Assembly: GCA_011620645.1 (NCBI GenBank)
Contig: WOYS01000077.1
Location: forward strand, 1 to 47,321
Direction of reading: 5' to 3'
Length of the DNA: 47,321 nt
Origin: Mycobacterium sp.
Lineage (GTDB): Bacteria; Actinomycetota; Actinomycetes; Mycobacteriales; Mycobacteriaceae
Positions within the stretch are counted from its first letter, which is position 1; every line of letters starts with the position of its first letter. A program made the position numbers and the translations under genes. The notes below the pieces were generated by a model. The model was not told the DNA's origin. It ran no database searches and saw only the letters and a list, made by a program, of their open reading frames with translations. Shown here piece after piece: positions 1-47,321 of the stretch.

Positions 1-22
1 TGTACCGAGCGAAGGAAGTCGA

Positions 23-380
23 TTGGCGCGATACCTGCTTGCCGTCAGCCCGATTCGGGGTCACGTGTTGCCGATGATCGATATCGGGGCGGGTTTGCGA
101 GAACTCGGCCACGATGCCACCCTGCTGACGGGCTCGGAGTTCGCCGACCTGGCATTCGGGGCCGGGTTGCCCGTCATCGCCCTGCCCGAGGACATCCAGA
201 TCGTGATGGTCACCCAATGGCGGGTACGGCGGTGTGCACTACGCGTTGAGCCACGGTGTGCCGCTGGTGGTCGCCGGCGATGACCGATACCGGGCGGCGG
301 GCCTGCGGATACAACGGGCGATCGAGGCGACGACACCGGTCGATGCCATTGCCAATGCGCTCAAGCGCCGTGCTGCGTGA
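23..380 (+). pseudogene. Decayed MGT-family glycosyltransferase (internal deletion plus frameshift)
   Basis: From a TTG start the frame reads like the N-terminus of a macrolide/UGT-type glycosyltransferase (ARYLLAVSPIRGHVLPM, then LGHDATLLTGSEF). After about 60 codons it passes directly into the typical donor-site block, which would normally lie about 200 residues further on. That block is intact only in the +1 frame from position 216: NGGYGGVHYALSHGVPLVVA. One extra C near 215 accounts for the shift. The second half is shortened too: after AGD it jumps to a family-like C-terminus (RYRAAGLRIQRAI) and stops at 378-380. What remains is about 115 codons of a normal gene of about 420. The tail overlaps the end of the convergent reductase gene by 20 bp. 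The family assignment is confident; the order of events is inferred. Confidence 0.7.
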
Positions 381-822
381 AGATCTCGATCGGTCGGCCG
401 ACTGCCAGCGCCACCAGCGGAATTCGGCGGCTCGTCGACTGCTGATAGGTGATGTACGGCGGATACAGGTGGGTCATGTACGTCCAGGCTGTGTGTCGTT
501 CCTCGTTCTCGAGCTCACGCCAGCTCGCCTCGAAAGCCTGCGTGCCGACCTGGACGTCCACGGTCGAACTCGCCCGAATGTTGTTGTACCACTGGGGATG
601 AACATCGGCGCCGCCTTTGGAGGCCACCAGGACGAGTTCGCCACCGAAGTTCCCATAGAGGAGTGGCTTCACATAGACGGTGCCCGACGTACGGCCCCGG
701 TAACGGATCAGGCAGGTGGTCGTGAAGGCGCGGCCGCCCCCTTCGCTCAGGTCCAGGATGTGGCCCTTGACCCCACCGGATTCGAGGTAGATCGCCAGAT
801 GCTCGTCGGCCCAGTCGCTCAT
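361..822 (-). CDS. Deazaflavin (F420)-type nitroreductase family protein
   Basis: A 153-residue protein of the DUF385/deazaflavin-dependent nitroreductase family, the split beta-barrel group that includes Ddn. The family hallmark is visible in the middle: NFGGELVLVASKGG, then HPQWYNNIRA, then VDVQVGTQAFEASWREL. The C-terminal part (YMTHLYPPYITYQQSTSRRIPL) resembles the usual substrate-pocket region. These small cytoplasmic or membrane-associated proteins bind F420, or in some cases FMN, and reduce quinones or nitro compounds; the substrate here is unknown. The ATG at 822 was chosen because it gives the usual family N-terminus (MSDWADEHLAIYLESGG). An in-frame ATG at 894 would add 24 atypical residues and overlap the divergent gene. 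It is transcribed towards the glycosyltransferase relic. Confidence 0.8.
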   Translation of the reverse strand: MSDWADEHLAIYLESGGVKGHILDLSEGGGRAFTTTCLIRYRGRTSGTVYVKPLLYGNFGGELVLVASKGGADVHPQWYNNIRASSTVDVQVGTQAFEASWRELENEERHTAWTYMTHLYPPYITYQQSTSRRIPLVALAVGRPIEIFTQHGA

Positions 823-853
823 CTGCACACCGTAACGGGTGGCCTTCTGCGCA

Positions 854-883
854 ATGCAGTGACATCCGCGATGCAATGACATC
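854..883. promoter_or_regulatory. Pair of 13-bp direct repeats in a divergent promoter region
   Basis: ATGCAGTGACATC (854-866) and ATGCAATGACATC (871-883) differ at one base and are spaced 17 bp start to start. They fill the short space between the divergently transcribed reductase gene (start 822) and the DUF5709 gene (start 893). Tandem near-identical repeats in such a place look like a regulator binding site, but I do not recognise the motif. Confidence 0.4.
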
Positions 884-892
884 ATTAGTGGC

Positions 893-1285
893 ATGAGTGC
901 ACAGACGCCGCAAGAGTCCGAGGGCTACAGCATCGACGACGAGGACCAGCTGTCCCAGGAAGACACCCTTATCGACCGCGGTGTCGATGACCCGCTCGAC
1001 GAGGGTTATTCACCGCCCGAGCGCTGGCAGGAGCCGCGCGAGCACGAGTCGCTGGACGAGCGGCTGGCCGATGAGCAACCGGATCCCGCGCTCCTCGACG
1101 GCGATGACGTACGCGACGAGCAGTCCGGCGATGCCGAGGTCGGCGCCCGCCGTTCGGGTCGGCTGGTGGCACCGGATGCCGGTTTCGGCGAGGACTGCGA
1201 GTCCGAGCTGGTGGGCAGCGAGGTCGGCATCGACGGTGGCGCGGCCTCGGCCGAGGAAGCCGCCGTCCACGTCATCGAGGACTAG
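893..1285 (+). CDS. DUF5709 family acidic protein
   Basis: A 130-residue, strongly acidic protein matching the actinobacterial DUF5709 pattern. It has SEGYSIDDEDQLSQEDTLIDR near the start, a LDEGYSPPERW block around residue 40, LDERLADEQPD in the middle, and a C-terminal RRSGRLVAPDAG motif. No signal peptide, membrane segment or catalytic motif is seen, and it is probably cytoplasmic and partly disordered. The function of the family is unknown. Its stop codon overlaps that of the convergent MFS gene by 4 bp (TAG at 1283-1285 on this strand, stop at 1282-1284 on the other). Confidence 0.8.
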   Translation: MSAQTPQESEGYSIDDEDQLSQEDTLIDRGVDDPLDEGYSPPERWQEPREHESLDERLADEQPDPALLDGDDVRDEQSGDAEVGARRSGRLVAPDAGFGEDCESELVGSEVGIDGGAASAEEAAVHVIED

Positions 1286-2532
1286 GAACCGGCGGGCGGG
1301 AGCGCAGCGATCGGGGAGTGAGAGAGCCGATTACCCAGGAGCACCGAGACGGTGAGCACCGCCAGCCCGCCCACGGCCAGCGCGGCACCGGCGGCGGCCG
1401 GTGCGGTGTAGCCGAACCCCGCGGCGATGACCAGGCCGCCGACCCACGCACCGGTCGCATTGCCGATGTTGAGCGCGGAATGGTTCAGCGCGGCGGCCAG
1501 CGTCTGGGCATCGTGGGCGACATCCATCAGTCGGGTCTGCAGGGCGGGGCCGACGGCCGAGCCGGCGGCGCCGATGCCGAACAGCACCGGCAGTGCGGTC
1601 CACGGGTTGTGGGCTGCGGCCACGAACACCGCAAGCAGCACGCCCAGCAGACCGAGCGAAATGTAGAGCGCGCGGATCACCGAGATATCGGCGAGCCGTC
1701 CGCCGACCAGGTTGCCGACGACCATGCCGAGGCCGAAAACCATGAGCGCCAACGGAACCAGCGTCCGGGACAGCCCGGACACGTCGGTCATGGTGGTGCT
1801 GATGTAGGTGTAGACCGCGAACATCCCGCCGAAGCCGATCATGCCGACCAGCACGGCCAGCAGCACCTGCGGCCGGCGCAGCGCGCCGAGTTCGGTCAGC
1901 GGGCTGGTGACGTGCATGGTGCGCAGCTGCTCGGGCAGCCAGAACCAAAGTGCGATCACGGTGAGAACGCCGATGACCACGACGAGGCCGAAGGCACTGC
2001 GCCAGCCGAGCGCCTGGCCCAGCCAGGATGCGATCGGGACGCCGAGCACGGTGGCGATCGTCAAACCGGACAGCACGTGCGCGACGGCCTTGGCCCGGTT
2101 CTGCGGCCCCATCAGATGTGCGGCCGCCAGTGCGGCGATCCCGAAGAACGCGCCGTGCGGCAGGCCCGCGGCGAACCGCGCGATCACCAGCGTCGGGTAG
2201 GTCGGGGCGACCATGCTGGCCAGGTTGCCGAGGGTGAACACCGCCATCAACCCGAGCAGCAGCGCGCGGCGCGGCACCCGGGCCGTCAGTGTGGCGATCG
2301 TCGGCGCACCGACCACCACACCCAGGGCATAGGCGGCGATGACGTGGCCCGCCGTCGGTTCGGTGATGCCGAAGCCGGCTCCGATATCGGGGAGCAGCCC
2401 CATCGCGACGAACTCGGTGGTGCCGATTCCGAAACCGCCCAACGCCAGCGCGAACACTGCCAGCCATCGAACCGTGGGATCGGTGGCGATGACGGCCTGC
2501 GGGAGGGTGGGGCGTTGGAGGCTGGGTGTCAC
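1282..2532 (-). CDS. MFS transporter, DHA1/AraJ-like exporter
   Basis: A 416-residue major facilitator with about 12 hydrophobic segments. The first is preceded by TDPTVRWLAV and contains GIGTTEFVAMGLLPDI, the signature of the AraJ/Cmx/sugar-efflux subgroup of drug:H+ antiporters. The intracellular loop 2-3 motif (ARVPRRALLLGLM) and the antiporter motif C region in helix 5 (LSGLTIATVLGVPIASWLGQALGWR) are visible. The likely role is proton-driven export of a small hydrophobic compound or sugar derivative across the inner membrane; the substrate cannot be told from sequence. It overlaps the convergent DUF5709 gene tail to tail and has its own promoter region of only about 20-130 bp. Confidence 0.85.
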   Translation of the reverse strand: MTPSLQRPTLPQAVIATDPTVRWLAVFALALGGFGIGTTEFVAMGLLPDIGAGFGITEPTAGHVIAAYALGVVVGAPTIATLTARVPRRALLLGLMAVFTLGNLASMVAPTYPTLVIARFAAGLPHGAFFGIAALAAAHLMGPQNRAKAVAHVLSGLTIATVLGVPIASWLGQALGWRSAFGLVVVIGVLTVIALWFWLPEQLRTMHVTSPLTELGALRRPQVLLAVLVGMIGFGGMFAVYTYISTTMTDVSGLSRTLVPLALMVFGLGMVVGNLVGGRLADISVIRALYISLGLLGVLLAVFVAAAHNPWTALPVLFGIGAAGSAVGPALQTRLMDVAHDAQTLAAALNHSALNIGNATGAWVGGLVIAAGFGYTAPAAAGAALAVGGLAVLTVSVLLGNRLSHSPIAALPPAGS

Positions 2533-2551
2533 CGGTCAAGCGTAGGACGAC

Positions 2552-2650
2552 TTACGTTTTGAAGCGCTGGCGTCCCTGGCCGCCGGAGGCCTTGGCCAAC
2601 GGGACGTCGTGCTTCGGATCGGTCAGGGGCTCCGCATAGGTGAACCGCAT
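2552..2650 (-). pseudogene. Possible N-terminal fragment of an LLM-class F420 oxidoreductase
   Basis: A 32-codon frame in the gap between the MFS gene and the oxygenase gene begins MRFTYAEPLTDPKHDVPLAKA. This resembles the first 20 residues of mycobacterial luciferase-like F420-dependent oxidoreductases (MRFTYAEAMTD...PLA.AAE type). The similarity then ends and the frame closes with SGGQGRQRFKT. It may be the stump of a lost gene; a small functional peptide or chance resemblance cannot be excluded. M. tuberculosis has an LLM oxidoreductase (Rv0940c) in the syntenic neighbourhood, which makes a relic plausible. Confidence 0.3.
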
Positions 2651-2670
2651 GCGGTACCGAATGGCGGGAG

Positions 2671-3864
2671 CTACCGGGGGAAAGGCGGGACGCCGACGCC
2701 GGCGATCGAGTAGCCGCCCTGCTGGCTGCGTTCGGTGAACCTGGCCGACGCGGACTGCTTGTCGATCGTGATCGACAGTGGATTGCGCGCGTCATCGGAC
2801 AGCGCCTCGAAAACCGTTCCCTGCCAGTGGTACTGACCGTCGATCGGATCCAGGTGCCCGGTGAGCCGGACCCGGGACACGCGGCCCTCGATGGTGGCGG
2901 GCCCGTCATAAAGGTCTTCGGAATCCGCGATCTCGGCGCGCCCCGCCGGCTGCACCGCGCCGCCGGGCAGGAATCCGCTGCGTCGCCACATCCGCCGCGC
3001 GATTGGGCCCATCAGACCGACCTCCTCAAGGAAGGAGGCCAGCGGGGCGAAGCCCCCGATCTGCACCTGGTGGCGGTGCGGGGACCGCCGCGCCATCCGC
3101 CGCGCCGCGCGGCCGTCCAGGCCGACCCGGCGGTACTGCACCTTGTTGGTGAACAAGTAGCGGAAGAACGGACCGCCGAGTCCGTTGATATTGCCCACCC
3201 ACATCCGCTTGGCACGCGACATCGTCGGCATGCGCTTGCGCAGCCCGTCCCGGGCGAACTGGATGTGCCGGGCCTCCTCGGTGACATGGATGCGCATGAG
3301 CCGCTGCACCATCGGCTGCAACTCTTCGTCGTCCATCATCTGGCGTTGCAGCGAGTCGAAGATCTCCTCACCGATCAGCGCGGCCACCCACAGCAGCGAA
3401 CCCCGGAACACGAATGGCAGGGCGTTGATGGTGATGCGTTGGTAGAGCTTCGGCCGGACCGGATCGGCACCGACCCTGGCAATGGCCTTGCCGAACATCA
3501 CCATGTGCCGGGTCTCGTCACCGAGCTCGGTGAGTTCGTAATGGGTGGCGGCCGCGGTCGGATCCTGGTGCATCATCTTGCGCAGCAGCGCCTGGTTCAG
3601 GATGTTCTCGAACCAAATTCCGGCCGAGAGGGTGTTCACCAGTTCCTGGCGCGACAGCTCGATCCGCTCGGCCCGGCTCATCACCTCCCACATCGGGGTG
3701 CCGTACAACGACAGCACCTTCGGCGGCAGGAAGAACTTGTCCGGATCCAGCGGGGCATCCCAGTCGATGTCGACGATCGGCGCATAGGACTTGCGGACCG
3801 AACCCTTGAGTAGGCGCTCGGCGAAAGCCGCGCGGGTGGTCTGCTCCTTCACCGAAGCTGTCAT
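2671..3864 (-). CDS. AurF-like di-iron oxygenase with C-terminal DUF4873-type domain
   Basis: A 397-residue protein. Residues about 60-240 are a ferritin-like di-iron domain of the AurF (p-aminobenzoate N-oxygenase) family. The full ligand set can be placed: Glu86 (WFENILNQ), Glu117 and His120 (GDETRH), Glu166/167 (IGEEIFD), and His193, Glu197 and His200 (HVTEEARH). Spacing matches AurF. From about residue 315 (DLYDGPATIEGRVSRVRLTG) a beta-rich domain of the DUF4873 type follows, common in mycobacterial homologues. The reaction is probably an O2-dependent oxidation of an amine or other small substrate; the substrate is unknown. No partner reductase gene is adjacent. The start is supported by GAGGGAG 8 nt upstream of the ATG. 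Its leader contains an 18-bp tandem duplication, and its promoter overlaps two palindromes. Confidence 0.85.
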   Translation of the reverse strand: MTASVKEQTTRAAFAERLLKGSVRKSYAPIVDIDWDAPLDPDKFFLPPKVLSLYGTPMWEVMSRAERIELSRQELVNTLSAGIWFENILNQALLRKMMHQDPTAAATHYELTELGDETRHMVMFGKAIARVGADPVRPKLYQRITINALPFVFRGSLLWVAALIGEEIFDSLQRQMMDDEELQPMVQRLMRIHVTEEARHIQFARDGLRKRMPTMSRAKRMWVGNINGLGGPFFRYLFTNKVQYRRVGLDGRAARRMARRSPHRHQVQIGGFAPLASFLEEVGLMGPIARRMWRRSGFLPGGAVQPAGRAEIADSEDLYDGPATIEGRVSRVRLTGHLDPIDGQYHWQGTVFEALSDDARNPLSITIDKQSASARFTERSQQGGYSIAGVGVPPFPR

Positions 3865-3874
3865 CGTCGACTCC

Positions 3875-3910
3875 CTCTCAATGATGCGTGGACTCTCAAT
3901 GATGCGTGGA
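3875..3910. repeat. Perfect 18-bp tandem duplication in the oxygenase leader
   Basis: CTCTCAATGATGCGTGGA occurs twice head to tail (3875-3892 and 3893-3910). On the coding (minus) strand this lies between the predicted transcription start (about 3909) and the start codon at 3864, so nearly the whole leader is duplicated, including a GAGAG stretch next to the ribosome binding site. Confidence 0.9.
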
Positions 3911-3915
3911 TTTTC

Positions 3916-3965
3916 ACGCTACGTGCGATACCATCGGTAGTCAATACCTGCGGTACTGGGTAGTT
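3916..3965. promoter_or_regulatory. Oxygenase promoter with two TACC-N3-GGTA palindromes
   Basis: On the minus strand TTGACT (3944-3939), a 17-bp spacer and TAGCGT (3921-3916) form a good sigma-A promoter for the oxygenase gene. TACCATCGGTA (3929-3939) lies in the spacer and TACCTGCGGTA (3945-3955) directly upstream of the -35, 16 bp apart centre to centre. The second palindrome runs on into GGTACTGGGTAGTT (3952-3965). The identical 14 bp recur at 25433-25446 upstream of the MoxR gene. On the plus strand TAGTTG (3961-3966) may serve as a -10 for cobF. Operator-like; the regulator is unknown, with a TetR-type protein guessed from the palindromes. Confidence 0.6.
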
Positions 3966-3997
3966 GTTCGGCCCGGCGACCCGGCTAGCCTTCGCGG

Positions 3998-4738
3998 GTG
4001 CGCACCATTCATGTCATCGGTATCGGCGCGGGCGATCCGGACTACGTGACGGCGCAGGCCATCTCCGCGCTCAATGACACGCAGGTCTTCTTCGCCATGG
4101 ACAAGGGTGACGCCAAGGACGATCTCGTCGCGTTGCGCAGGCTCATCTGCGAGCGGTTCATCACCGATCCTGGCTACCGGTTCGTCGCACTGCCCGACCC
4201 CACACGCTCGACGGAGGTCGAGTACCGGCAGGCCGTGACCGACTGGCACGCGGCGCGGGCGAAACTGTGGGCCCACGCCATCGAGACCGAACTCGTGCCC
4301 GATGGCGTCGGGGCATTTCTGGCCTGGGGGGACCCGTCGCTGTACGACAGCACCCTGCGCATCCTGGACCGCGTCGCCGAACACGTGGAGTTCGATTTCG
4401 ACGTCATCCCCGGCATCACCGCCATCCAGGCCCTGACCGCCCGGCATCGCATCCCGCTCAACGATATTGGTGAACCCGTGCTCATCACCACCGGTCGCCG
4501 GTTGCGTGCCAACGGACTGCCAGGGGCGGCGGTGGTGATGCTCGACGGGGACTGTTCATTTCTGGGCTGCGCTCCCGACACCAGTATCTGGTGGGGCGCT
4601 TATCTCGGTACCCCTGACGAGATGCTCTATGCGGGCACCGTGGGCGAGGTGGGTGAGCGGATCGCCGAATCACGCGCCGCGGCAAGGGAACGACACGGCT
4701 GGATCATGGACATCTACCTGCTGCGCCCGGCAGACTGA
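3998..4738 (+). CDS. cobF: Precorrin-6A synthase (deacetylating) CobF
   Basis: A 246-residue SAM-dependent methyltransferase of the tetrapyrrole methylase family. The N-terminus has the glycine-rich VIGIGAGDPDYVT motif, the middle has FLAWGDPSLYDSTLRIL, and FDFDVIPGITAIQALTARH follows, all typical of CobF. CobF methylates C-1 of precorrin-5 and releases acetate in aerobic cobalamin synthesis in the cytoplasm. Length fits the family (about 250). The GTG at 3998 is the only start that keeps the family's RTIHVIGIGAGDP beginning. It stands apart from other cob genes here and is followed after 4 bp by a small membrane protein gene, suggesting cotranscription. Its upstream region shares the palindromes described at 3929-3955. 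Confidence 0.9.
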   Translation: MRTIHVIGIGAGDPDYVTAQAISALNDTQVFFAMDKGDAKDDLVALRRLICERFITDPGYRFVALPDPTRSTEVEYRQAVTDWHAARAKLWAHAIETELVPDGVGAFLAWGDPSLYDSTLRILDRVAEHVEFDFDVIPGITAIQALTARHRIPLNDIGEPVLITTGRRLRANGLPGAAVVMLDGDCSFLGCAPDTSIWWGAYLGTPDEMLYAGTVGEVGERIAESRAAARERHGWIMDIYLLRPAD

Positions 4739-4742
4739 GCCC

Positions 4743-5138
4743 ATGAATTTTCTGTTGCGCGCCGCACTGACCGGAGTCGCGCTGTGGGTGGTGACGCTCC
4801 TCGTACCCGGGATCAGTATCGTCGGTGGCGATACCACGCTGGAGCGCGTGGGAACCATCTTCGTCGTCGCGGTGGTCTTCGGACTCGTCAACGCGGTGAT
4901 CAAGCCCATCGTGCAGTTCATTTCGATACCGCTCTATATCCTGACCCTCGGCCTCATCCATATCGTCATCAACGCGTTGATGCTCTGGATCACCTCGTGG
5001 ATCACCGAACACACCACGCACTGGGGCCTGTTCATCGACGACTTCTGGTGGACCGCCATCTGGGCCGCGATCGTGCTGTCCATCGTCGGCTGGCTGCTGT
5101 CGCTGCTGGCCGGCGACATGAAAAAGGCTGTGCAGTAA
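4743..5138 (+). CDS. Phage-holin-IV-like (YvlD) small membrane protein
   Basis: A 131-residue integral membrane protein with four hydrophobic stretches: about 5-22 (ALTGVALWVVTLLVPGISI), 34-55 (VGTIFVVAVVFGLVNAVI), 58-85 and 105-123 (AIWAAIVLSIVGWLLSLLA). The NAVIKPIVQFISIPLYILT stretch is characteristic of the PF04020 (phage holin 4_2/YvlD) family. These proteins are chromosomally encoded and not evidence of prophage; their role is unknown, though some relatives belong to envelope-stress regulons. It lies 4 bp after cobF. Confidence 0.8.
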   Translation: MNFLLRAALTGVALWVVTLLVPGISIVGGDTTLERVGTIFVVAVVFGLVNAVIKPIVQFISIPLYILTLGLIHIVINALMLWITSWITEHTTHWGLFIDDFWWTAIWAAIVLSIVGWLLSLLAGDMKKAVQ

Positions 5139-5227
5139 CGGATCACCCAGGGATCGCCGGATCGCGCAGAGCACATGCCGAACGATATCGGTACCCGTTC
5201 AGGGCCGGCTCGAGTCACACTGGTGAC

Positions 5228-6082
5228 ATGCCCGAACTGCCCGAGGTCGAGGCGCTCGCCGACCATCTGCGCCGACATGCCGTGGGCCGGGCCGTCACGC
5301 GGGTGGACATCTCTGCGTTGTCGGTCCTCAAGACCTTCCACCCACCCGTCACCGCCCTGCACGGACAACAGGTGAGGGGCGCCGCCCGGTGGGGCAAATA
5401 CCTGGGACTACAGGTTGGGGAGACCTACCTGATCACCCACCTGTCCCGGGCCGGCTGGTTGCGCTGGTCGGACAAATTGGCGCCGACACCGCTGAAGCCG
5501 GGCAAGGGTCCGATCGCGCTGCGGGTGCACCTGGAAGAGGGCCTGGGGTTCGACCTCACCGAAGCCGGCACGCAGAAGCGGTTGGCGGTCTGGGTCGTCC
5601 GCGACCCGATGGACGTGCCGCAGGTCGCCGGCCTCGGGCCCGATGCGCTGGCGCTGGATCTCGACGGGCTGCGCGAGGTGCTGGCTGGTCACGGGGGGCG
5701 CATCAAGACCGTCATCACCGACCAGAAGGTGATCGCCGGCATCGGCAACGCCTACAGCGACGAAATGCTGCATGTGGCGAAACTGTCACCGTTCGCGACC
5801 GCGAACAAACTCTCCGGCGCGCAGCTCGCCGACCTGCACGACGCGATGTCCTCGGTGCTCAACGACGCGGTGTCGCGGTCGGTCGGGCAGCAGGCCGCGA
5901 CGCTGAAGGGGGAGAAGCGTTCGGGCCTGCGGGTGCACGCCCGCACCGGGCTGCCCTGCCCGATCTGCGGTGACTCCGTCGCCGAGGTGTCGTTCGTGGA
6001 CAAGTCCTTCCAGTACTGCCCGACGTGTCAGACCGGCGGCAAGGTGCTGGCCGACCGCAGGATGTCGAGGCTGCTCAGGTAG
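5228..6082 (+). CDS. nei2: Fpg/Nei-family DNA glycosylase/AP lyase (Rv0944-like)
   Basis: A 284-residue base-excision repair enzyme. After Met the protein begins PELPEVEAL, where Pro and Glu form the catalytic start of the family. A helix-two-turn-helix is seen around residue 165 (KVIAGIGNAYSDEML). The C-terminal zinc finger has exact CX2CX16CX2C spacing (CPICG ... YCPTC). It resembles Rv0944 of M. tuberculosis, a shorter Nei/Fpg relative, rather than MutM. The expected role is excision of oxidised bases and beta-elimination at the AP site. The ATG at 5228 is fixed by the need for the PELPE N-terminus. The gene stands alone, 89 bp after the upstream membrane protein gene. The gene symbol is tentative. 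Confidence 0.85.
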   Translation: MPELPEVEALADHLRRHAVGRAVTRVDISALSVLKTFHPPVTALHGQQVRGAARWGKYLGLQVGETYLITHLSRAGWLRWSDKLAPTPLKPGKGPIALRVHLEEGLGFDLTEAGTQKRLAVWVVRDPMDVPQVAGLGPDALALDLDGLREVLAGHGGRIKTVITDQKVIAGIGNAYSDEMLHVAKLSPFATANKLSGAQLADLHDAMSSVLNDAVSRSVGQQAATLKGEKRSGLRVHARTGLPCPICGDSVAEVSFVDKSFQYCPTCQTGGKVLADRRMSRLLR

Positions 6083-6173
6083 TTTGCTGCCGTGACCCAA
6101 CCCCAGTGGGTGTCCGGGCTGGCTACGCGTGAGCGCTTCTTGCCAGCTGTCTAACTCGGTTATTCTTCTCGCC

Positions 6174-6923
6174 ATGACCCGCCAGAAGATCCTCATCACC
6201 GGTGCGAGTTCAGGCCTGGGTGCCGGCATGGCACGCGCCTTCGCCGCCCGAGGCCGGGATCTGGCATTGTGCGCGCGCCGTACCCAACGTCTCGAAGAGT
6301 TGCGCGCCGAGATCCTCGACAAGCATCCGTACGCGAAGGTGGCTATCGCCGCGCTCGACGTCGACGACCACGAGGCCATCCCGAAGGTGTTCGGCGAGCT
6401 GTCCGAGGAACTCGGTGGCATCGACCGCATCATCGTCAACGCCGGTATCGGCAAGGGCTGGCCACTCGGAGAAGGTAAGCCGTGGGCCAACAAGGCCACC
6501 ATCAACACCAACCTGATCTCCGGCATGGCGCAGATCGAGACCGCGCTGGAGATGTTCAAGAAATCCGGTGGCGGGCACCTGGTGCTCATCTCGTCGGTGC
6601 TCGGCAACACCGGGGTGCCCGGGGCTAAGGCGGCCTACTGCGCCAGCAAGGCCGGCATGACCTCACTGGGCGAATCGTTGCGTGCCGAATACGACAAGGG
6701 CCCCATCCGGATCACCGTCATCGAGCCCGGCTACATCGAGTCGGAGATGACTGCGAAGTCGGCGACCACGCTGCTGATGGTCGACAACGAGACCGGCGTG
6801 CGCAAGATGGTCGAGGCCATCGAGAAGGAGAAGGGGCGTGCCGCCGTGCCCTCCTGGCCGTGGGCGCCGCTGACGCAGATCATGCGGTTGTTGCCACCGA
6901 AGTACACCAAACGCTTCGCCTGA
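6174..6923 (+). CDS. SDR family oxidoreductase (Rv0945-like)
   Basis: A 249-residue classical short-chain dehydrogenase. The cofactor motif TGASSGLGAGMA starts at residue 8, with an Arg-containing stretch after beta-2 (CARRTQRLEEL) that suggests NADP(H). NAGIGKG is near residue 87. The catalytic Ser (LISSVLGN) and YCASKAG motif are in place, followed by EPGYIESEMT. The C-terminal PSWPWAPLTQIMRLLPPKYTKRF is typical of the mycobacterial Rv0945 group. The substrate is unknown. The ATG at 6174 was preferred over an upstream in-frame start because the family begins directly before the beta-1 strand. It follows nei2 as in M. tuberculosis. Confidence 0.88.
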   Translation: MTRQKILITGASSGLGAGMARAFAARGRDLALCARRTQRLEELRAEILDKHPYAKVAIAALDVDDHEAIPKVFGELSEELGGIDRIIVNAGIGKGWPLGEGKPWANKATINTNLISGMAQIETALEMFKKSGGGHLVLISSVLGNTGVPGAKAAYCASKAGMTSLGESLRAEYDKGPIRITVIEPGYIESEMTAKSATTLLMVDNETGVRKMVEAIEKEKGRAAVPSWPWAPLTQIMRLLPPKYTKRFA

Positions 6924-6987
6924 GGCGTCCAAGATTTTCTGATTGCAATATGTTTAGCCCGGCTAGCCCGGTGGTAATCGTTTCTCC

Positions 6988-7404
6988 ATGATGGTGAAAC
7001 TGACTAAGATAACGCCCCTATTGTTCGCTGGCGCCGCGGGAGCGGCGATCGCGTTCTCACCGGTCGCCGGAGCAGAGCCCGCGCCGCCGCCGTGCTGGAA
7101 CGCCGACGGCACCCCGTGCGCCAGTATCGGCACCGCCGGCCCTGGTGGTGCCAGTGGTGCGATCCCCGGTGGTCCCGGTGGTGAAGCCGGCCCCGGTGGT
7201 GCCAGCGGTGTGATCCCCGGTGGTCCGGGTGGTAGCGCCGGCCCCGAAGGTGCGACCGGCTCGATTCCGGGTGGCCCCGCAGGTACGGCCGGACCCGGTG
7301 GCGCCAGTGGCGGGATCCCCGGCGGACCGGTTGGTAGCGCGGGCCCCGGTGGCGCCAGTGGCTGCATCCCCGGTGTCGGGTGCGCCACCATCCCCGCCCC
7401 GTAG
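6988..7404 (+). CDS. Secreted Gly/Pro/Ala-rich repeat protein
   Basis: A 138-residue protein. Residues 1-30 form a signal peptide (MMVKLTKI start, hydrophobic LLFAGAAGAAIAF, likely cleavage after VAGA). The mature protein begins with a short Cys-containing stretch (PPPCWNADGTPCAS) and then consists of five copies of a 17-residue unit, AGPGGASGxIPGGPxGx, the last truncated. It ends SGCIPGVGCATIPAP. Four cysteines, two before and two after the repeats, could form disulphides that clamp the repeat block. Two adjacent ATGs (6988 and 6991) could serve as start. It is not a canonical collagen Gly-X-Y repeat, nor a PE_PGRS protein since the PE domain is missing. Cell-wall or extracellular location is likely; the function is unknown. 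Confidence 0.7.
   Translation: MMVKLTKITPLLFAGAAGAAIAFSPVAGAEPAPPPCWNADGTPCASIGTAGPGGASGAIPGGPGGEAGPGGASGVIPGGPGGSAGPEGATGSIPGGPAGTAGPGGASGGIPGGPVGSAGPGGASGCIPGVGCATIPAP
7132..7380 (+). repeat. In-frame 51-bp tandem repeats
   Basis: Five consecutive units begin at 7132, 7183, 7234, 7285 and 7336 and encode the 17-residue repeat of the secreted protein. Units 1, 2 and 4 are very similar at DNA level, so the copy number could vary by recombination or slippage without a frameshift. Confidence 0.85.
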
Positions 7405-7419
7405 CGGATAGTCCACGCT

Positions 7420-7481
7420 CCCGAGACTTACGAAATGGTTGTTCCCGGTGCCCAGGGGGCAACCATTTCGTGCAACTCGGG
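7420..7481. terminator. Bidirectional hairpin terminator
   Basis: A perfect 12-bp stem, ACGAAATGGTTG (7430-7441) with CAACCATTTCGT (7460-7471), has an 18-nt loop. It is extended below by CCCGAG/CTCGGG (7420-7425 and 7476-7481) across a 4-nt internal loop. It lies between the 3' ends of the repeat-protein gene and pgi, so it probably ends both transcripts. No clear T-run follows. Confidence 0.65.
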
Positions 7482-7501
7482 GATAGGCGCACTGCCCTGT
7501 T

Positions 7502-9151
7502 TCAGGCTGAGCGGCCGCGTTCGGTTCGGTACTTGCGCACCAACGCATCGGTGGAGGTGTCGGACTGCTCGCCCGGTGACGCGTCGGCGGTGAGCACCGG
7601 CAGCAGGGCCTTGGCCTGGGTCTTGCCCAGCTCCACGCCCCACTGATCGAACGGGTCGATACCCCAGATGACACCCTCGGTGAAGACCTGGTGCTCGTAG
7701 AGCGCGATCAGCTGGCCCACCACGGACGGCGTGAGTTTGGTCGCCAGGATCGATGTGGTCGGCCGGTTGCCCGGCATCACCTTGTGCGGGACGACCTCGG
7801 CGGGCGTGCCTTCACCCGCGATCTCCTCGGCGGTCTTGCCGAACGCCAACACTTGGGTCTGGGCGAAGAAGTTGCTCATCAACAGGTCGTGCATGCTGCC
7901 GGTCCCGTCGGCGGTCGGCAGGTCGTCGGTGGGCTGGGAGAACCCGATGAAATCGGCGGGGATCAGCCGGGTGCCCTGGTGCAGCAACTGGTAGAACGCG
8001 TGCTGGCCGTTGGTTCCCGGCTCGCCCCAATAGATTTCGCCGGTACCGGTGGTCACGGGTGAGCCGTCGGCGCGAACCGATTTGCCGTTGGACTCCATCG
8101 TCAGCTGCTGCAGGTACGCCGCGAACCGGGACAGATCGTTGGAGTAGGGCAGCACCGCGCGGGACTGCGCATCGAAGAAATTGTTGTACCAGAGGCCGAT
8201 CAGGCCCAGCAGGGCCGGCGCGTTCTCGGCCAGCGGTGCGGTGCGGAAATGCTCGTCGATCAGGTGGAACCCGGCCAGGAACTCCGCGAAACGCTCCTTG
8301 CCGATGACGGCCATCACGCTCAGGCCGATGGCGCTGTCCACCGAGTAGCGCCCGCCGACCCAGTCCCAGAAGCCGAACATGTTGTCGGTGTTGATGCCGA
8401 ACTCGTCGACCAGACGTTTGTTGGTCGAGACCGCGACGAAATGCTTGGACACCGCCGCGTCACCGAGCGCATCGGTGAGCCAGCGCCGTGCCGCGGTGGC
8501 GTTGGTCAGCGTCTCCAGCGTGGTGAACGTCTTGGACGCGATGACGAAAAGCGTTGTCGCAGGGTCGAGCCCGTCGAGCTTCGCGACCAGATCCGCCGGG
8601 TCGACATTCGACACGAACCGTGCCGAGATACCGGCGTCTGCGTAGTGGCGCAGCGCGTCGTACACCATGACGGGTCCCAGATCCGACCCGCCGATACCGA
8701 TGTTGACGACGGTCCGGATGCGTTGCCCGGTCGCGCCGGACCACTGGCCGGAACGCAATCGGTCGGTGAAGCCGCCCATCGCGTCGAGCACCTCGTGCAC
8801 ATCGGCTACCACGTTCTGGCCGTCGACGGTCAGCGATGCGTCGCGCGGCAGTCGCAGCGCGGTATGCAGCACCGCGCGGTCCTCCGAGGTGTTGATGTGT
8901 TCGCCGGCGTACATGGCGTCGCGGCGGCCTTCCAGGTCGGCAGCCTCGGCCAGATCGACCAGCAGTTGCAGGGTTTCGCGTGTCACCCGGTGCTTGCTGT
9001 AGTCGATGTAGAGGTCGCCGACGCCGAGCGTGAGCTCGGTGCCACGCGCGGGATCCTCGGCGAAGATCTCCCGAAGATTCCTCGACGCGACCGCATCGTG
9101 ATGCCGTTGCAGCGAATGCCATGCGGCGGTAGCGGTGATGTCAGCACTCAT
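7502..9151 (-). CDS. pgi: Glucose-6-phosphate isomerase
   Basis: A 549-residue cytoplasmic enzyme interconverting glucose-6-phosphate and fructose-6-phosphate in glycolysis and gluconeogenesis. Family blocks are clear: [13 protein letters not shown] near residue 150, [45 protein letters not shown] near 270, [19 protein letters not shown] near 390, and the C-terminal DQWGVELGK. Length matches Rv0946c (553). It is convergent with the repeat-protein gene and divergent, by 51 bp, from the aldehyde dehydrogenase gene. Confidence 0.96.
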
Positions 9152-9202
9152 TCTGCTGACCTTAGTGTGGTACGCGGATCAAGGGGTGTACATGATGGAT
9201 GT

Positions 9203-10663
9203 ATGCGCATTGAAGATCTGATTTCATCCGTGCCCACCGGACTGTGGATCGGCGGTGAAGAGCGGGCAGGCTCGTCCACATTCGACGTCCTGAATCCCGC
9301 GACCGGCGAGGTGCTGGTTGCCGTCGCCGACGCCACCCCCGAGGACGGTATCGCCGCACTGGACGCCGCCGCTTCCGTGCAGGCCGACTGGGCCGCCACT
9401 CCCGCCCGCGATCGCGGTGAGATCCTGCGCGCGGTGTTCGAAACACTCACCGCGCGAAGCGAAGACCTCGCCGCCCTGATGACCCTCGAGATGGGCAAGG
9501 TGATTGCCGAGAGCCGCGGAGAGGTCAAATACGGTGCGGAGTTCTTCCGCTGGTTCGCCGAGGAGGCGGTGCGCATCGGCGGCCGCTACACCCCGGCGCC
9601 GGCAGGCACCGGCCGCATCCTGGTCACCAAGATGCCGGTGGGCCCCTGCTACGCCATCACACCGTGGAACTTCCCACTTGCCATGGGCACCCGCAAGATC
9701 GGGCCGGCGCTGGCCGCCGGCTGCACCATGCTGGTCAAACCCGCGCAGGAAACCCCGTTGACCATGCTGCTGCTGGCCAAGCTCATCGACGAGGCCGGCC
9801 TGCCCAAGGGTGTGCTGTCGGTGCTGCCGACCACCAAGCCCGGCGACCTGACCACCGCACTCATCGACGACGGACGACTGCGCAAGCTGACGTTCACCGG
9901 GTCCACCGGCGTGGGCAAGGCACTGGTGAGGCAGTCATCGGACAAACTGCTGCGCACCTCGATGGAACTGGGCGGCAACGCCCCGTTCGTGGTGTTCGAC
10001 GATGCCGATATCGACGCCGCGGTGGACGGTGCGATCCTGGCCAAGATGCGCAACGGCGGCGAGGCGTGCACCGCGGCCAACCGCTTCCATGTGGCCAATG
10101 CGGTGCGCGAGGAGTTCACCGACAAGCTCGTCAAGCGGATGAGCGAGTTCACACTCGGAGACGGACTGGACGATTCCTCGACGCTGGGCCCGCTGATCTC
10201 GGCCAAGCAGCTGGGCATCGTCGCGGATCTGGTGTCCGACGCGGTGGCGCGCGGCGCCGAGGTGGCCGTCGGCGGGGTGGCTCCCGGCGGTGCCGGGCAC
10301 TTCTATCCGGCGACGGTGCTGGCCGGTGTCCCGGCCGATGCCCGCATCCTCAAGGAGGAGGTGTTCGGGCCGGTGGCTCCGATCATCGGGTTCGACACCG
10401 AGGAGGAGGGCGTCGCCGCGGCCAACGACACCGAGTACGGCCTGGCGTCCTACATCTTCACGCAGTCACTGGACCGGGCGCTGCGGGTGGCCGAGTCCAT
10501 CGAGGCGGGCATGGTCGGGGTGAACCGTGGCGTGATCTCGGATGCGGCGGCACCGTTCGGCGGTGTCAAGCAGTCCGGGTTCGGCCGGGAGGGCGGATCC
10601 GAAGGCATCGAGGAGTATTTGGAGACCAAGTACATCGCCTTCACGCCCCAGTCAGTGGCCTGA
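9203..10663 (+). CDS. gabD: NAD(P)-dependent succinate-semialdehyde dehydrogenase
   Basis: A 486-residue aldehyde dehydrogenase. Visible are the cofactor-region PWNFPLAMGTRKIGPALAAG, the FTGSTGVGKAL Rossmann loop, the general base Glu in MELGGNAPFVVF, and the catalytic Cys289 in NGGEACTAANRF. The C-terminal PFGGVKQSGFGREGG matches SSADH/GabD. The expected reaction is succinate semialdehyde to succinate, feeding the TCA cycle; other aldehydes are possible. The ATG at 9203 fits the usual length, although the frame is open far upstream on this strand opposite pgi. The M. tuberculosis syntenic spot between pgi and chorismate mutase has no such gene, so this is a lineage-specific gene at this locus. 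Confidence 0.88.
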   Translation: MRIEDLISSVPTGLWIGGEERAGSSTFDVLNPATGEVLVAVADATPEDGIAALDAAASVQADWAATPARDRGEILRAVFETLTARSEDLAALMTLEMGKVIAESRGEVKYGAEFFRWFAEEAVRIGGRYTPAPAGTGRILVTKMPVGPCYAITPWNFPLAMGTRKIGPALAAGCTMLVKPAQETPLTMLLLAKLIDEAGLPKGVLSVLPTTKPGDLTTALIDDGRLRKLTFTGSTGVGKALVRQSSDKLLRTSMELGGNAPFVVFDDADIDAAVDGAILAKMRNGGEACTAANRFHVANAVREEFTDKLVKRMSEFTLGDGLDDSSTLGPLISAKQLGIVADLVSDAVARGAEVAVGGVAPGGAGHFYPATVLAGVPADARILKEEVFGPVAPIIGFDTEEEGVAAANDTEYGLASYIFTQSLDRALRVAESIEAGMVGVNRGVISDAAAPFGGVKQSGFGREGGSEGIEEYLETKYIAFTPQSVA

Positions 10664-10674
10664 CCGGCTGTGCC

Positions 10675-10932
10675 CTAATGGCCGAGGCGGCCGCGGCCCA
10701 GGCGGAGCAGCAGCATCGCGAGGTCTTTACCGTCGGGGCCCAGCTCGCTGTAGCGCTCGATGACCTTCATCTCGCGGCTGTGCACCAGCCGGGTACCGCC
10801 GGACGCCATCCGGGTCTTGCCGATGATTCGGGACACCTCGGTGCGGCGCTTGACGGCGGCCAGAATCGCGGCGTCCAGCGAATCGATCTCCAGGCGGAGG
10901 TCATCGATGTTCTCAGCGGACTCGGGAAGCAC
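10675..10932 (-). CDS. Chorismate mutase (AroQ-delta, Rv0948c-like)
   Basis: An 85-residue all-helical chorismate mutase of the intracellular mycobacterial type, converting chorismate to prephenate for Phe/Tyr synthesis. The core reads IDDLRLEIDSLDAAILA, then VKRRTEVSRIIGKTR, MASGGTRLVHSREMKVIERY and the conserved C-terminus LLLRLGRGRLGH, which follow the M. tuberculosis enzyme (MtCM) closely. MtCM has low activity alone and is activated by binding DAHP synthase through this C-terminal region. The GTG at 10932 was chosen; a TTG at 10968 would add 12 residues without family support. It is convergent with gabD, 11 bp apart, and divergent from uvrD1. Confidence 0.88.
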   Translation of the reverse strand: MLPESAENIDDLRLEIDSLDAAILAAVKRRTEVSRIIGKTRMASGGTRLVHSREMKVIERYSELGPDGKDLAMLLLRLGRGRLGH

Positions 10933-11025
10933 GTTCCGAGTGTGCCACCCGACGCAGATTCGGTGCAAAGCTGGGCCGAGGCGACGACGGTGATGTCACC
11001 GTTCAGCGGTAGATTCGAGACCGAA

Positions 11026-13353
11026 ATGACATCTCTTTCGCACGCACCCTCGCACGGCTCCGAAACCGACCAGCTACTGGACGGGCTCAACCCTCAGCAG
11101 CGCCAGGCCGTCCTGCACGAGGGATCCCCGCTGCTCATCGTGGCCGGCGCGGGATCGGGCAAGACCGCGGTCCTCACCCGGCGCATCGCCTACCTGCTGG
11201 CTGCCCGCGATGTCGGCGTCGGCCAGGTGCTGGCCATCACGTTCACCAACAAGGCCGCCGCCGAGATGCGCGAGCGCGTCGTGGGGCTCATCGGACCGCG
11301 TGCCCGCTCGATGTGGGTGTCCACGTTCCATGCCACCTGTGTGCGCATCCTGCGCAATCAGGCCTCGCTGCTGCCCGGATTGAAATCCAATTTCTCCATC
11401 TACGACGCCGACGACTCGCGGCGCCTGCTGATGATGATCGCCAAGGACATGGGCCTGGACACCAAGCGGTACACGCCGCGGTTACTGGCCAACAGCATCT
11501 CGAACCTCAAGAACGAGCTGATCGATCCGGACCGCGCCCGCTCGGATCTCAGCGAGACCGCCGACGACCTGTCCAAGACGGTCGTCTCGGTGTTCGGCGA
11601 ATACCAGCGGCGGCTGCGGGCGGCCAACGCGCTGGACTTCGACGATCTCATCGGCGAGACAGTCGCTGTGCTGCAAGCCTTTCCGCAGATCGCCCAGTAC
11701 TACCGGCGGCGCTTCCGGCACATCCTGGTCGACGAGTATCAGGACACCAACCATGCGCAGTACATGTTGGTACGTGAACTCGTGGGGCTCGAGACACACC
11801 CTGAGGATCCTGCCGGCGTCCCCGCCTCCGAGCTGTGCGTGGTGGGCGATGCCGACCAGTCCATCTACGCGTTCCGTGGCGCCACCATTCGCAACATCGA
11901 GGATTTCGAACGCGACTATCCGAACGCGACAACGATTCTGCTGGAACAGAATTACCGTTCCACGCAGACCATTCTCAATGCCGCCAACGCCGTCATATCC
12001 CGTAACGCGGGCCGCCGGGAGAAGCGGCTGTGGACCGATTCCGGTGAGGGTGAGCTGATCGTCGGCTACGTGGCCGACAACGAGCACGACGAGGCGCGGT
12101 TCGTCGCAGAGGAGATCGACTCCCTGGCCGACCGCAAAGAGATCTCGTATAACGACGTCGCAGTCTTCTATCGCACCAACAACTCGTCGCGCGCGCTGGA
12201 AGAAGTGTTCATCCGGGCGGGCATCCCGTACAAGGTCGTCGGCGGGGTGCGGTTCTACGAGCGCAAGGAGATTCGCGATATCGTCGCCTACCTTCGGGTG
12301 CTGGACAACCCGGGTGACGCGGTGAGCATGCGGCGAATCCTCAACACCCCGCGCCGAGGCATCGGCGACCGCGCCGAAGCCTGTGTGGCGGTCTACGCGG
12401 AGAACAGCGGTGCGTCCTTCAACGACGCGCTGCAGGCCGCCGCCGAAGGCCGGGTGCCGATGCTCAACATCCGCTCGGAGAAGGCGATCGCCTCGTTTGT
12501 ACAACTGCTCGACGGGCTGCGGGGCGCACGGGACGGCGAACTCGGCGATCTGGTCGAGGCGGTGCTGGACCGCACCGGTTACCGGCGCGAACTGGAAACC
12601 TCCAGTGACCCGCAGGATCTGGCCCGGTTGGACAACCTGAACGAACTCGTCAGCGTCGCACACGAATTCAGCATCGACCAGGCCAACGCCCAGGCCCTTC
12701 GCGAGGAAGAAGATCAGGTCGACGAGGACGTGCCCGACACCGGCGTGCTGGCCCAGTTCCTGGAGCGGGTGTCCCTGGTGGCCGACGCCGACGGCATCCC
12801 CGAGCCCGATTCGGGCGTCGTCACGATGATGACGCTGCACACCGCGAAGGGTCTGGAATTCCCAGTCGTTTTCGTGACCGGCTGGGAAGACGGCATGTTC
12901 CCGCACATGCGGGCTCTGGGCGACCCGACCGAACTGTCCGAGGAACGTCGGCTGGCCTATGTGGGCATCACCCGGGCCCGGCAGCGACTGTATCTGAGCC
13001 GCGCAAAGGTGCGCTCATCCTGGGGGCAACCGATGCTCAACCCGGAATCACGCTTCCTGCGCGAGATTCCGGAGGACCTGATCAATTGGCGTCGGGCCGA
13101 GGCGCCGCAGGCCACGCTGAGTGCTCCGCGGGTCGGGCGGTTCGCCGAGAACGCGCGGCCGGCGCCGACGAAGGCGCGCAACCGGACATTGATCACGCTG
13201 GAACCGGGAGACCGGGTCAACCACGACAAGTACGGCCTGGGCCGCGTCGAAGAGGTCAGCGGCATGGGGGAGTCGGCGATGTCGCTGATCGATTTCGGCA
13301 GTGCGGGCCGGGTCAAGCTGATGCACAATCACGCACCGGTGCAGAAGCTCTAG
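11026..13353 (+). CDS. uvrD1: ATP-dependent DNA helicase UvrD1 (UvrD/PcrA family)
   Basis: A 775-residue superfamily 1A helicase. Motif I is AGAGSGKT (residues 40-47). Motif Ia is ITFTNKAAAEM, motif II DEYQDTNHAQY, motif III VVGDADQSIYAFRGA, motif IV QNYRSTQTIL, motif V TLHTAKGLEFPVVF and motif VI YVGITRARQRLYLS. The C-terminus (LEPGDRVNHDKYGLGRVEEVSG) is the Tudor-like domain that contacts RNA polymerase in UvrD/PcrA. The role is unwinding in nucleotide excision repair and transcription-coupled repair. Cys453 (DRAEACVAVY) corresponds in position to Cys451 of M. tuberculosis UvrD1, reported to form the redox-dependent 2B-2B dimer. The ATG at 11026 fits the family length (771 in M. tuberculosis). 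Confidence 0.95.
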   Translation: MTSLSHAPSHGSETDQLLDGLNPQQRQAVLHEGSPLLIVAGAGSGKTAVLTRRIAYLLAARDVGVGQVLAITFTNKAAAEMRERVVGLIGPRARSMWVSTFHATCVRILRNQASLLPGLKSNFSIYDADDSRRLLMMIAKDMGLDTKRYTPRLLANSISNLKNELIDPDRARSDLSETADDLSKTVVSVFGEYQRRLRAANALDFDDLIGETVAVLQAFPQIAQYYRRRFRHILVDEYQDTNHAQYMLVRELVGLETHPEDPAGVPASELCVVGDADQSIYAFRGATIRNIEDFERDYPNATTILLEQNYRSTQTILNAANAVISRNAGRREKRLWTDSGEGELIVGYVADNEHDEARFVAEEIDSLADRKEISYNDVAVFYRTNNSSRALEEVFIRAGIPYKVVGGVRFYERKEIRDIVAYLRVLDNPGDAVSMRRILNTPRRGIGDRAEACVAVYAENSGASFNDALQAAAEGRVPMLNIRSEKAIASFVQLLDGLRGARDGELGDLVEAVLDRTGYRRELETSSDPQDLARLDNLNELVSVAHEFSIDQANAQALREEEDQVDEDVPDTGVLAQFLERVSLVADADGIPEPDSGVVTMMTLHTAKGLEFPVVFVTGWEDGMFPHMRALGDPTELSEERRLAYVGITRARQRLYLSRAKVRSSWGQPMLNPESRFLREIPEDLINWRRAEAPQATLSAPRVGRFAENARPAPTKARNRTLITLEPGDRVNHDKYGLGRVEEVSGMGESAMSLIDFGSAGRVKLMHNHAPVQKL

Positions 13354-13418
13354 CCGGTCTGTTCGCGTTCGGCCGCGCCTCAACTAGGGACCAAAGACCA
13401 TGTCGGGGCGGTTCTGAG

Positions 13419-13437
13419 GATGGTTAGCCTTACCATT
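13419..13437. promoter_or_regulatory. Putative IdeR/DtxR iron box upstream of feoA
   Basis: Position 13422-13434 reads GGTTAGCCTTACC. Its complement GGTAAGGCTAACC differs at one base from the central 13 bp of the IdeR consensus (GGTTAGGCTAACC). The outer bases are poorly matched. It lies 35-50 bp upstream of feoA, where binding of Fe-IdeR would repress. Placement before ferrous iron uptake genes strengthens the call. Confidence 0.7.
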
Positions 13438-13468
13438 ATCTGGAACGGATCTATCGGAAGGCGGGGCC

Positions 13469-13723
13469 ATGCAGCCGTTATCTGCTCAATCTCTGCTGCC
13501 CGAGGTGCCTGTCGGCCGTTTCGCGACCATCCTCGGGATCTCGGACGCTGCACCCGAGCATGTGGCACTTAGGTTGCGCCATTTGGGTTTTCGCGCCGGA
13601 AACAACGTCCAGACGATCCGCGTCGCACCGCTGGGTGATCCCACCGTGTACCGCCTGCTCGGCTACGAGATGTGTCTTCGCCGGCACGAAGCCCGCCATA
13701 TCGCGGTCGAGATGATGCCATGA
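13469..13723 (+). CDS. feoA: Ferrous iron transport protein FeoA
   Basis: An 84-residue SH3-like protein of the FeoA family, the small cytoplasmic partner of FeoB. Family features are EHVALRLRHLGFRAGNNVQTIRVAPLGDP..YRLLGYEMCLRRHEA..I: the LGF...G..V pattern, the APLGDP turn and the closing LRR/I strand. The stop overlaps the feoB start as ATGA (13720-13723), indicating translational coupling. It is first in a feoA-feoB-nfu operon that lies between uvrD1 and the M23 peptidase gene, where M. tuberculosis has nothing comparable. Confidence 0.85.
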   Translation: MQPLSAQSLLPEVPVGRFATILGISDAAPEHVALRLRHLGFRAGNNVQTIRVAPLGDPTVYRLLGYEMCLRRHEARHIAVEMMP

Positions 13724-15663
13724 GTGCGCCGGCATGCCATTCCAGCGGAACGATCGAGGCTCCTGACGGCCAACACCGCATTGCCCTGGTGGGCAGCCCC
13801 AACGCCGGTAAGACGAGCGTCTTCAACCAGCTGACGGGTCTGCGTGCCCGCACCGGTAACTACCCCGGCGTCACGGTCACCCGCAGCGTGGGTACCGGTA
13901 AGCACACCTGCCCGCACTGCGGCACGGTGAAGTTCACCCTGGAGGACCTGCCGGGCAGCTACAGCCTGCATCCGGTGAGCCCGGATGAGCAGGTGGTCGC
14001 CGATCTGCTGCACGGGCAGCTGCCTGGGATCGAGGTGCCCGATGCGCTTGCCGTGGTCGTCGATGCCACCGTGCTCGAGCGGTCACTGTCGTTGGTCGCC
14101 CAAGTGTTACGACTGGACCGCCCGACCATGATGATCTTGACCATGAACGACGAACTGGCCAACCGGGGCGGCCGGCTCGATGTCGAACGCTTCGCCACTG
14201 CGCTGGGCATACCCGTCGTCGGTGTGGTCGGCAGCCGAGGAAAGGGCTTCGAACCGCTACGGGAACTGCTTGCCGCGCCCGATGGTTGGCCGCGGGTACC
14301 GATCCCGCCGCCACGCGCGGATGACGAGTTCAACTCGTGGATCGCGTCCGTGCTCACTGCCGCGCAGTACCGGCCACCGGAGTCTGATCGGCGTAGCGGG
14401 AAGATCGACCGCGTGCTGCTCCACCCCCTGTGGGGCACCCTCGCGTTCATCGTGGTGATGTTCGTCATGTTCCAGGCCATCTTCACGGTCGCGGCACCGT
14501 TGCAGGACCTGATCGAACAGTTCTTCGTGTGGCTGGGCGTGGTGGTGATGACCACCATTCCCAACGAGACGGTCGCAGGACTACTGGGCAACGGTGTCAT
14601 CGGTGGCGTCGGCGCCGTCCTGGTTTTTATTCCCCAGATCATGTTGATGTTCCTGCTGATATCGCTGCTCGAGAACATCGGCTATATGGCCCGTGCGGCG
14701 TTCCTCGTGGACCGGATCATGACGACCACCGGACTGGAAGGCCGCGCGTTCGTCGCGATGCTGTCGTCGGTGGCCTGCGCGGTGCCCGGGATCATGGCCA
14801 CGCGCACGCTACCGTCATCGCGGGACCGCATCGCCACCACGATGGCGGCGCCGCTGATGACCTGCTCGGCGCGACTTCCCGTCTACATTCTGCTGATCGC
14901 CCTGCTCGTCGACCCGAATGCCCGTTGGGGACCCATCGGGTTTCAGGGACTGGTGATGTTCGGGCTGTACCTGCTGGGCGGTATCGCAGCGATGACGACG
15001 GCATGGCTCTTCAAGAGAGTCGTCCTGGGCGGTGACATGCTGCCCTTCTACATGGAGCTGCCGCCGTACCGGTTCCCGTCGGCGAAATCGGTCCTGCTGA
15101 GTATGTGGGATTCCGCGGCGGCGTTCCTGTGCAAAGCGGGCACCATCATCCTGGCGACATCGGTCGTGCTGTGGTTTCTGCTCAACCTGCCCCCACGCAC
15201 TGCCGAGATCGCCGGCATGGACGCGACAGCTGCGGCCGCGCATGTCATCGACAATTCATTCGCCGCGGCCATCGGCAAAGTCATCCAGCCGTTCTTCGAT
15301 CCGCTCGGTTTCGACTGGCGCATCTGTGTGGGGTTGATCGGCGCGATGGCGGCCCGCGAGGTGTTCGTCGCGACAGTGGGCCAGATATTCGCTGCCGGGG
15401 ATCCGGAGAGCCCCATGGAAGCGGTCCGCACCGCGGTGTGGACGTCTGGGCCCCAGCAGGGCGAATTGTTGTTCACACCGCCCACGGTCGCGGCACTGCT
15501 GATCTTCTTCGCCTTCGCGCTGTTGTGTATGTCCACCGTGGCCACCATTCGCCGGGAGACCAACTCGTGGCGCTGGCCGATGGCAGCCTGGGTGTACATG
15601 TTCGCGCTGGCCTGGATCGGTGGTGTGGCGGCCCGCTACCTCATGATGTGGGTGACGACATGA
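13720..15663 (+). CDS. feoB: Ferrous iron transporter FeoB, variant NTPase motifs
   Basis: A 647-residue inner-membrane Fe(II) transporter. The N-terminal NTPase domain has G1 GSPNAGKT (25-32), a G2 region TGNYPGVTVTR and G3 DLPG (76-79). G4 reads TMND (141-144) where most FeoB have NxxD. A CPHC pair (64-67) sits in the strand between G2 and G3. The membrane part starts near residue 240 (KIDRVLLHPLWGTLAFIVVM) and has about eight to ten helices, with the two Gate cores IGYMARAAFLVDR ... SVACAVPGIMATR and the later CKAGTIILATSVVLWFL ... VGLIGAMAAREVFVATVGQ. Start and stop overlap feoA and the nfu gene by ATGA. Regulation by iron via IdeR is likely. It is shorter than E. coli FeoB (773). Confidence 0.92.
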   Translation: MSAPACHSSGTIEAPDGQHRIALVGSPNAGKTSVFNQLTGLRARTGNYPGVTVTRSVGTGKHTCPHCGTVKFTLEDLPGSYSLHPVSPDEQVVADLLHGQLPGIEVPDALAVVVDATVLERSLSLVAQVLRLDRPTMMILTMNDELANRGGRLDVERFATALGIPVVGVVGSRGKGFEPLRELLAAPDGWPRVPIPPPRADDEFNSWIASVLTAAQYRPPESDRRSGKIDRVLLHPLWGTLAFIVVMFVMFQAIFTVAAPLQDLIEQFFVWLGVVVMTTIPNETVAGLLGNGVIGGVGAVLVFIPQIMLMFLLISLLENIGYMARAAFLVDRIMTTTGLEGRAFVAMLSSVACAVPGIMATRTLPSSRDRIATTMAAPLMTCSARLPVYILLIALLVDPNARWGPIGFQGLVMFGLYLLGGIAAMTTAWLFKRVVLGGDMLPFYMELPPYRFPSAKSVLLSMWDSAAAFLCKAGTIILATSVVLWFLLNLPPRTAEIAGMDATAAAAHVIDNSFAAAIGKVIQPFFDPLGFDWRICVGLIGAMAAREVFVATVGQIFAAGDPESPMEAVRTAVWTSGPQQGELLFTPPTVAALLIFFAFALLCMSTVATIRRETNSWRWPMAAWVYMFALAWIGGVAARYLMMWVTT

Positions 15664-16130
15664 CCATACTGCTGCACGCCGAGGCCACCCCGGATCCACT
15701 GACGCTGCGCTGGATCACCGCCTCGGGTGGCATACCGCCCGAGGCGATTGACCGGTTGATCGCCGAAGGCACCTTGGATCGTGTGGAGGTGGTCGGGACC
15801 GAGATCCTCACGCGGCTGGCTCCCGGGCACTCGTGGCCGATCGACGGTCCCAGGGTGAGAAGTGCTCTTTTCCAGGCATTCTCGGATGCCGAACCGAAGG
15901 ATCTGCTGGATCGGATCACCGGCCTGTTGGCCCGCGAAGTGGGGCCTTTCATCACCTCGCACGGGGGTGCAATCCGGGTACTGTCCGTGAGAGACGATGT
16001 CGTCGAAGTCGCGCTCGACGGCACCTGTGGGAACTGCTCGTTTCGGAACCAGACGTTGGGCAACATCATCACCGGTGCGGTGCGGGCAGCGTTCCCCCAC
16101 ATCCGCGAGGTTCGCGCGGTGCGCAGTTGA
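15660..16130 (+). CDS. Nfu/NifU-domain Fe-S protein coupled to feoB
   Basis: A 156-residue protein. The N-terminal half (HAEATPDPLTLRWITASGG, then LTRLAPGHSWPIDGPRVRSALFQAF) resembles the Nfu N-terminal domain, which starts with TPNP.TLKF and contains an A.LF.I motif. The C-terminal half is a NifU C-terminal domain: VGPFITSHGGAIRVLSVRDDVVEVALDG, then the Fe-S cysteines C123 and C126 in GTCGNCSF, then TLGNIITGAVRAAFPHI. Such proteins carry or deliver [4Fe-4S] clusters. Its start overlaps the feoB stop (ATGA). It takes the position that FeoC, also an Fe-S protein, has in enterobacteria, so a role in handling imported iron or controlling FeoB is a reasonable inference. Confidence 0.8.
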   Translation: MTILLHAEATPDPLTLRWITASGGIPPEAIDRLIAEGTLDRVEVVGTEILTRLAPGHSWPIDGPRVRSALFQAFSDAEPKDLLDRITGLLAREVGPFITSHGGAIRVLSVRDDVVEVALDGTCGNCSFRNQTLGNIITGAVRAAFPHIREVRAVRS

Positions 16131-16142
16131 GGCGCGAGCTGA

Positions 16143-16762
16143 AGCAAAGGAAGTTGTACAGAGGTCGTTGCTGGGAGTGCCTCTCGCGGTTGCCCGAACC
16201 TTGGCCGACGCGACGAGGCTCTACGGTGGGACGGCGGTGGATGCGACTCGGACCGGTGCCGAGCTGGTGGGCGCCTCGGTAACCGCTGTGGCAGCGGGGC
16301 TGGTGGCCGATGCCCTGACGGTCGCGCAGTCCGTTGCGGGACACCCCTGGCGTCACCGCAGTGCACATCATCGGGCCGACTGGGTCCGCCGTGGTGACGG
16401 TGACCCGCGGCGGACCCAGCGCAGCGCAACTCACCCGAGTGGTCGCTGACGCCGAAAAGTGTTGTGGCGCACCGTACCTAGCGCCCGGACCGCCATTGCC
16501 GGGCGATGATGCCATCCTCGCCTCGCGGATTACCGCGACTGCGGTCTCCACGGTGGGGCTGGGTGTAGCGGCCCTCGGCAGCCTGTTGCCCGTGCGCGGC
16601 ATCCCGAGGTTGTTGGTGGCACCTGTGGCGATGGCCGACCATCACCCCAAGGTGCTGGTGCCGATCCTGGCGCATTCGAGGCCCTGTGTCGTCAGGACCC
16701 TGGCGCCCATGGGTCTGCTCGGGCGGGCCGACACCCCACGGCCCGGCTATCGCCGCGGGTGA
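16143..16762 (+). pseudogene. Relic resembling the N-terminus of a large P-type ATPase (CtpH/CtpI-like)
   Basis: Two adjacent frames carry protein-like sequence. From about 16153 one reads VVQRSLLGVPLAVARTLADA, then TAVDATRTGAELVGASVTAV and VAGH, and then turns into Arg/His-rich nonsense near 16345. From 16334 another frame picks up with DTPGVTAVHIIGPTGSAVVT, then TRGGPSAAQLTRVVADAEK and a membrane-like ILASRITATAVSTVGLG, then ADHHPKVLVPIL, and ends RPGYRRG. The layout (repetitive amphipathic helices, an HMA-like beta-alpha unit, then AL.ASRI..AA...GLG and a VDH.P motif) resembles the N-terminal domain of large mycobacterial P-type ATPases. No ATPase core (DKTGT) follows. It is probably a frameshifted, 3'-truncated gene directly behind the feo operon. 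The assignment is from memory of the family and is moderate at best. Confidence 0.45.
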
Positions 16763-16769
16763 CTGACAG

Positions 16770-17333
16770 CTAGCTGCGCGCCCAGTCCCGGGTCGCAGGC
16801 ATCAGGGTCAGGACCATCGCGGCCACCGGCAGGACCGGCATGGCGTACACCACCGGGTGCAGTTTGGCGCCGGCCAGGAACAGGCTGCCGAAGATGAGCA
16901 GCCCGACGGCAGCGCCGACGATGATCAGCAACCGGCCCATCCGGCGCTGCAGCAGCAGCGCTATCAGACCGCCGATACCGGCGGCGGCCGAGATGGCGGT
17001 GAGGAATCCGATCGCGATGCAGAACAGCAGATCGGTGCTCCACCACCCGGCGATCAGATCGGTGGCGATGACGGCGGTGGCCCAGCCGCTGAGGATGCTC
17101 AGTGTGGCGGCGGCGATGGCACCGACCGGGCCGGGAGCACGACGCGAGGGCACCGCGACGGGGGTGGGCCGCGGGATGTAGGTGGTTTGGCCCGGCTCGG
17201 CCGGGGTTGGCACGTCGGACGTGAGAGCGTCACTCAGCGGGGGTGGGGCGAGCGCGGGGAACGAGCCGGTGGGAGTCCGGCGGATGATGCGAGGCAAATC
17301 GGGCGACGGCTCTGCCGGTGGATCCGGGGTCAC
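16770..17333 (-). CDS. Four-helix membrane protein with proline-rich cytoplasmic N-terminus
   Basis: A 187-residue protein of unknown function. Residues 1-70 are Pro-rich and polar (PDPPAEPSPDLPRIIRR, PALAPPPLSDAL, TTYIPRPTPVAVPSRR). Four hydrophobic helices follow: GAIAAATLSILSGWATAVI, LLFCIAIGFLTAISAAAGIG, LLIIVGAAVGLLIFGSLFLA and VVYAMPVLPVAAMVLTLM, ending ATRDWARS. Similar small proteins with a disordered Pro/Thr head are common in actinobacteria and often lack a known role. The GTG at 17333 gives the shortest sensible protein. It lies 32 bp downstream of the M23 peptidase gene on the same strand and may be cotranscribed. Confidence 0.7.
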   Translation of the reverse strand: MTPDPPAEPSPDLPRIIRRTPTGSFPALAPPPLSDALTSDVPTPAEPGQTTYIPRPTPVAVPSRRAPGPVGAIAAATLSILSGWATAVIATDLIAGWWSTDLLFCIAIGFLTAISAAAGIGGLIALLLQRRMGRLLIIVGAAVGLLIFGSLFLAGAKLHPVVYAMPVLPVAAMVLTLMPATRDWARS

Positions 17334-17365
17334 GTCACCACGGTAGTGAAAAGCCGCGGAGCCGA

Positions 17366-18445
17366 TCAGCCGACGTAGTTGCCGGGGCTGAGCCCCCGCT
17401 GAGCCAACCACGGCACCGGATCGATCCGGTTGGCGCCGTTCATCAGCACCTCGAAGTGCAGATGCGGACCGGTCGAGTTGCCGCGGTTGCCCATGGTGGC
17501 GATCTGATCGCCGGCCATGACGCGCTGGCCCTTGCTGACCAGCCAGGTATTGATGTGGCCGTACAGCGTGACGGTGCCGTCGGAGTGGCGCAGCTTCACC
17601 AGCGCGCCGTAGCCGGCAGTCGGGCCCACCTCGATGACGACGCCGTCGCTGGCGGCCAGGATCGGGGTGCCGATCGGCCCGGCGACATCGATGCCGCCGT
17701 GCAGCACGCCCCAGCGGTAACCGAATCCGGACGTCCACACACCCTTGGTCGGCATCGCGAACAGCGGGCGGGCCAGGCGTGCCTCGCGCTCGGCGCGCTC
17801 CTGGGCGAATGCCGCGGCCTTGTGGATCTCCTCGGCGTGGATCGCCGACGAGGCGACCGGCTGCACCGCGATGATCTGCATCCCATCGGGTGGGCCGCTG
17901 ATTTCGGCGCCGTTGATGAGGGCGTTGTCGGCGGCCAGCACGTTGTCCGGCGCGGATGTCGTGGCCGCGGTGCTCAGCGAGTACGCGCCGGAGGCGGTCG
18001 CACCGGCTGCCATCGCCGCGATCATCAGCCGGCTCTTGGCCGCACCGACGGTCTGCTTGCGATGTGCGCCACTGCGGGCCGCGCGCATATCGATCACATC
18101 GGTCAGCGCCGTGCCGTCGCTCAGATCAGTGTGGCTGTCGCGGTAGGCGCGAGAGGACCCGTAATCCTTGCCGGCTTCGCTCGCGGGCGTCGAGCGTGAC
18201 CGGAACTCGCTCGGAACGGCCAGCCGCAACGGCGCCATATCGTCGGTGTCGTGCAGGTCATCGAGCTCGGGGGCGGCGATCACCCGCCGTTCTTTGTCGA
18301 ACGGGGAGCTCTCCCGAAAGTCCAGGTCATATAGGTCGCCGAGCTCATTGAACGGGATGATGTCGGTCACTTCGGCGGGATTCTGGTTGGGGTGCCCAGT
18401 CGTCACCGCTCCCCGGGGGGATCGGGACGACCTCTGCTCAGCCAA
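17366..18445 (-). CDS. M23/LytM family metallopeptidase (Rv0950c-like)
   Basis: About 359 residues. A polar N-terminal stretch of about 150 residues (ending RSGAHRKQTVGAAKSR) precedes a single membrane anchor or signal (LMIAAMAAGATASGAYSLS). A short helical region (AEEIHKAAAFAQERAEREARLA) comes next, then an M23 domain with both zinc motifs: HGGIDVAGPIG (HxxxD) and GPHLHFEV (HxH). GFGYRWGVLHGG and TLYGHINTWLVSKGQRVMAGDQIATMG are classic LytM sequence. The predicted location is periplasmic, membrane-tethered. The role is peptidoglycan crosslink cleavage or, if inactive, regulation; the zinc ligands look complete. The TTG at 18445 was chosen for its AAAGGA 9 nt upstream; a GTG at 18406 is the alternative. 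Confidence 0.88.
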   Translation of the reverse strand: MAEQRSSRSPRGAVTTGHPNQNPAEVTDIIPFNELGDLYDLDFRESSPFDKERRVIAAPELDDLHDTDDMAPLRLAVPSEFRSRSTPASEAGKDYGSSRAYRDSHTDLSDGTALTDVIDMRAARSGAHRKQTVGAAKSRLMIAAMAAGATASGAYSLSTAATTSAPDNVLAADNALINGAEISGPPDGMQIIAVQPVASSAIHAEEIHKAAAFAQERAEREARLARPLFAMPTKGVWTSGFGYRWGVLHGGIDVAGPIGTPILAASDGVVIEVGPTAGYGALVKLRHSDGTVTLYGHINTWLVSKGQRVMAGDQIATMGNRGNSTGPHLHFEVLMNGANRIDPVPWLAQRGLSPGNYVG

Positions 18446-18721
18446 CCTGGAATGTCCTTTTCGTCGTGACCTGTCCGTTATCAAGACCAAGAGGCACGTT
18501 AACCAAATCCCAATGTTGGTGGCAACTTGAGTGAGCATTCCCCCGTTGAATGTGACTCGTATCACCAAGGGGCACCGGGTGAGATGTACCACATGAGCGG
18601 TGGGCGATGACAGCGGCCCACACCGGGGTGGATACAGTGCCAGCGAGCCTGTCGCGGCCCTCCGGTCGGTCCGGCGGCCCACTTCAGAAGTCAGTTCGCA
18701 CCGACGCGATTTAGGAAGCTC
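18446..18721. other. Divergent intergenic region between the M23 gene and sucC
   Basis: This 276-bp region must hold promoters for both genes. On the minus strand TTGCCA, 17 bp and TTAACG can be read as a weak promoter for the peptidase gene. No convincing sucC -35/-10 pair and no riboswitch-like structure were found; a purine-rich AGGAAGCTC ribosome site directly precedes sucC. Confidence 0.35.
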
Positions 18722-19885
18722 ATGGATCTGTTCGAATACCAGGCGAAAGAGCTGTTCGCCAAGCACAACGTCCCCACCACCCCCGGCCGGGTCACCGACA
18801 GCGCCGAGGACGCCAAGGCGATCGCCGAGGAGATCGGCAAGCCAGTCATGGTGAAGGCTCAGGTCAAGGTCGGTGGCCGCGGTAAGGCCGGTGGCGTGAA
18901 GTACGCCGCCACGCCTGCCGATGCTCTCGAGCACGCTACCAACATCTTGGGCCTCGACATCAAGGGCCACATCGTCAAGAAGCTGCTGGTCGCCGAGGCC
19001 AGTGACATCGCCGAGGAGTACTACATCTCGTTCCTGCTGGACCGCTCCAACCGCACCTACCTGGCCATGTGTTCGGTCGAGGGCGGCATGGAGATCGAAG
19101 AGGTTGCAGCGACCAAGCCTGAGCGACTGGCCAAGGTGCCGGTCGACGCCGTCAAGGGTGTCGATCTGGCCTTCGCGCGTGAGATCGCCGAGAAGGGCCA
19201 CCTGCCCGCCGAGGTGCTCGACGCCGCGGCCGTGACCATCCAGAAGCTCTGGGAGGTCTTCGTCGGTGAGGACGCCACCCTGGTTGAGGTCAACCCGTTG
19301 GTTCGTACGCCCGACGGTCAGATCCTGGCCCTGGACGGCAAGGTCACCCTGGACGCGAACGCCGACTTCCGGCAGCCCGGGCACGCGGAGTTCGAGGACA
19401 AGGACGCCACGGATCCGCTCGAGCTCAAGGCCAAGGAAAACGACCTCAACTACGTCAAGCTCGACGGCGAGGTGGGCATTATCGGTAACGGTGCCGGTCT
19501 GGTCATGTCGACGCTGGACGTCGTCGCCTACGCCGGCGAGAAGCACGGCAACGTCAAGCCCGCCAACTTCCTGGATATCGGTGGTGGCGCATCGGCCGAG
19601 GTGATGGCTGCCGGGCTGGACATCATCCTGGGCGACAGTCAGGTCAAGAGCGTCTTCGTCAACGTGTTCGGTGGCATCACCGCGTGTGACGCGGTGGCCA
19701 CCGGCATCGTCGGCGCGCTGAAGAAGCTTGGCGACAGTGCGAACAAGCCGCTCGTGGTCCGTCTGGACGGGAACAATGTCGAAGAGGGTCGCCGCATCCT
19801 CGACGAAGCGAACCATCCCCTGGTGATCCAGGCCGAAACCATGGACGCCGGCGCCGACAAGGCCGCCGAGCTGGCGAATAAGTAA
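18722..19885 (+). CDS. sucC: Succinyl-CoA synthetase (ADP-forming) beta subunit
   Basis: A 387-residue ATP-grasp subunit. It starts [20 protein letters not shown], as nearly all SucC do. The nucleotide-binding [16 protein letters not shown] is near residue 45, and VEVNPLV (metal ligand region, about residue 197) and GFVNPLFGG-type [16 protein letters not shown] (about residue 310) follow. With SucD it forms the TCA enzyme that converts succinyl-CoA, ADP and Pi to succinate, CoA and ATP. AGGA 7 nt upstream of the ATG supports the start. It is 12 bp upstream of sucD. The gene order matches Rv0951-Rv0952. Confidence 0.97.
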
Positions 19886-19897
19886 GGGAGACTTGAT

Positions 19898-20800
19898 ATG
19901 TCGATTTTTCTGAACAAGGACTCCAAGGTCATCGTCCAGGGAATCACCGGCGGCGAGGGCACCAAGCACACCAAGCTGATGCTCAAGGCCGGCACCCAGG
20001 TCGTCGGTGGCGTCAACGCCCGCAAGGCCGGCACGACCGTCTCCCACGTCGACAAGGACGGCAACGATATCGAGTTGTCGGTGTTCGGTTCGGTGGCCGA
20101 GGCCATCAAGGAGACCGGAGCCGACGTATCCGTCGCCTTTGTGCCGCCGGCCTTCTCGAAGGACGCCATCATCGAGGCCATCGACGCCGAGATCCCGCTG
20201 CTGGTCGTCATCACCGAGGGTATCCCGGTGCAGGACAGCGCGTACGCGTGGGCCTACAACGTCGACCACGGTCTGAAGACCCGGATCATCGGGCCGAACT
20301 GCCCTGGCATCATCACCCCCGGTGAGTCACTGGTCGGTATCACGCCGAACAACATCACCGGCAAGGGCCCGATCGGACTGGTCTCCAAGTCCGGCACCCT
20401 GACCTACCAGATGATGTACGAGCTACGCGATCTCGGCTTCTCCACCGCCATCGGCATCGGCGGCGACCCGATCATCGGGACCACCCACATCGACGCCATC
20501 GAGGCGTTCGAGAAGGATCCCGAGACCAAGCTGATCGTGATGATCGGCGAGATCGGTGGCGACGCCGAGGAGAAGGCCGCGGCCTACATCAAGGCCAACG
20601 TCACCAAGCCGGTCGTCGGCTACGTCGCGGGATTCACCGCTCCCGAGGGCAAGACGATGGGTCATGCCGGCGCCATCGTGTCCGACGGTGCGGGCACCGC
20701 AGCCGGTAAGCAGGAGGCCCTGGAGGCCGCAGGCGTGAAGGTCGGCAAGACCCCGTCGGCGACCGCAGCCAAGGCGCGCGAGCTGCTGGCAGGCCTGTAA
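19898..20800 (+). CDS. sucD: Succinyl-CoA synthetase alpha subunit
   Basis: A 300-residue CoA-binding subunit. Visible are the N-terminal [19 protein letters not shown] (CoA-binding Rossmann start), the [13 protein letters not shown] motif, [10 protein letters not shown] near residue 160, [20 protein letters not shown], and the phospho-His active site in [11 protein letters not shown] near residue 247. It partners SucC in substrate-level phosphorylation. GGGAGAC upstream of the ATG is the ribosome site. A strong hairpin follows directly after the stop. Confidence 0.97.
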
Positions 20801-20806
20801 ACACCC

Positions 20807-20862
20807 GCACACGAAAAGCCCCTGGAAAGTATCGCTGCGATTCCAGGGGCTTTCTCGTGTGC
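20807..20862. terminator. Strong hairpin terminator after sucCD
   Basis: GCACACGAAAAGCCCCTGGA on the left pairs with TCCAGGGGCTTTCTCGTGTG on the right with a single bulge. The stem is about 20 bp and the loop about 13 nt. The right arm contains the CTTT segment. It ends the sucCD transcript before the next gene on the same strand. Confidence 0.85.
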
Positions 20863-20950
20863 CGGGTCCACCTCGGCCGATCGTCTCGGCCCGACCGACC
20901 CACGCCGGGGTGCGCTAGCGTGGGTTCGAAATCGCTCACACAGGAGAGTC

Positions 20951-21742
20951 ATGACTTACCCGCCCGGTAACCCCGGATATCCGCCTGCACCGCAGGGCAA
21001 CCAGTATGCCGCGCCTGCAGCTGCAGAGGCCGGACCCAGCAAGTTGCCCGCGTACCTGACCGCTGCGGTCGCGGCGTTCGGCCTGGGCACCTACGCGTTC
21101 AACTTCGGGCCGCTGCTGACCATCAGCAATTCGGACTTCCCGCAGTTCGGTAGCGCCAGCGGCAGTACGCCCGGTCTCGGGCTCGCCGTCGCGGCCTCGG
21201 TGCTCGCGGCGCTGCTTGCCGGTATCGGCCTGCTGCCCAAGCAGAAGGCCCGCACCGGTCTGGTCGCCGTGATCTCCACGCTGTCGTTCCTGCTGGTGCT
21301 GTCCGAGGTCATCAACGCCCCGGCCGGGCTGTCCATCGGCTGGGGGCTGTATCTGATCATCGCCACCACCGTGCTGCAGTCCGGCGCCGCGATCGCGGCG
21401 CTGCTGTTCGACGCGGGCGTGCTGACGCCGCCGGCGCCCAAGCCCCGCTATGAGCAGCAGCCCTACGGGCAGTACGGCCAGCCCTACTACGGTCAGCCCC
21501 CGTACGGCGGTCCCGAGTACGGGAGCCCCGCAGCTCAGCCTCAGCAGCGTCCGGGCTACCCGTCCCAGTACGGCTATCGGGGCGGTCCCGGCACCGGTGG
21601 TTTCCAGTCCACGCCCGGGGCGCAGAATCCCGGTGCCCAGAACGGCCCGCCCACCCCGCCCACCGGTTTCCCGGCCTTCGGGCAGCCGACACAGCAGGGC
21701 GACGCCGAGTCCTCACCGCAGTCCGGCCCGCCCGCGTCGTAA
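20951..21742 (+). CDS. DUF5336 membrane protein (Rv0954/34-kDa antigen-like)
   Basis: A 263-residue protein. A short Pro/Gly-rich head (MTYPPGNPGYPPAPQGNQYA) is followed by four hydrophobic helices: AYLTAAVAAFGLGTYAF, LAVAASVLAALLAGIGLL, LVAVISTLSFLLVLSEVI and LYLIIATTVLQSGAAIAALLF. A long Gln/Tyr/Gly/Pro-rich tail (EQQPYGQYGQPYYGQPPY...) follows. This layout is that of Rv0954, annotated as a homologue of the M. paratuberculosis 34-kDa antigen and linked to the division complex in later work. It is membrane-bound with a disordered cytoplasmic tail. A clear GGAGAG ribosome site lies 5-10 nt before the ATG. It is 60 bp upstream of perM on the same strand. Confidence 0.82.
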   Translation: MTYPPGNPGYPPAPQGNQYAAPAAAEAGPSKLPAYLTAAVAAFGLGTYAFNFGPLLTISNSDFPQFGSASGSTPGLGLAVAASVLAALLAGIGLLPKQKARTGLVAVISTLSFLLVLSEVINAPAGLSIGWGLYLIIATTVLQSGAAIAALLFDAGVLTPPAPKPRYEQQPYGQYGQPYYGQPPYGGPEYGSPAAQPQQRPGYPSQYGYRGGPGTGGFQSTPGAQNPGAQNGPPTPPTGFPAFGQPTQQGDAESSPQSGPPAS

Positions 21743-21802
21743 TCTGGGCGTCGCACATCCGGACGTCGGATGCGCCGATGCGCGCGAGGAGCGATCCAGC
21801 CA

Positions 21803-23194
21803 GTGGTGGATAATCGGTCAGTCGGTACCCGACAGGCTCGAGACCTGCTCAGGGTCGCTTTCGGGCCATCGGTTGTCGCGCTGGGCGTGATTGCCGCGGT
21901 GACCCTGATTCAGCTGGTCATCGCCAACAGCGATATGACCGGCGCATTCGGCGCCATCGCCAGCATGTGGCTGGGCGTGCACCAGGTACCGGTCTCCATC
22001 GGCGGCCGTGAACTCGGCGTGATGCCGCTGCTGCCGGTGCTGCTGATGGTGTGGGGTACCGCGCGCACCACCGCGGCGGCGGTGGGCAGATCCTCCTGGT
22101 TCGTCATCCGCTGGGTGGTCGCCTCGGCGCTCGGCGGGCCGCTGCTGATCGCGGCGCTCGCGCTGGCCGTCATCCACGATGCGGCCTCGGTGATCACCGA
22201 GCTGCAGACCCCCGACGCCTCCCGGGCGTTCGCCGGGGTGCTTGCGGTGCACGCCATCGGCGCGCTGATCGGCGTGGCGATGGCCGGACGTCTGCTGAGT
22301 CTGCCGTGGCTGCCAGGCTGGTTGCCCGAGGCATTGCGCGCCGGCGCGGCGGGGGTGCTGGCGCTGCTCGGCCTGTCCGGCGTGGTGGCTGTCGGGTCGA
22401 TCGTCGTGCACTGGGGCACCATGCACGATCTGTTCGGCATCACCGACTCGATGTTCGGCCAGCTCAGCCTGGCGTTGTTGTCGGTGCTCTACATCCCGAA
22501 CGTGCTCGTCGGGACCGCGGCCGTCGCGGTGGGGTCCAGCGCGCACATCGGGCTGGCCAACTTCAGTTCCTTCACCGTGTTGGGCGGCGACATCCCGGCC
22601 TTGCCGGTGCTCGCCGCGGCGCCGACGCCGCCTCTCGGCCCGATCTGGGTCGCGCTGCTGATCGTTGCCGCGGCCTCGGCGGTGGCACTGGGTCAGCAGT
22701 GCGCACGCCGCGCCGCGCGCTGGCCCATCGCCGCGGCCAAACTCTTCGTGGCGGCCGCCGCCGCCGCGCTGACCATGGCGTTGCTCGGGTACGCCGGAGG
22801 TGGACGGCTCGGCAACTTCGGTGACGTCGGCGTGGATCAGGTCACCTTCGGGCCCGCGGTGTTCCTGTGGTTCGTGTCGATCGGCGGGCTGACGGTCGCG
22901 ATGGCGGGCGGATTGGCGCGCAGGCCGAAGAGGGTCAAACCGGCCCCTGAACCTGAACCTGAACCTGAACCTGAACCTGAGGCCGATTTCGACGATGAGG
23001 ACGCGATCACCGATATCGTCCTGCTGGATGCGCAGGCCGAGTTTCCCGAGCGTGCCGAGTCCTTCGAACTCGGCACACCGCGCGCGCCCGCCGAGCCTCA
23101 TGACGACCCGCCGCTGGATCCCGAGGAGCACTTCATGGTCGACGGTGATGTTCCCGACGTGACCGCTGCAAAGCCGCGCGAGCAGGGCGACTAG
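21803..23194 (+). CDS. perM: Cell division membrane protein PerM (DUF6350, Rv0955-like)
   Basis: About 463 residues with nine to ten hydrophobic helices, starting after [46 protein letters not shown] and [23 protein letters not shown] are diagnostic of the DUF6350 family. The cytoplasmic tail contains an alternating Pro-Glu run ([12 protein letters not shown]) and ends acidic. In M. tuberculosis PerM (Rv0955) is needed for division at low Mg2+ and for persistence, and stabilises FtsB. The start is uncertain: GTG at 21803 or 21806 with GAGGAG upstream, or ATG at 21770. It is next to the Rv0954-like divisome-associated gene and only 10 bp before purN. Confidence 0.88.
22946..22981 (+). repeat. 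CCTGAA hexanucleotide repeat in perM
   Basis: Five perfect CCTGAA units and one CCTGAG unit encode the Pro-Glu run of the PerM tail. A unit is two codons, so changes in copy number keep the reading frame. Confidence 0.9.
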
Positions 23195-23204
23195 GCTGCT
23201 GCGC

Positions 23205-23837
23205 GTGCAGCAGCAACCGCTTCGAGTGCCCGCGACAACGCCGGCACGGCTGGTGGTACTGGCGTCGGGTACCGGTTCGCTGTTGGCCTCGCTGCTGGAA
23301 TCCGCGGTCGGGGATTATCCGGCCAGAGTGGTGGCCGTCGGGGCCGACCGCGCGTGTCCGGCGCTGGGCGTGGCGGCCCGGGCGTCGGTCCCGTCGTTTC
23401 TGGTGCGGCTGGCCGATCATCCGGATCGCGCGGCCTGGGACATTGCGCTCACCGACGCCGTCGCCCAGCACGAGCCGGACCTGGTGGTCAGCGCGGGATT
23501 CATGAAAATACTTGGGCAAGAGTTTATTTCGCGCTTCGAAGGTCGGGTCGTGAACACCCACCCGGCGCTGCTGCCGTCCTTCCCCGGTGCACACGCGGTC
23601 CCCGATGCCATCGAATACGGCGTCCGCGTGACCGGTTGTACGGTGCACCTGGTCGACAGCGGCGTGGACAGCGGGCCGATCCTGGCACAGGAGGCCGTGA
23701 CGGTGCACGACGATGACACCGCAGAGACATTGCACGAACGCATCAAGGTCGTCGAACGACGACTGCTGGTGGACGTGCTGGCCGCGCTGGCAACGCGCGG
23801 TGTGACATGGACCGGACGGAAGGCAGTTCTGGGATGA
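23205..23837 (+). CDS. purN: Phosphoribosylglycinamide formyltransferase PurN
   Basis: A 210-residue folate-dependent GAR transformylase of purine synthesis. Near the start [16 protein letters not shown] is the phosphate-binding loop. [14 protein letters not shown] leads to the catalytic [16 protein letters not shown] (Asn and His), and [24 protein letters not shown] holds the catalytic Asp. A GTG start at 23205 fits. The stop overlaps the purH start (ATGA), so both are translated together. The N-terminus is slightly longer than in E. coli PurN, as in M. tuberculosis Rv0956. Confidence 0.95.
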
Positions 23838-25393
23838 GTGACAAGCGACCGATCCGGCGTGCGTTGATCAGTGTGTACGACAAGACCGGTCTGGCGGAGC
23901 TTGCCCGTGGCTTGCACGAGGCGGGAGTGAGCATCGTATCCACCGGTTCGACCGCGAAAACCATTGCCGGAGAAGGTGTCCCGGTGACGCCGGTCGAGGA
24001 CGTCACGGGTTTCCCCGAGCTGCTCGACGGCCGGGTGAAGACGCTGCACCCGAAGGTGCATGCCGGGCTGCTCGCCGATCTTCGGAAGCCCGAGCACGAG
24101 GCGGCGCTGACCGAGTTGGGTGTCGCGCCGTTCGAACTCGTGGTGGCGAACCTCTACCCGTTCAGCGAGACGGTGTCCAGCGGTGCCGCACCGGACGAGT
24201 GCGTCGAGCAGATCGACATCGGCGGGCCGTCGATGGTCCGCGCCGCCGCGAAGAACCATCCCAGCGTCGCCGTGGTCGTGGACCCGATCGGCTACGACGG
24301 TGTGCTGGCCGCGGTGCGTGCCGGTGGATTCACCCTCGCCGAGCGGAAGAAGCTGGCGGCGTTGGCATTCCAGCACACCGCAGAGTACGACGTCGCGGTG
24401 GCGAGCTGGATGGTCTCGGTGCTCGCACCCGAAGAGGGTGCGGAATTGCCGCGCTGGGTGGGTTGGACGTCGCGGCGCACCGCCGTGCTGCGCTACGGCG
24501 AGAACCCGCATCAGAAGGCGGCGCTGTACCGCGACGATGCCGGCTGGCCGGGCCTGGCGCAGGCGGATCAGTTGCACGGCAAGGAGATGTCCTACAACAA
24601 CTACACCGATGCCGACGCGGCGTGGCGGGCCGCGTTCGATCACGAGCAGACGTGTGTGGCGATCATCAAGCACGCCAACCCCTGTGGCATCGCGGTGTCA
24701 TCGGTGTCGGTCGCCGATGCGCATGCCAAGGCGCACGCGTGTGATCCGTTGTCGGCCTTCGGCGGAGTGATCGCCACCAACAGCACCGTCAGCGTGGAGA
24801 TGGCCGAGACGGTCGCCGACATCTTCACCGAGGTGATCGTCGCGCCGGCCTATGAACCCGGTGCGGTCGAGGTGCTGAGCAAGAAGAAGAACATCCGCAT
24901 CCTGGTCGCATCGGAACCGATCGGCACCCAGGCCGAGTTCCGCCCGATCAGCGGTGGCCTGCTGGTGCAGCAGCGCGATGCGATCGACGCCGACGGCGAT
25001 GATCCGAACAACTGGACGCTGGCCACCGGTGCGCCCGCCGACCCGGCCACCCTGGCCGACCTCATCTTCGCCTGGCGGGCGGGCCGGGCGGTGAAGTCCA
25101 ACGCCATCGTCGTCGCCAAGGACGGCGCCACCGTGGGCGTCGGTATGGGGCAGGTCAATCGGGTGGACGCGGCCCGGCTGGCGGTGGAGCGGGCGGGCGA
25201 CCGTACCCAGGGCGCGGTGGCATCCTCGGACGCGTTCTTCCCGTTCCCGGACGGACTGCAGACGCTGATCGACGCCGGTGTGAAGGCGGTCGTGCATCCG
25301 GGCGGATCGGTGCGCGACGACGAAGTGACTGCGGCCGCCGCCGCTGCGGGCATCACGCTGTACCTGACCGGGGCGCGGCACTTCGCGCACTAG
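23834..25393 (+). CDS. purH: Bifunctional AICAR transformylase/IMP cyclohydrolase PurH
   Basis: A 519-residue enzyme for the last two steps of IMP synthesis. The N-terminal cyclohydrolase domain has [29 protein letters not shown] and [18 protein letters not shown]. The C-terminal transformylase domain has [16 protein letters not shown], the catalytic [11 protein letters not shown] (Lys-His), [10 protein letters not shown], and the terminal [12 protein letters not shown]...LTGARHFAH. Length matches the family (about 520). It ends the perM-purN-purH cluster. Confidence 0.97.
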
Positions 25394-25418
25394 CGCCCGA
25401 TCACGCCATTCGAGCAAA

Positions 25419-25447
25419 TTAACGGTACCCATGGTACTGGGTAGTTT
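25419..25447 (+). promoter_or_regulatory. MoxR-operon promoter with TACC-N3-GGTA palindrome
   Basis: TTAACG (25419-25424), 17 bp and TAGTTT (25442-25447) form a likely promoter. TACCCATGGTA (25426-25436) lies inside the spacer. It overlaps GGTACTGGGTAGTT (25433-25446), identical to the block at 3952-3965 between the AurF-like gene and cobF. Probable operator; the regulator is unknown. Confidence 0.55.
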
Positions 25448-25516
25448 TCTCAGAGCGAAGCCTCCATTGGTCAGGTAGGCAAGCCCACAGCCGACAGCAG
25501 TCGTAGCGTGGACACC

Positions 25517-26908
25517 GTGACCTCACCCATTGATCTGCCCCGCACCCTCGGCGAGCTGCGCGCCTCCGGCCATCAGGAGCGCGGGATCAAGCAGGAGATC
25601 CGGGAGAATCTACTGGCCGCGCTGTCACGCGGCGCGGATGGCACCGAGATCTGGACCGGACTCTTCGGCTTCGAGGACACGGTGCTGCCCCAGGTGGAAC
25701 GCGCACTGATCGCCGGCCACGACTTCGTGCTGCTCGGTGAGCGCGGCCAGGGAAAGACGCGCCTGCTGCGCTCATTGATCGGCCTGCTCGACGAGTGGAC
25801 GCCGGTGATCGAGGGATCAGAGCTGCGCGAGCACCCGTACAGCCCGATCACGCCCGAGTCGATCCGCCGGTCGATCACCCTGGCTGACGGCCTGCCCATC
25901 GGGTGGCTGCACCGCAGGGACCGCTATACCGAGAAGCTCGCCACGCCGGACACCAGCGTGGCCGACCTCGTCGGCGACATCGACCCCATCAAGGTCGCCG
26001 AGGGCCGCAGCCTCGGCGACCCGGAAACCATCGCCTACGGCCTCATCCCGCGCTCGCACCGCGGGATCGTCGCCGTCAACGAGCTCCCCGACCTCGCCGA
26101 GCGCATCCAGGTCGCGATGCTCAACGTGATGGAGGAACGCGATATCCAGGTACGTGGCTACACCCTGCGACTGCCGCTGGATGTGCTCGTGGTGGCCAGC
26201 GCCAATCCCGAGGACTACACCAACCGCGGCCGGATCATCACCCCGCTCAAGGACCGGTTCGGCGCCGAGATCCGCACCCACTACCCGCTGGAACTCGACG
26301 CCGAGGTCGGCGTCATCGCGCAGGAAGCGCACCTGTCTGCCGAGGTTCCGGAGTATCTGCTCGCGGTCATCGCGCGGTTCGCCCGCGCCCTGCGTGAATC
26401 CACCGCGGTGGATCAGCGTTCGGGCGTCTCGGCCCGGTTCGCCATCGCCGCCGCCGAGACCGTGGCGGCCGCGGCCCGGCACCGCGGCGCGATCCTCGGC
26501 GAGCAGGATCCGGTCGCCAGGGTCGTCGACCTCGCGACGGTGATCGACGTGCTGCGCGGCAAGCTGGAGTTCGAATCCGGCGAGGAGGGCCGCGAACAGG
26601 CCGTCATGGAGCACCTGCTGCGCCGCGCCACCGCCGAGACCGCATCCCGTGCCCTCGGCGGTATCGACGTCGGCCCGCTGGTGACCGCCGTGGAGGCGGG
26701 CTCGCCGGTGACGACGGGGGAGCGGGTGTCGGCCAAGGATGTGCTGGCCGCGCTGCCGGACCTGCCGGTGCTCGACGAGATCGCCGAGCGGTTGGGCGCG
26801 GAGTCCGACGGTCAGCGCGCCGCCGCGATCGAGCTGGCGTTGGAGGGCCTGTATCTGGCCAAGCGTATCGACAAGCAAACTGATGAGGGCGAAACGGTCT
26901 ATGGCTAA
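25517..26908 (+). CDS. MoxR-type AAA+ ATPase / Mg-chelatase-like (Rv0958-like)
   Basis: A 463-residue AAA+ protein. It starts TSPIDLPRTLGELRASGHQ. Walker A is GERGQGKT near residue 75. IAYGLIPRSHRGIVAVNELPDLAERIQVAMLNVMEERDIQVRGY shows the Walker B region with an NE in place of DE. VVASANPEDYTNRGRIITPLKDRFG is the sensor 1/arginine-finger region. SAVDQRSGVSARFAIAAAE-type sensor 2 follows. Databases often call it a magnesium chelatase, but no chlorophyll pathway exists here; a MoxR chaperone role on the adjacent VWA protein is more likely. The GTG at 25517 matches the Rv0958 start; a GTG at 25508 is an alternative. It overlaps the VWA gene by 8 bp. Confidence 0.88.
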   Translation: MTSPIDLPRTLGELRASGHQERGIKQEIRENLLAALSRGADGTEIWTGLFGFEDTVLPQVERALIAGHDFVLLGERGQGKTRLLRSLIGLLDEWTPVIEGSELREHPYSPITPESIRRSITLADGLPIGWLHRRDRYTEKLATPDTSVADLVGDIDPIKVAEGRSLGDPETIAYGLIPRSHRGIVAVNELPDLAERIQVAMLNVMEERDIQVRGYTLRLPLDVLVVASANPEDYTNRGRIITPLKDRFGAEIRTHYPLELDAEVGVIAQEAHLSAEVPEYLLAVIARFARALRESTAVDQRSGVSARFAIAAAETVAAAARHRGAILGEQDPVARVVDLATVIDVLRGKLEFESGEEGREQAVMEHLLRRATAETASRALGGIDVGPLVTAVEAGSPVTTGERVSAKDVLAALPDLPVLDEIAERLGAESDGQRAAAIELALEGLYLAKRIDKQTDEGETVYG

Positions 26909-28865
26909 AAACCATTCGCGGTACTCGCGGTACACCGGCGGCCCGGATCCGCTGGCGCCCCCGGTCGACCTGCGGGAGGCGCTCGAGCAGATCGGCGAGG
27001 ACGTCATGTCCGGTGCGTCCCCGCGCCGGGCGCTGCAGGAGCTGATGCGCCGCGGCACCGAGAACATGCCGGGTGCGGACAGGCTGGCCGCCGAGGTCAA
27101 CCGGCGGCGCCGGGAACTGCTGCAGCGCCACAATCTCGACGGCACCCTCGCCGAGGTCAAGAAGCTGCTCGACGAAGCGGTGCTGACCGAGCGCAAGGAA
27201 CTGGCTCGCGCATTGGACGACGACGCCCGCTTCGGTGAGATGCAGATCGAGGCGCTGTCGCCGTCCCCGGCGAAAGCCGTGCAGGAACTGGTCGAATACG
27301 ACTGGCGCTCACCGGAAGCGCGCCAGAAGTACGAGCAGATCAAAGACCTGATGGGTCGCGAGATGCTCGACCAACGCTTCGCAGGCATGAAGGAAGCGCT
27401 GCAGAACGCCACCGATGAGGATCGGCAGGCGATCAACAAGATGCTCGACGACCTCAACGACCTGCTGGAGAAGCACGCCAAAGGCGAAGACACCCAGGAG
27501 GATTTCGAGAAGTTCATGGCCGAGCACGGCCAGCACTTCCCGGAGAGTCCGCGCAGCGTCGAAGAACTGATGGACTCGCTGGCCAAGCGCTCCGCCGCCG
27601 CCCAGCGATTTCGCAACAGCCTGTCGGAGTCCCAACGTGCGGAGTTGGATGCGTTGGCACAGCAGGCTTTCGGCTCCCCGTCGCTGATGAACGCGTTGAA
27701 CCGGCTGGACTCCAACCTGCAGGCCGCCCGGCCCGGTGAGGACTGGACGGGCTCGGAGGATTTCAACGGCGACGATCCGATGGGCATGGGCCAGGGCGCC
27801 CAGGCGCTGGCCGATATCAGCGAGCTGGAGCAGCTGGCCGAGCAGCTGTCGCAGAGCTACGCCGGGGCGAGGATGGAGGATGTCGACCTGGACATGTTGG
27901 CCCGCCAGCTCGGCGATGAGGCCGCGGTCAACGCACGCACCCTCGCCGAACTGGAGCGCGCGCTGACCGATCAGGGATTCCTGGATCGCGGTTCCGACGG
28001 CCGGTTCCGGCTGTCACCCAAGGCGATGCGCCAGCTCGGGCAGACCGCGCTACGTGATGTGGCGCAACAGCTGTCCGGCAGGCACGGTGAGCGTGAGACC
28101 CGCCGCGCCGGTGCGGCGGGCGAGCTGACCGGCGCCACCCGGCCATGGGCGTTCGGGGACACCGAGCCGTGGAATGTCACCCGCACGATCACCAACGCCG
28201 TGCTGCGCCGGGCCGGCGGCGGACGTACCGACGGGCCGGTGCGGTTCAGCGTCGAGGATGTCGAGATCTCCGAGACCGAGACCCGCACCCAGTCGGCCGT
28301 CGCGCTGTTGGTGGACACCAGCTTTTCCATGGTGATGGAGAACCGTTGGCTGCCGATGAAGCGGACCGCGTTGGCGCTCAACCATCTGGTGAGCACCCGG
28401 TTCCGTTCCGACGACCTGGAGATCGTCGCCTTCGGCAGGCACGCCCGGACCGTCAACGCCGCCGAGCTGACCGCCATGGAGGGCATGCGGGACCAGGGCA
28501 CCAACCTGCACCACGCGCTGGCGCTCGCGGCTCGGCACCTGCGCCGCCATCCCAATGCCCAACCGGTCGTCATGATCGTCACCGACGGCGAGCCGACCGC
28601 GCACCTCGAGGACTTCGGGGACGGCGCCGAGGCCTTCTTCTACTACCCGCCGCATCCGCGCACCATCGCCCTGACGGTGAAGGGGTTCGACGAATTGGCC
28701 GCGCTCGGTGCACAGGTGACGATCTTCCGGCTGGGCAGCGATCCCGGCCTGGCGCGCTTCATCGATCAGGTGGCGCGCCGGGTGGGTGGCCGGGTGGTGG
28801 TGCCCGACTTGGACGGCTTGGGCGCTGCGGTCGTCGGCGATTATCTGCGGGCCCGCAAGCGCTGA
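26901..28865 (+). CDS. VWA-domain protein paired with MoxR ATPase (Rv0959-like)
   Basis: A 654-residue cytoplasmic protein without signal peptide. Residues 1-430 are mostly charged helices with probable coiled-coil parts, for example RRALQELMRRGTENM, LDDLNDLLEKHAKGED and LADISELEQLAEQLSQ. The C-terminal VWA domain (about 460-650) has an intact MIDAS: DTSFSM (DxSxS), the Thr in MRDQGTNLHHAL and VTDGEPTA (D). It starts inside the end of the MoxR gene (ATG at 26901 versus stop at 26906-26908), so translation is coupled. MoxR-VWA pairs usually act together in assembly, metal insertion or stress responses; the client is unknown. A strong operator-like element precedes the operon. Confidence 0.87.
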   Translation: MAKNHSRYSRYTGGPDPLAPPVDLREALEQIGEDVMSGASPRRALQELMRRGTENMPGADRLAAEVNRRRRELLQRHNLDGTLAEVKKLLDEAVLTERKELARALDDDARFGEMQIEALSPSPAKAVQELVEYDWRSPEARQKYEQIKDLMGREMLDQRFAGMKEALQNATDEDRQAINKMLDDLNDLLEKHAKGEDTQEDFEKFMAEHGQHFPESPRSVEELMDSLAKRSAAAQRFRNSLSESQRAELDALAQQAFGSPSLMNALNRLDSNLQAARPGEDWTGSEDFNGDDPMGMGQGAQALADISELEQLAEQLSQSYAGARMEDVDLDMLARQLGDEAAVNARTLAELERALTDQGFLDRGSDGRFRLSPKAMRQLGQTALRDVAQQLSGRHGERETRRAGAAGELTGATRPWAFGDTEPWNVTRTITNAVLRRAGGGRTDGPVRFSVEDVEISETETRTQSAVALLVDTSFSMVMENRWLPMKRTALALNHLVSTRFRSDDLEIVAFGRHARTVNAAELTAMEGMRDQGTNLHHALALAARHLRRHPNAQPVVMIVTDGEPTAHLEDFGDGAEAFFYYPPHPRTIALTVKGFDELAALGAQVTIFRLGSDPGLARFIDQVARRVGGRVVVPDLDGLGAAVVGDYLRARKR

Positions 28866-28912
28866 CCACAGGCTTGCGCGTGCAGTTCTAGCAAATAATC
28901 AGCTCGGCCTGG

Positions 28913-29491
28913 CTAGTGGGGCTTGCGTTTCTTGCGCTTGATGCCCACGCTGCCCCACAGTGAGAAGCCGTGGATCGTCACGTGCGGCGCACCGGGCGTG
29001 CCCTGCTCCCCGATATGGTCGAAGGACCCCATCACGCCGTGGCCATGGATGTCGACGTTAACCTCCGGCGGCAGCAGGATGGTCTGACCACCGAAGATCG
29101 AGATCGAATGAATGTCCACGTCGGGTGAGGTGAAATCGGCGTACCGCAGGTCGATGACACCACCGCCGAACAGCGCGAACGCCGTCAACCGCTTCGGGAC
29201 GTTCCATCGGCCACGCCGCTCGAACCCGCTGAGAATGGCCAGCAGCAGTGTCGAGGGTGCGGGCTTGCGGGTACCTCCGCAATTGGCAGCGGCGGCGAAC
29301 TCCGGCAGGTCGGCAGACAGTCGGGCCAAGTCGCCGTGGGTGGTGGCGGCGTAGGCCTTCGCCAATCGCTGCTCGTACTCTTCCATCGAAAGCCTGCCCT
29401 GCGAGGCGGCGTCGGTCAGCAACTGTGCAACCTGGATGCGCTCGGCGTCACCGGCGCGTGTCGAGCCGTCCTGCCAGGCTGAAGTGCTCAT
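28913..29491 (-). CDS. DUF1707 / cell-wall-active-antibiotic-response-like protein (Rv0966c-like)
   Basis: A 192-residue protein. The N-terminal DUF1707 motif is complete: RAGDAERIQVAQLLTDAASQGRLSMEEYEQRLAKAYAATTHGDLARLSADLP. The C-terminal half is a beta-helix-like domain related to YvqF/LiaF (FALFGGGVIDLRYADF, HSISIFGGQTILLPPEVNVDIHGHGVMGSF, TIHGFSLWGSVGI), ending in a basic KRKKRKPH. No transmembrane helix is seen. The family is linked to envelope-stress sensing, but the function is unproven. The ATG at 29491 was chosen because the DUF1707 motif follows closely; upstream in-frame residues are unlike the family. A CTCATCA-G-TGATGAG palindrome (29488-29502) covers the start codon. Confidence 0.85.
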   Translation of the reverse strand: MSTSAWQDGSTRAGDAERIQVAQLLTDAASQGRLSMEEYEQRLAKAYAATTHGDLARLSADLPEFAAAANCGGTRKPAPSTLLLAILSGFERRGRWNVPKRLTAFALFGGGVIDLRYADFTSPDVDIHSISIFGGQTILLPPEVNVDIHGHGVMGSFDHIGEQGTPGAPHVTIHGFSLWGSVGIKRKKRKPH

Positions 29492-29502
29492 CAGTGATGA
29501 GC
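29488..29502. promoter_or_regulatory. Palindrome over the DUF1707 start codon
   Basis: CTCATCA-G-TGATGAG is a 7-bp inverted repeat around one base. On the minus strand it follows a possible promoter TTGCAT-16 bp-TAGGCT, so it would lie at or just after the transcription start. It could be an operator or a hairpin covering the start codon. Weak evidence. Confidence 0.3.
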
Positions 29503-29563
29503 CTACGACCCATGCTGGTATATGCAAGCTCGTAGTTGAGACTGGCAAACACAGGCGGTTTTC

Positions 29564-30331
29564 TCACGCCCAGTCGGGGCTGCGTTTCTGCAGGAAGGCC
29601 AGCATGCCCTCGCGCGCCTCGGCGGAGGTGAACAACTCGGCAGACTGAGTGGTCAACGCGTCGGCGTGGGCGTCGAAGCCGGCGAGGATCGCAGCCGTCG
29701 TGAGCGCCTTGGACACCGACAGGCCCTGCGGGGATGCCTTGGCGATGTCGGCGGTGAAGGCGGCCACCGTGGCCTCGACATCGTCGGCGGCGACGGTGAT
29801 CAGCCCGATCGCGGCGGCTTCCTGGGGGCCGAACTTCTCGCCGGTGAGGAAGTAGCGGCCCGCGGCGCGCGAGGTCAGCTTCGGGAGCAGGGTCAGCGAG
29901 ATGATCGACGGGGCCACGCCGATGCGTGCCTCGGTGAGGGCGAAGGTGCTTTGTGGTCCGGCCACCGCGATATCGCACGCCCCGATCAACCCCATTCCGC
30001 CGGCCCGGACGTGACCGTCGACGGCGGCGATCACCGCGACCGGTGATTCCAGGATCGTCCGCAGCAGCCGGGTCATCTCATGGGCGCGATGCACCGCGAT
30101 GTCGGCAGGGCCGGAGGCCTTCCCCCCTGTTGAAGCCTCGCTCAGGTCGGCGCCGGCGCAGAACGTCCGGCCCGTGTGCCCGAGCACCACCGCGCGCACT
30201 CCGGCGGCGACCGCATCCTCGAAGCCCCGGTGCAACTGCTCGACAAGAGTGGTCGACAGGGCGTTGTGGTTGTGCGGGGAGTCCAGCGTGAGCCTGGCGA
30301 GCCGGCCCTCGAGGGCGTAGCGGACGAGCAT
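29564..30331 (-). CDS. echA7: Enoyl-CoA hydratase/isomerase family protein (EchA7-like)
   Basis: A 255-residue crotonase-fold protein. The oxyanion-hole segments are GRTFCAGADLSE and GHVRAGGMGLIGACDIAVAG, followed by FALTEARIGVAPSIISL. The second catalytic Glu of typical hydratases is present (LTEARIG), but the first (GGGCE in rat enoyl-CoA hydratase) is replaced, the stretch reading GGMGL. Relatives of this kind include hydratases for branched glutaconyl-CoA type intermediates. It is the last gene of the operon atuA-fadE13-(carboxylase scar)-fadE12-echA7, 14 bp after fadE12. It probably hydrates a branched unsaturated acyl-CoA made by the FadE proteins. Confidence 0.85.
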   Translation of the reverse strand: MLVRYALEGRLARLTLDSPHNHNALSTTLVEQLHRGFEDAVAAGVRAVVLGHTGRTFCAGADLSEASTGGKASGPADIAVHRAHEMTRLLRTILESPVAVIAAVDGHVRAGGMGLIGACDIAVAGPQSTFALTEARIGVAPSIISLTLLPKLTSRAAGRYFLTGEKFGPQEAAAIGLITVAADDVEATVAAFTADIAKASPQGLSVSKALTTAAILAGFDAHADALTTQSAELFTSAEAREGMLAFLQKRSPDWA

Positions 30332-30345
30332 CAGTAGGGCCCCTG

Positions 30346-31506
30346 TCAGTAAGAACGCGGCAGACCGAGTGAGGTCTGCGCGACGAAGTTCAGGATCATC
30401 TCCCGGCTCACCGGCGCAATGCGAGCCAGTCGTGAGCCCGTCACCGCCGCGGCGATGCCGTACTCGGAGGTCAGGCCGTTGCCACCCAGCGATTGCACGG
30501 CCTGGTCGACGGCCCGCACCGACGCCTCGCCTGCGGCGTATTTGGCCATGTTCGCCGATTCCGCAGCGCCGAAGTCGTCCCCGTTGTCATAGAGGGCCGC
30601 GGCCTTCTGCATCATCAGCCGGGCCAGTTCGATCTCGATGTGGTTCTGCGCCAACGGATGTGACAGGCCCTGATGCGACCCGATCGGTACCTTCCAGACC
30701 TGGCGGGTCTTGACGTATTTGACGGCCTTGTCGATGGCGAACCGGCCCATGCCGACAGCGCTGGCGGCGCCCATGATGCGCTCGGGGTTCAGCCCGGCGA
30801 ACAACTGCGCGATCGCGGCGTCCTCAGAGCCGACCAGTGCGTCCGACGGCACCCGGACATCGTCGAGGAAGACCTGGAACTGGTTCTCCGGGCTGATGAT
30901 CTCCATGTCGATCTTCGTCCAGCTCAGGCCCGGGGTATCGGTGGGCACCACGAACAGCGCGGGCTTGAGGTTGCCGGTCTTGTGATCCTCGGTGCGGCCC
31001 ACCACCAGGACGGCCTGCGCCTGGTCGATCCCGGAGATGAAGGTCTTCTGCCCCTTGATGATCCAGTCGCTACCGTCGCGTCGGGCGGTGGTGGTGATCC
31101 GGTGGGAGTTGGAGCCGGCATCCGGTTCGGTGATGGCGAACGCCATGGTGATCGATCCGTCGGCGATGCCCGGGATCCAGCGCTTCTTCTGCTCCTCGGT
31201 GCCGAACTTGCTGATGATCGTTCCGTTGATGGCCGGCGAGACGACCATCATCAGCAGCGGGCAGCCGCCGGCCGACATCGCCTCCATCACGATCGACAGC
31301 TCGTACATTCCGGCGCCACCGCCACCGTATTCCACGGGGAGATTGACGCCGATGAATCCGAGTTTTCCCGCTTCCGACCATAATTCGTCGGTGTGGGCGC
31401 CGGCGCGCGCCTTCTCCAGGTAGTAGTCCTGGCCATAGTTGGCGGCCATCGCCGAGACGGACTTGCGCAGCGCCTGCTGCTCTTCGGTTTCGATGAAGCC
31501 GGTCAT
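30346..31506 (-). CDS. fadE12: Acyl-CoA dehydrogenase (FadE12-like)
   Basis: A 386-residue FAD-dependent acyl-CoA dehydrogenase. It has ITMAFAITEPDAGSNSHRITTTARR (FAD/substrate signature), WIIKGQKTFISGIDQAQ, RIMGAASAVGMGRFAIDKAV and VQSLGGNGLTSEYGIAA. The loop that carries the catalytic Glu in many family members (YEGT) reads RIAPVSREMI here, so the base must lie elsewhere or activity differs. The start codon overlaps the stop of the short biotinyl-domain frame (TCATGA). The order and C-terminus (LGLPRSY) match Rv0972c. Possible substrate: citronellyl- or other branched acyl-CoA. Confidence 0.88.
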   Translation of the reverse strand: MTGFIETEEQQALRKSVSAMAANYGQDYYLEKARAGAHTDELWSEAGKLGFIGVNLPVEYGGGGAGMYELSIVMEAMSAGGCPLLMMVVSPAINGTIISKFGTEEQKKRWIPGIADGSITMAFAITEPDAGSNSHRITTTARRDGSDWIIKGQKTFISGIDQAQAVLVVGRTEDHKTGNLKPALFVVPTDTPGLSWTKIDMEIISPENQFQVFLDDVRVPSDALVGSEDAAIAQLFAGLNPERIMGAASAVGMGRFAIDKAVKYVKTRQVWKVPIGSHQGLSHPLAQNHIEIELARLMMQKAAALYDNGDDFGAAESANMAKYAAGEASVRAVDQAVQSLGGNGLTSEYGIAAAVTGSRLARIAPVSREMILNFVAQTSLGLPRSY

Positions 31507-31673
31507 GACTGATCTCCTTCGGGACGTGCCACGTTCTCTCGACGAGCCATTATCGTGCCGACCTCGACCTGCTGGCCGGCCCGCAGGTTGAATTCTGTCA
31601 GCACACCTTCACTCGGGGCGGTGATGGTGTGCTCCAGTTTCATCGGATCCAGAGTCGATGTCAGCCGGGTCAT
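31503..31673 (-). pseudogene. In-frame accD2::accA2 deletion scar (half biotinyl domain)
   Basis: A 56-codon frame lies where M. tuberculosis has accD2 and accA2 (about 1,200 codons). Residues 1-10, MTRLTSTLDP, look like the beginning of an AccD2 carboxyltransferase (STLDP). Residues 11-45, from MKLEHTITAPSEGVLTE to QQVEVGTIMARRE, are the C-terminal half of a biotinyl domain as found at the end of AccA2. The biotin-acceptor Lys (MKL) is residue 12. The first half of the barrel is missing, so biotinylation is unlikely. The ATG overlaps the fadE13 stop, and the TGA overlaps the fadE12 start, so reading and coupling through the operon are preserved. One precise deletion joining the two genes in frame explains all of this. 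Whether a peptide is made is unknown. Confidence 0.75.
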
Positions 31674-32818
31674 TGCATGCCCATCGTCTTGGCCGCCAGC
31701 GCGGTGAGGATCTCGGTGGTGCCGCCGCCGATGCCCAGGATGCGCATATCGCGGTACTGGCGCTCCACCTCGGATTCGGCCATGTAACCCATCCCGCCGA
31801 ACAGTTGGACGGCCTGATTGGCGACCCATTCCCCGGCCTCGACCGCGGTGTTCTTGGCGAAACAGACCTCGGTGATCAGGTTCGTCTCACCGGACATCTC
31901 GCGTTCCACCAGGCGGTGCGTGTAGACGCGTGCCACGTCGATGCGACGTGCCATGTCCGCCAACGTGTTCTGCACGGCCTGCCGGGAGATCAGCGGCCTG
32001 CCGAAGGTCTCCCGATCCCGGCACCACTGCACGGTCAGATCCAGACACCGCTGGGCGCTGGCGTAGGCCTGGGCGGCCAGCCCCACCCGTTCGGAGACGA
32101 AGGCGCCTGCGATCTGCACGAATCCGCTGTTCTCGGCTCCCACCAGGTTTGCGGCGGGCACGCGCACATCCGTGTACGACAGCTCGGCGGTGTCGCTTGA
32201 GCGCCAACCCATCTTCTCCAGCTTGCGGCTGACCTCGAACCCCGGGCTGTTCTTGTCGACCACGAGCAACGACACCCCGGCCGCTCCCGGCCCGCCGGTG
32301 CGGACCGCGGTCACCACGTAATCGGCGCGGACGCCGGAGGTGATGTAGGTCTTGGCGCCGTTGACGATGAAATCGTCCCCGTCGCGAACCGCTTTGGTCC
32401 TCAGGTGGCCGACATCGGATCCGCCCCCGGGTTCGGTGATCGCCAGCGAGCCGATGAGATCGCCACGCAACGTCGGACGTACGTAGGTCTCGATGAGGCG
32501 CTGGTCGCCCGATGCGATCATGTGCGGCAACGAGATGCCGCAGGTGAACAGTGAGGCGAAGGTGCCGCCGGGCACCCCGGCGTGGTGCAGTTCCTCGCAG
32601 ATGATCACCGCGTCGGCGCCGTCACCGCCTCCGCCGCCGACCGATTCTGGGTAGGACGCGCCGAGCAACCCGGCGGCACCGGCCTTGACGTGCAGTTCGC
32701 GCGGTAGCTCGCCGATGCGCTCCCAGTCCTGCGCGTAGGGCAGGATCTCGCGTTCGGCGAACGCGCGCACCGTCTTTCGCAGACCTTCACGTTCGGGGGT
32801 GTGCCAGATGTCGGTCAC
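31670..32818 (-). CDS. fadE13: Acyl-CoA dehydrogenase (FadE13-like)
   Basis: A 382-residue acyl-CoA dehydrogenase. It starts (V/M)TDIWHTPEREGLRKTVRAFAERE. It contains GSLAITEPGGGSDVGHLRTKA, FIVNGAKTYITSG, RVGLAAQAYASAQRCLDLT, and the C-terminal AVQLFGGMGYMAESEVERQYRDMRILGIGGGTTEIL, typical of the isovaleryl/citronellyl-type FadE group. The GTG at 32818 overlaps the atuA stop (GTGA), and its stop overlaps the start of the scar frame. It probably introduces the double bond into a branched acyl-CoA. The missing downstream carboxylase raises the question of where its product goes. Confidence 0.9.
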   Translation of the reverse strand: MTDIWHTPEREGLRKTVRAFAEREILPYAQDWERIGELPRELHVKAGAAGLLGASYPESVGGGGGDGADAVIICEELHHAGVPGGTFASLFTCGISLPHMIASGDQRLIETYVRPTLRGDLIGSLAITEPGGGSDVGHLRTKAVRDGDDFIVNGAKTYITSGVRADYVVTAVRTGGPGAAGVSLLVVDKNSPGFEVSRKLEKMGWRSSDTAELSYTDVRVPAANLVGAENSGFVQIAGAFVSERVGLAAQAYASAQRCLDLTVQWCRDRETFGRPLISRQAVQNTLADMARRIDVARVYTHRLVEREMSGETNLITEVCFAKNTAVEAGEWVANQAVQLFGGMGYMAESEVERQYRDMRILGIGGGTTEILTALAAKTMGMQ

Positions 32819-34572
32819 AACAGCCTTTCCGGGATATCGAGATGTCGGGAACGCAGCCATTCCCCGAGGCCCTTGGCCTGCGGATCGAACCGTGCCTGAT
32901 AGGCGACGCCCTGGCCGAGGATGCCGTCGATGATGAAGTTGACGGCCCGCAGGTTGGGCAGCAGATGACGCGTCACGGGCAGATCAGCTGTCTCGGGCAG
33001 CAGCTCGCGCAGCTTGTCCACGGTCAAAGTATGTGCCAGCCAATGCCATCCGGGATCGCTGCGCACCCAGACCCCGACATTGGCGGACCCACCCTTGTCC
33101 CCGCTGCGGGCGCCGGCGATACGGCCCAGCGGTGCCCGCACAGTCGGGCCCGCTTCCGGCGTTTCGGGCAGTGGCGGGTCGTCGACGGACGCCAGTTCCA
33201 GGGTTTGGGTGGCCGCGGCGATGTCGACCCGAGTGCCGTCGGCGTGCACCGCGATATGCGGTACCAGGGCGGCGTCGACGTATCCGGGCTTGAACACCCC
33301 GTACACCTGGCCGTCGCCGGGTGGTGCGGTCGAGGTGAATCCCGGATAGCTGGCCAGCGCCAGTTCGACTGCGGTGGAGGAGAATTGACGGCCCACGATC
33401 TTCGGGTCGGGGTCGCGGACCACGCAGTGCAGCAGTGCGCTGGCGGCTTCCTCGGTGTCGGCGTCGGGGTGGTCGGAGCGCGCGAGCGTCCACTGCAGCT
33501 CGGCCGGCCGGACCGTGAGGTGGCTTTCCAGCTGGGACTTGATCAGCTCGGCCTTGGCCTCGATGTCGAGGCCGGTGAGCACGAACGTCGTCGCATTGCG
33601 GAAACCGCCGATGCTGTTCAGTGACACCTTCAGCATCGGAGGCGGTGCTTCGCCGCGCACGCCGCTCACCCGGACCCGGTCGGGAGCCTCGGTGGACAGC
33701 TGGATCGAGTCGACCCGCAGCGTCACGTCCGGATTGGGGTAACGCGCACCGGCGATCTCATAGAGCAGCTGTGCGGTGACGGTGTCGGTGCTGACCAGGC
33801 CGCCGGTCCCACTGTGTTTGGTGATGACCGAGGAGCCGTCGGCGGCGATCTCGGCGATCGGGAAGCCTGGGTGGTTCAGATCGGGAACTTCGGTGAAGAA
33901 GGAGAAGTTGCCGCCGGTGGCCTGGGTGCCGCATTCGATGATGTGCCCGGCTGCGACGGCACCGGCCAGCGCATCATGGTCGGTGCGGGCCCAGCCGAAG
34001 TGGGCGGCGGCCGGTCCGACGATCACCGAGGCGTCGGTGACCCGTCCGGTGACCACCACATCGGCACCGGAGTTCAGGCAGTCGACGATGCCCCAAGCGC
34101 CCAGGTAGGCGTTGGCCGACAACAACGATCCCCGGGTCGATCCCCGGGTCGCTTCGCTCTCCCCCGCCGGCCCGGACCCGAAACCGAGCTCGTCGGCGCG
34201 GCCCACGAGATCATCGCCCTCGACATGGGCGACCCGCACGGCCAATCCGAGGCGGTCGGCGAGGTCACGCACGGCGGAGGCCAGCCCGGCCGGGTTGAGT
34301 CCGCCCGCGTTGGCAACGATCTTCACGCCTCGGTCCAGAGCCAGCCCGAGGGTGTCTTCGAGCTGACGCAGGAACGTCTTGGCATAGCCGAGATCGGGGT
34401 TCCTGGCCCGGTCGCGGGCCAGGATCAGCATGGTGAGCTCGGCCAGATAATCGCCGGTCAGGTAGTCGAGATCGCCGCCTTCGAGCATCTCGCGCATGGC
34501 GGCGATGCGGTCACCGTAGAACCCCGAGCAGTTGCCGATTCGCACTGCCGCAGACTTCACCCGTACTCCCAT
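32815..34572 (-). CDS. AtuA-family (acyclic terpene utilisation) protein, Rv0976c-like
   Basis: A 585-residue protein of the AtuA/DUF1446 family. The N-terminus VRIGNCSGFYGDRIAAMREML is diagnostic. GDYLAELTMLILARDRARNPDLGYAKTF, KIVANAGGLNPAGLA, NAYLGAWGIVDCLNSGADVVVTGRVTDASV and GGNFSFFTEVPDL follow. The C-terminal third has RIAGARSGDKGGSANVGVWVR and LRAVNFIIDGILGQGVA, both conserved. AtuA is required for growth on citronellol in Pseudomonas; its biochemical role is not settled. A short insertion near residue 145 contains TRGSTRGS from a 12-bp tandem repeat. First gene of the operon; its stop overlaps the fadE13 start. Confidence 0.88.
   Translation of the reverse strand: MGVRVKSAAVRIGNCSGFYGDRIAAMREMLEGGDLDYLTGDYLAELTMLILARDRARNPDLGYAKTFLRQLEDTLGLALDRGVKIVANAGGLNPAGLASAVRDLADRLGLAVRVAHVEGDDLVGRADELGFGSGPAGESEATRGSTRGSLLSANAYLGAWGIVDCLNSGADVVVTGRVTDASVIVGPAAAHFGWARTDHDALAGAVAAGHIIECGTQATGGNFSFFTEVPDLNHPGFPIAEIAADGSSVITKHSGTGGLVSTDTVTAQLLYEIAGARYPNPDVTLRVDSIQLSTEAPDRVRVSGVRGEAPPPMLKVSLNSIGGFRNATTFVLTGLDIEAKAELIKSQLESHLTVRPAELQWTLARSDHPDADTEEAASALLHCVVRDPDPKIVGRQFSSTAVELALASYPGFTSTAPPGDGQVYGVFKPGYVDAALVPHIAVHADGTRVDIAAATQTLELASVDDPPLPETPEAGPTVRAPLGRIAGARSGDKGGSANVGVWVRSDPGWHWLAHTLTVDKLRELLPETADLPVTRHLLPNLRAVNFIIDGILGQGVAYQARFDPQAKGLGEWLRSRHLDIPERLL
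34127..34150. repeat. 12-bp perfect tandem repeat within the atuA-like gene
   Basis: GATCCCCGGGTC occurs twice in a row (34127-34138 and 34139-34150). It adds four in-frame residues (TRGS TRGS) just before the conserved SANAYLGAWG block. Confidence 0.9.
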
Positions 34573-34581
34573 CGCGCTCCG

Positions 34582-34626
34582 ACCAACCGGTAGGTAGATT
34601 ACTCGCTATCGGTGGTCTCGAGTCAA
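34582..34626 (-). promoter_or_regulatory. Acyl-CoA operon promoter with operator-like palindrome
   Basis: On the minus strand TTGACT (34626-34621), a somewhat long 19-bp spacer and TAATCT (34601-34596) could form the promoter. Directly downstream, ACCTACCGGTTGGT (34595-34582) is a near-perfect inverted repeat ending 9 nt before the start codon. A repressor bound there would block initiation; TetR-type control is common for such acyl-CoA operons, but no regulator gene is adjacent. Confidence 0.45.
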
Positions 34627-34767
34627 GCGGTCGATTCCGAAACCGCGTACGCATTTCGCGACTCGAGCGGCGGTTTGGAGGCAGCCAGCGGTGCGGGCTA
34701 TCCTCTGTAGAGCAATTGCCGTCGCTGATCGCTGCGCGGCGGAACCCCGCAAGAGGAGATCTTCAAC

Positions 34768-34941
34768 ATGGCTGTGCCCAAGCGCCGGATGTCGCGCTCG
34801 AACACCCGTAGCCGCCGCGCGCAGTGGAAGACCGTGGCCACCGGCCTGGTCAACGTGACTGTCGGCGGTCAGCAGCGCAAGGTGCCGCGTCGCCTGCTCA
34901 AGGCTGCTCGCCTTGGCCTGGTGGACCTCGACCGCAAGTAG
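34768..34941 (+). CDS. rpmF: 50S ribosomal protein L32, cysteine-free form
   Basis: A 57-residue basic protein beginning [19 protein letters not shown], the L32 signature, and ending [20 protein letters not shown]. It lacks all cysteines, so it is the zinc-independent (C-minus) type that can replace zinc-binding L32 under zinc limitation in organisms with both; whether a second L32 exists cannot be seen here. AAGAGGAG lies 7-14 nt before the ATG. It sits between the divergent acyl-CoA operon and mprA, as in M. tuberculosis (Rv0979A). Confidence 0.95.
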
Positions 34942-34951
34942 CTCGGCACGC

Positions 34952-34970
34952 CTCTCAGGTCGCTCTCAGA
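34952..34970 (+). promoter_or_regulatory. Putative MprA box upstream of mprA
   Basis: CTCTCAGG (34952-34959) and CTCTCAGA (34963-34970) are 8-bp direct repeats on an 11-bp period, 16 bp before the mprA start. MprA boxes are described as two loosely conserved 8-bp direct repeats and mprA is autoregulated in M. tuberculosis, so this is the likely autoregulatory site. Confidence 0.7.
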
Positions 34971-34985
34971 TAGAGGGATGACACT

Positions 34986-35681
34986 GTGGCTGTGCGCATT
35001 CTTGTCGTTGACGACGATCGCGCGGTGCGCGAATCCCTTCGCCGGTCGCTTTCATTCAATGGGTACTCCGTCGAACTCGCCCAAGATGGTGTCGAAGCTC
35101 TCGAGGCGATCTCCACTGACCGACCGGACGCCCTTGTTCTGGACGTGATGATGCCGAGGCTGGACGGCCTCGAAGTATGTCGGCATCTCCGCAGCACCGG
35201 CGACGATCTGCCCATCCTCGTTCTCACCGCCCGGGACTCGGTCTCCGAACGGGTCGCCGGCCTCGACGCAGGGGCCGATGACTACCTGCCCAAGCCGTTC
35301 GCGCTGGAGGAACTGCTCGCCCGCATGCGTGCATTGCTGCGGCGGCGCACCCTTCCCGACGAGAGCATCGAATCGCTGGCGCTGACATTCTCCGACCTCA
35401 GCCTGGACCCGGTGACGCGGGAAGTATCGCGCGGCGAGCGGTCCATCAGCTTGACCCGCACCGAGTTCTCCTTGCTGGAAATGCTCATCGCCAATCCCAG
35501 GCGGGTGCTCACCCGCAGCCGCATCCTGGAGGAGGTCTGGGGATTCGACTTCCCGACCTCGGGTAATGCGCTGGAGGTCTACGTCGGCTACCTGCGCCGC
35601 AAGACCGAGGCGGAAGGGGAGCCGCGGCTGATCCACACCGTGCGCGGCGTGGGTTACGTGCTGCGCGAAACACCGCCCTGA
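34986..35681 (+). CDS. mprA: Response regulator MprA
   Basis: A 231-residue OmpR/PhoB-type regulator. The receiver domain has the acidic DDD at 9-11, the phosphorylation Asp53 in VLDVMMP and Lys in [15 protein letters not shown]. The winged-helix domain has [31 protein letters not shown] and the terminal YLRRKTEA...[12 protein letters not shown]. It is nearly identical in layout to Rv0981. MprA controls envelope-stress genes including sigE and pepD. The GTG start has GAGGGA upstream. The stop overlaps the mprB ATG by one base (TGATG). Confidence 0.96.
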
Positions 35682-37216
35682 TGCCGGCCGTGAAGTTGCC
35701 ACGCCGGCGCGACGCCGAGCACACCCAGCGCCGGTACACCCGAAATGTCAGCGCGGTGTCGCTGCGCTGGCGGGTGATGCTGCTGGCGATGTCGATGGTG
35801 GCGATGGTCGTCGTGCTGATGGCCTTCGCTGTGTATGCCGTGGTGTCGCGGTCGGTCTATGACGACATCGACACCCAGTTGCACAGCCGCGCACAACTGC
35901 TGATCGAGAGTGGATCCCTGGCCGCCGACCCCGGCAAGGCCATCGAGGGCGCCGCGTACTCCGATATCAACGCCATGCTGGTCAGCCCGGGACGCTATAT
36001 CTACAGCACCAACCAGCAGGGGCAGACGCTGCCCATGGGTGGTCCGGAGACCGCCGTCGTGCAGGGCGAACTGCTGATGTCGCTGCGGACCGTCAACAAC
36101 CAGCGGGTGCTCGCGGTTCATCTTGCCGATGGAAACTCGCTGCTGATCTCCAAGAGCCTGGCGCCCACGCTGGCGCTGCTGAACAGGCTGGGCACGGCGC
36201 TCGCCATCGTGGGCGCCTCGGGCATGGCGGTGGCCGCGATATCCGGGGGTATGGTCGCGCGCGCCGGCCTGCGCCCGGTGGCCCGCTTGACCCAGGCCGC
36301 CGAACGGGTCGCCCGCACCGATGACCTGCGACCCATCCCGGTGGTCGGCACCGACGAGCTGGCCCGACTGACCGATGCGTTCAACATGATGCTGCGGGCA
36401 CTGGCGGAGTCGAGGGAGCGACAGGCCCGGCTGGTCACCGATGCCGGGCACGAGCTGCGCACCCCGCTGACCTCGCTGCGCACCAACGTCGAGCTACTGA
36501 TGTCGGCGATGGCGCCCGGCGCACGCCCCCTGCCCGAGGGGGACATGATCGACTTGCAGGCCGATGTGATTGCTCAGATCGAGGAATTGTCCACATTGGT
36601 GGGCGATCTGGTGGACCTCACCCGCGACGACGCCGGAGTGGTGATCCGGGAGAAGGTCGACCTCTCCGAGGTGGTCGATCGCGCACTTGAGCGAGTTCGC
36701 CGCCGCCGCAACGATATTGACTTCGATGCGGAGTTGGTCGACTGGCAGGTGGACGGCGATGCCGCCGGACTGTCCAGGGCTGTGCTCAACGTGCTCGACA
36801 ATGCCGCGAAGTGGAGCCCACCCGGCGGACGTGTGCTGGTGAAGATGTGGCAGCGCGATGCACTGCACGCCGAACTTGTGATCTCCGACCTCGGCCCCGG
36901 GATCCCGCCGCAGGAGCGGGAGTTGGTGTTCGAGCGGTTCTATCGTTCGACGTCGGCGCGTGCGATGCCAGGCTCGGGTCTCGGTCTGGCGATCGTCAAG
37001 CAGGTCGTGCTCAAACATGGTGGGACACTTCATGTTGAGGACACCGTGCCCGGCGGGCAGCCCGCGGGTACCTCGATCCGCATCGTGTTGCCGGGCCGGC
37101 GGGTGCTGCCCGAGAGCGCCGCGGTGACCGCGCCGTTTCAGCTGCCCACCGAAACGGCTCCGACACGCGGGGACACATCGATGGACGCTTCGTCCGCCGG
37201 CGGGCGCAGACAATAG
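35681..37216 (+). CDS. mprB: Sensor histidine kinase MprB
   Basis: A 511-residue membrane kinase. TM1 is about 30-55 (WRVMLLAMSMVAMVVVLMAF). An extracytoplasmic sensor of about 130 residues is followed by TM2 (LGTALAIVGASGMAVAAISGG) and HAMP (ARAGLRPVARLTQAAERVA). The H-box is DAGHELRTPLTSLRTNVELL. The N box is LNVLDNAAKWSP, G1 DLGPGIPP and G2 GSGLGLAIVKQVVLKHGG. It autophosphorylates and phosphorylates MprA in response to envelope stress, with detergent and SDS as known inducers. The stop codon is part of a 16-bp tandem duplication (37201-37232). Confidence 0.95.
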   Translation: MPAVKLPRRRDAEHTQRRYTRNVSAVSLRWRVMLLAMSMVAMVVVLMAFAVYAVVSRSVYDDIDTQLHSRAQLLIESGSLAADPGKAIEGAAYSDINAMLVSPGRYIYSTNQQGQTLPMGGPETAVVQGELLMSLRTVNNQRVLAVHLADGNSLLISKSLAPTLALLNRLGTALAIVGASGMAVAAISGGMVARAGLRPVARLTQAAERVARTDDLRPIPVVGTDELARLTDAFNMMLRALAESRERQARLVTDAGHELRTPLTSLRTNVELLMSAMAPGARPLPEGDMIDLQADVIAQIEELSTLVGDLVDLTRDDAGVVIREKVDLSEVVDRALERVRRRRNDIDFDAELVDWQVDGDAAGLSRAVLNVLDNAAKWSPPGGRVLVKMWQRDALHAELVISDLGPGIPPQERELVFERFYRSTSARAMPGSGLGLAIVKQVVLKHGGTLHVEDTVPGGQPAGTSIRIVLPGRRVLPESAAVTAPFQLPTETAPTRGDTSMDASSAGGRRQ

Positions 37217-37232
37217 CGGGCGCAGACAATAG
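37201..37232. repeat. 16-bp perfect tandem duplication including the mprB stop
   Basis: CGGGCGCAGACAATAG is repeated without spacer (37201-37216 and 37217-37232). The first copy supplies the last codons and TAG stop of mprB; the second is out of frame with mprB and noncoding. Confidence 0.9.
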
Positions 37233-37297
37233 GTAGCGTCCGGCAGGGGAGTGTCGTGCGGAGAACCTCGGGAATTCCTGGGCGGGGTCACGACATT

Positions 37298-37318
37298 TCT
37301 CTAAGTGGATTCTCAGCC
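37298..37318 (+). promoter_or_regulatory. Putative MprA box upstream of pepD
   Basis: TCTCTAAG (37298-37305) and TCTCAGCC (37311-37318) resemble the repeats before mprA and lie 35-55 bp before the pepD start region. PepD is an MprA target in M. tuberculosis. The match is weaker and the spacing (13 bp) differs from the mprA site (11 bp). Confidence 0.45.
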
Positions 37319-37332
37319 CAACTCGGCACTGT

Positions 37333-37372
37333 ATGGCTGTGCGACGCGTTGAATGGCTGTGCGACGCGTTGA
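37333..37372 (+). repeat. 20-bp tandem duplication of the pepD start region, creating a short upstream frame
   Basis: ATGGCTGTGCGACGCGTTGA occurs twice in a row (37333-37352 and 37353-37372). The second copy begins the pepD frame (MAVRRVDE...). The first opens a 15-codon frame (MAVRRVEWLCDALTR, stop at 37378-37380) that overlaps the pepD start. It looks like a recent duplication of the original start. Confidence 0.85.
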
Positions 37373-38708
37373 CGAGATAACCGAACCGCTGAAAGAAAGA
37401 GCGCCGAGCGATATGACGAACGACCCGAGGTACACACCGCCTCCGTCCCAGCCCGGCTACCCGCCGACCGGGACGCCGACGGGCTATACCGCTCCGCGCC
37501 AGGATCGTCAGCAGAGGTACCAACAGTCCTACGACTGGCGCTACGCCCAGCAGCCTGCGCAGCCCCAGTCGCAGTACGACCCGTACCGCCCGACCGGACT
37601 GCCTTCAGCCAAGCCGCAGAAGCGTTCGCGGGCAGGCGGTTTGGTGGCCGGCGCAGTTGCGATCGCGGTGGTGTCCGCGGGTATCGGTGGCGGGGTGGCG
37701 GTCTTGGCCCAGCCCGATCAGCCGCCCACGAGCTTCGCCAGCGGCGGCGCCACCCCGGGCATGCCGGCGGCGAGTCTGCCGGTGGGTTCGGTGGAACAGG
37801 TCGCGGCGAAGGTGGTGCCCAGCGTGGTCAAGCTGGAGACCAATCTGGGTCGCGCCTCCGAGGAGGGCTCGGGCATCGTGCTCTCCGGCGACGGACTGAT
37901 CCTGACCAACCATCACGTGGTCGCCGCCGGCGGCGGACCCGGCGGCCGGGCGCAGACCAAGGTGACCTTCGCCGACGGCCGCACCGCGCCGTTCACCGTG
38001 GTGGGTTCCGACCCCAGCAGCGACATCGCCGTCGTGCGGGCGAAAGGGGTATCGGGCCTGACGCCGATCGCACTCGGATCCTCGGGTGACCTGCGGGTCG
38101 GCCAGGACGTCGTGGCGATCGGGTCGCCGCTCGGACTCGAGGGCACGGTCACCGTCGGCATCGTCAGCGCGCTCAACCGTCCGGTCGCCGCCGGCGGGAA
38201 CAGCCGCGACCAGAACACCGTGCTGGATGCGATCCAGACCGACGCCGCGATCAACCCCGGGAACTCCGGTGGCGCGCTGGTCAACATGAACGGTGAGCTG
38301 GTCGGCGTGAACTCGGCCATCGCCACCCTGGGCGGTGATTCCGCGGAGTCCCAGAGCGGCTCGATCGGCCTCGGGTTCGCCATCCCGGTGGACCAGGCCA
38401 AGCGGATCGCCGACGAATTGGTGCAGAGTGGCACCGCATCGCACGCCTCGCTGGGTGTGCAGGTCGGCAATGACGCATCGGTGGACGGCGCCAAGGTCGT
38501 CGAGGTCACCGAGGGTGGCGCGGCGGCCGCGGCGGGACTGCCCAGCGGCGTGGTGGTGACCAAGGTCGACGGTCGCGTGATCAACAGTGCCGACGCCCTG
38601 GTCGCGGCGGTGCGCTCGAAGGCGCCCGGCACCAAGGTGACGCTGACCTTTCAGGGGGCTGGCGGGGTAGAGAACCTGGACGTGACCTTGGGGAAGGCCG
38701 AGCAGTGA
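37353..38708 (+). CDS. pepD: HtrA-like serine protease PepD
   Basis: A 451-residue membrane-anchored protease/chaperone. A Pro/Gln/Tyr-rich cytoplasmic head (YTPPPSQPGYPPTGTPTG...) is followed by one TM helix (GGLVAGAVAIAVVSAGIGGG). A trypsin-like domain has His in LTNHHVVAAGG, Asp in SSDIAVVRAKG and Ser in AINPGNSGGALVN. A C-terminal PDZ domain follows (SLGVQVGN...GGAAAAAGLPSGVVVTKVDG). The protease domain faces the periplasm. It degrades or refolds envelope proteins under stress and belongs to the MprAB/SigE network. The start is uncertain: ATG at 37353, or ATG at 37413 (MTNDPRYTPPP); the M. tuberculosis protein also has a short extension before MTN. The stop overlaps the moaB2 start as GTGA. 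Confidence 0.93.
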   Translation: MAVRRVDEITEPLKERAPSDMTNDPRYTPPPSQPGYPPTGTPTGYTAPRQDRQQRYQQSYDWRYAQQPAQPQSQYDPYRPTGLPSAKPQKRSRAGGLVAGAVAIAVVSAGIGGGVAVLAQPDQPPTSFASGGATPGMPAASLPVGSVEQVAAKVVPSVVKLETNLGRASEEGSGIVLSGDGLILTNHHVVAAGGGPGGRAQTKVTFADGRTAPFTVVGSDPSSDIAVVRAKGVSGLTPIALGSSGDLRVGQDVVAIGSPLGLEGTVTVGIVSALNRPVAAGGNSRDQNTVLDAIQTDAAINPGNSGGALVNMNGELVGVNSAIATLGGDSAESQSGSIGLGFAIPVDQAKRIADELVQSGTASHASLGVQVGNDASVDGAKVVEVTEGGAAAAAGLPSGVVVTKVDGRVINSADALVAAVRSKAPGTKVTLTFQGAGGVENLDVTLGKAEQ

Positions 38709-39259
38709 CCGTATTGGAACCCTTGTCGAACTCGTTGACGGCGTCCGGATATACGGTGACAGTCATGGAACAACCAGCGGAGTTCGTCGGGCGGGCGCTC
38801 GTCGTCGTCGTCGACGACCGGACAGCACACGGCGAAGAGGATCACAGCGGACCGTTGGTCACCGAGCTGCTCGGTGAGAGCGGTTTCCTGGTGGACGGGG
38901 TCGTGGTGGTTTCCGCCGACGAGGTCGAGATCCGCAACGCGCTCAACACCGCGGTCATCGGCGGCGTGGATCTGGTGATCTCGGTCGGCGGCACCGGGGT
39001 GAGCCCCCGCGATGTGACCCCGGAGGCCACGGTCGAGTTGCTCGATCGTGAGTTGCTGGGCATCTCCGAGGCGCTGCGCGCCTCCGGGCTGTCCGCAGGC
39101 ATCGTCGACGCCGGCGTGTCGCGTGGGCTGGCCGGCATCTCAGGCAGCACGCTCGTGGTGAACATCGCCGGCTCACGGGCCGCGGTGCGTGACGGCATGG
39201 CCACCCTCAACCCGTTGGCCGTCCAGGTGATCGGACAGCTGTCGAGTCTGGATATCTGA
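38705..39259 (+). CDS. moaB2: MogA/MoaB-like molybdopterin-binding protein MoaB2
   Basis: A 184-residue MoCF-fold protein. Core motifs are VGRALVVVVDDRTAHGEEDHSGPLVTELL, then VEIRNALNTAVIGGVDLVISVGGTGVSPRDVTPEAT and GLAGISGSTLVVNIAGSRAAVRDGM, as in MogA/MoaB adenylyltransferases of Moco synthesis. In M. tuberculosis the gene also follows pepD, and the protein has been linked to SigE rather than to Moco synthesis alone. The GTG at 38705 overlaps the pepD stop; an ATG at 38765 (MEQPAEF) is a good alternative start giving 164 residues. Confidence 0.88.
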   Translation: MTVLEPLSNSLTASGYTVTVMEQPAEFVGRALVVVVDDRTAHGEEDHSGPLVTELLGESGFLVDGVVVVSADEVEIRNALNTAVIGGVDLVISVGGTGVSPRDVTPEATVELLDRELLGISEALRASGLSAGIVDAGVSRGLAGISGSTLVVNIAGSRAAVRDGMATLNPLAVQVIGQLSSLDI

Positions 39260-39386
39260 GTCGGGACTGGGTGTCGAGATGGCGATTATGCAGGGTCTAC
39301 GCACCCTTTTCAAGGGCGGCAGGTTACGAGCAGGTGTACGGTAATTCCCGCCCTGATGTGATGTTGGTCATAGGACGCACGGCATC

Positions 39387-39545
39387 ATGACCGGACCTGC
39401 GCGGCCGTCGAAGGACGCAGTTAACGCGATCTTCGGTGAGGATATGCCGCGCACCACCCGGGACGAGCGCGATGGCGATACTCCTGAAGAGAGCTCCGAC
39501 CGTGATCGGTGGCTCCGGGACAACATCCCACCGCACCACGGCTGA
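39387..39545 (+). CDS. Small acidic hypothetical protein (52 residues)
   Basis: A short frame starting MTGPARPSKDAVNAIFGEDMP and ending SSDRDRWLRDNIPPHHG, rich in Asp, Glu and Arg. No signal peptide or membrane segment. I do not recognise a named family, though the DRDRWLRDNIPPHH tail looks conserved rather than random. Support for its being real: its stop is followed 15 bp later by a strong hairpin terminator (39560-39596), it stands free on the strand in a 660-bp space, and codon use is typical. No strong ribosome site precedes the ATG (CACGGCATC), so the transcript could be leaderless. Confidence 0.6.
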   Translation: MTGPARPSKDAVNAIFGEDMPRTTRDERDGDTPEESSDRDRWLRDNIPPHHG

Positions 39546-39559
39546 GCAGTGATTTTCCG

Positions 39560-39596
39560 CTGAGCTGCTGGAATCGTGCTGATTCCAGCAGCTCAG
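39560..39596 (+). terminator. Rho-independent terminator
   Basis: A perfect 16-bp stem, CTGAGCTGCTGGAATC (39560-39575) with GATTCCAGCAGCTCAG (39581-39596), has a 5-nt loop and is followed by TTCTTTCTCC. It is a textbook terminator for the small gene ending at 39545. Confidence 0.92.
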
Positions 39597-39922
39597 TTCT
39601 TTCTCCTGGACATGCGAGACAAACTGAGGCGCGCTATGTGGTCGCGCTGGTCACGACACCCGGCGCTGCCTGGAGAACATTCCAGCAAATTCACACCCCG
39701 GTTCGCCGACCTCATGCCGTTGTCGCCCTCGCGTTGCCGGGTCGATGACGCACCGTTATGTTCCTCTTGTCAACGATGAGCAATTCGTAAGAGCAACATG
39801 TGGAGATTCTCATTCGCATCACATGGAGGTCTTGCAAGGTGCGGCGTCTCGGTAGGGCCGGGATCCGCGTCAACTAGACAACGGTTGACAGCACACCAAC
39901 CGTCGGAACAGCTAGGGAGAAC
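39597..39922. other. Long upstream region of the mspA-family gene
   Basis: These 326 bp show no convincing frame. They contain TTGTCA-15 bp-TAAGAG and TTGCAA-15 bp-TAGGGC as candidate promoters with short spacers. Close to the gene is a 7-bp inverted repeat, ACGGTTG (39881-39887) with CAACCGT (39897-39903), that could form a hairpin 19 nt before the start. The mspA gene of M. smegmatis is known for a long untranslated leader, so this may be transcribed leader. Confidence 0.4.
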
Positions 39923-40576
39923 ATGAAGGTAATCAGTCGGGTGCTGATCGCGATGATCGCGGCCATCGCGTCGCTGTTCGTGAGCACGGGCACCTCCAAC
40001 GCGGGTCTGGACAACGAGCTGAGCCTGGTGGACGGCAAGGACCGGACCCTGACCATTCAGCAGTGGGATACCTTCCTCAATGGTGTGTTCCCGCTCGACC
40101 GCAACCGCCTGACCCGCGAGTGGTTCCACTCCGGCAAGGCCAAGTACATGGTTTCGGGTCCGGACGCTAAGAAATTCCAGGGCGTGCTGGAACTCGGTTA
40201 CCAGGTGGGCTTCCCGTGGTCGCTGGGTGTGGGCATCAACTTCAGCTACACGACCCCGAACATCGCGTTGGACACTGCGGACTTCGGCGGTTTTGGTACT
40301 AACAGTTACCTGATTGATCCCATCCCGTCCGTCTCGTCGCCGCCGCTGTTCCCCGGCGCCTCGATCAGCGCGGACCTCGGCAACGGCCCCGGCATCCAGG
40401 AAGTCGCGACCTTCTCCGCCGACGTCAAAGGCGCGAGCGGCGCGGTTGCCGTCTCCAACGCGCACGGCACCGTCACCGGTGCTGCCGGTGGCGTGCTGCT
40501 CCGTCCGTACGCACGGCTCGTCGCCTCGGAGGGCGACAGCGTCACCACCTACGGCGATCCCTGGAACATGAACTGA
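39923..40576 (+). CDS. MspA-family outer membrane porin
   Basis: A 217-residue porin precursor. The signal peptide is 1-27 (hydrophobic VLIAMIAAIASLFVS, cleavage after SNA). The mature protein begins GLDNELSLVDGKDRTLTIQQ, almost as MspA, and ends SVTTYGDPWNMN. The octameric outer-membrane channel admits small hydrophilic solutes, sugars and phosphate. The constriction loop differs: where MspA has IDDGD (Asp90, Asp91, Asp93) this protein has LDTAD, so one ring Asp is Thr, and the loop that follows (FGGFGTNSYLIDPIPSVSSP) is about six residues longer. It is more distant from MspA than MspB-D. It is a single gene with its own terminator-insulated region. Confidence 0.93.
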   Translation: MKVISRVLIAMIAAIASLFVSTGTSNAGLDNELSLVDGKDRTLTIQQWDTFLNGVFPLDRNRLTREWFHSGKAKYMVSGPDAKKFQGVLELGYQVGFPWSLGVGINFSYTTPNIALDTADFGGFGTNSYLIDPIPSVSSPPLFPGASISADLGNGPGIQEVATFSADVKGASGAVAVSNAHGTVTGAAGGVLLRPYARLVASEGDSVTTYGDPWNMN

Positions 40577-40822
40577 CTCTGACTCTGATTCCGGTTCTGA
40601 CCAGTCGGTCACCGGTGTGAACTGCGCCGGGAACCGACTGGTCTATCAGTCGGCAACCATGGGACGGCTAGGGCTAGGCCTGAAATCGCTGGGCCGCGGC
40701 GGGCGTTCAGTAGCCACGGTTGGCAGGCACGGCTGGACCCAGCCTGATATTCTCAAGAAAGGGAGCAAATGGCCCGGAGCCTCAGTCCGTGCGTTATCCC
40801 CGAAAACGAAAGGGGTGTGCTG

Positions 40823-41257
40823 ATGGCCGATGCCATCCATCGCATCAAGAAAGCCGGGATCCCCACCGCCGGTGTGTTCGTCGCCTCGGTTGCGGTACTG
40901 GCCTTCGGTGCGGGCACGGCGGCCGCCGACACGGGACCCGCTCCCACAGAAGTCGCGGCTCAGGGTGGCATCGTGTCATCGCGACAGGCGGCGTCGGTCG
41001 CTGCTGCCAAGCGGTGCGAAGTGAGCGCTGGAACACTCAGCACGGCGTCGGTGTACTCACCTGACGGTAATGTCCCCAAGCAGACTGTCGACGAAGCCGG
41101 CCCGGGGGAAGTGGGCTCGGATGCCTGGCTCGCAATAGCCAGCAACCCGTCAAGTCCGTGGTATGACTACTTCTTGGTAACGGCGCCTACCGGCCCGCAA
41201 TGCAAACTTGTACGGGCCCCCGAGGCTGGCGGCAACAGTATCAATAACACCCTGTAG
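40823..41257 (+). CDS. Putative secreted protein of unknown function
   Basis: A 144-residue precursor. Residues 1-35 are a signal peptide (MADAIHRIKKAG, then VFVASVAVLAFGAGTAAA, cleavage after AAA). The mature part (DTGPAPTEVAAQ...) has two cysteines about 60 residues apart (AAKRCEVSAG and GPQCKLVRA) that may form a disulphide, and a WLAIASNPSSPWYDYFLV core. I do not recognise the family. The ATG at 40823 has AAAGGG upstream; an earlier start at 40769 would place extra residues before the signal peptide. It is followed by a strong terminator. It lies between the porin gene and mscL, where M. tuberculosis has nothing similar. Confidence 0.65.
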   Translation: MADAIHRIKKAGIPTAGVFVASVAVLAFGAGTAAADTGPAPTEVAAQGGIVSSRQAASVAAAKRCEVSAGTLSTASVYSPDGNVPKQTVDEAGPGEVGSDAWLAIASNPSSPWYDYFLVTAPTGPQCKLVRAPEAGGNSINNTL

Positions 41258-41286
41258 GCCTTCCTACAGCGTTCTAGTTTAGTCAG

Positions 41287-41320
41287 AACCCGCTCTTGGG
41301 GAAGTTCCCAAGAGCGGGTT
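41287..41320. terminator. Bidirectional terminator between secreted-protein gene and mscL
   Basis: AACCCGCTCTTGGG (41287-41300) and CCCAAGAGCGGGTT (41307-41320) form a perfect 14-bp stem with a 6-nt loop. It is followed by TCTGCT on the plus strand and by CTGACT on the minus strand. It lies between the 3' ends of two convergent genes. Confidence 0.88.
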
Positions 41321-41329
41321 TCTGCTGTG

Positions 41330-41737
41330 TCAGGCGTCAGGATCGACGCGTTGTTCGGCAGTTTTGCCCGGGCTGGCGGCCAACAGGTCGCGGATCTCGG
41401 TCAGCAACACGACCTCGGCCTCGACCGTCTCCTCTTCCTTCTTGCGGAATTTGCTGTAGGGCAGCACGATCAGGAAGTAGACGACGCCGGCCACCAGCAC
41501 GAAGTTGATCCCAGCCGACAGCAGGACGTTCAGATCGACCGTCTGACCGCCGCCGATGCTGATCTGCAGAATGCCGTAGTCGGACTCGCCGCCGGCGCCG
41601 ATGCGGCTGATCAGCGGCTCGATGATGCTGGCGGTGAACTTGGTGACGAGTGCGGTGAAGGCGGTGCCGATGACGACCGCGACCGAAAGATCGACGATGT
41701 TGCCGCGCAGCAGAAACTCTTTGAAACCCTTGAGCAT
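41330..41737 (-). CDS. mscL: Large-conductance mechanosensitive channel MscL
   Basis: A 135-residue inner-membrane channel that opens under membrane tension at hypo-osmotic shock. It begins [27 protein letters not shown] (TM1), with the periplasmic loop [19 protein letters not shown], then [24 protein letters not shown] (TM2), and the charged RKKEEE before the C-terminal helix ([11 protein letters not shown]). Length and order match M. tuberculosis Rv0985c (151). The ATG at 41737 was chosen for the family N-terminus; upstream residues [13 protein letters not shown] are not part of it. Confidence 0.96.
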
Positions 41738-41802
41738 GCGGGACCCTTCCAGCAGGTGGTGGTGACACGCAAACATTAATCGCGCAGGCCGGGCGCGGTG
41801 GG

Positions 41803-42459
41803 TCAGTGGAATGTCACCGTGATCTGGCGTGTCAGCGCGGCACCGGCCACCGCGTTGGCAGCCGAGCGGGGCAGCGCCACCAGCACCACACGCCGGGCTG
41901 AGCCTGCCGGTCCGGCGGATTCGGCCGACACCAGGGCGACGACGGCCTCCGTCGCGATCACCTCGGGCGGCGTGTCCGGCCCCGCCTGGGCACTGCCCGC
42001 GGCGAGTACGTCGAGGACATCGCCTACCCGGATGAGGTCGACGAGCGCCTCGTCGGCCAGATGCAACGGAACGATGCGCGCGTCGGGGCCGGCTGTGGCT
42101 TCGGTCAGCCGAGACCCGAGCAGTCGCACATCGGTGATGACCTCGCCGCGCCGGGCGGGCCCGGCCAGGGTGGTTCCGAGCACATCGCCGATCTTGCTCG
42201 CGCCATCGGGAACCGTTGTGGCGAAACGTGATTGGATGGCGACGTCCGAGGAGGTCAACGGGGTGCCAGGGTCCAGGTCTTGCAGCGCGACGACGACATC
42301 GGTCCGTTCGCCTGCCGGGTCCGGGCGCAGCGCCGCGATCGCAGCCAACAACACCAGCAGGCCCGCGGCGGCCCGGCGCGCGCCGACGGTGCGCGTCCAG
42401 TCCGGTCGTAGCGCCCGGCGCAGCCGCGACAGCACCGTCGGATTCAGTGATTCCCCCAC
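41803..42459 (-). CDS. SAF-domain (CpaB/RcpC-like) membrane-anchored protein, Rv0990c-like
   Basis: A 218-residue protein. A basic head ([20 protein letters not shown]) precedes one TM helix ([15 protein letters not shown]). The extracytoplasmic part has a SAF domain: [45 protein letters not shown]. Further beta strands follow ([25 protein letters not shown] ... [19 protein letters not shown]). SAF domains of this form occur in CpaB-type pilus assembly proteins, but no other pilus genes are here. Length equals my recollection of Rv0990c. The GTG at 42459 was chosen. It lies downstream of ruc on the same strand, 67 bp apart, and may be cotranscribed. Confidence 0.8.
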
Positions 42460-42526
42460 CAGGGGAACGCTAGGCCGTTCGCCGGCGTTGTGGGCGGCCG
42501 GTGACGGCGTGCCTGTGGATAACTCG

Positions 42527-42895
42527 CTAGCTGGAGGCGGCGGCCGGCGTCGAACTGCTCGAACTCGATGACGACCCGGACGATGACGACCCCGACGGTG
42601 ACGACCCCGACGATGACGAGGGGCTCGCGGTATCCGAGGATCCGGAAGAAGACGACCCGGCAGACGACGAGCCGTCGCTGCTCGTGGCGGCGCTCGCGGT
42701 GCTGCTGGACTTCGAGGAGTCGCGGCTGTCGTTGCGGTAGAAACCGCTGCCCTTGAACACCACACCGACCTTGCCGAACAGCTTGCGCAGCCGTCCGTTG
42801 CACTTGGGGCATGTGGTCAGCGCATCGTCGCTGAACGCCTGGACCTCGTCGAACCGATTGTCACACTCGGTACACGCGTAGGAATAGGTGGGCAC
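42527..42895 (-). CDS. ruc: FmdB-type zinc-ribbon protein; redox-regulated chaperone Ruc-like
   Basis: A 122-residue protein. The N-terminal zinc ribbon has two CxxC pairs, YACTECDNRFD and TTCPKCNG, then LRKLFGKVGVVFKGSGFYRND, the FmdB-family pattern. The C-terminal 55 residues are almost pure Ser/Gly/Thr and disordered. The M. tuberculosis counterpart Rv0991c was described as Ruc, a chaperone that releases zinc and becomes active on oxidation and works with DnaK/ClpB. The GTG at 42895 places VPTYSYACTEC at the start as usual. The Ser-rich tail looks longer than that of Rv0991c (110 residues in total). Confidence 0.85.
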   Translation of the reverse strand: MPTYSYACTECDNRFDEVQAFSDDALTTCPKCNGRLRKLFGKVGVVFKGSGFYRNDSRDSSKSSSTASAATSSDGSSSAGSSSSGSSDTASPSSSSGSSPSGSSSSGSSSSSSSSTPAAASS

Positions 42896-43025
42896 GAAAT
42901 CCTCCGAGACTGTCAAACCTTCTAGCACTCTACCGGCTCAAGTGCTAGAACCGCTATGTGGGCCGGGTCATTCCCGGTCCGCCCAGTGTGCGGTGCGAAT
43001 CGGTCATCGGCCAAAAGTAAGATCG

Positions 43026-43604
43026 CTAGCCGAGCCGCACCAGGCCCCGTCCCGGCGTCAGCGCATGCGTCATCGGCACATCGTGTGGTTCGGCAGGCAG
43101 TTCGTCGAACAACTCGTCATCGCGCACCACCGCGATCAATCGCGCGCCTGCGTCGGCCATGGGCAGAGCCCGGTCGTAGAAGCCCCCGCCACGCCCGAGC
43201 CGGACACCGGCGCGGTCGACCCCCAGTGCGGGTACCAGCACGACGGTGGCCTCGGCGATGGATTCGGGGGCCAGCCAGGGCGGCGGCGGTTCGCGCAACC
43301 CGAACGGCGCGTCGACCAGGGCGCCGGGTCGGTACTCGGCCCACCGCATCGGCAGCCCGGTACGGGCGATCGGCAGCAGGATCCGCACGCCGGTCAGGGC
43401 GTCCAACATCGGCACCGAATCGCCGGTCGCGGCACCCGGCTCGGCGCCCACCGGAATGTAGGCAGCCACGGTGACTGTCTGTTGTGTCAGCATGGATACT
43501 TGCGTTTGCAGAGACCGTGTCTCCGCCGCGCGCTCGGCACCCGTCAGGGCTCGCCGGGCCGCGAGGATTGTCTTCCGCAGGTCGGGTTTTGTCAGGATTG
43601 CCAC
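43026..43604 (-). CDS. 5-formyltetrahydrofolate cyclo-ligase
   Basis: A 192-residue enzyme converting 5-formyl-THF to 5,10-methenyl-THF with ATP. The N-terminus has LRKTILAARRALTGAER (Arg-rich ATP-binding helix). TVTVAAYIPVGAEPG and ILLPIARTGLPMRWAEY are followed by the signature VLVPALGVDRAGVRLGRGGGFYDRAL. It corresponds to Rv0992c. The GTG at 43604 fits the family length; it is divergent from galU, with 53 bp between the two starts. Confidence 0.92.
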   Translation of the reverse strand: MAILTKPDLRKTILAARRALTGAERAAETRSLQTQVSMLTQQTVTVAAYIPVGAEPGAATGDSVPMLDALTGVRILLPIARTGLPMRWAEYRPGALVDAPFGLREPPPPWLAPESIAEATVVLVPALGVDRAGVRLGRGGGFYDRALPMADAGARLIAVVRDDELFDELPAEPHDVPMTHALTPGRGLVRLG

Positions 43605-43657
43605 GTTTGGCCGACACCCCTTCGCCTGAACCACCGTTGGGCATTAACGTGTCAACG

Positions 43658-44569
43658 ATGGCACAGGCACAGGTACGAATTCCGCGCACCGCCGTAGTTC
43701 CTGCGGCCGGTCTGGGGACCCGGTTTCTCCCGGCGACCAAGACGGTCCCGAAGGAGTTGTTGCCGGTGGTGGATACCCCGGGAATCGAACTGGTGGCCGC
43801 CGAGGCAGCCGAAGCCGGCGCTGAGCGGCTGATCATCGTCACCTCCGAAGGCAAAGACGGCGTCGTCGCGCACTTCGTCGAGGATCTGGTTCTGGAGGGC
43901 ACGCTGGAGGCCCGCGGTAAACACGTGATGCTCGAAAAGGTGCGCCGGGCACCCGCCCTGATCAAGGTCGAGGCCGTGGTGCAGGCCAAGCCGCTGGGCC
44001 TGGGCCACGCGGTGGGCTGCGTCGAGGACAGCCTGCTGCCCGACGAGGACGCCATCGCCGTACTGCTGCCCGACGACCTGGTGCTGCCGACCGGCGTGCT
44101 GGAGATCATGTCGAAGGTCCGTGCCAAGCGCGGCGGATCGGTGCTGTGCGCCATCGAGGTACCCGGCGACGAGATCAGCGCCTACGGCGTGTTCGACGTC
44201 GAGGTGGTGCCCGACGCGGCGAACCCGAATGTCCTGAAGGTCAAGGGCATGGTGGAGAAGCCCAAGCCCGAGGACGCTCGGTCGCACTTCGCCGCGGCCG
44301 GCCGGTACGTCCTGGACCGGGCGATCTTCGATGCGCTGCGGCGGGTGGACAGAGGTGTCGGAGGCGAGATTCAGCTGACCGATGCCATCGCTCTGTTGAT
44401 CGATGAGGGCCATCCGGTGCACGTGGTGGTGCACCGCGGGTCCCGACACGACTTGGGAAATCCCGGCGGCTACCTTAAGGCTGCGGTTGACTTTGCGTTG
44501 GAACGCGACGACTACGGGCCGGAATTGCGGCGATGGCTGGTCGAGCGATTGGGCCTGGCCGGGAACTGA
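43658..44569 (+). CDS. galU: UTP-glucose-1-phosphate uridylyltransferase
   Basis: A 303-residue nucleotidyltransferase making UDP-glucose for cell-wall polysaccharides and trehalose. Visible are the PAAGLGTRFLPATKTVPKELLPVVD loop, PLGLGHAVGCVEDSLL, LLPDDLVL, SAYGVFDVE, MVEKPKPEDA and GGEIQLTDAIALL. An ATG at 43658 directly precedes the family N-terminus. It is followed after 39 bp by the moeA/glp gene on the same strand, as in M. tuberculosis. Confidence 0.97.
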   Translation: MAQAQVRIPRTAVVPAAGLGTRFLPATKTVPKELLPVVDTPGIELVAAEAAEAGAERLIIVTSEGKDGVVAHFVEDLVLEGTLEARGKHVMLEKVRRAPALIKVEAVVQAKPLGLGHAVGCVEDSLLPDEDAIAVLLPDDLVLPTGVLEIMSKVRAKRGGSVLCAIEVPGDEISAYGVFDVEVVPDAANPNVLKVKGMVEKPKPEDARSHFAAAGRYVLDRAIFDALRRVDRGVGGEIQLTDAIALLIDEGHPVHVVVHRGSRHDLGNPGGYLKAAVDFALERDDYGPELRRWLVERLGLAGN

Positions 44570-44608
44570 GCACAGCACGGCGGGTCTTGGACAGGAGAGA
44601 GGCATGCG

Positions 44609-45862
44609 GTGCGGTCGGTTGAGGAGCAGCAGGCTCGAGTAGCGGCCGCTGCGGTGGCTCCCCGGCCGGTGCGGGTGGCGATCGCCGAATCCCAGGGCCT
44701 GATGTGTGCCGAAGAGGTCGTCACCGAGCGGCCGTTGCCGGGATTCGATCAGGCCGCGATCGACGGTTACGCGGTGCGCAGCGTCGACGTGCTGTCGGTG
44801 GGCGGCACCGATGACGACGGCCTGCACCGCGAGGTGAGTCTGCCGGTGGTCGGCGAGATCGAGGCCGGCGCCCGGACGCCGAGCCGTTTACAGCCGCGAC
44901 AGGCGGCCCGGGTGCAGACCGGGGCGCCGATGCCGACCCTGGCCGATGCGGTGCTTCCGCTGCGCTGGAGCGACGGTGGGCAGTCCCGGGTGCGGGTGCT
45001 GCGCGGGGTGCGCTCGGGGGCCTATGTGCGCCGCACCGGTGATGACGTGCAGCCCGGTGATGTCGCGGTGCGCGCAGGCACGATCATCGGCGCCGCACAG
45101 GTGGGTCTGCTCGCGGCGGTGGGCCGCGACAAGGTCATGGTGCATCCGCGGCCCCGCATGACGGTGCTCTCGGTGGGCGGCGAACTCGTCGACGTGTCCC
45201 GCACGCCCGGAAACGGTCAGGTCTACGACGTCAACTCCTACGCGCTGGCCGCGGCGGGCCGCGACGCGGGCGCCGAGGTGAACCGGGTCGGCATCGTCGA
45301 CACCGACCCCGCGAAGCTGCGCGAGGTCGTCGAGGGCCAGATCAGCCGTTCGGAGTTGGTGGTGATCGCCGGCGCGGTCGGCGGCGCCGCGGCCGAAGCG
45401 GTTCGGACCGTGCTCTCCGAACTCGGCGAGATGGAAGTGGTCCGGATCGCCATGCATCCCGGGTCGGTGCAGGGGTTCGGGCAGCTTGGCCGTGACGGGG
45501 TGCCGGTGTTCCTGCTGCCCGCCAACCCGGTGAGCGCCCTGGTGGTCTTCGAGGTGATGGTGCGGCCGTTGATCCGGATGTCGCTCGGTAAACGTCAGCC
45601 GATGCGTCGCGTCATCCAGGCCCGGACGCTGGCTCCGATCACCTCGGTGGCCGGCCGCAAGGGCTACCTGCGCGGTCAGCTGATGCGCGACCAGGACACC
45701 GGGGAGTATCTGGTGCAGGCACTCGGCGGCGCGCCCGGCGCGTCCTCGCACCTGCTGGCCACGCTGGCCGAGGCGAACTGCCTTGTCGTCGTCCCCAGCG
45801 ATGCCGAGCAGATCCGTACCGGCGAGGTCGTGGACGTCGCCTTCCTGGCGCAACGCGGCTGA
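44609..45862 (+). CDS. moeA1: MoeA/gephyrin-like protein (MoeA1/Glp) with altered active site
   Basis: A 417-residue MoeA-fold protein. Conserved fold segments are FDQAAIDGYAVR (residue 46 on), GEIEAGARTPSRLQPRQAARVQTGAPMP, VRRTGDDVQPGDVAV and AAQVGLLAAVGRDKVMVHPRP. Catalytic motifs deviate from MoeA: TGDEL is VGGEL, SGGVSVGDYD is AGAVGGAAAEAV, and LPGNPVSA is LPANPVSA. In corynebacteria a gephyrin-like MoeA paralogue (Glp) binds FtsZ and a membrane receptor (GLPR) in cell division rather than acting in Moco synthesis. The neighbours here (rimJ, then a Rv0996/GLPR-like membrane protein) fit that set. GTG start with GGAGAGAGG upstream. Confidence 0.88.
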   Translation: MRSVEEQQARVAAAAVAPRPVRVAIAESQGLMCAEEVVTERPLPGFDQAAIDGYAVRSVDVLSVGGTDDDGLHREVSLPVVGEIEAGARTPSRLQPRQAARVQTGAPMPTLADAVLPLRWSDGGQSRVRVLRGVRSGAYVRRTGDDVQPGDVAVRAGTIIGAAQVGLLAAVGRDKVMVHPRPRMTVLSVGGELVDVSRTPGNGQVYDVNSYALAAAGRDAGAEVNRVGIVDTDPAKLREVVEGQISRSELVVIAGAVGGAAAEAVRTVLSELGEMEVVRIAMHPGSVQGFGQLGRDGVPVFLLPANPVSALVVFEVMVRPLIRMSLGKRQPMRRVIQARTLAPITSVAGRKGYLRGQLMRDQDTGEYLVQALGGAPGASSHLLATLAEANCLVVVPSDAEQIRTGEVVDVAFLAQRG

Positions 45863-45867
45863 CGGGC

Positions 45868-46521
45868 GTGAACCGCTGGCGAACCAGTCCGGCGCACCCG
45901 GGGTGGCCGGTGCCGGTCGGACCCATCCGGGTGCCCGCGGGCGTGGTCGGGCTGCGCCCGGTCCGGTTGCGCGACGGTACCCAGTGGAGCAGGATTCGGC
46001 TGTCCGATCGTCAGCATCTGGAACCCTGGGAACCCAGCTCCGAAGCGAGTTGGGAACTGCGCCACGCACTTTCGTCATGGCCGGCGGTGTGTTCGGGGCT
46101 GCGGGGCGAGGCGCGCCGGGGCCGGATGCTGCCCTTTGTGATCGAACTGGACGGGAAGTTCGTCGGGCAGATCACCATCGGCAACGTGACACACGGTGCG
46201 CTGCGTTCGGCATGGATCGGCTACTGGGTGGCCAAGCAGTTCACCGGGGGAGGGGTCGCGACGGCGGCGCTGGCGCTCGGACTCGACCACGCCTTCGGGC
46301 CGGTGATGCTGCACCGGGTGGAGGCCACCGTGCGACCCGAGAACGCGGCCAGCCGTGCGGTGCTGGCCAGGGCGGGTTTCCGCGAGGAAGGCCTGCTCAA
46401 GAGGTACCTGGACGTCGACGGCGGCTGGCGCGATCACTTGTTGGTGGCGATCACCGTCGAGGAGGTCGAGGGATCGGTGGCCGCCGGGCTGGTGCGCTCG
46501 GGCCGGGCCAGCTGGACGTAG
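45868..46521 (+). CDS. rimJ: GNAT family N-acetyltransferase, RimJ-like
   Basis: A 217-residue GNAT acetyltransferase of the RimJ/RimL group. It starts with WRTSPAHPGWPVPVGPIRVPAGVVGLRPVRLRDGTQWS. IELDGKFVGQITIGNVTHGALRSAWIGYWVAKQFTGGGVATAALALGLDHAF contains the acetyl-CoA-binding motif A, and HRVEATVRPENAASRAVLARAGFREEGLLKRYLDVDGGWRDHLLVAI closes the fold. It resembles Rv0995, annotated as ribosomal-protein-alanine acetyltransferase; the true substrate is unproven. GTG start, 5 bp after the moeA1 stop. Confidence 0.9.
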   Translation: MNRWRTSPAHPGWPVPVGPIRVPAGVVGLRPVRLRDGTQWSRIRLSDRQHLEPWEPSSEASWELRHALSSWPAVCSGLRGEARRGRMLPFVIELDGKFVGQITIGNVTHGALRSAWIGYWVAKQFTGGGVATAALALGLDHAFGPVMLHRVEATVRPENAASRAVLARAGFREEGLLKRYLDVDGGWRDHLLVAITVEEVEGSVAAGLVRSGRASWT

Positions 46522-46609
46522 AGATCGCGCCGTTTTCTGCACGGGGGTCGCTGCGCGAGCCGATTTACCGCCGTGAGGTAGAAAACGACGAAACTTTTCC
46601 GCGAGCAAT

Positions 46610-46642
46610 TGTTACTTGTGTGACTTATGTGGCCAATGGTGC
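46610..46642 (-). promoter_or_regulatory. 9-bp phased direct repeats resembling MtrA sites
   Basis: On the plus strand TGTTAC, TGTGAC, TGTGGC and TGGTGC follow each other at exact 9-bp steps (starts 46610, 46619, 46628 and 46637). The complement gives GTCACA/GTAACA/GCCACA units, similar to the tandem GTCACA-type repeats described for the essential regulator MtrA. The array ends directly at the -35 of the promoter for the Rv0996/GLPR-like gene. Confidence 0.5.
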
Positions 46643-46671
46643 TTGTATCCGACGAATTACAGGTGTGTAAT
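46643..46671 (+). promoter_or_regulatory. Promoter of the Rv0996/GLPR-like gene
   Basis: TTGTAT (46643-46648), a 17-bp spacer and TGTAAT (46666-46671). An inverted repeat AATTAC/GTAATT (46655-46660, 46667-46672) overlaps the spacer and -10. It leaves a leader of about 60 nt before the ATG at 46740. Confidence 0.6.
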
Positions 46672-46739
46672 TGACTTCGGCGCGCCGCATACGGATGCGC
46701 TGGTCGCAGACCTAGCCTGAAGGGGAAAGGAAAGGCGTC

Positions 46740-47321
46740 ATGCCAAGCATCCCCCAATCTCTGTTGTGGATCTCCCTCGTCGTGCTCTGGCTCTTCGTGC
46801 TGGTGCCGATGCTGGTGAGCAAACGCGACAACGTCCGGCGCACAAGCGATGTCGCCTTGGCGACCCGCGTGCTCAATTCCGGCCGCAACGCCAGGCTGCG
46901 ACGGCCCCGTGCATCGGCCGGCCATTCCAGCGACCCGCACTGGCAGCCGGCCGAGGAGGAGTACGAGGCCGATCTGGAAGACCCCGATCACACCGTCGCG
47001 CCGTCGCGCCGTCGCGTGGTCGTGCTCGCGGTCGCGGTCGCGGTCGAAGAGTCGGCCGAATCGCCGTACCTCGATGTGGACGTCGTCGACGAGGACTCCG
47101 GGGCGCTGCCGATCGGGGCGTCCTTCGGTGCCGAACAAGAGCAGAAGCTCTCCGAGCCGCAGACCGACGCATTGACGTTGGACTTCGATGCCGCTGAGCC
47201 CGAGACGGCGCCTCAGCCGGTCGCCGAGACGGCGGAAGAGACGCCGGTCGAGGATCGCACTGAGGGCGACCTCACCGAAGACGACCTCACCGAAGGCGAC
47301 TACGAATACGTGGACGACTCA
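46740..47321 (+). CDS. Membrane protein with acidic cytoplasmic tail, Rv0996/GLPR-like (partial)
   Basis: An open frame of 194 codons running off the window end. MPSIPQSLLWISLVVLWLFV is one N-terminal TM helix, followed by VLVPMLVSKRDNVRRTSDVALATRVLN, conserved with Rv0996. An acidic linker follows (EEEYEADLEDPDH, YLDVDVVDEDSGALPIGAS, then Glu/Thr/Asp-rich EGDLTEDDLTEGDYEYVDD). A short basic/valine-rich insert (APSRRRVVVLAVAVAV) arises from GTCGC-type repeats around 47000-47050. The Rv0996 family is the likely mycobacterial equivalent of GLPR, the membrane receptor of the gephyrin-like division protein Glp. AAGGAAAGG lies 6-14 nt before the ATG. The 3' end is missing. Confidence 0.85.
   Translation, partial: MPSIPQSLLWISLVVLWLFVLVPMLVSKRDNVRRTSDVALATRVLNSGRNARLRRPRASAGHSSDPHWQPAEEEYEADLEDPDHTVAPSRRRVVVLAVAVAVEESAESPYLDVDVVDEDSGALPIGASFGAEQEQKLSEPQTDALTLDFDAAEPETAPQPVAETAEETPVEDRTEGDLTEDDLTEGDYEYVDDS

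What the first reader, a model, noticed from the sequence alone, without database searches (positions are those of the whole stretch)
31503..31673. Carboxylase pair accD2-accA2 replaced by a 56-codon in-frame scar that keeps both translational overlaps
The operon order here is atuA-fadE13-X-fadE12-echA7; M. tuberculosis has accD2 and accA2 in place of X. X starts like AccD2 (STLDP) and continues as the C-terminal half of an AccA2 biotinyl domain from the biotin-Lys motif (MKLEHTITAP) on. Both ATGA overlaps are intact, so the deletion is in frame and non-polar. The pathway has thus lost its carboxylation step, as in AtuC/AtuF of the acyclic-terpene pathway, while dehydrogenases, hydratase and AtuA remain. 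Either the route was rewired, a carboxylase is supplied from elsewhere, or the half-domain gained a use.
Basis: partly seen in the sequence, partly recalled or inferred. Interest (0 to 1): 0.75.

Follow-up and report, generated by a model that had tools for sequence, protein, structure and literature searches.

The report
Mycobacterial operon with its carboxylase deleted
In one mycobacterial genome the two genes of a carboxylase enzyme have been cut out of an operon so cleanly that its neighbours can still be translated, and the same genome assembly carries a second, horizontally spread set of the same kind of enzyme genes that might do the missing job.

Summary
ORF X (31503-31673, minus strand, 56 aa) is a deletion scar: 10 codons of accD2 joined in frame to the last 46 of accA2. 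In 75 of 75 fetched loci spanning the site, accD2 and accA2 are present. Of 396 genus genomes, 379 keep a native AccD2; of the 17 without, only the window's was seen with complete flanking genes on one contig (ten of the other 16 were too fragmented to judge). The scar is old: 12 nonsynonymous to 11 synonymous changes in its accA2 part, against 7 to 28 pooled in five relatives. The flanking genes remain under purifying selection. X keeps both ATGA overlaps and fadE12's Shine-Dalgarno, so I read it as a translational relay, not an enzyme. So "the pathway lost its carboxylation step" holds for the operon, not necessarily the cell. Compensation is plausible but unproven: chance carriage is about 14%, and C110 could be contamination.

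The parts
31503..31673 (-). ORF X, the deletion scar (56 codons + stop)
31644..31673 (-). 5' part of the scar: first 10 codons of accD2 (MTRLTSTLDP)
   Evidence: 9 of 10 residues as in G034 AccD2
31503..31643 (-). 3' part of the scar: last 46 codons of accA2 plus stop, from the biotin-lysine motif on
   Evidence: Pfam Biotin_lipoyl positions 36-71 of 73 only
31643..31644 (.). deletion junction; in relatives accD2 has CTGGACCCG or similar and accA2 CTGGARGCG or similar here, so the ends share short imperfect similarity
   Evidence: blastn flanks overlap by 8-9 bp here
31524..31532 (-). 9-bp in-frame insertion in the scar, absent from P9-22 accA2
   Evidence: sequence comparison
31514..31519 (-). 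AAGGAG, Shine-Dalgarno-like sequence for fadE12 kept inside the scar
   Evidence: window sequence shown; AAGGAG in the last 24 nt of accA2 in 61 of 75 relatives
31503..31506 (-). ATGA overlap X stop / fadE12 start
   Evidence: same overlap accA2/fadE12 in 62 of 75 relatives
31670..31673 (-). ATGA overlap fadE13 stop / X start
   Evidence: same overlap fadE13/accD2 in 48 of 81 loci, the commonest spacing
31670..32860 (-). fadE13 (acyl-CoA dehydrogenase), intact, branch Ka/Ks 0.083
30346..31506 (-). fadE12 (acyl-CoA dehydrogenase), intact, branch Ka/Ks 0.13
29564..30331 (-). echA7 (enoyl-CoA hydratase), intact, branch Ka/Ks 0.155
32815..34572 (-). atuA (Pfam AtuA PF07287), intact, branch Ka/Ks 0.146

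Best explanation
X is the scar of a natural, in-frame deletion, so far seen in this one genome, that removed almost all of accD2 and accA2 from the conserved operon atuA-fadE13-accD2-accA2-fadE12-echA7. Shown: gene content, frame, junction, presence of the pair in relatives, age signal, continued constraint on the neighbours. Inferred: what is left works only as a translational relay. Ribosomes finishing fadE13 restart at X through the ATGA overlap, read 56 codons and restart at fadE12 through the second ATGA and the Shine-Dalgarno kept in the accA2 tail, so fadE12 and echA7 stay expressed. The peptide has the biotin lysine but only the second half of the biotinyl domain and no carboxylase parts, so it should have no carboxylase activity. 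Inferred, less sure: the cell tolerated the loss because it holds another AccD2-type carboxylase, the accD'-accA'-fadE12' module on contigs C110/C104, acting on the same or a related branched enoyl-CoA, or because the niche no longer needs the step.
For: Both flanks continue into accD2-accA2 in G034, and P9-22, G238 and G096 have the same extra stretch; 75 of 75 spanning loci have both genes. Native AccD2 at E <= 1e-255 in 379 of 396 genus genomes, not in the window's; no better own-genome match than 68% (AccD2) and 57% (AccA2), both on C110, leaving aside the scar itself. Scar tail 12 N: 11 S against 7 N: 28 S pooled in five relatives, Fisher p 0.021. Flanking genes' Ka/Ks on this branch 0.083-0.155, within the 0.028-0.244 of 12 other window genes. 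A loose SD motif lies in the 20 nt before fadE12 in 75 of 75 relatives against 15% of random 20-mers of one locus, and AAGGAG in 61 of 75; ATGA overlap in 62 of 75. C110: AccD' has the AccD2-type segment and lacks the 3-residue AccD1 insert; in the 155 columns where AccD1 and AccD2 are each uniform and differ, AccD' equals AccD2 in 98 and AccD1 in 15; FadE' is 58% identical to FadE12. AccD' groups with AccD2, not AccD1, in the tree, support 100/99 (the program warned of long branches towards the outgroup).
Against: Only one genome shows the deletion; no second strain was available. The tail's N:S is a little below strict neutrality (p 0.017 to 0.044), which an early constrained phase explains but which also allows weak remaining constraint. 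The consensus was made from the same five relatives, which lowers their counts. FadE12's Ka/Ks is twice as high on this branch as on the P9-22 branch (0.130 vs 0.058), but that of purH, sk467 and lon211 is likewise doubled or more and that of vwa raised (0.109 vs 0.061), so it looks lineage-wide. Compensation: 55 of 396 genus genomes carry AccD', so finding it here by chance has odds near 14%; 54 of the 379 genomes that keep native AccD2 also have AccD', and of the 17 without AccD2 only this one has it, so there is no genus-wide association. The genome is listed at 5.2% contamination, so C110/C104 might not belong to it; tetranucleotide composition does not decide.
Confidence: 0.72

Rival explanations
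1. Plain genome erosion: the pair was lost by drift because the pathway is no longer needed, and the remaining genes are simply decaying more slowly. The island carboxylase is unrelated to the loss.
For: The genome is 3.98 Mb, while the nine best-scoring relatives are listed at 5.4-6.8 Mb. The window shows further clean losses, e.g. 2.0 kb at 25397|25398 relative to P9-22 and G096. Ka/Ks is raised on this branch in several window genes, FadE12 included.
Against: atuA, fadE13, fadE12 and echA7 keep full frames and Ka/Ks of 0.083-0.155 on this branch although the scar is old enough to have drifted. In G322 and G089 the matches to the operon are short and piecemeal, i.e. there it seems to have decayed as a whole.
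Confidence: 0.4
2. Xenologous takeover: the mobile accD'-accA'-fadE12' module took over the step and thereby made native accD2-accA2 redundant; the native atuA, fadE13 and echA7 now work with it.
For: Same gene order, AccD2-type specificity segment, nearest paralogue of the lost pair in the assembly.
Against: No genus-wide link between having the module and losing native AccD2. The module brings its own fadE12-like gene, ligase, thiolase and hydratases, so it may run a separate pathway.
Confidence: 0.3
3. The half biotinyl domain gained a use, for example as a biotin acceptor or a regulator, perhaps by pairing with itself.
For: Frame kept over 56 codons despite a 9-bp insertion; lysine and 16 of 19 highly conserved positions kept; N:S slightly under neutral.
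Against: Faster amino-acid change than in AccA2, including 3 of 19 positions that are at least 95% conserved in 73 tails. Keeping the frame is already explained by coupling, and the chance of no stop is about one half. AlphaFold gave no fold (mean pLDDT 54), but the full-domain control failed too (38), so that test is void.
Confidence: 0.04
4. Assembly artefact or engineered deletion.
For: Clean in-frame join with a GGATCC (BamHI, recalled) hexamer at the junction; single genome.
Against: The scar carries its own substitutions and a 9-bp insertion, so it has aged. The junction similarity is far too short for assembler collapse (inference). The hexamer lies in the accD2-derived part, where relatives have CTGGACCCG or CTCGATCCA.
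Confidence: 0.03

Closest known systems
M. tuberculosis / M. smegmatis AccD2-AccA2 (Rv0974c-Rv0973c) operon
   Same: Same gene pair in one operon; a laboratory double deletion of accD2-accA2 in M. smegmatis grows like wild type in 7H9 medium (PMC4347857: passages and Discussion part 1).
   Different: Here the pair was lost in nature, in frame, leaving a 56-codon chimera.
Island accD'-accA'-fadE12' module (G000 C110, G034, G096, G020, G002, G121; accD'-accA' also on a M. chubuense NBB4 plasmid)
   Same: Same three-gene core and AccD2-type specificity segment.
   Different: 68%/57% identical to the native AccD2/AccA2 of G034, patchy, on islands, followed by its own CoA ligase; substrate unknown.
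AtuC/AtuF geranyl-CoA carboxylase (acyclic terpene pathway; pathway recalled)
   Same: Same enzyme class; the window has an AtuA-family gene.
   Different: AccD2 is closer to methylcrotonyl-CoA carboxylase than to geranyl-CoA carboxylase among solved structures; the EchA7 match to gamma-carboxygeranoyl-CoA hydratase is far below its cut-off (134.7 vs 426 bits).
Stand-alone biotin/lipoyl carrier proteins of 71 aa (NCBIfam PRK05889; their occurrence in mycobacteria is recalled)
   Same: Small protein with the biotin-lysine motif.
   Different: That family covers a whole domain (71 positions); X has only the second half.

Membership tests
AccD2-AccA2 acyl-CoA carboxylase | complete carboxyltransferase subunit | tested here: not met
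   only 10 codons left; no own-genome AccD2 match above 68%
AccD2-AccA2 acyl-CoA carboxylase | complete biotin carboxylase subunit with whole biotinyl domain | tested here: not met
   only the last 46 codons; Biotin_lipoyl 36-71 of 73; best long own-genome AccA2 match 57%, on C110
Functional biotin carrier domain | full two-half barrel around the biotin lysine | tested here: not met
   first half missing by sequence; the full domain in L078 matches 4-73 of 73; structure prediction void
In-frame deletion scar | both ends match the two genes in relatives, frame kept | tested here: met
In-frame deletion scar | ancestral state is the intact pair | tested here: met
   75 of 75 spanning loci; 379 of 396 genomes keep AccD2
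AccD2-type carboxylase (for C110 AccD') | groups with AccD2 rather than AccD1/MCC; AccD2-type segment | tested here: met
AccD2-type carboxylase (for C110 AccD') | same substrate as AccD2 | not testable with these tools
   role of AccD2 itself left open in PMC4347857
Acyclic terpene (Atu) pathway | geranyl-CoA carboxylase pair AtuC/AtuF | tested here: inconclusive
   AccD2 of G034 nearer MCC than GCC by sequence; substrate not tested

The most novel reading that the evidence does not exclude
A horizontally moving carboxylase module (accD'-accA'-fadE12') has taken over the carboxylation step of a chromosomal operon, allowing the operon's own carboxylase to be excised in frame while the rest stays under selection: an operon that now depends on an enzyme encoded on an island.
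Probability: 0.28. Interest if true: 0.6.

Novelty: new member of a known kind. Interest (0 to 1): 0.42.

Why it matters
The role of AccD2-AccA2 was called an open question by the group that made the laboratory deletion (PMC4347857, Discussion part 1). A natural, old carboxylase-minus version of the operon whose other genes are still under selection suggests that those genes are useful without the native pair, and points to an island-borne AccD2-type enzyme as a second, directly comparable protein for finding the substrate.

Tried and rejected
Rfam (gathering thresholds) and tRNA scans of the window gave nothing. At E <= 1e-10 NCBIfam gave AtuA no family and the FadEs none above cut-off; EchA7 passed for an enoyl-CoA hydratase family. 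AlphaFold of X and of a full biotinyl-domain control both failed, so no structural claim is made. Paper searches: I saw listings with titles and abstract starts only and noticed no report of a natural accD2-accA2 loss in them; one search returned no paper. Of the papers only PMC4347857 was opened (find passages, Discussion part 1 of 2). Considered and rejected: an independent small protein family (both ends match the lost genes); an assembly or laboratory artefact (the scar has aged). A general link between carrying AccD' and losing AccD2 was tested and not found.

Rows dropped before counts: six of 81 loci did not reach fadE12 and were left out of the 75. In one of the 75 (L091) the best AccA2 segment covers only residues 258-653, so that copy may be interrupted. 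Two of 75 tails were dropped for the 34-column conservation count (73 used). For two of the 75 loci the fadE12 start was not placed sensibly (spacings None and -1167); they are still in the 75 of the loose SD count. One locus (L074) gave no AccD row for the tree (20 rows). G357's more distant sequence was left out of the AccD' set in the column count.

Full report
The observation. ORF X at 31503-31673 (minus strand) is 56 codons long. I compared the window with the corresponding places of its closest held relatives. In G034 the window is colinear on both sides, but between the flanks that meet at window 31644-31652 the relative has about 3.4 kb more. That stretch holds a 531-residue AccD2 starting MTRLRSTLDP and an AccA2 ending in the biotin motif and tail that X carries. 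P9-22, G238 and G096 show the same extra stretch at the same place. From the hit coordinates I computed 3,411 missing bases against G034 and P9-22, 3,490 against G238 and 3,404 against G096. These lengths differ with the relatives' own indels, so the in-frame claim rests on X reading both genes in their own frames. At the join, relatives have CTGGACCCG or similar in accD2 and CTGGAAGCG, CTGGAGGCC or similar in accA2, so the ends share short imperfect similarity. That fits illegitimate joining (inference).

Is the ancestral state intact? Yes. A search of genome contigs with FadE13 gave the best 80 loci of a longer list. With L067 added there were 81, of which 75 reach through to fadE12; in all 75 both accD2 and accA2 were detected, though in L091 the best AccA2 segment is partial. 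A genus search with AccD2 found a copy at E <= 1e-255 in 379 of 396 genomes. The 17 without are the window's genome and 16 others, which I searched together. In ten of these (G008, G295, G298, G308, G315, G334, G343, G346, G406, G419) the assembly is in 330 to 1,110 contigs and the flanks lie on separate contigs or are partly unseen, so loss cannot be told from a gap. In six (G075, G089, G115, G183, G322, G369) the flanks are missing, diverged or piecemeal in the listing, which was cut short; where they are diverged, a diverged AccD2 may also have missed the cut-off. I saw no second genome with complete flanking genes and only the carboxylase gone.

Age and constraint. In the 36 alignable tail codons, X differs from a consensus of five clade members by 12 nonsynonymous and 11 synonymous changes; the five relatives together show 7 and 28 (Fisher p 0.021; the consensus was made from the same five, which lowers their counts). 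Strict neutrality is mildly rejected (p 0.017-0.044 depending on the transition rate), as expected if the tail was constrained before the deletion and free after it. A 9-bp in-frame insertion relative to P9-22 has also arisen. No stop codon is expected about half the time anyway, so an open frame is not evidence of function. The flanking genes on the window's branch have Ka/Ks of 0.083 (FadE13), 0.13 (FadE12), 0.146 (AtuA) and 0.155 (EchA7); the 12 other window genes measured span 0.028-0.244. FadE12 is at twice its P9-22-branch value (0.058), but several genes outside the operon are raised alike, which points to a lineage-wide easing of selection. So the operon is not visibly decaying more than its surroundings.

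Why the scar looks as it does. The tail of accA2 carries the Shine-Dalgarno-like sequence of fadE12: a loose motif stands in the 20 nt before fadE12 in 75 of 75 relatives against 15% of random 20-mers of L077, and AAGGAG itself is in the last 24 nt of accA2 in 61 of 75. The accA2/fadE12 ATGA overlap is present in 62 of 75, and fadE13 and accD2 overlap by ATGA in 48 of 81 loci, the commonest spacing. A deletion that kept the accD2 start, the frame and the accA2 end keeps expression of fadE12 and echA7 (inference). I infer that X is a relay. It has only the second half of the biotinyl domain, while the intact domain of a relative matches nearly the whole profile. An AlphaFold test was void because its control failed.

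The unexpected part. Searching the window's own assembly with the deleted proteins found no native copy elsewhere, but did find a pair on contig C110 at 68% (AccD) and 57% (AccA) identity; the pair on C26 is the AccD1/AccA1 type (52% and 48%; with the AccD1 segment). C110 (5,026 bp) carries accD', accA' and a FadE that is 58% identical to FadE12 and 34% to FadE13. Its end overlaps the start of contig C104 by exactly 55 bp, where an AMP-binding CoA ligase follows as in G002 and G034, with thiolase, dehydratase-like, hydratase and dehydrogenase genes further on. AccD' has the AccD2-type segment at the place that a published comparison links to substrate choice in AccD1 (PMC4347857, Discussion part 1), and lacks the AccD1 three-residue insert. 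In a tree it groups with AccD2 and the more distant G357 sequence, support 100/99, apart from AccD1 (the program warned of long branches towards the outgroup).

The module moves. G034, G096 and G020 share 26-38 kb around it at 99.98-100% identity, although the native operon regions of G034 and G020 are 79-84% identical and those of G034 and G096 88-90%. G002 has the module at 95% to theirs; the window assembly's own copy is more diverged, 87-88% to these four and 77% to G121, so it is not part of that recent spread. A 615-kb plasmid of M. chubuense NBB4 carries a 77.6% relative of 64% of C110. AccD' occurs in 55 of 396 genus genomes at E <= 1e-255; among the nearest relatives G034 and G096 have it, while P9-22 (G187), G238 and G393 do not.

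Does it compensate? Possible, not shown. For: same type, same gene order, nearest paralogue in the assembly. Against: 54 genomes hold both kinds of AccD without losing the native one, only this one of the 17 lacking native AccD2 has the module, and random carriage is about 14%. The module brings its own partner genes. The assembly is listed as 5.2% contaminated; tetranucleotide composition of C110 lies inside the range of the core's own 5-kb pieces, and C104 is slightly outside the 20-kb range, so this does not decide.

Comparison with what is known. In M. smegmatis the accD2-accA2 pair has been deleted in the laboratory with growth like wild type in standard medium, and its role was left open (PMC4347857, passages and Discussion). 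Gene names such as purH are recalled labels.

Verdict. A real, well-resolved natural in-frame deletion with an ordinary relay scar, made more interesting by a mobile AccD2-type module in the same assembly.

Noticed in passing
window 25397|25398: Another clean loss: P9-22 and G096 have about 2.0 kb more here (two ORFs in P9-22), G238 about 1.0 kb.
   Followed up: partly
window 13353-16776: About 3.4 kb present in the window and absent at the same place in G238.
   Followed up: no
window 20868-20881: G238 has about 5.6 kb between the bases that match here, another apparent loss in the window's lineage.
   Followed up: no
L223/L224, L225/L226, L229/L230: G034, G096 and G020 share 26-38 kb at 99.98-100% identity although native operon regions of G034 and G020 are 79-84% identical: apparently a very recently transferred catabolic island carrying the carboxylase module.
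   Followed up: partly
L069:4972-5026 and L239:1-55: Contigs C110 and C104 overlap by exactly 55 bp in a GC-rich stretch with an inverted repeat, the likely reason for the assembly break.
   Followed up: yes
window 39730-40577: G238 has two nearby matches to this stretch where the window has one.
   Followed up: no
G389:C1:5100027 and 5181845: One relative carries two AccD2 copies 82 kb apart with equal scores.
   Followed up: no
whole assembly: 3.98 Mb against 5.4-6.8 Mb in the nine best-scoring relatives, suggesting genome reduction in this lineage; window Ka/Ks also tends to be higher than on the P9-22 branch.
   Followed up: partly
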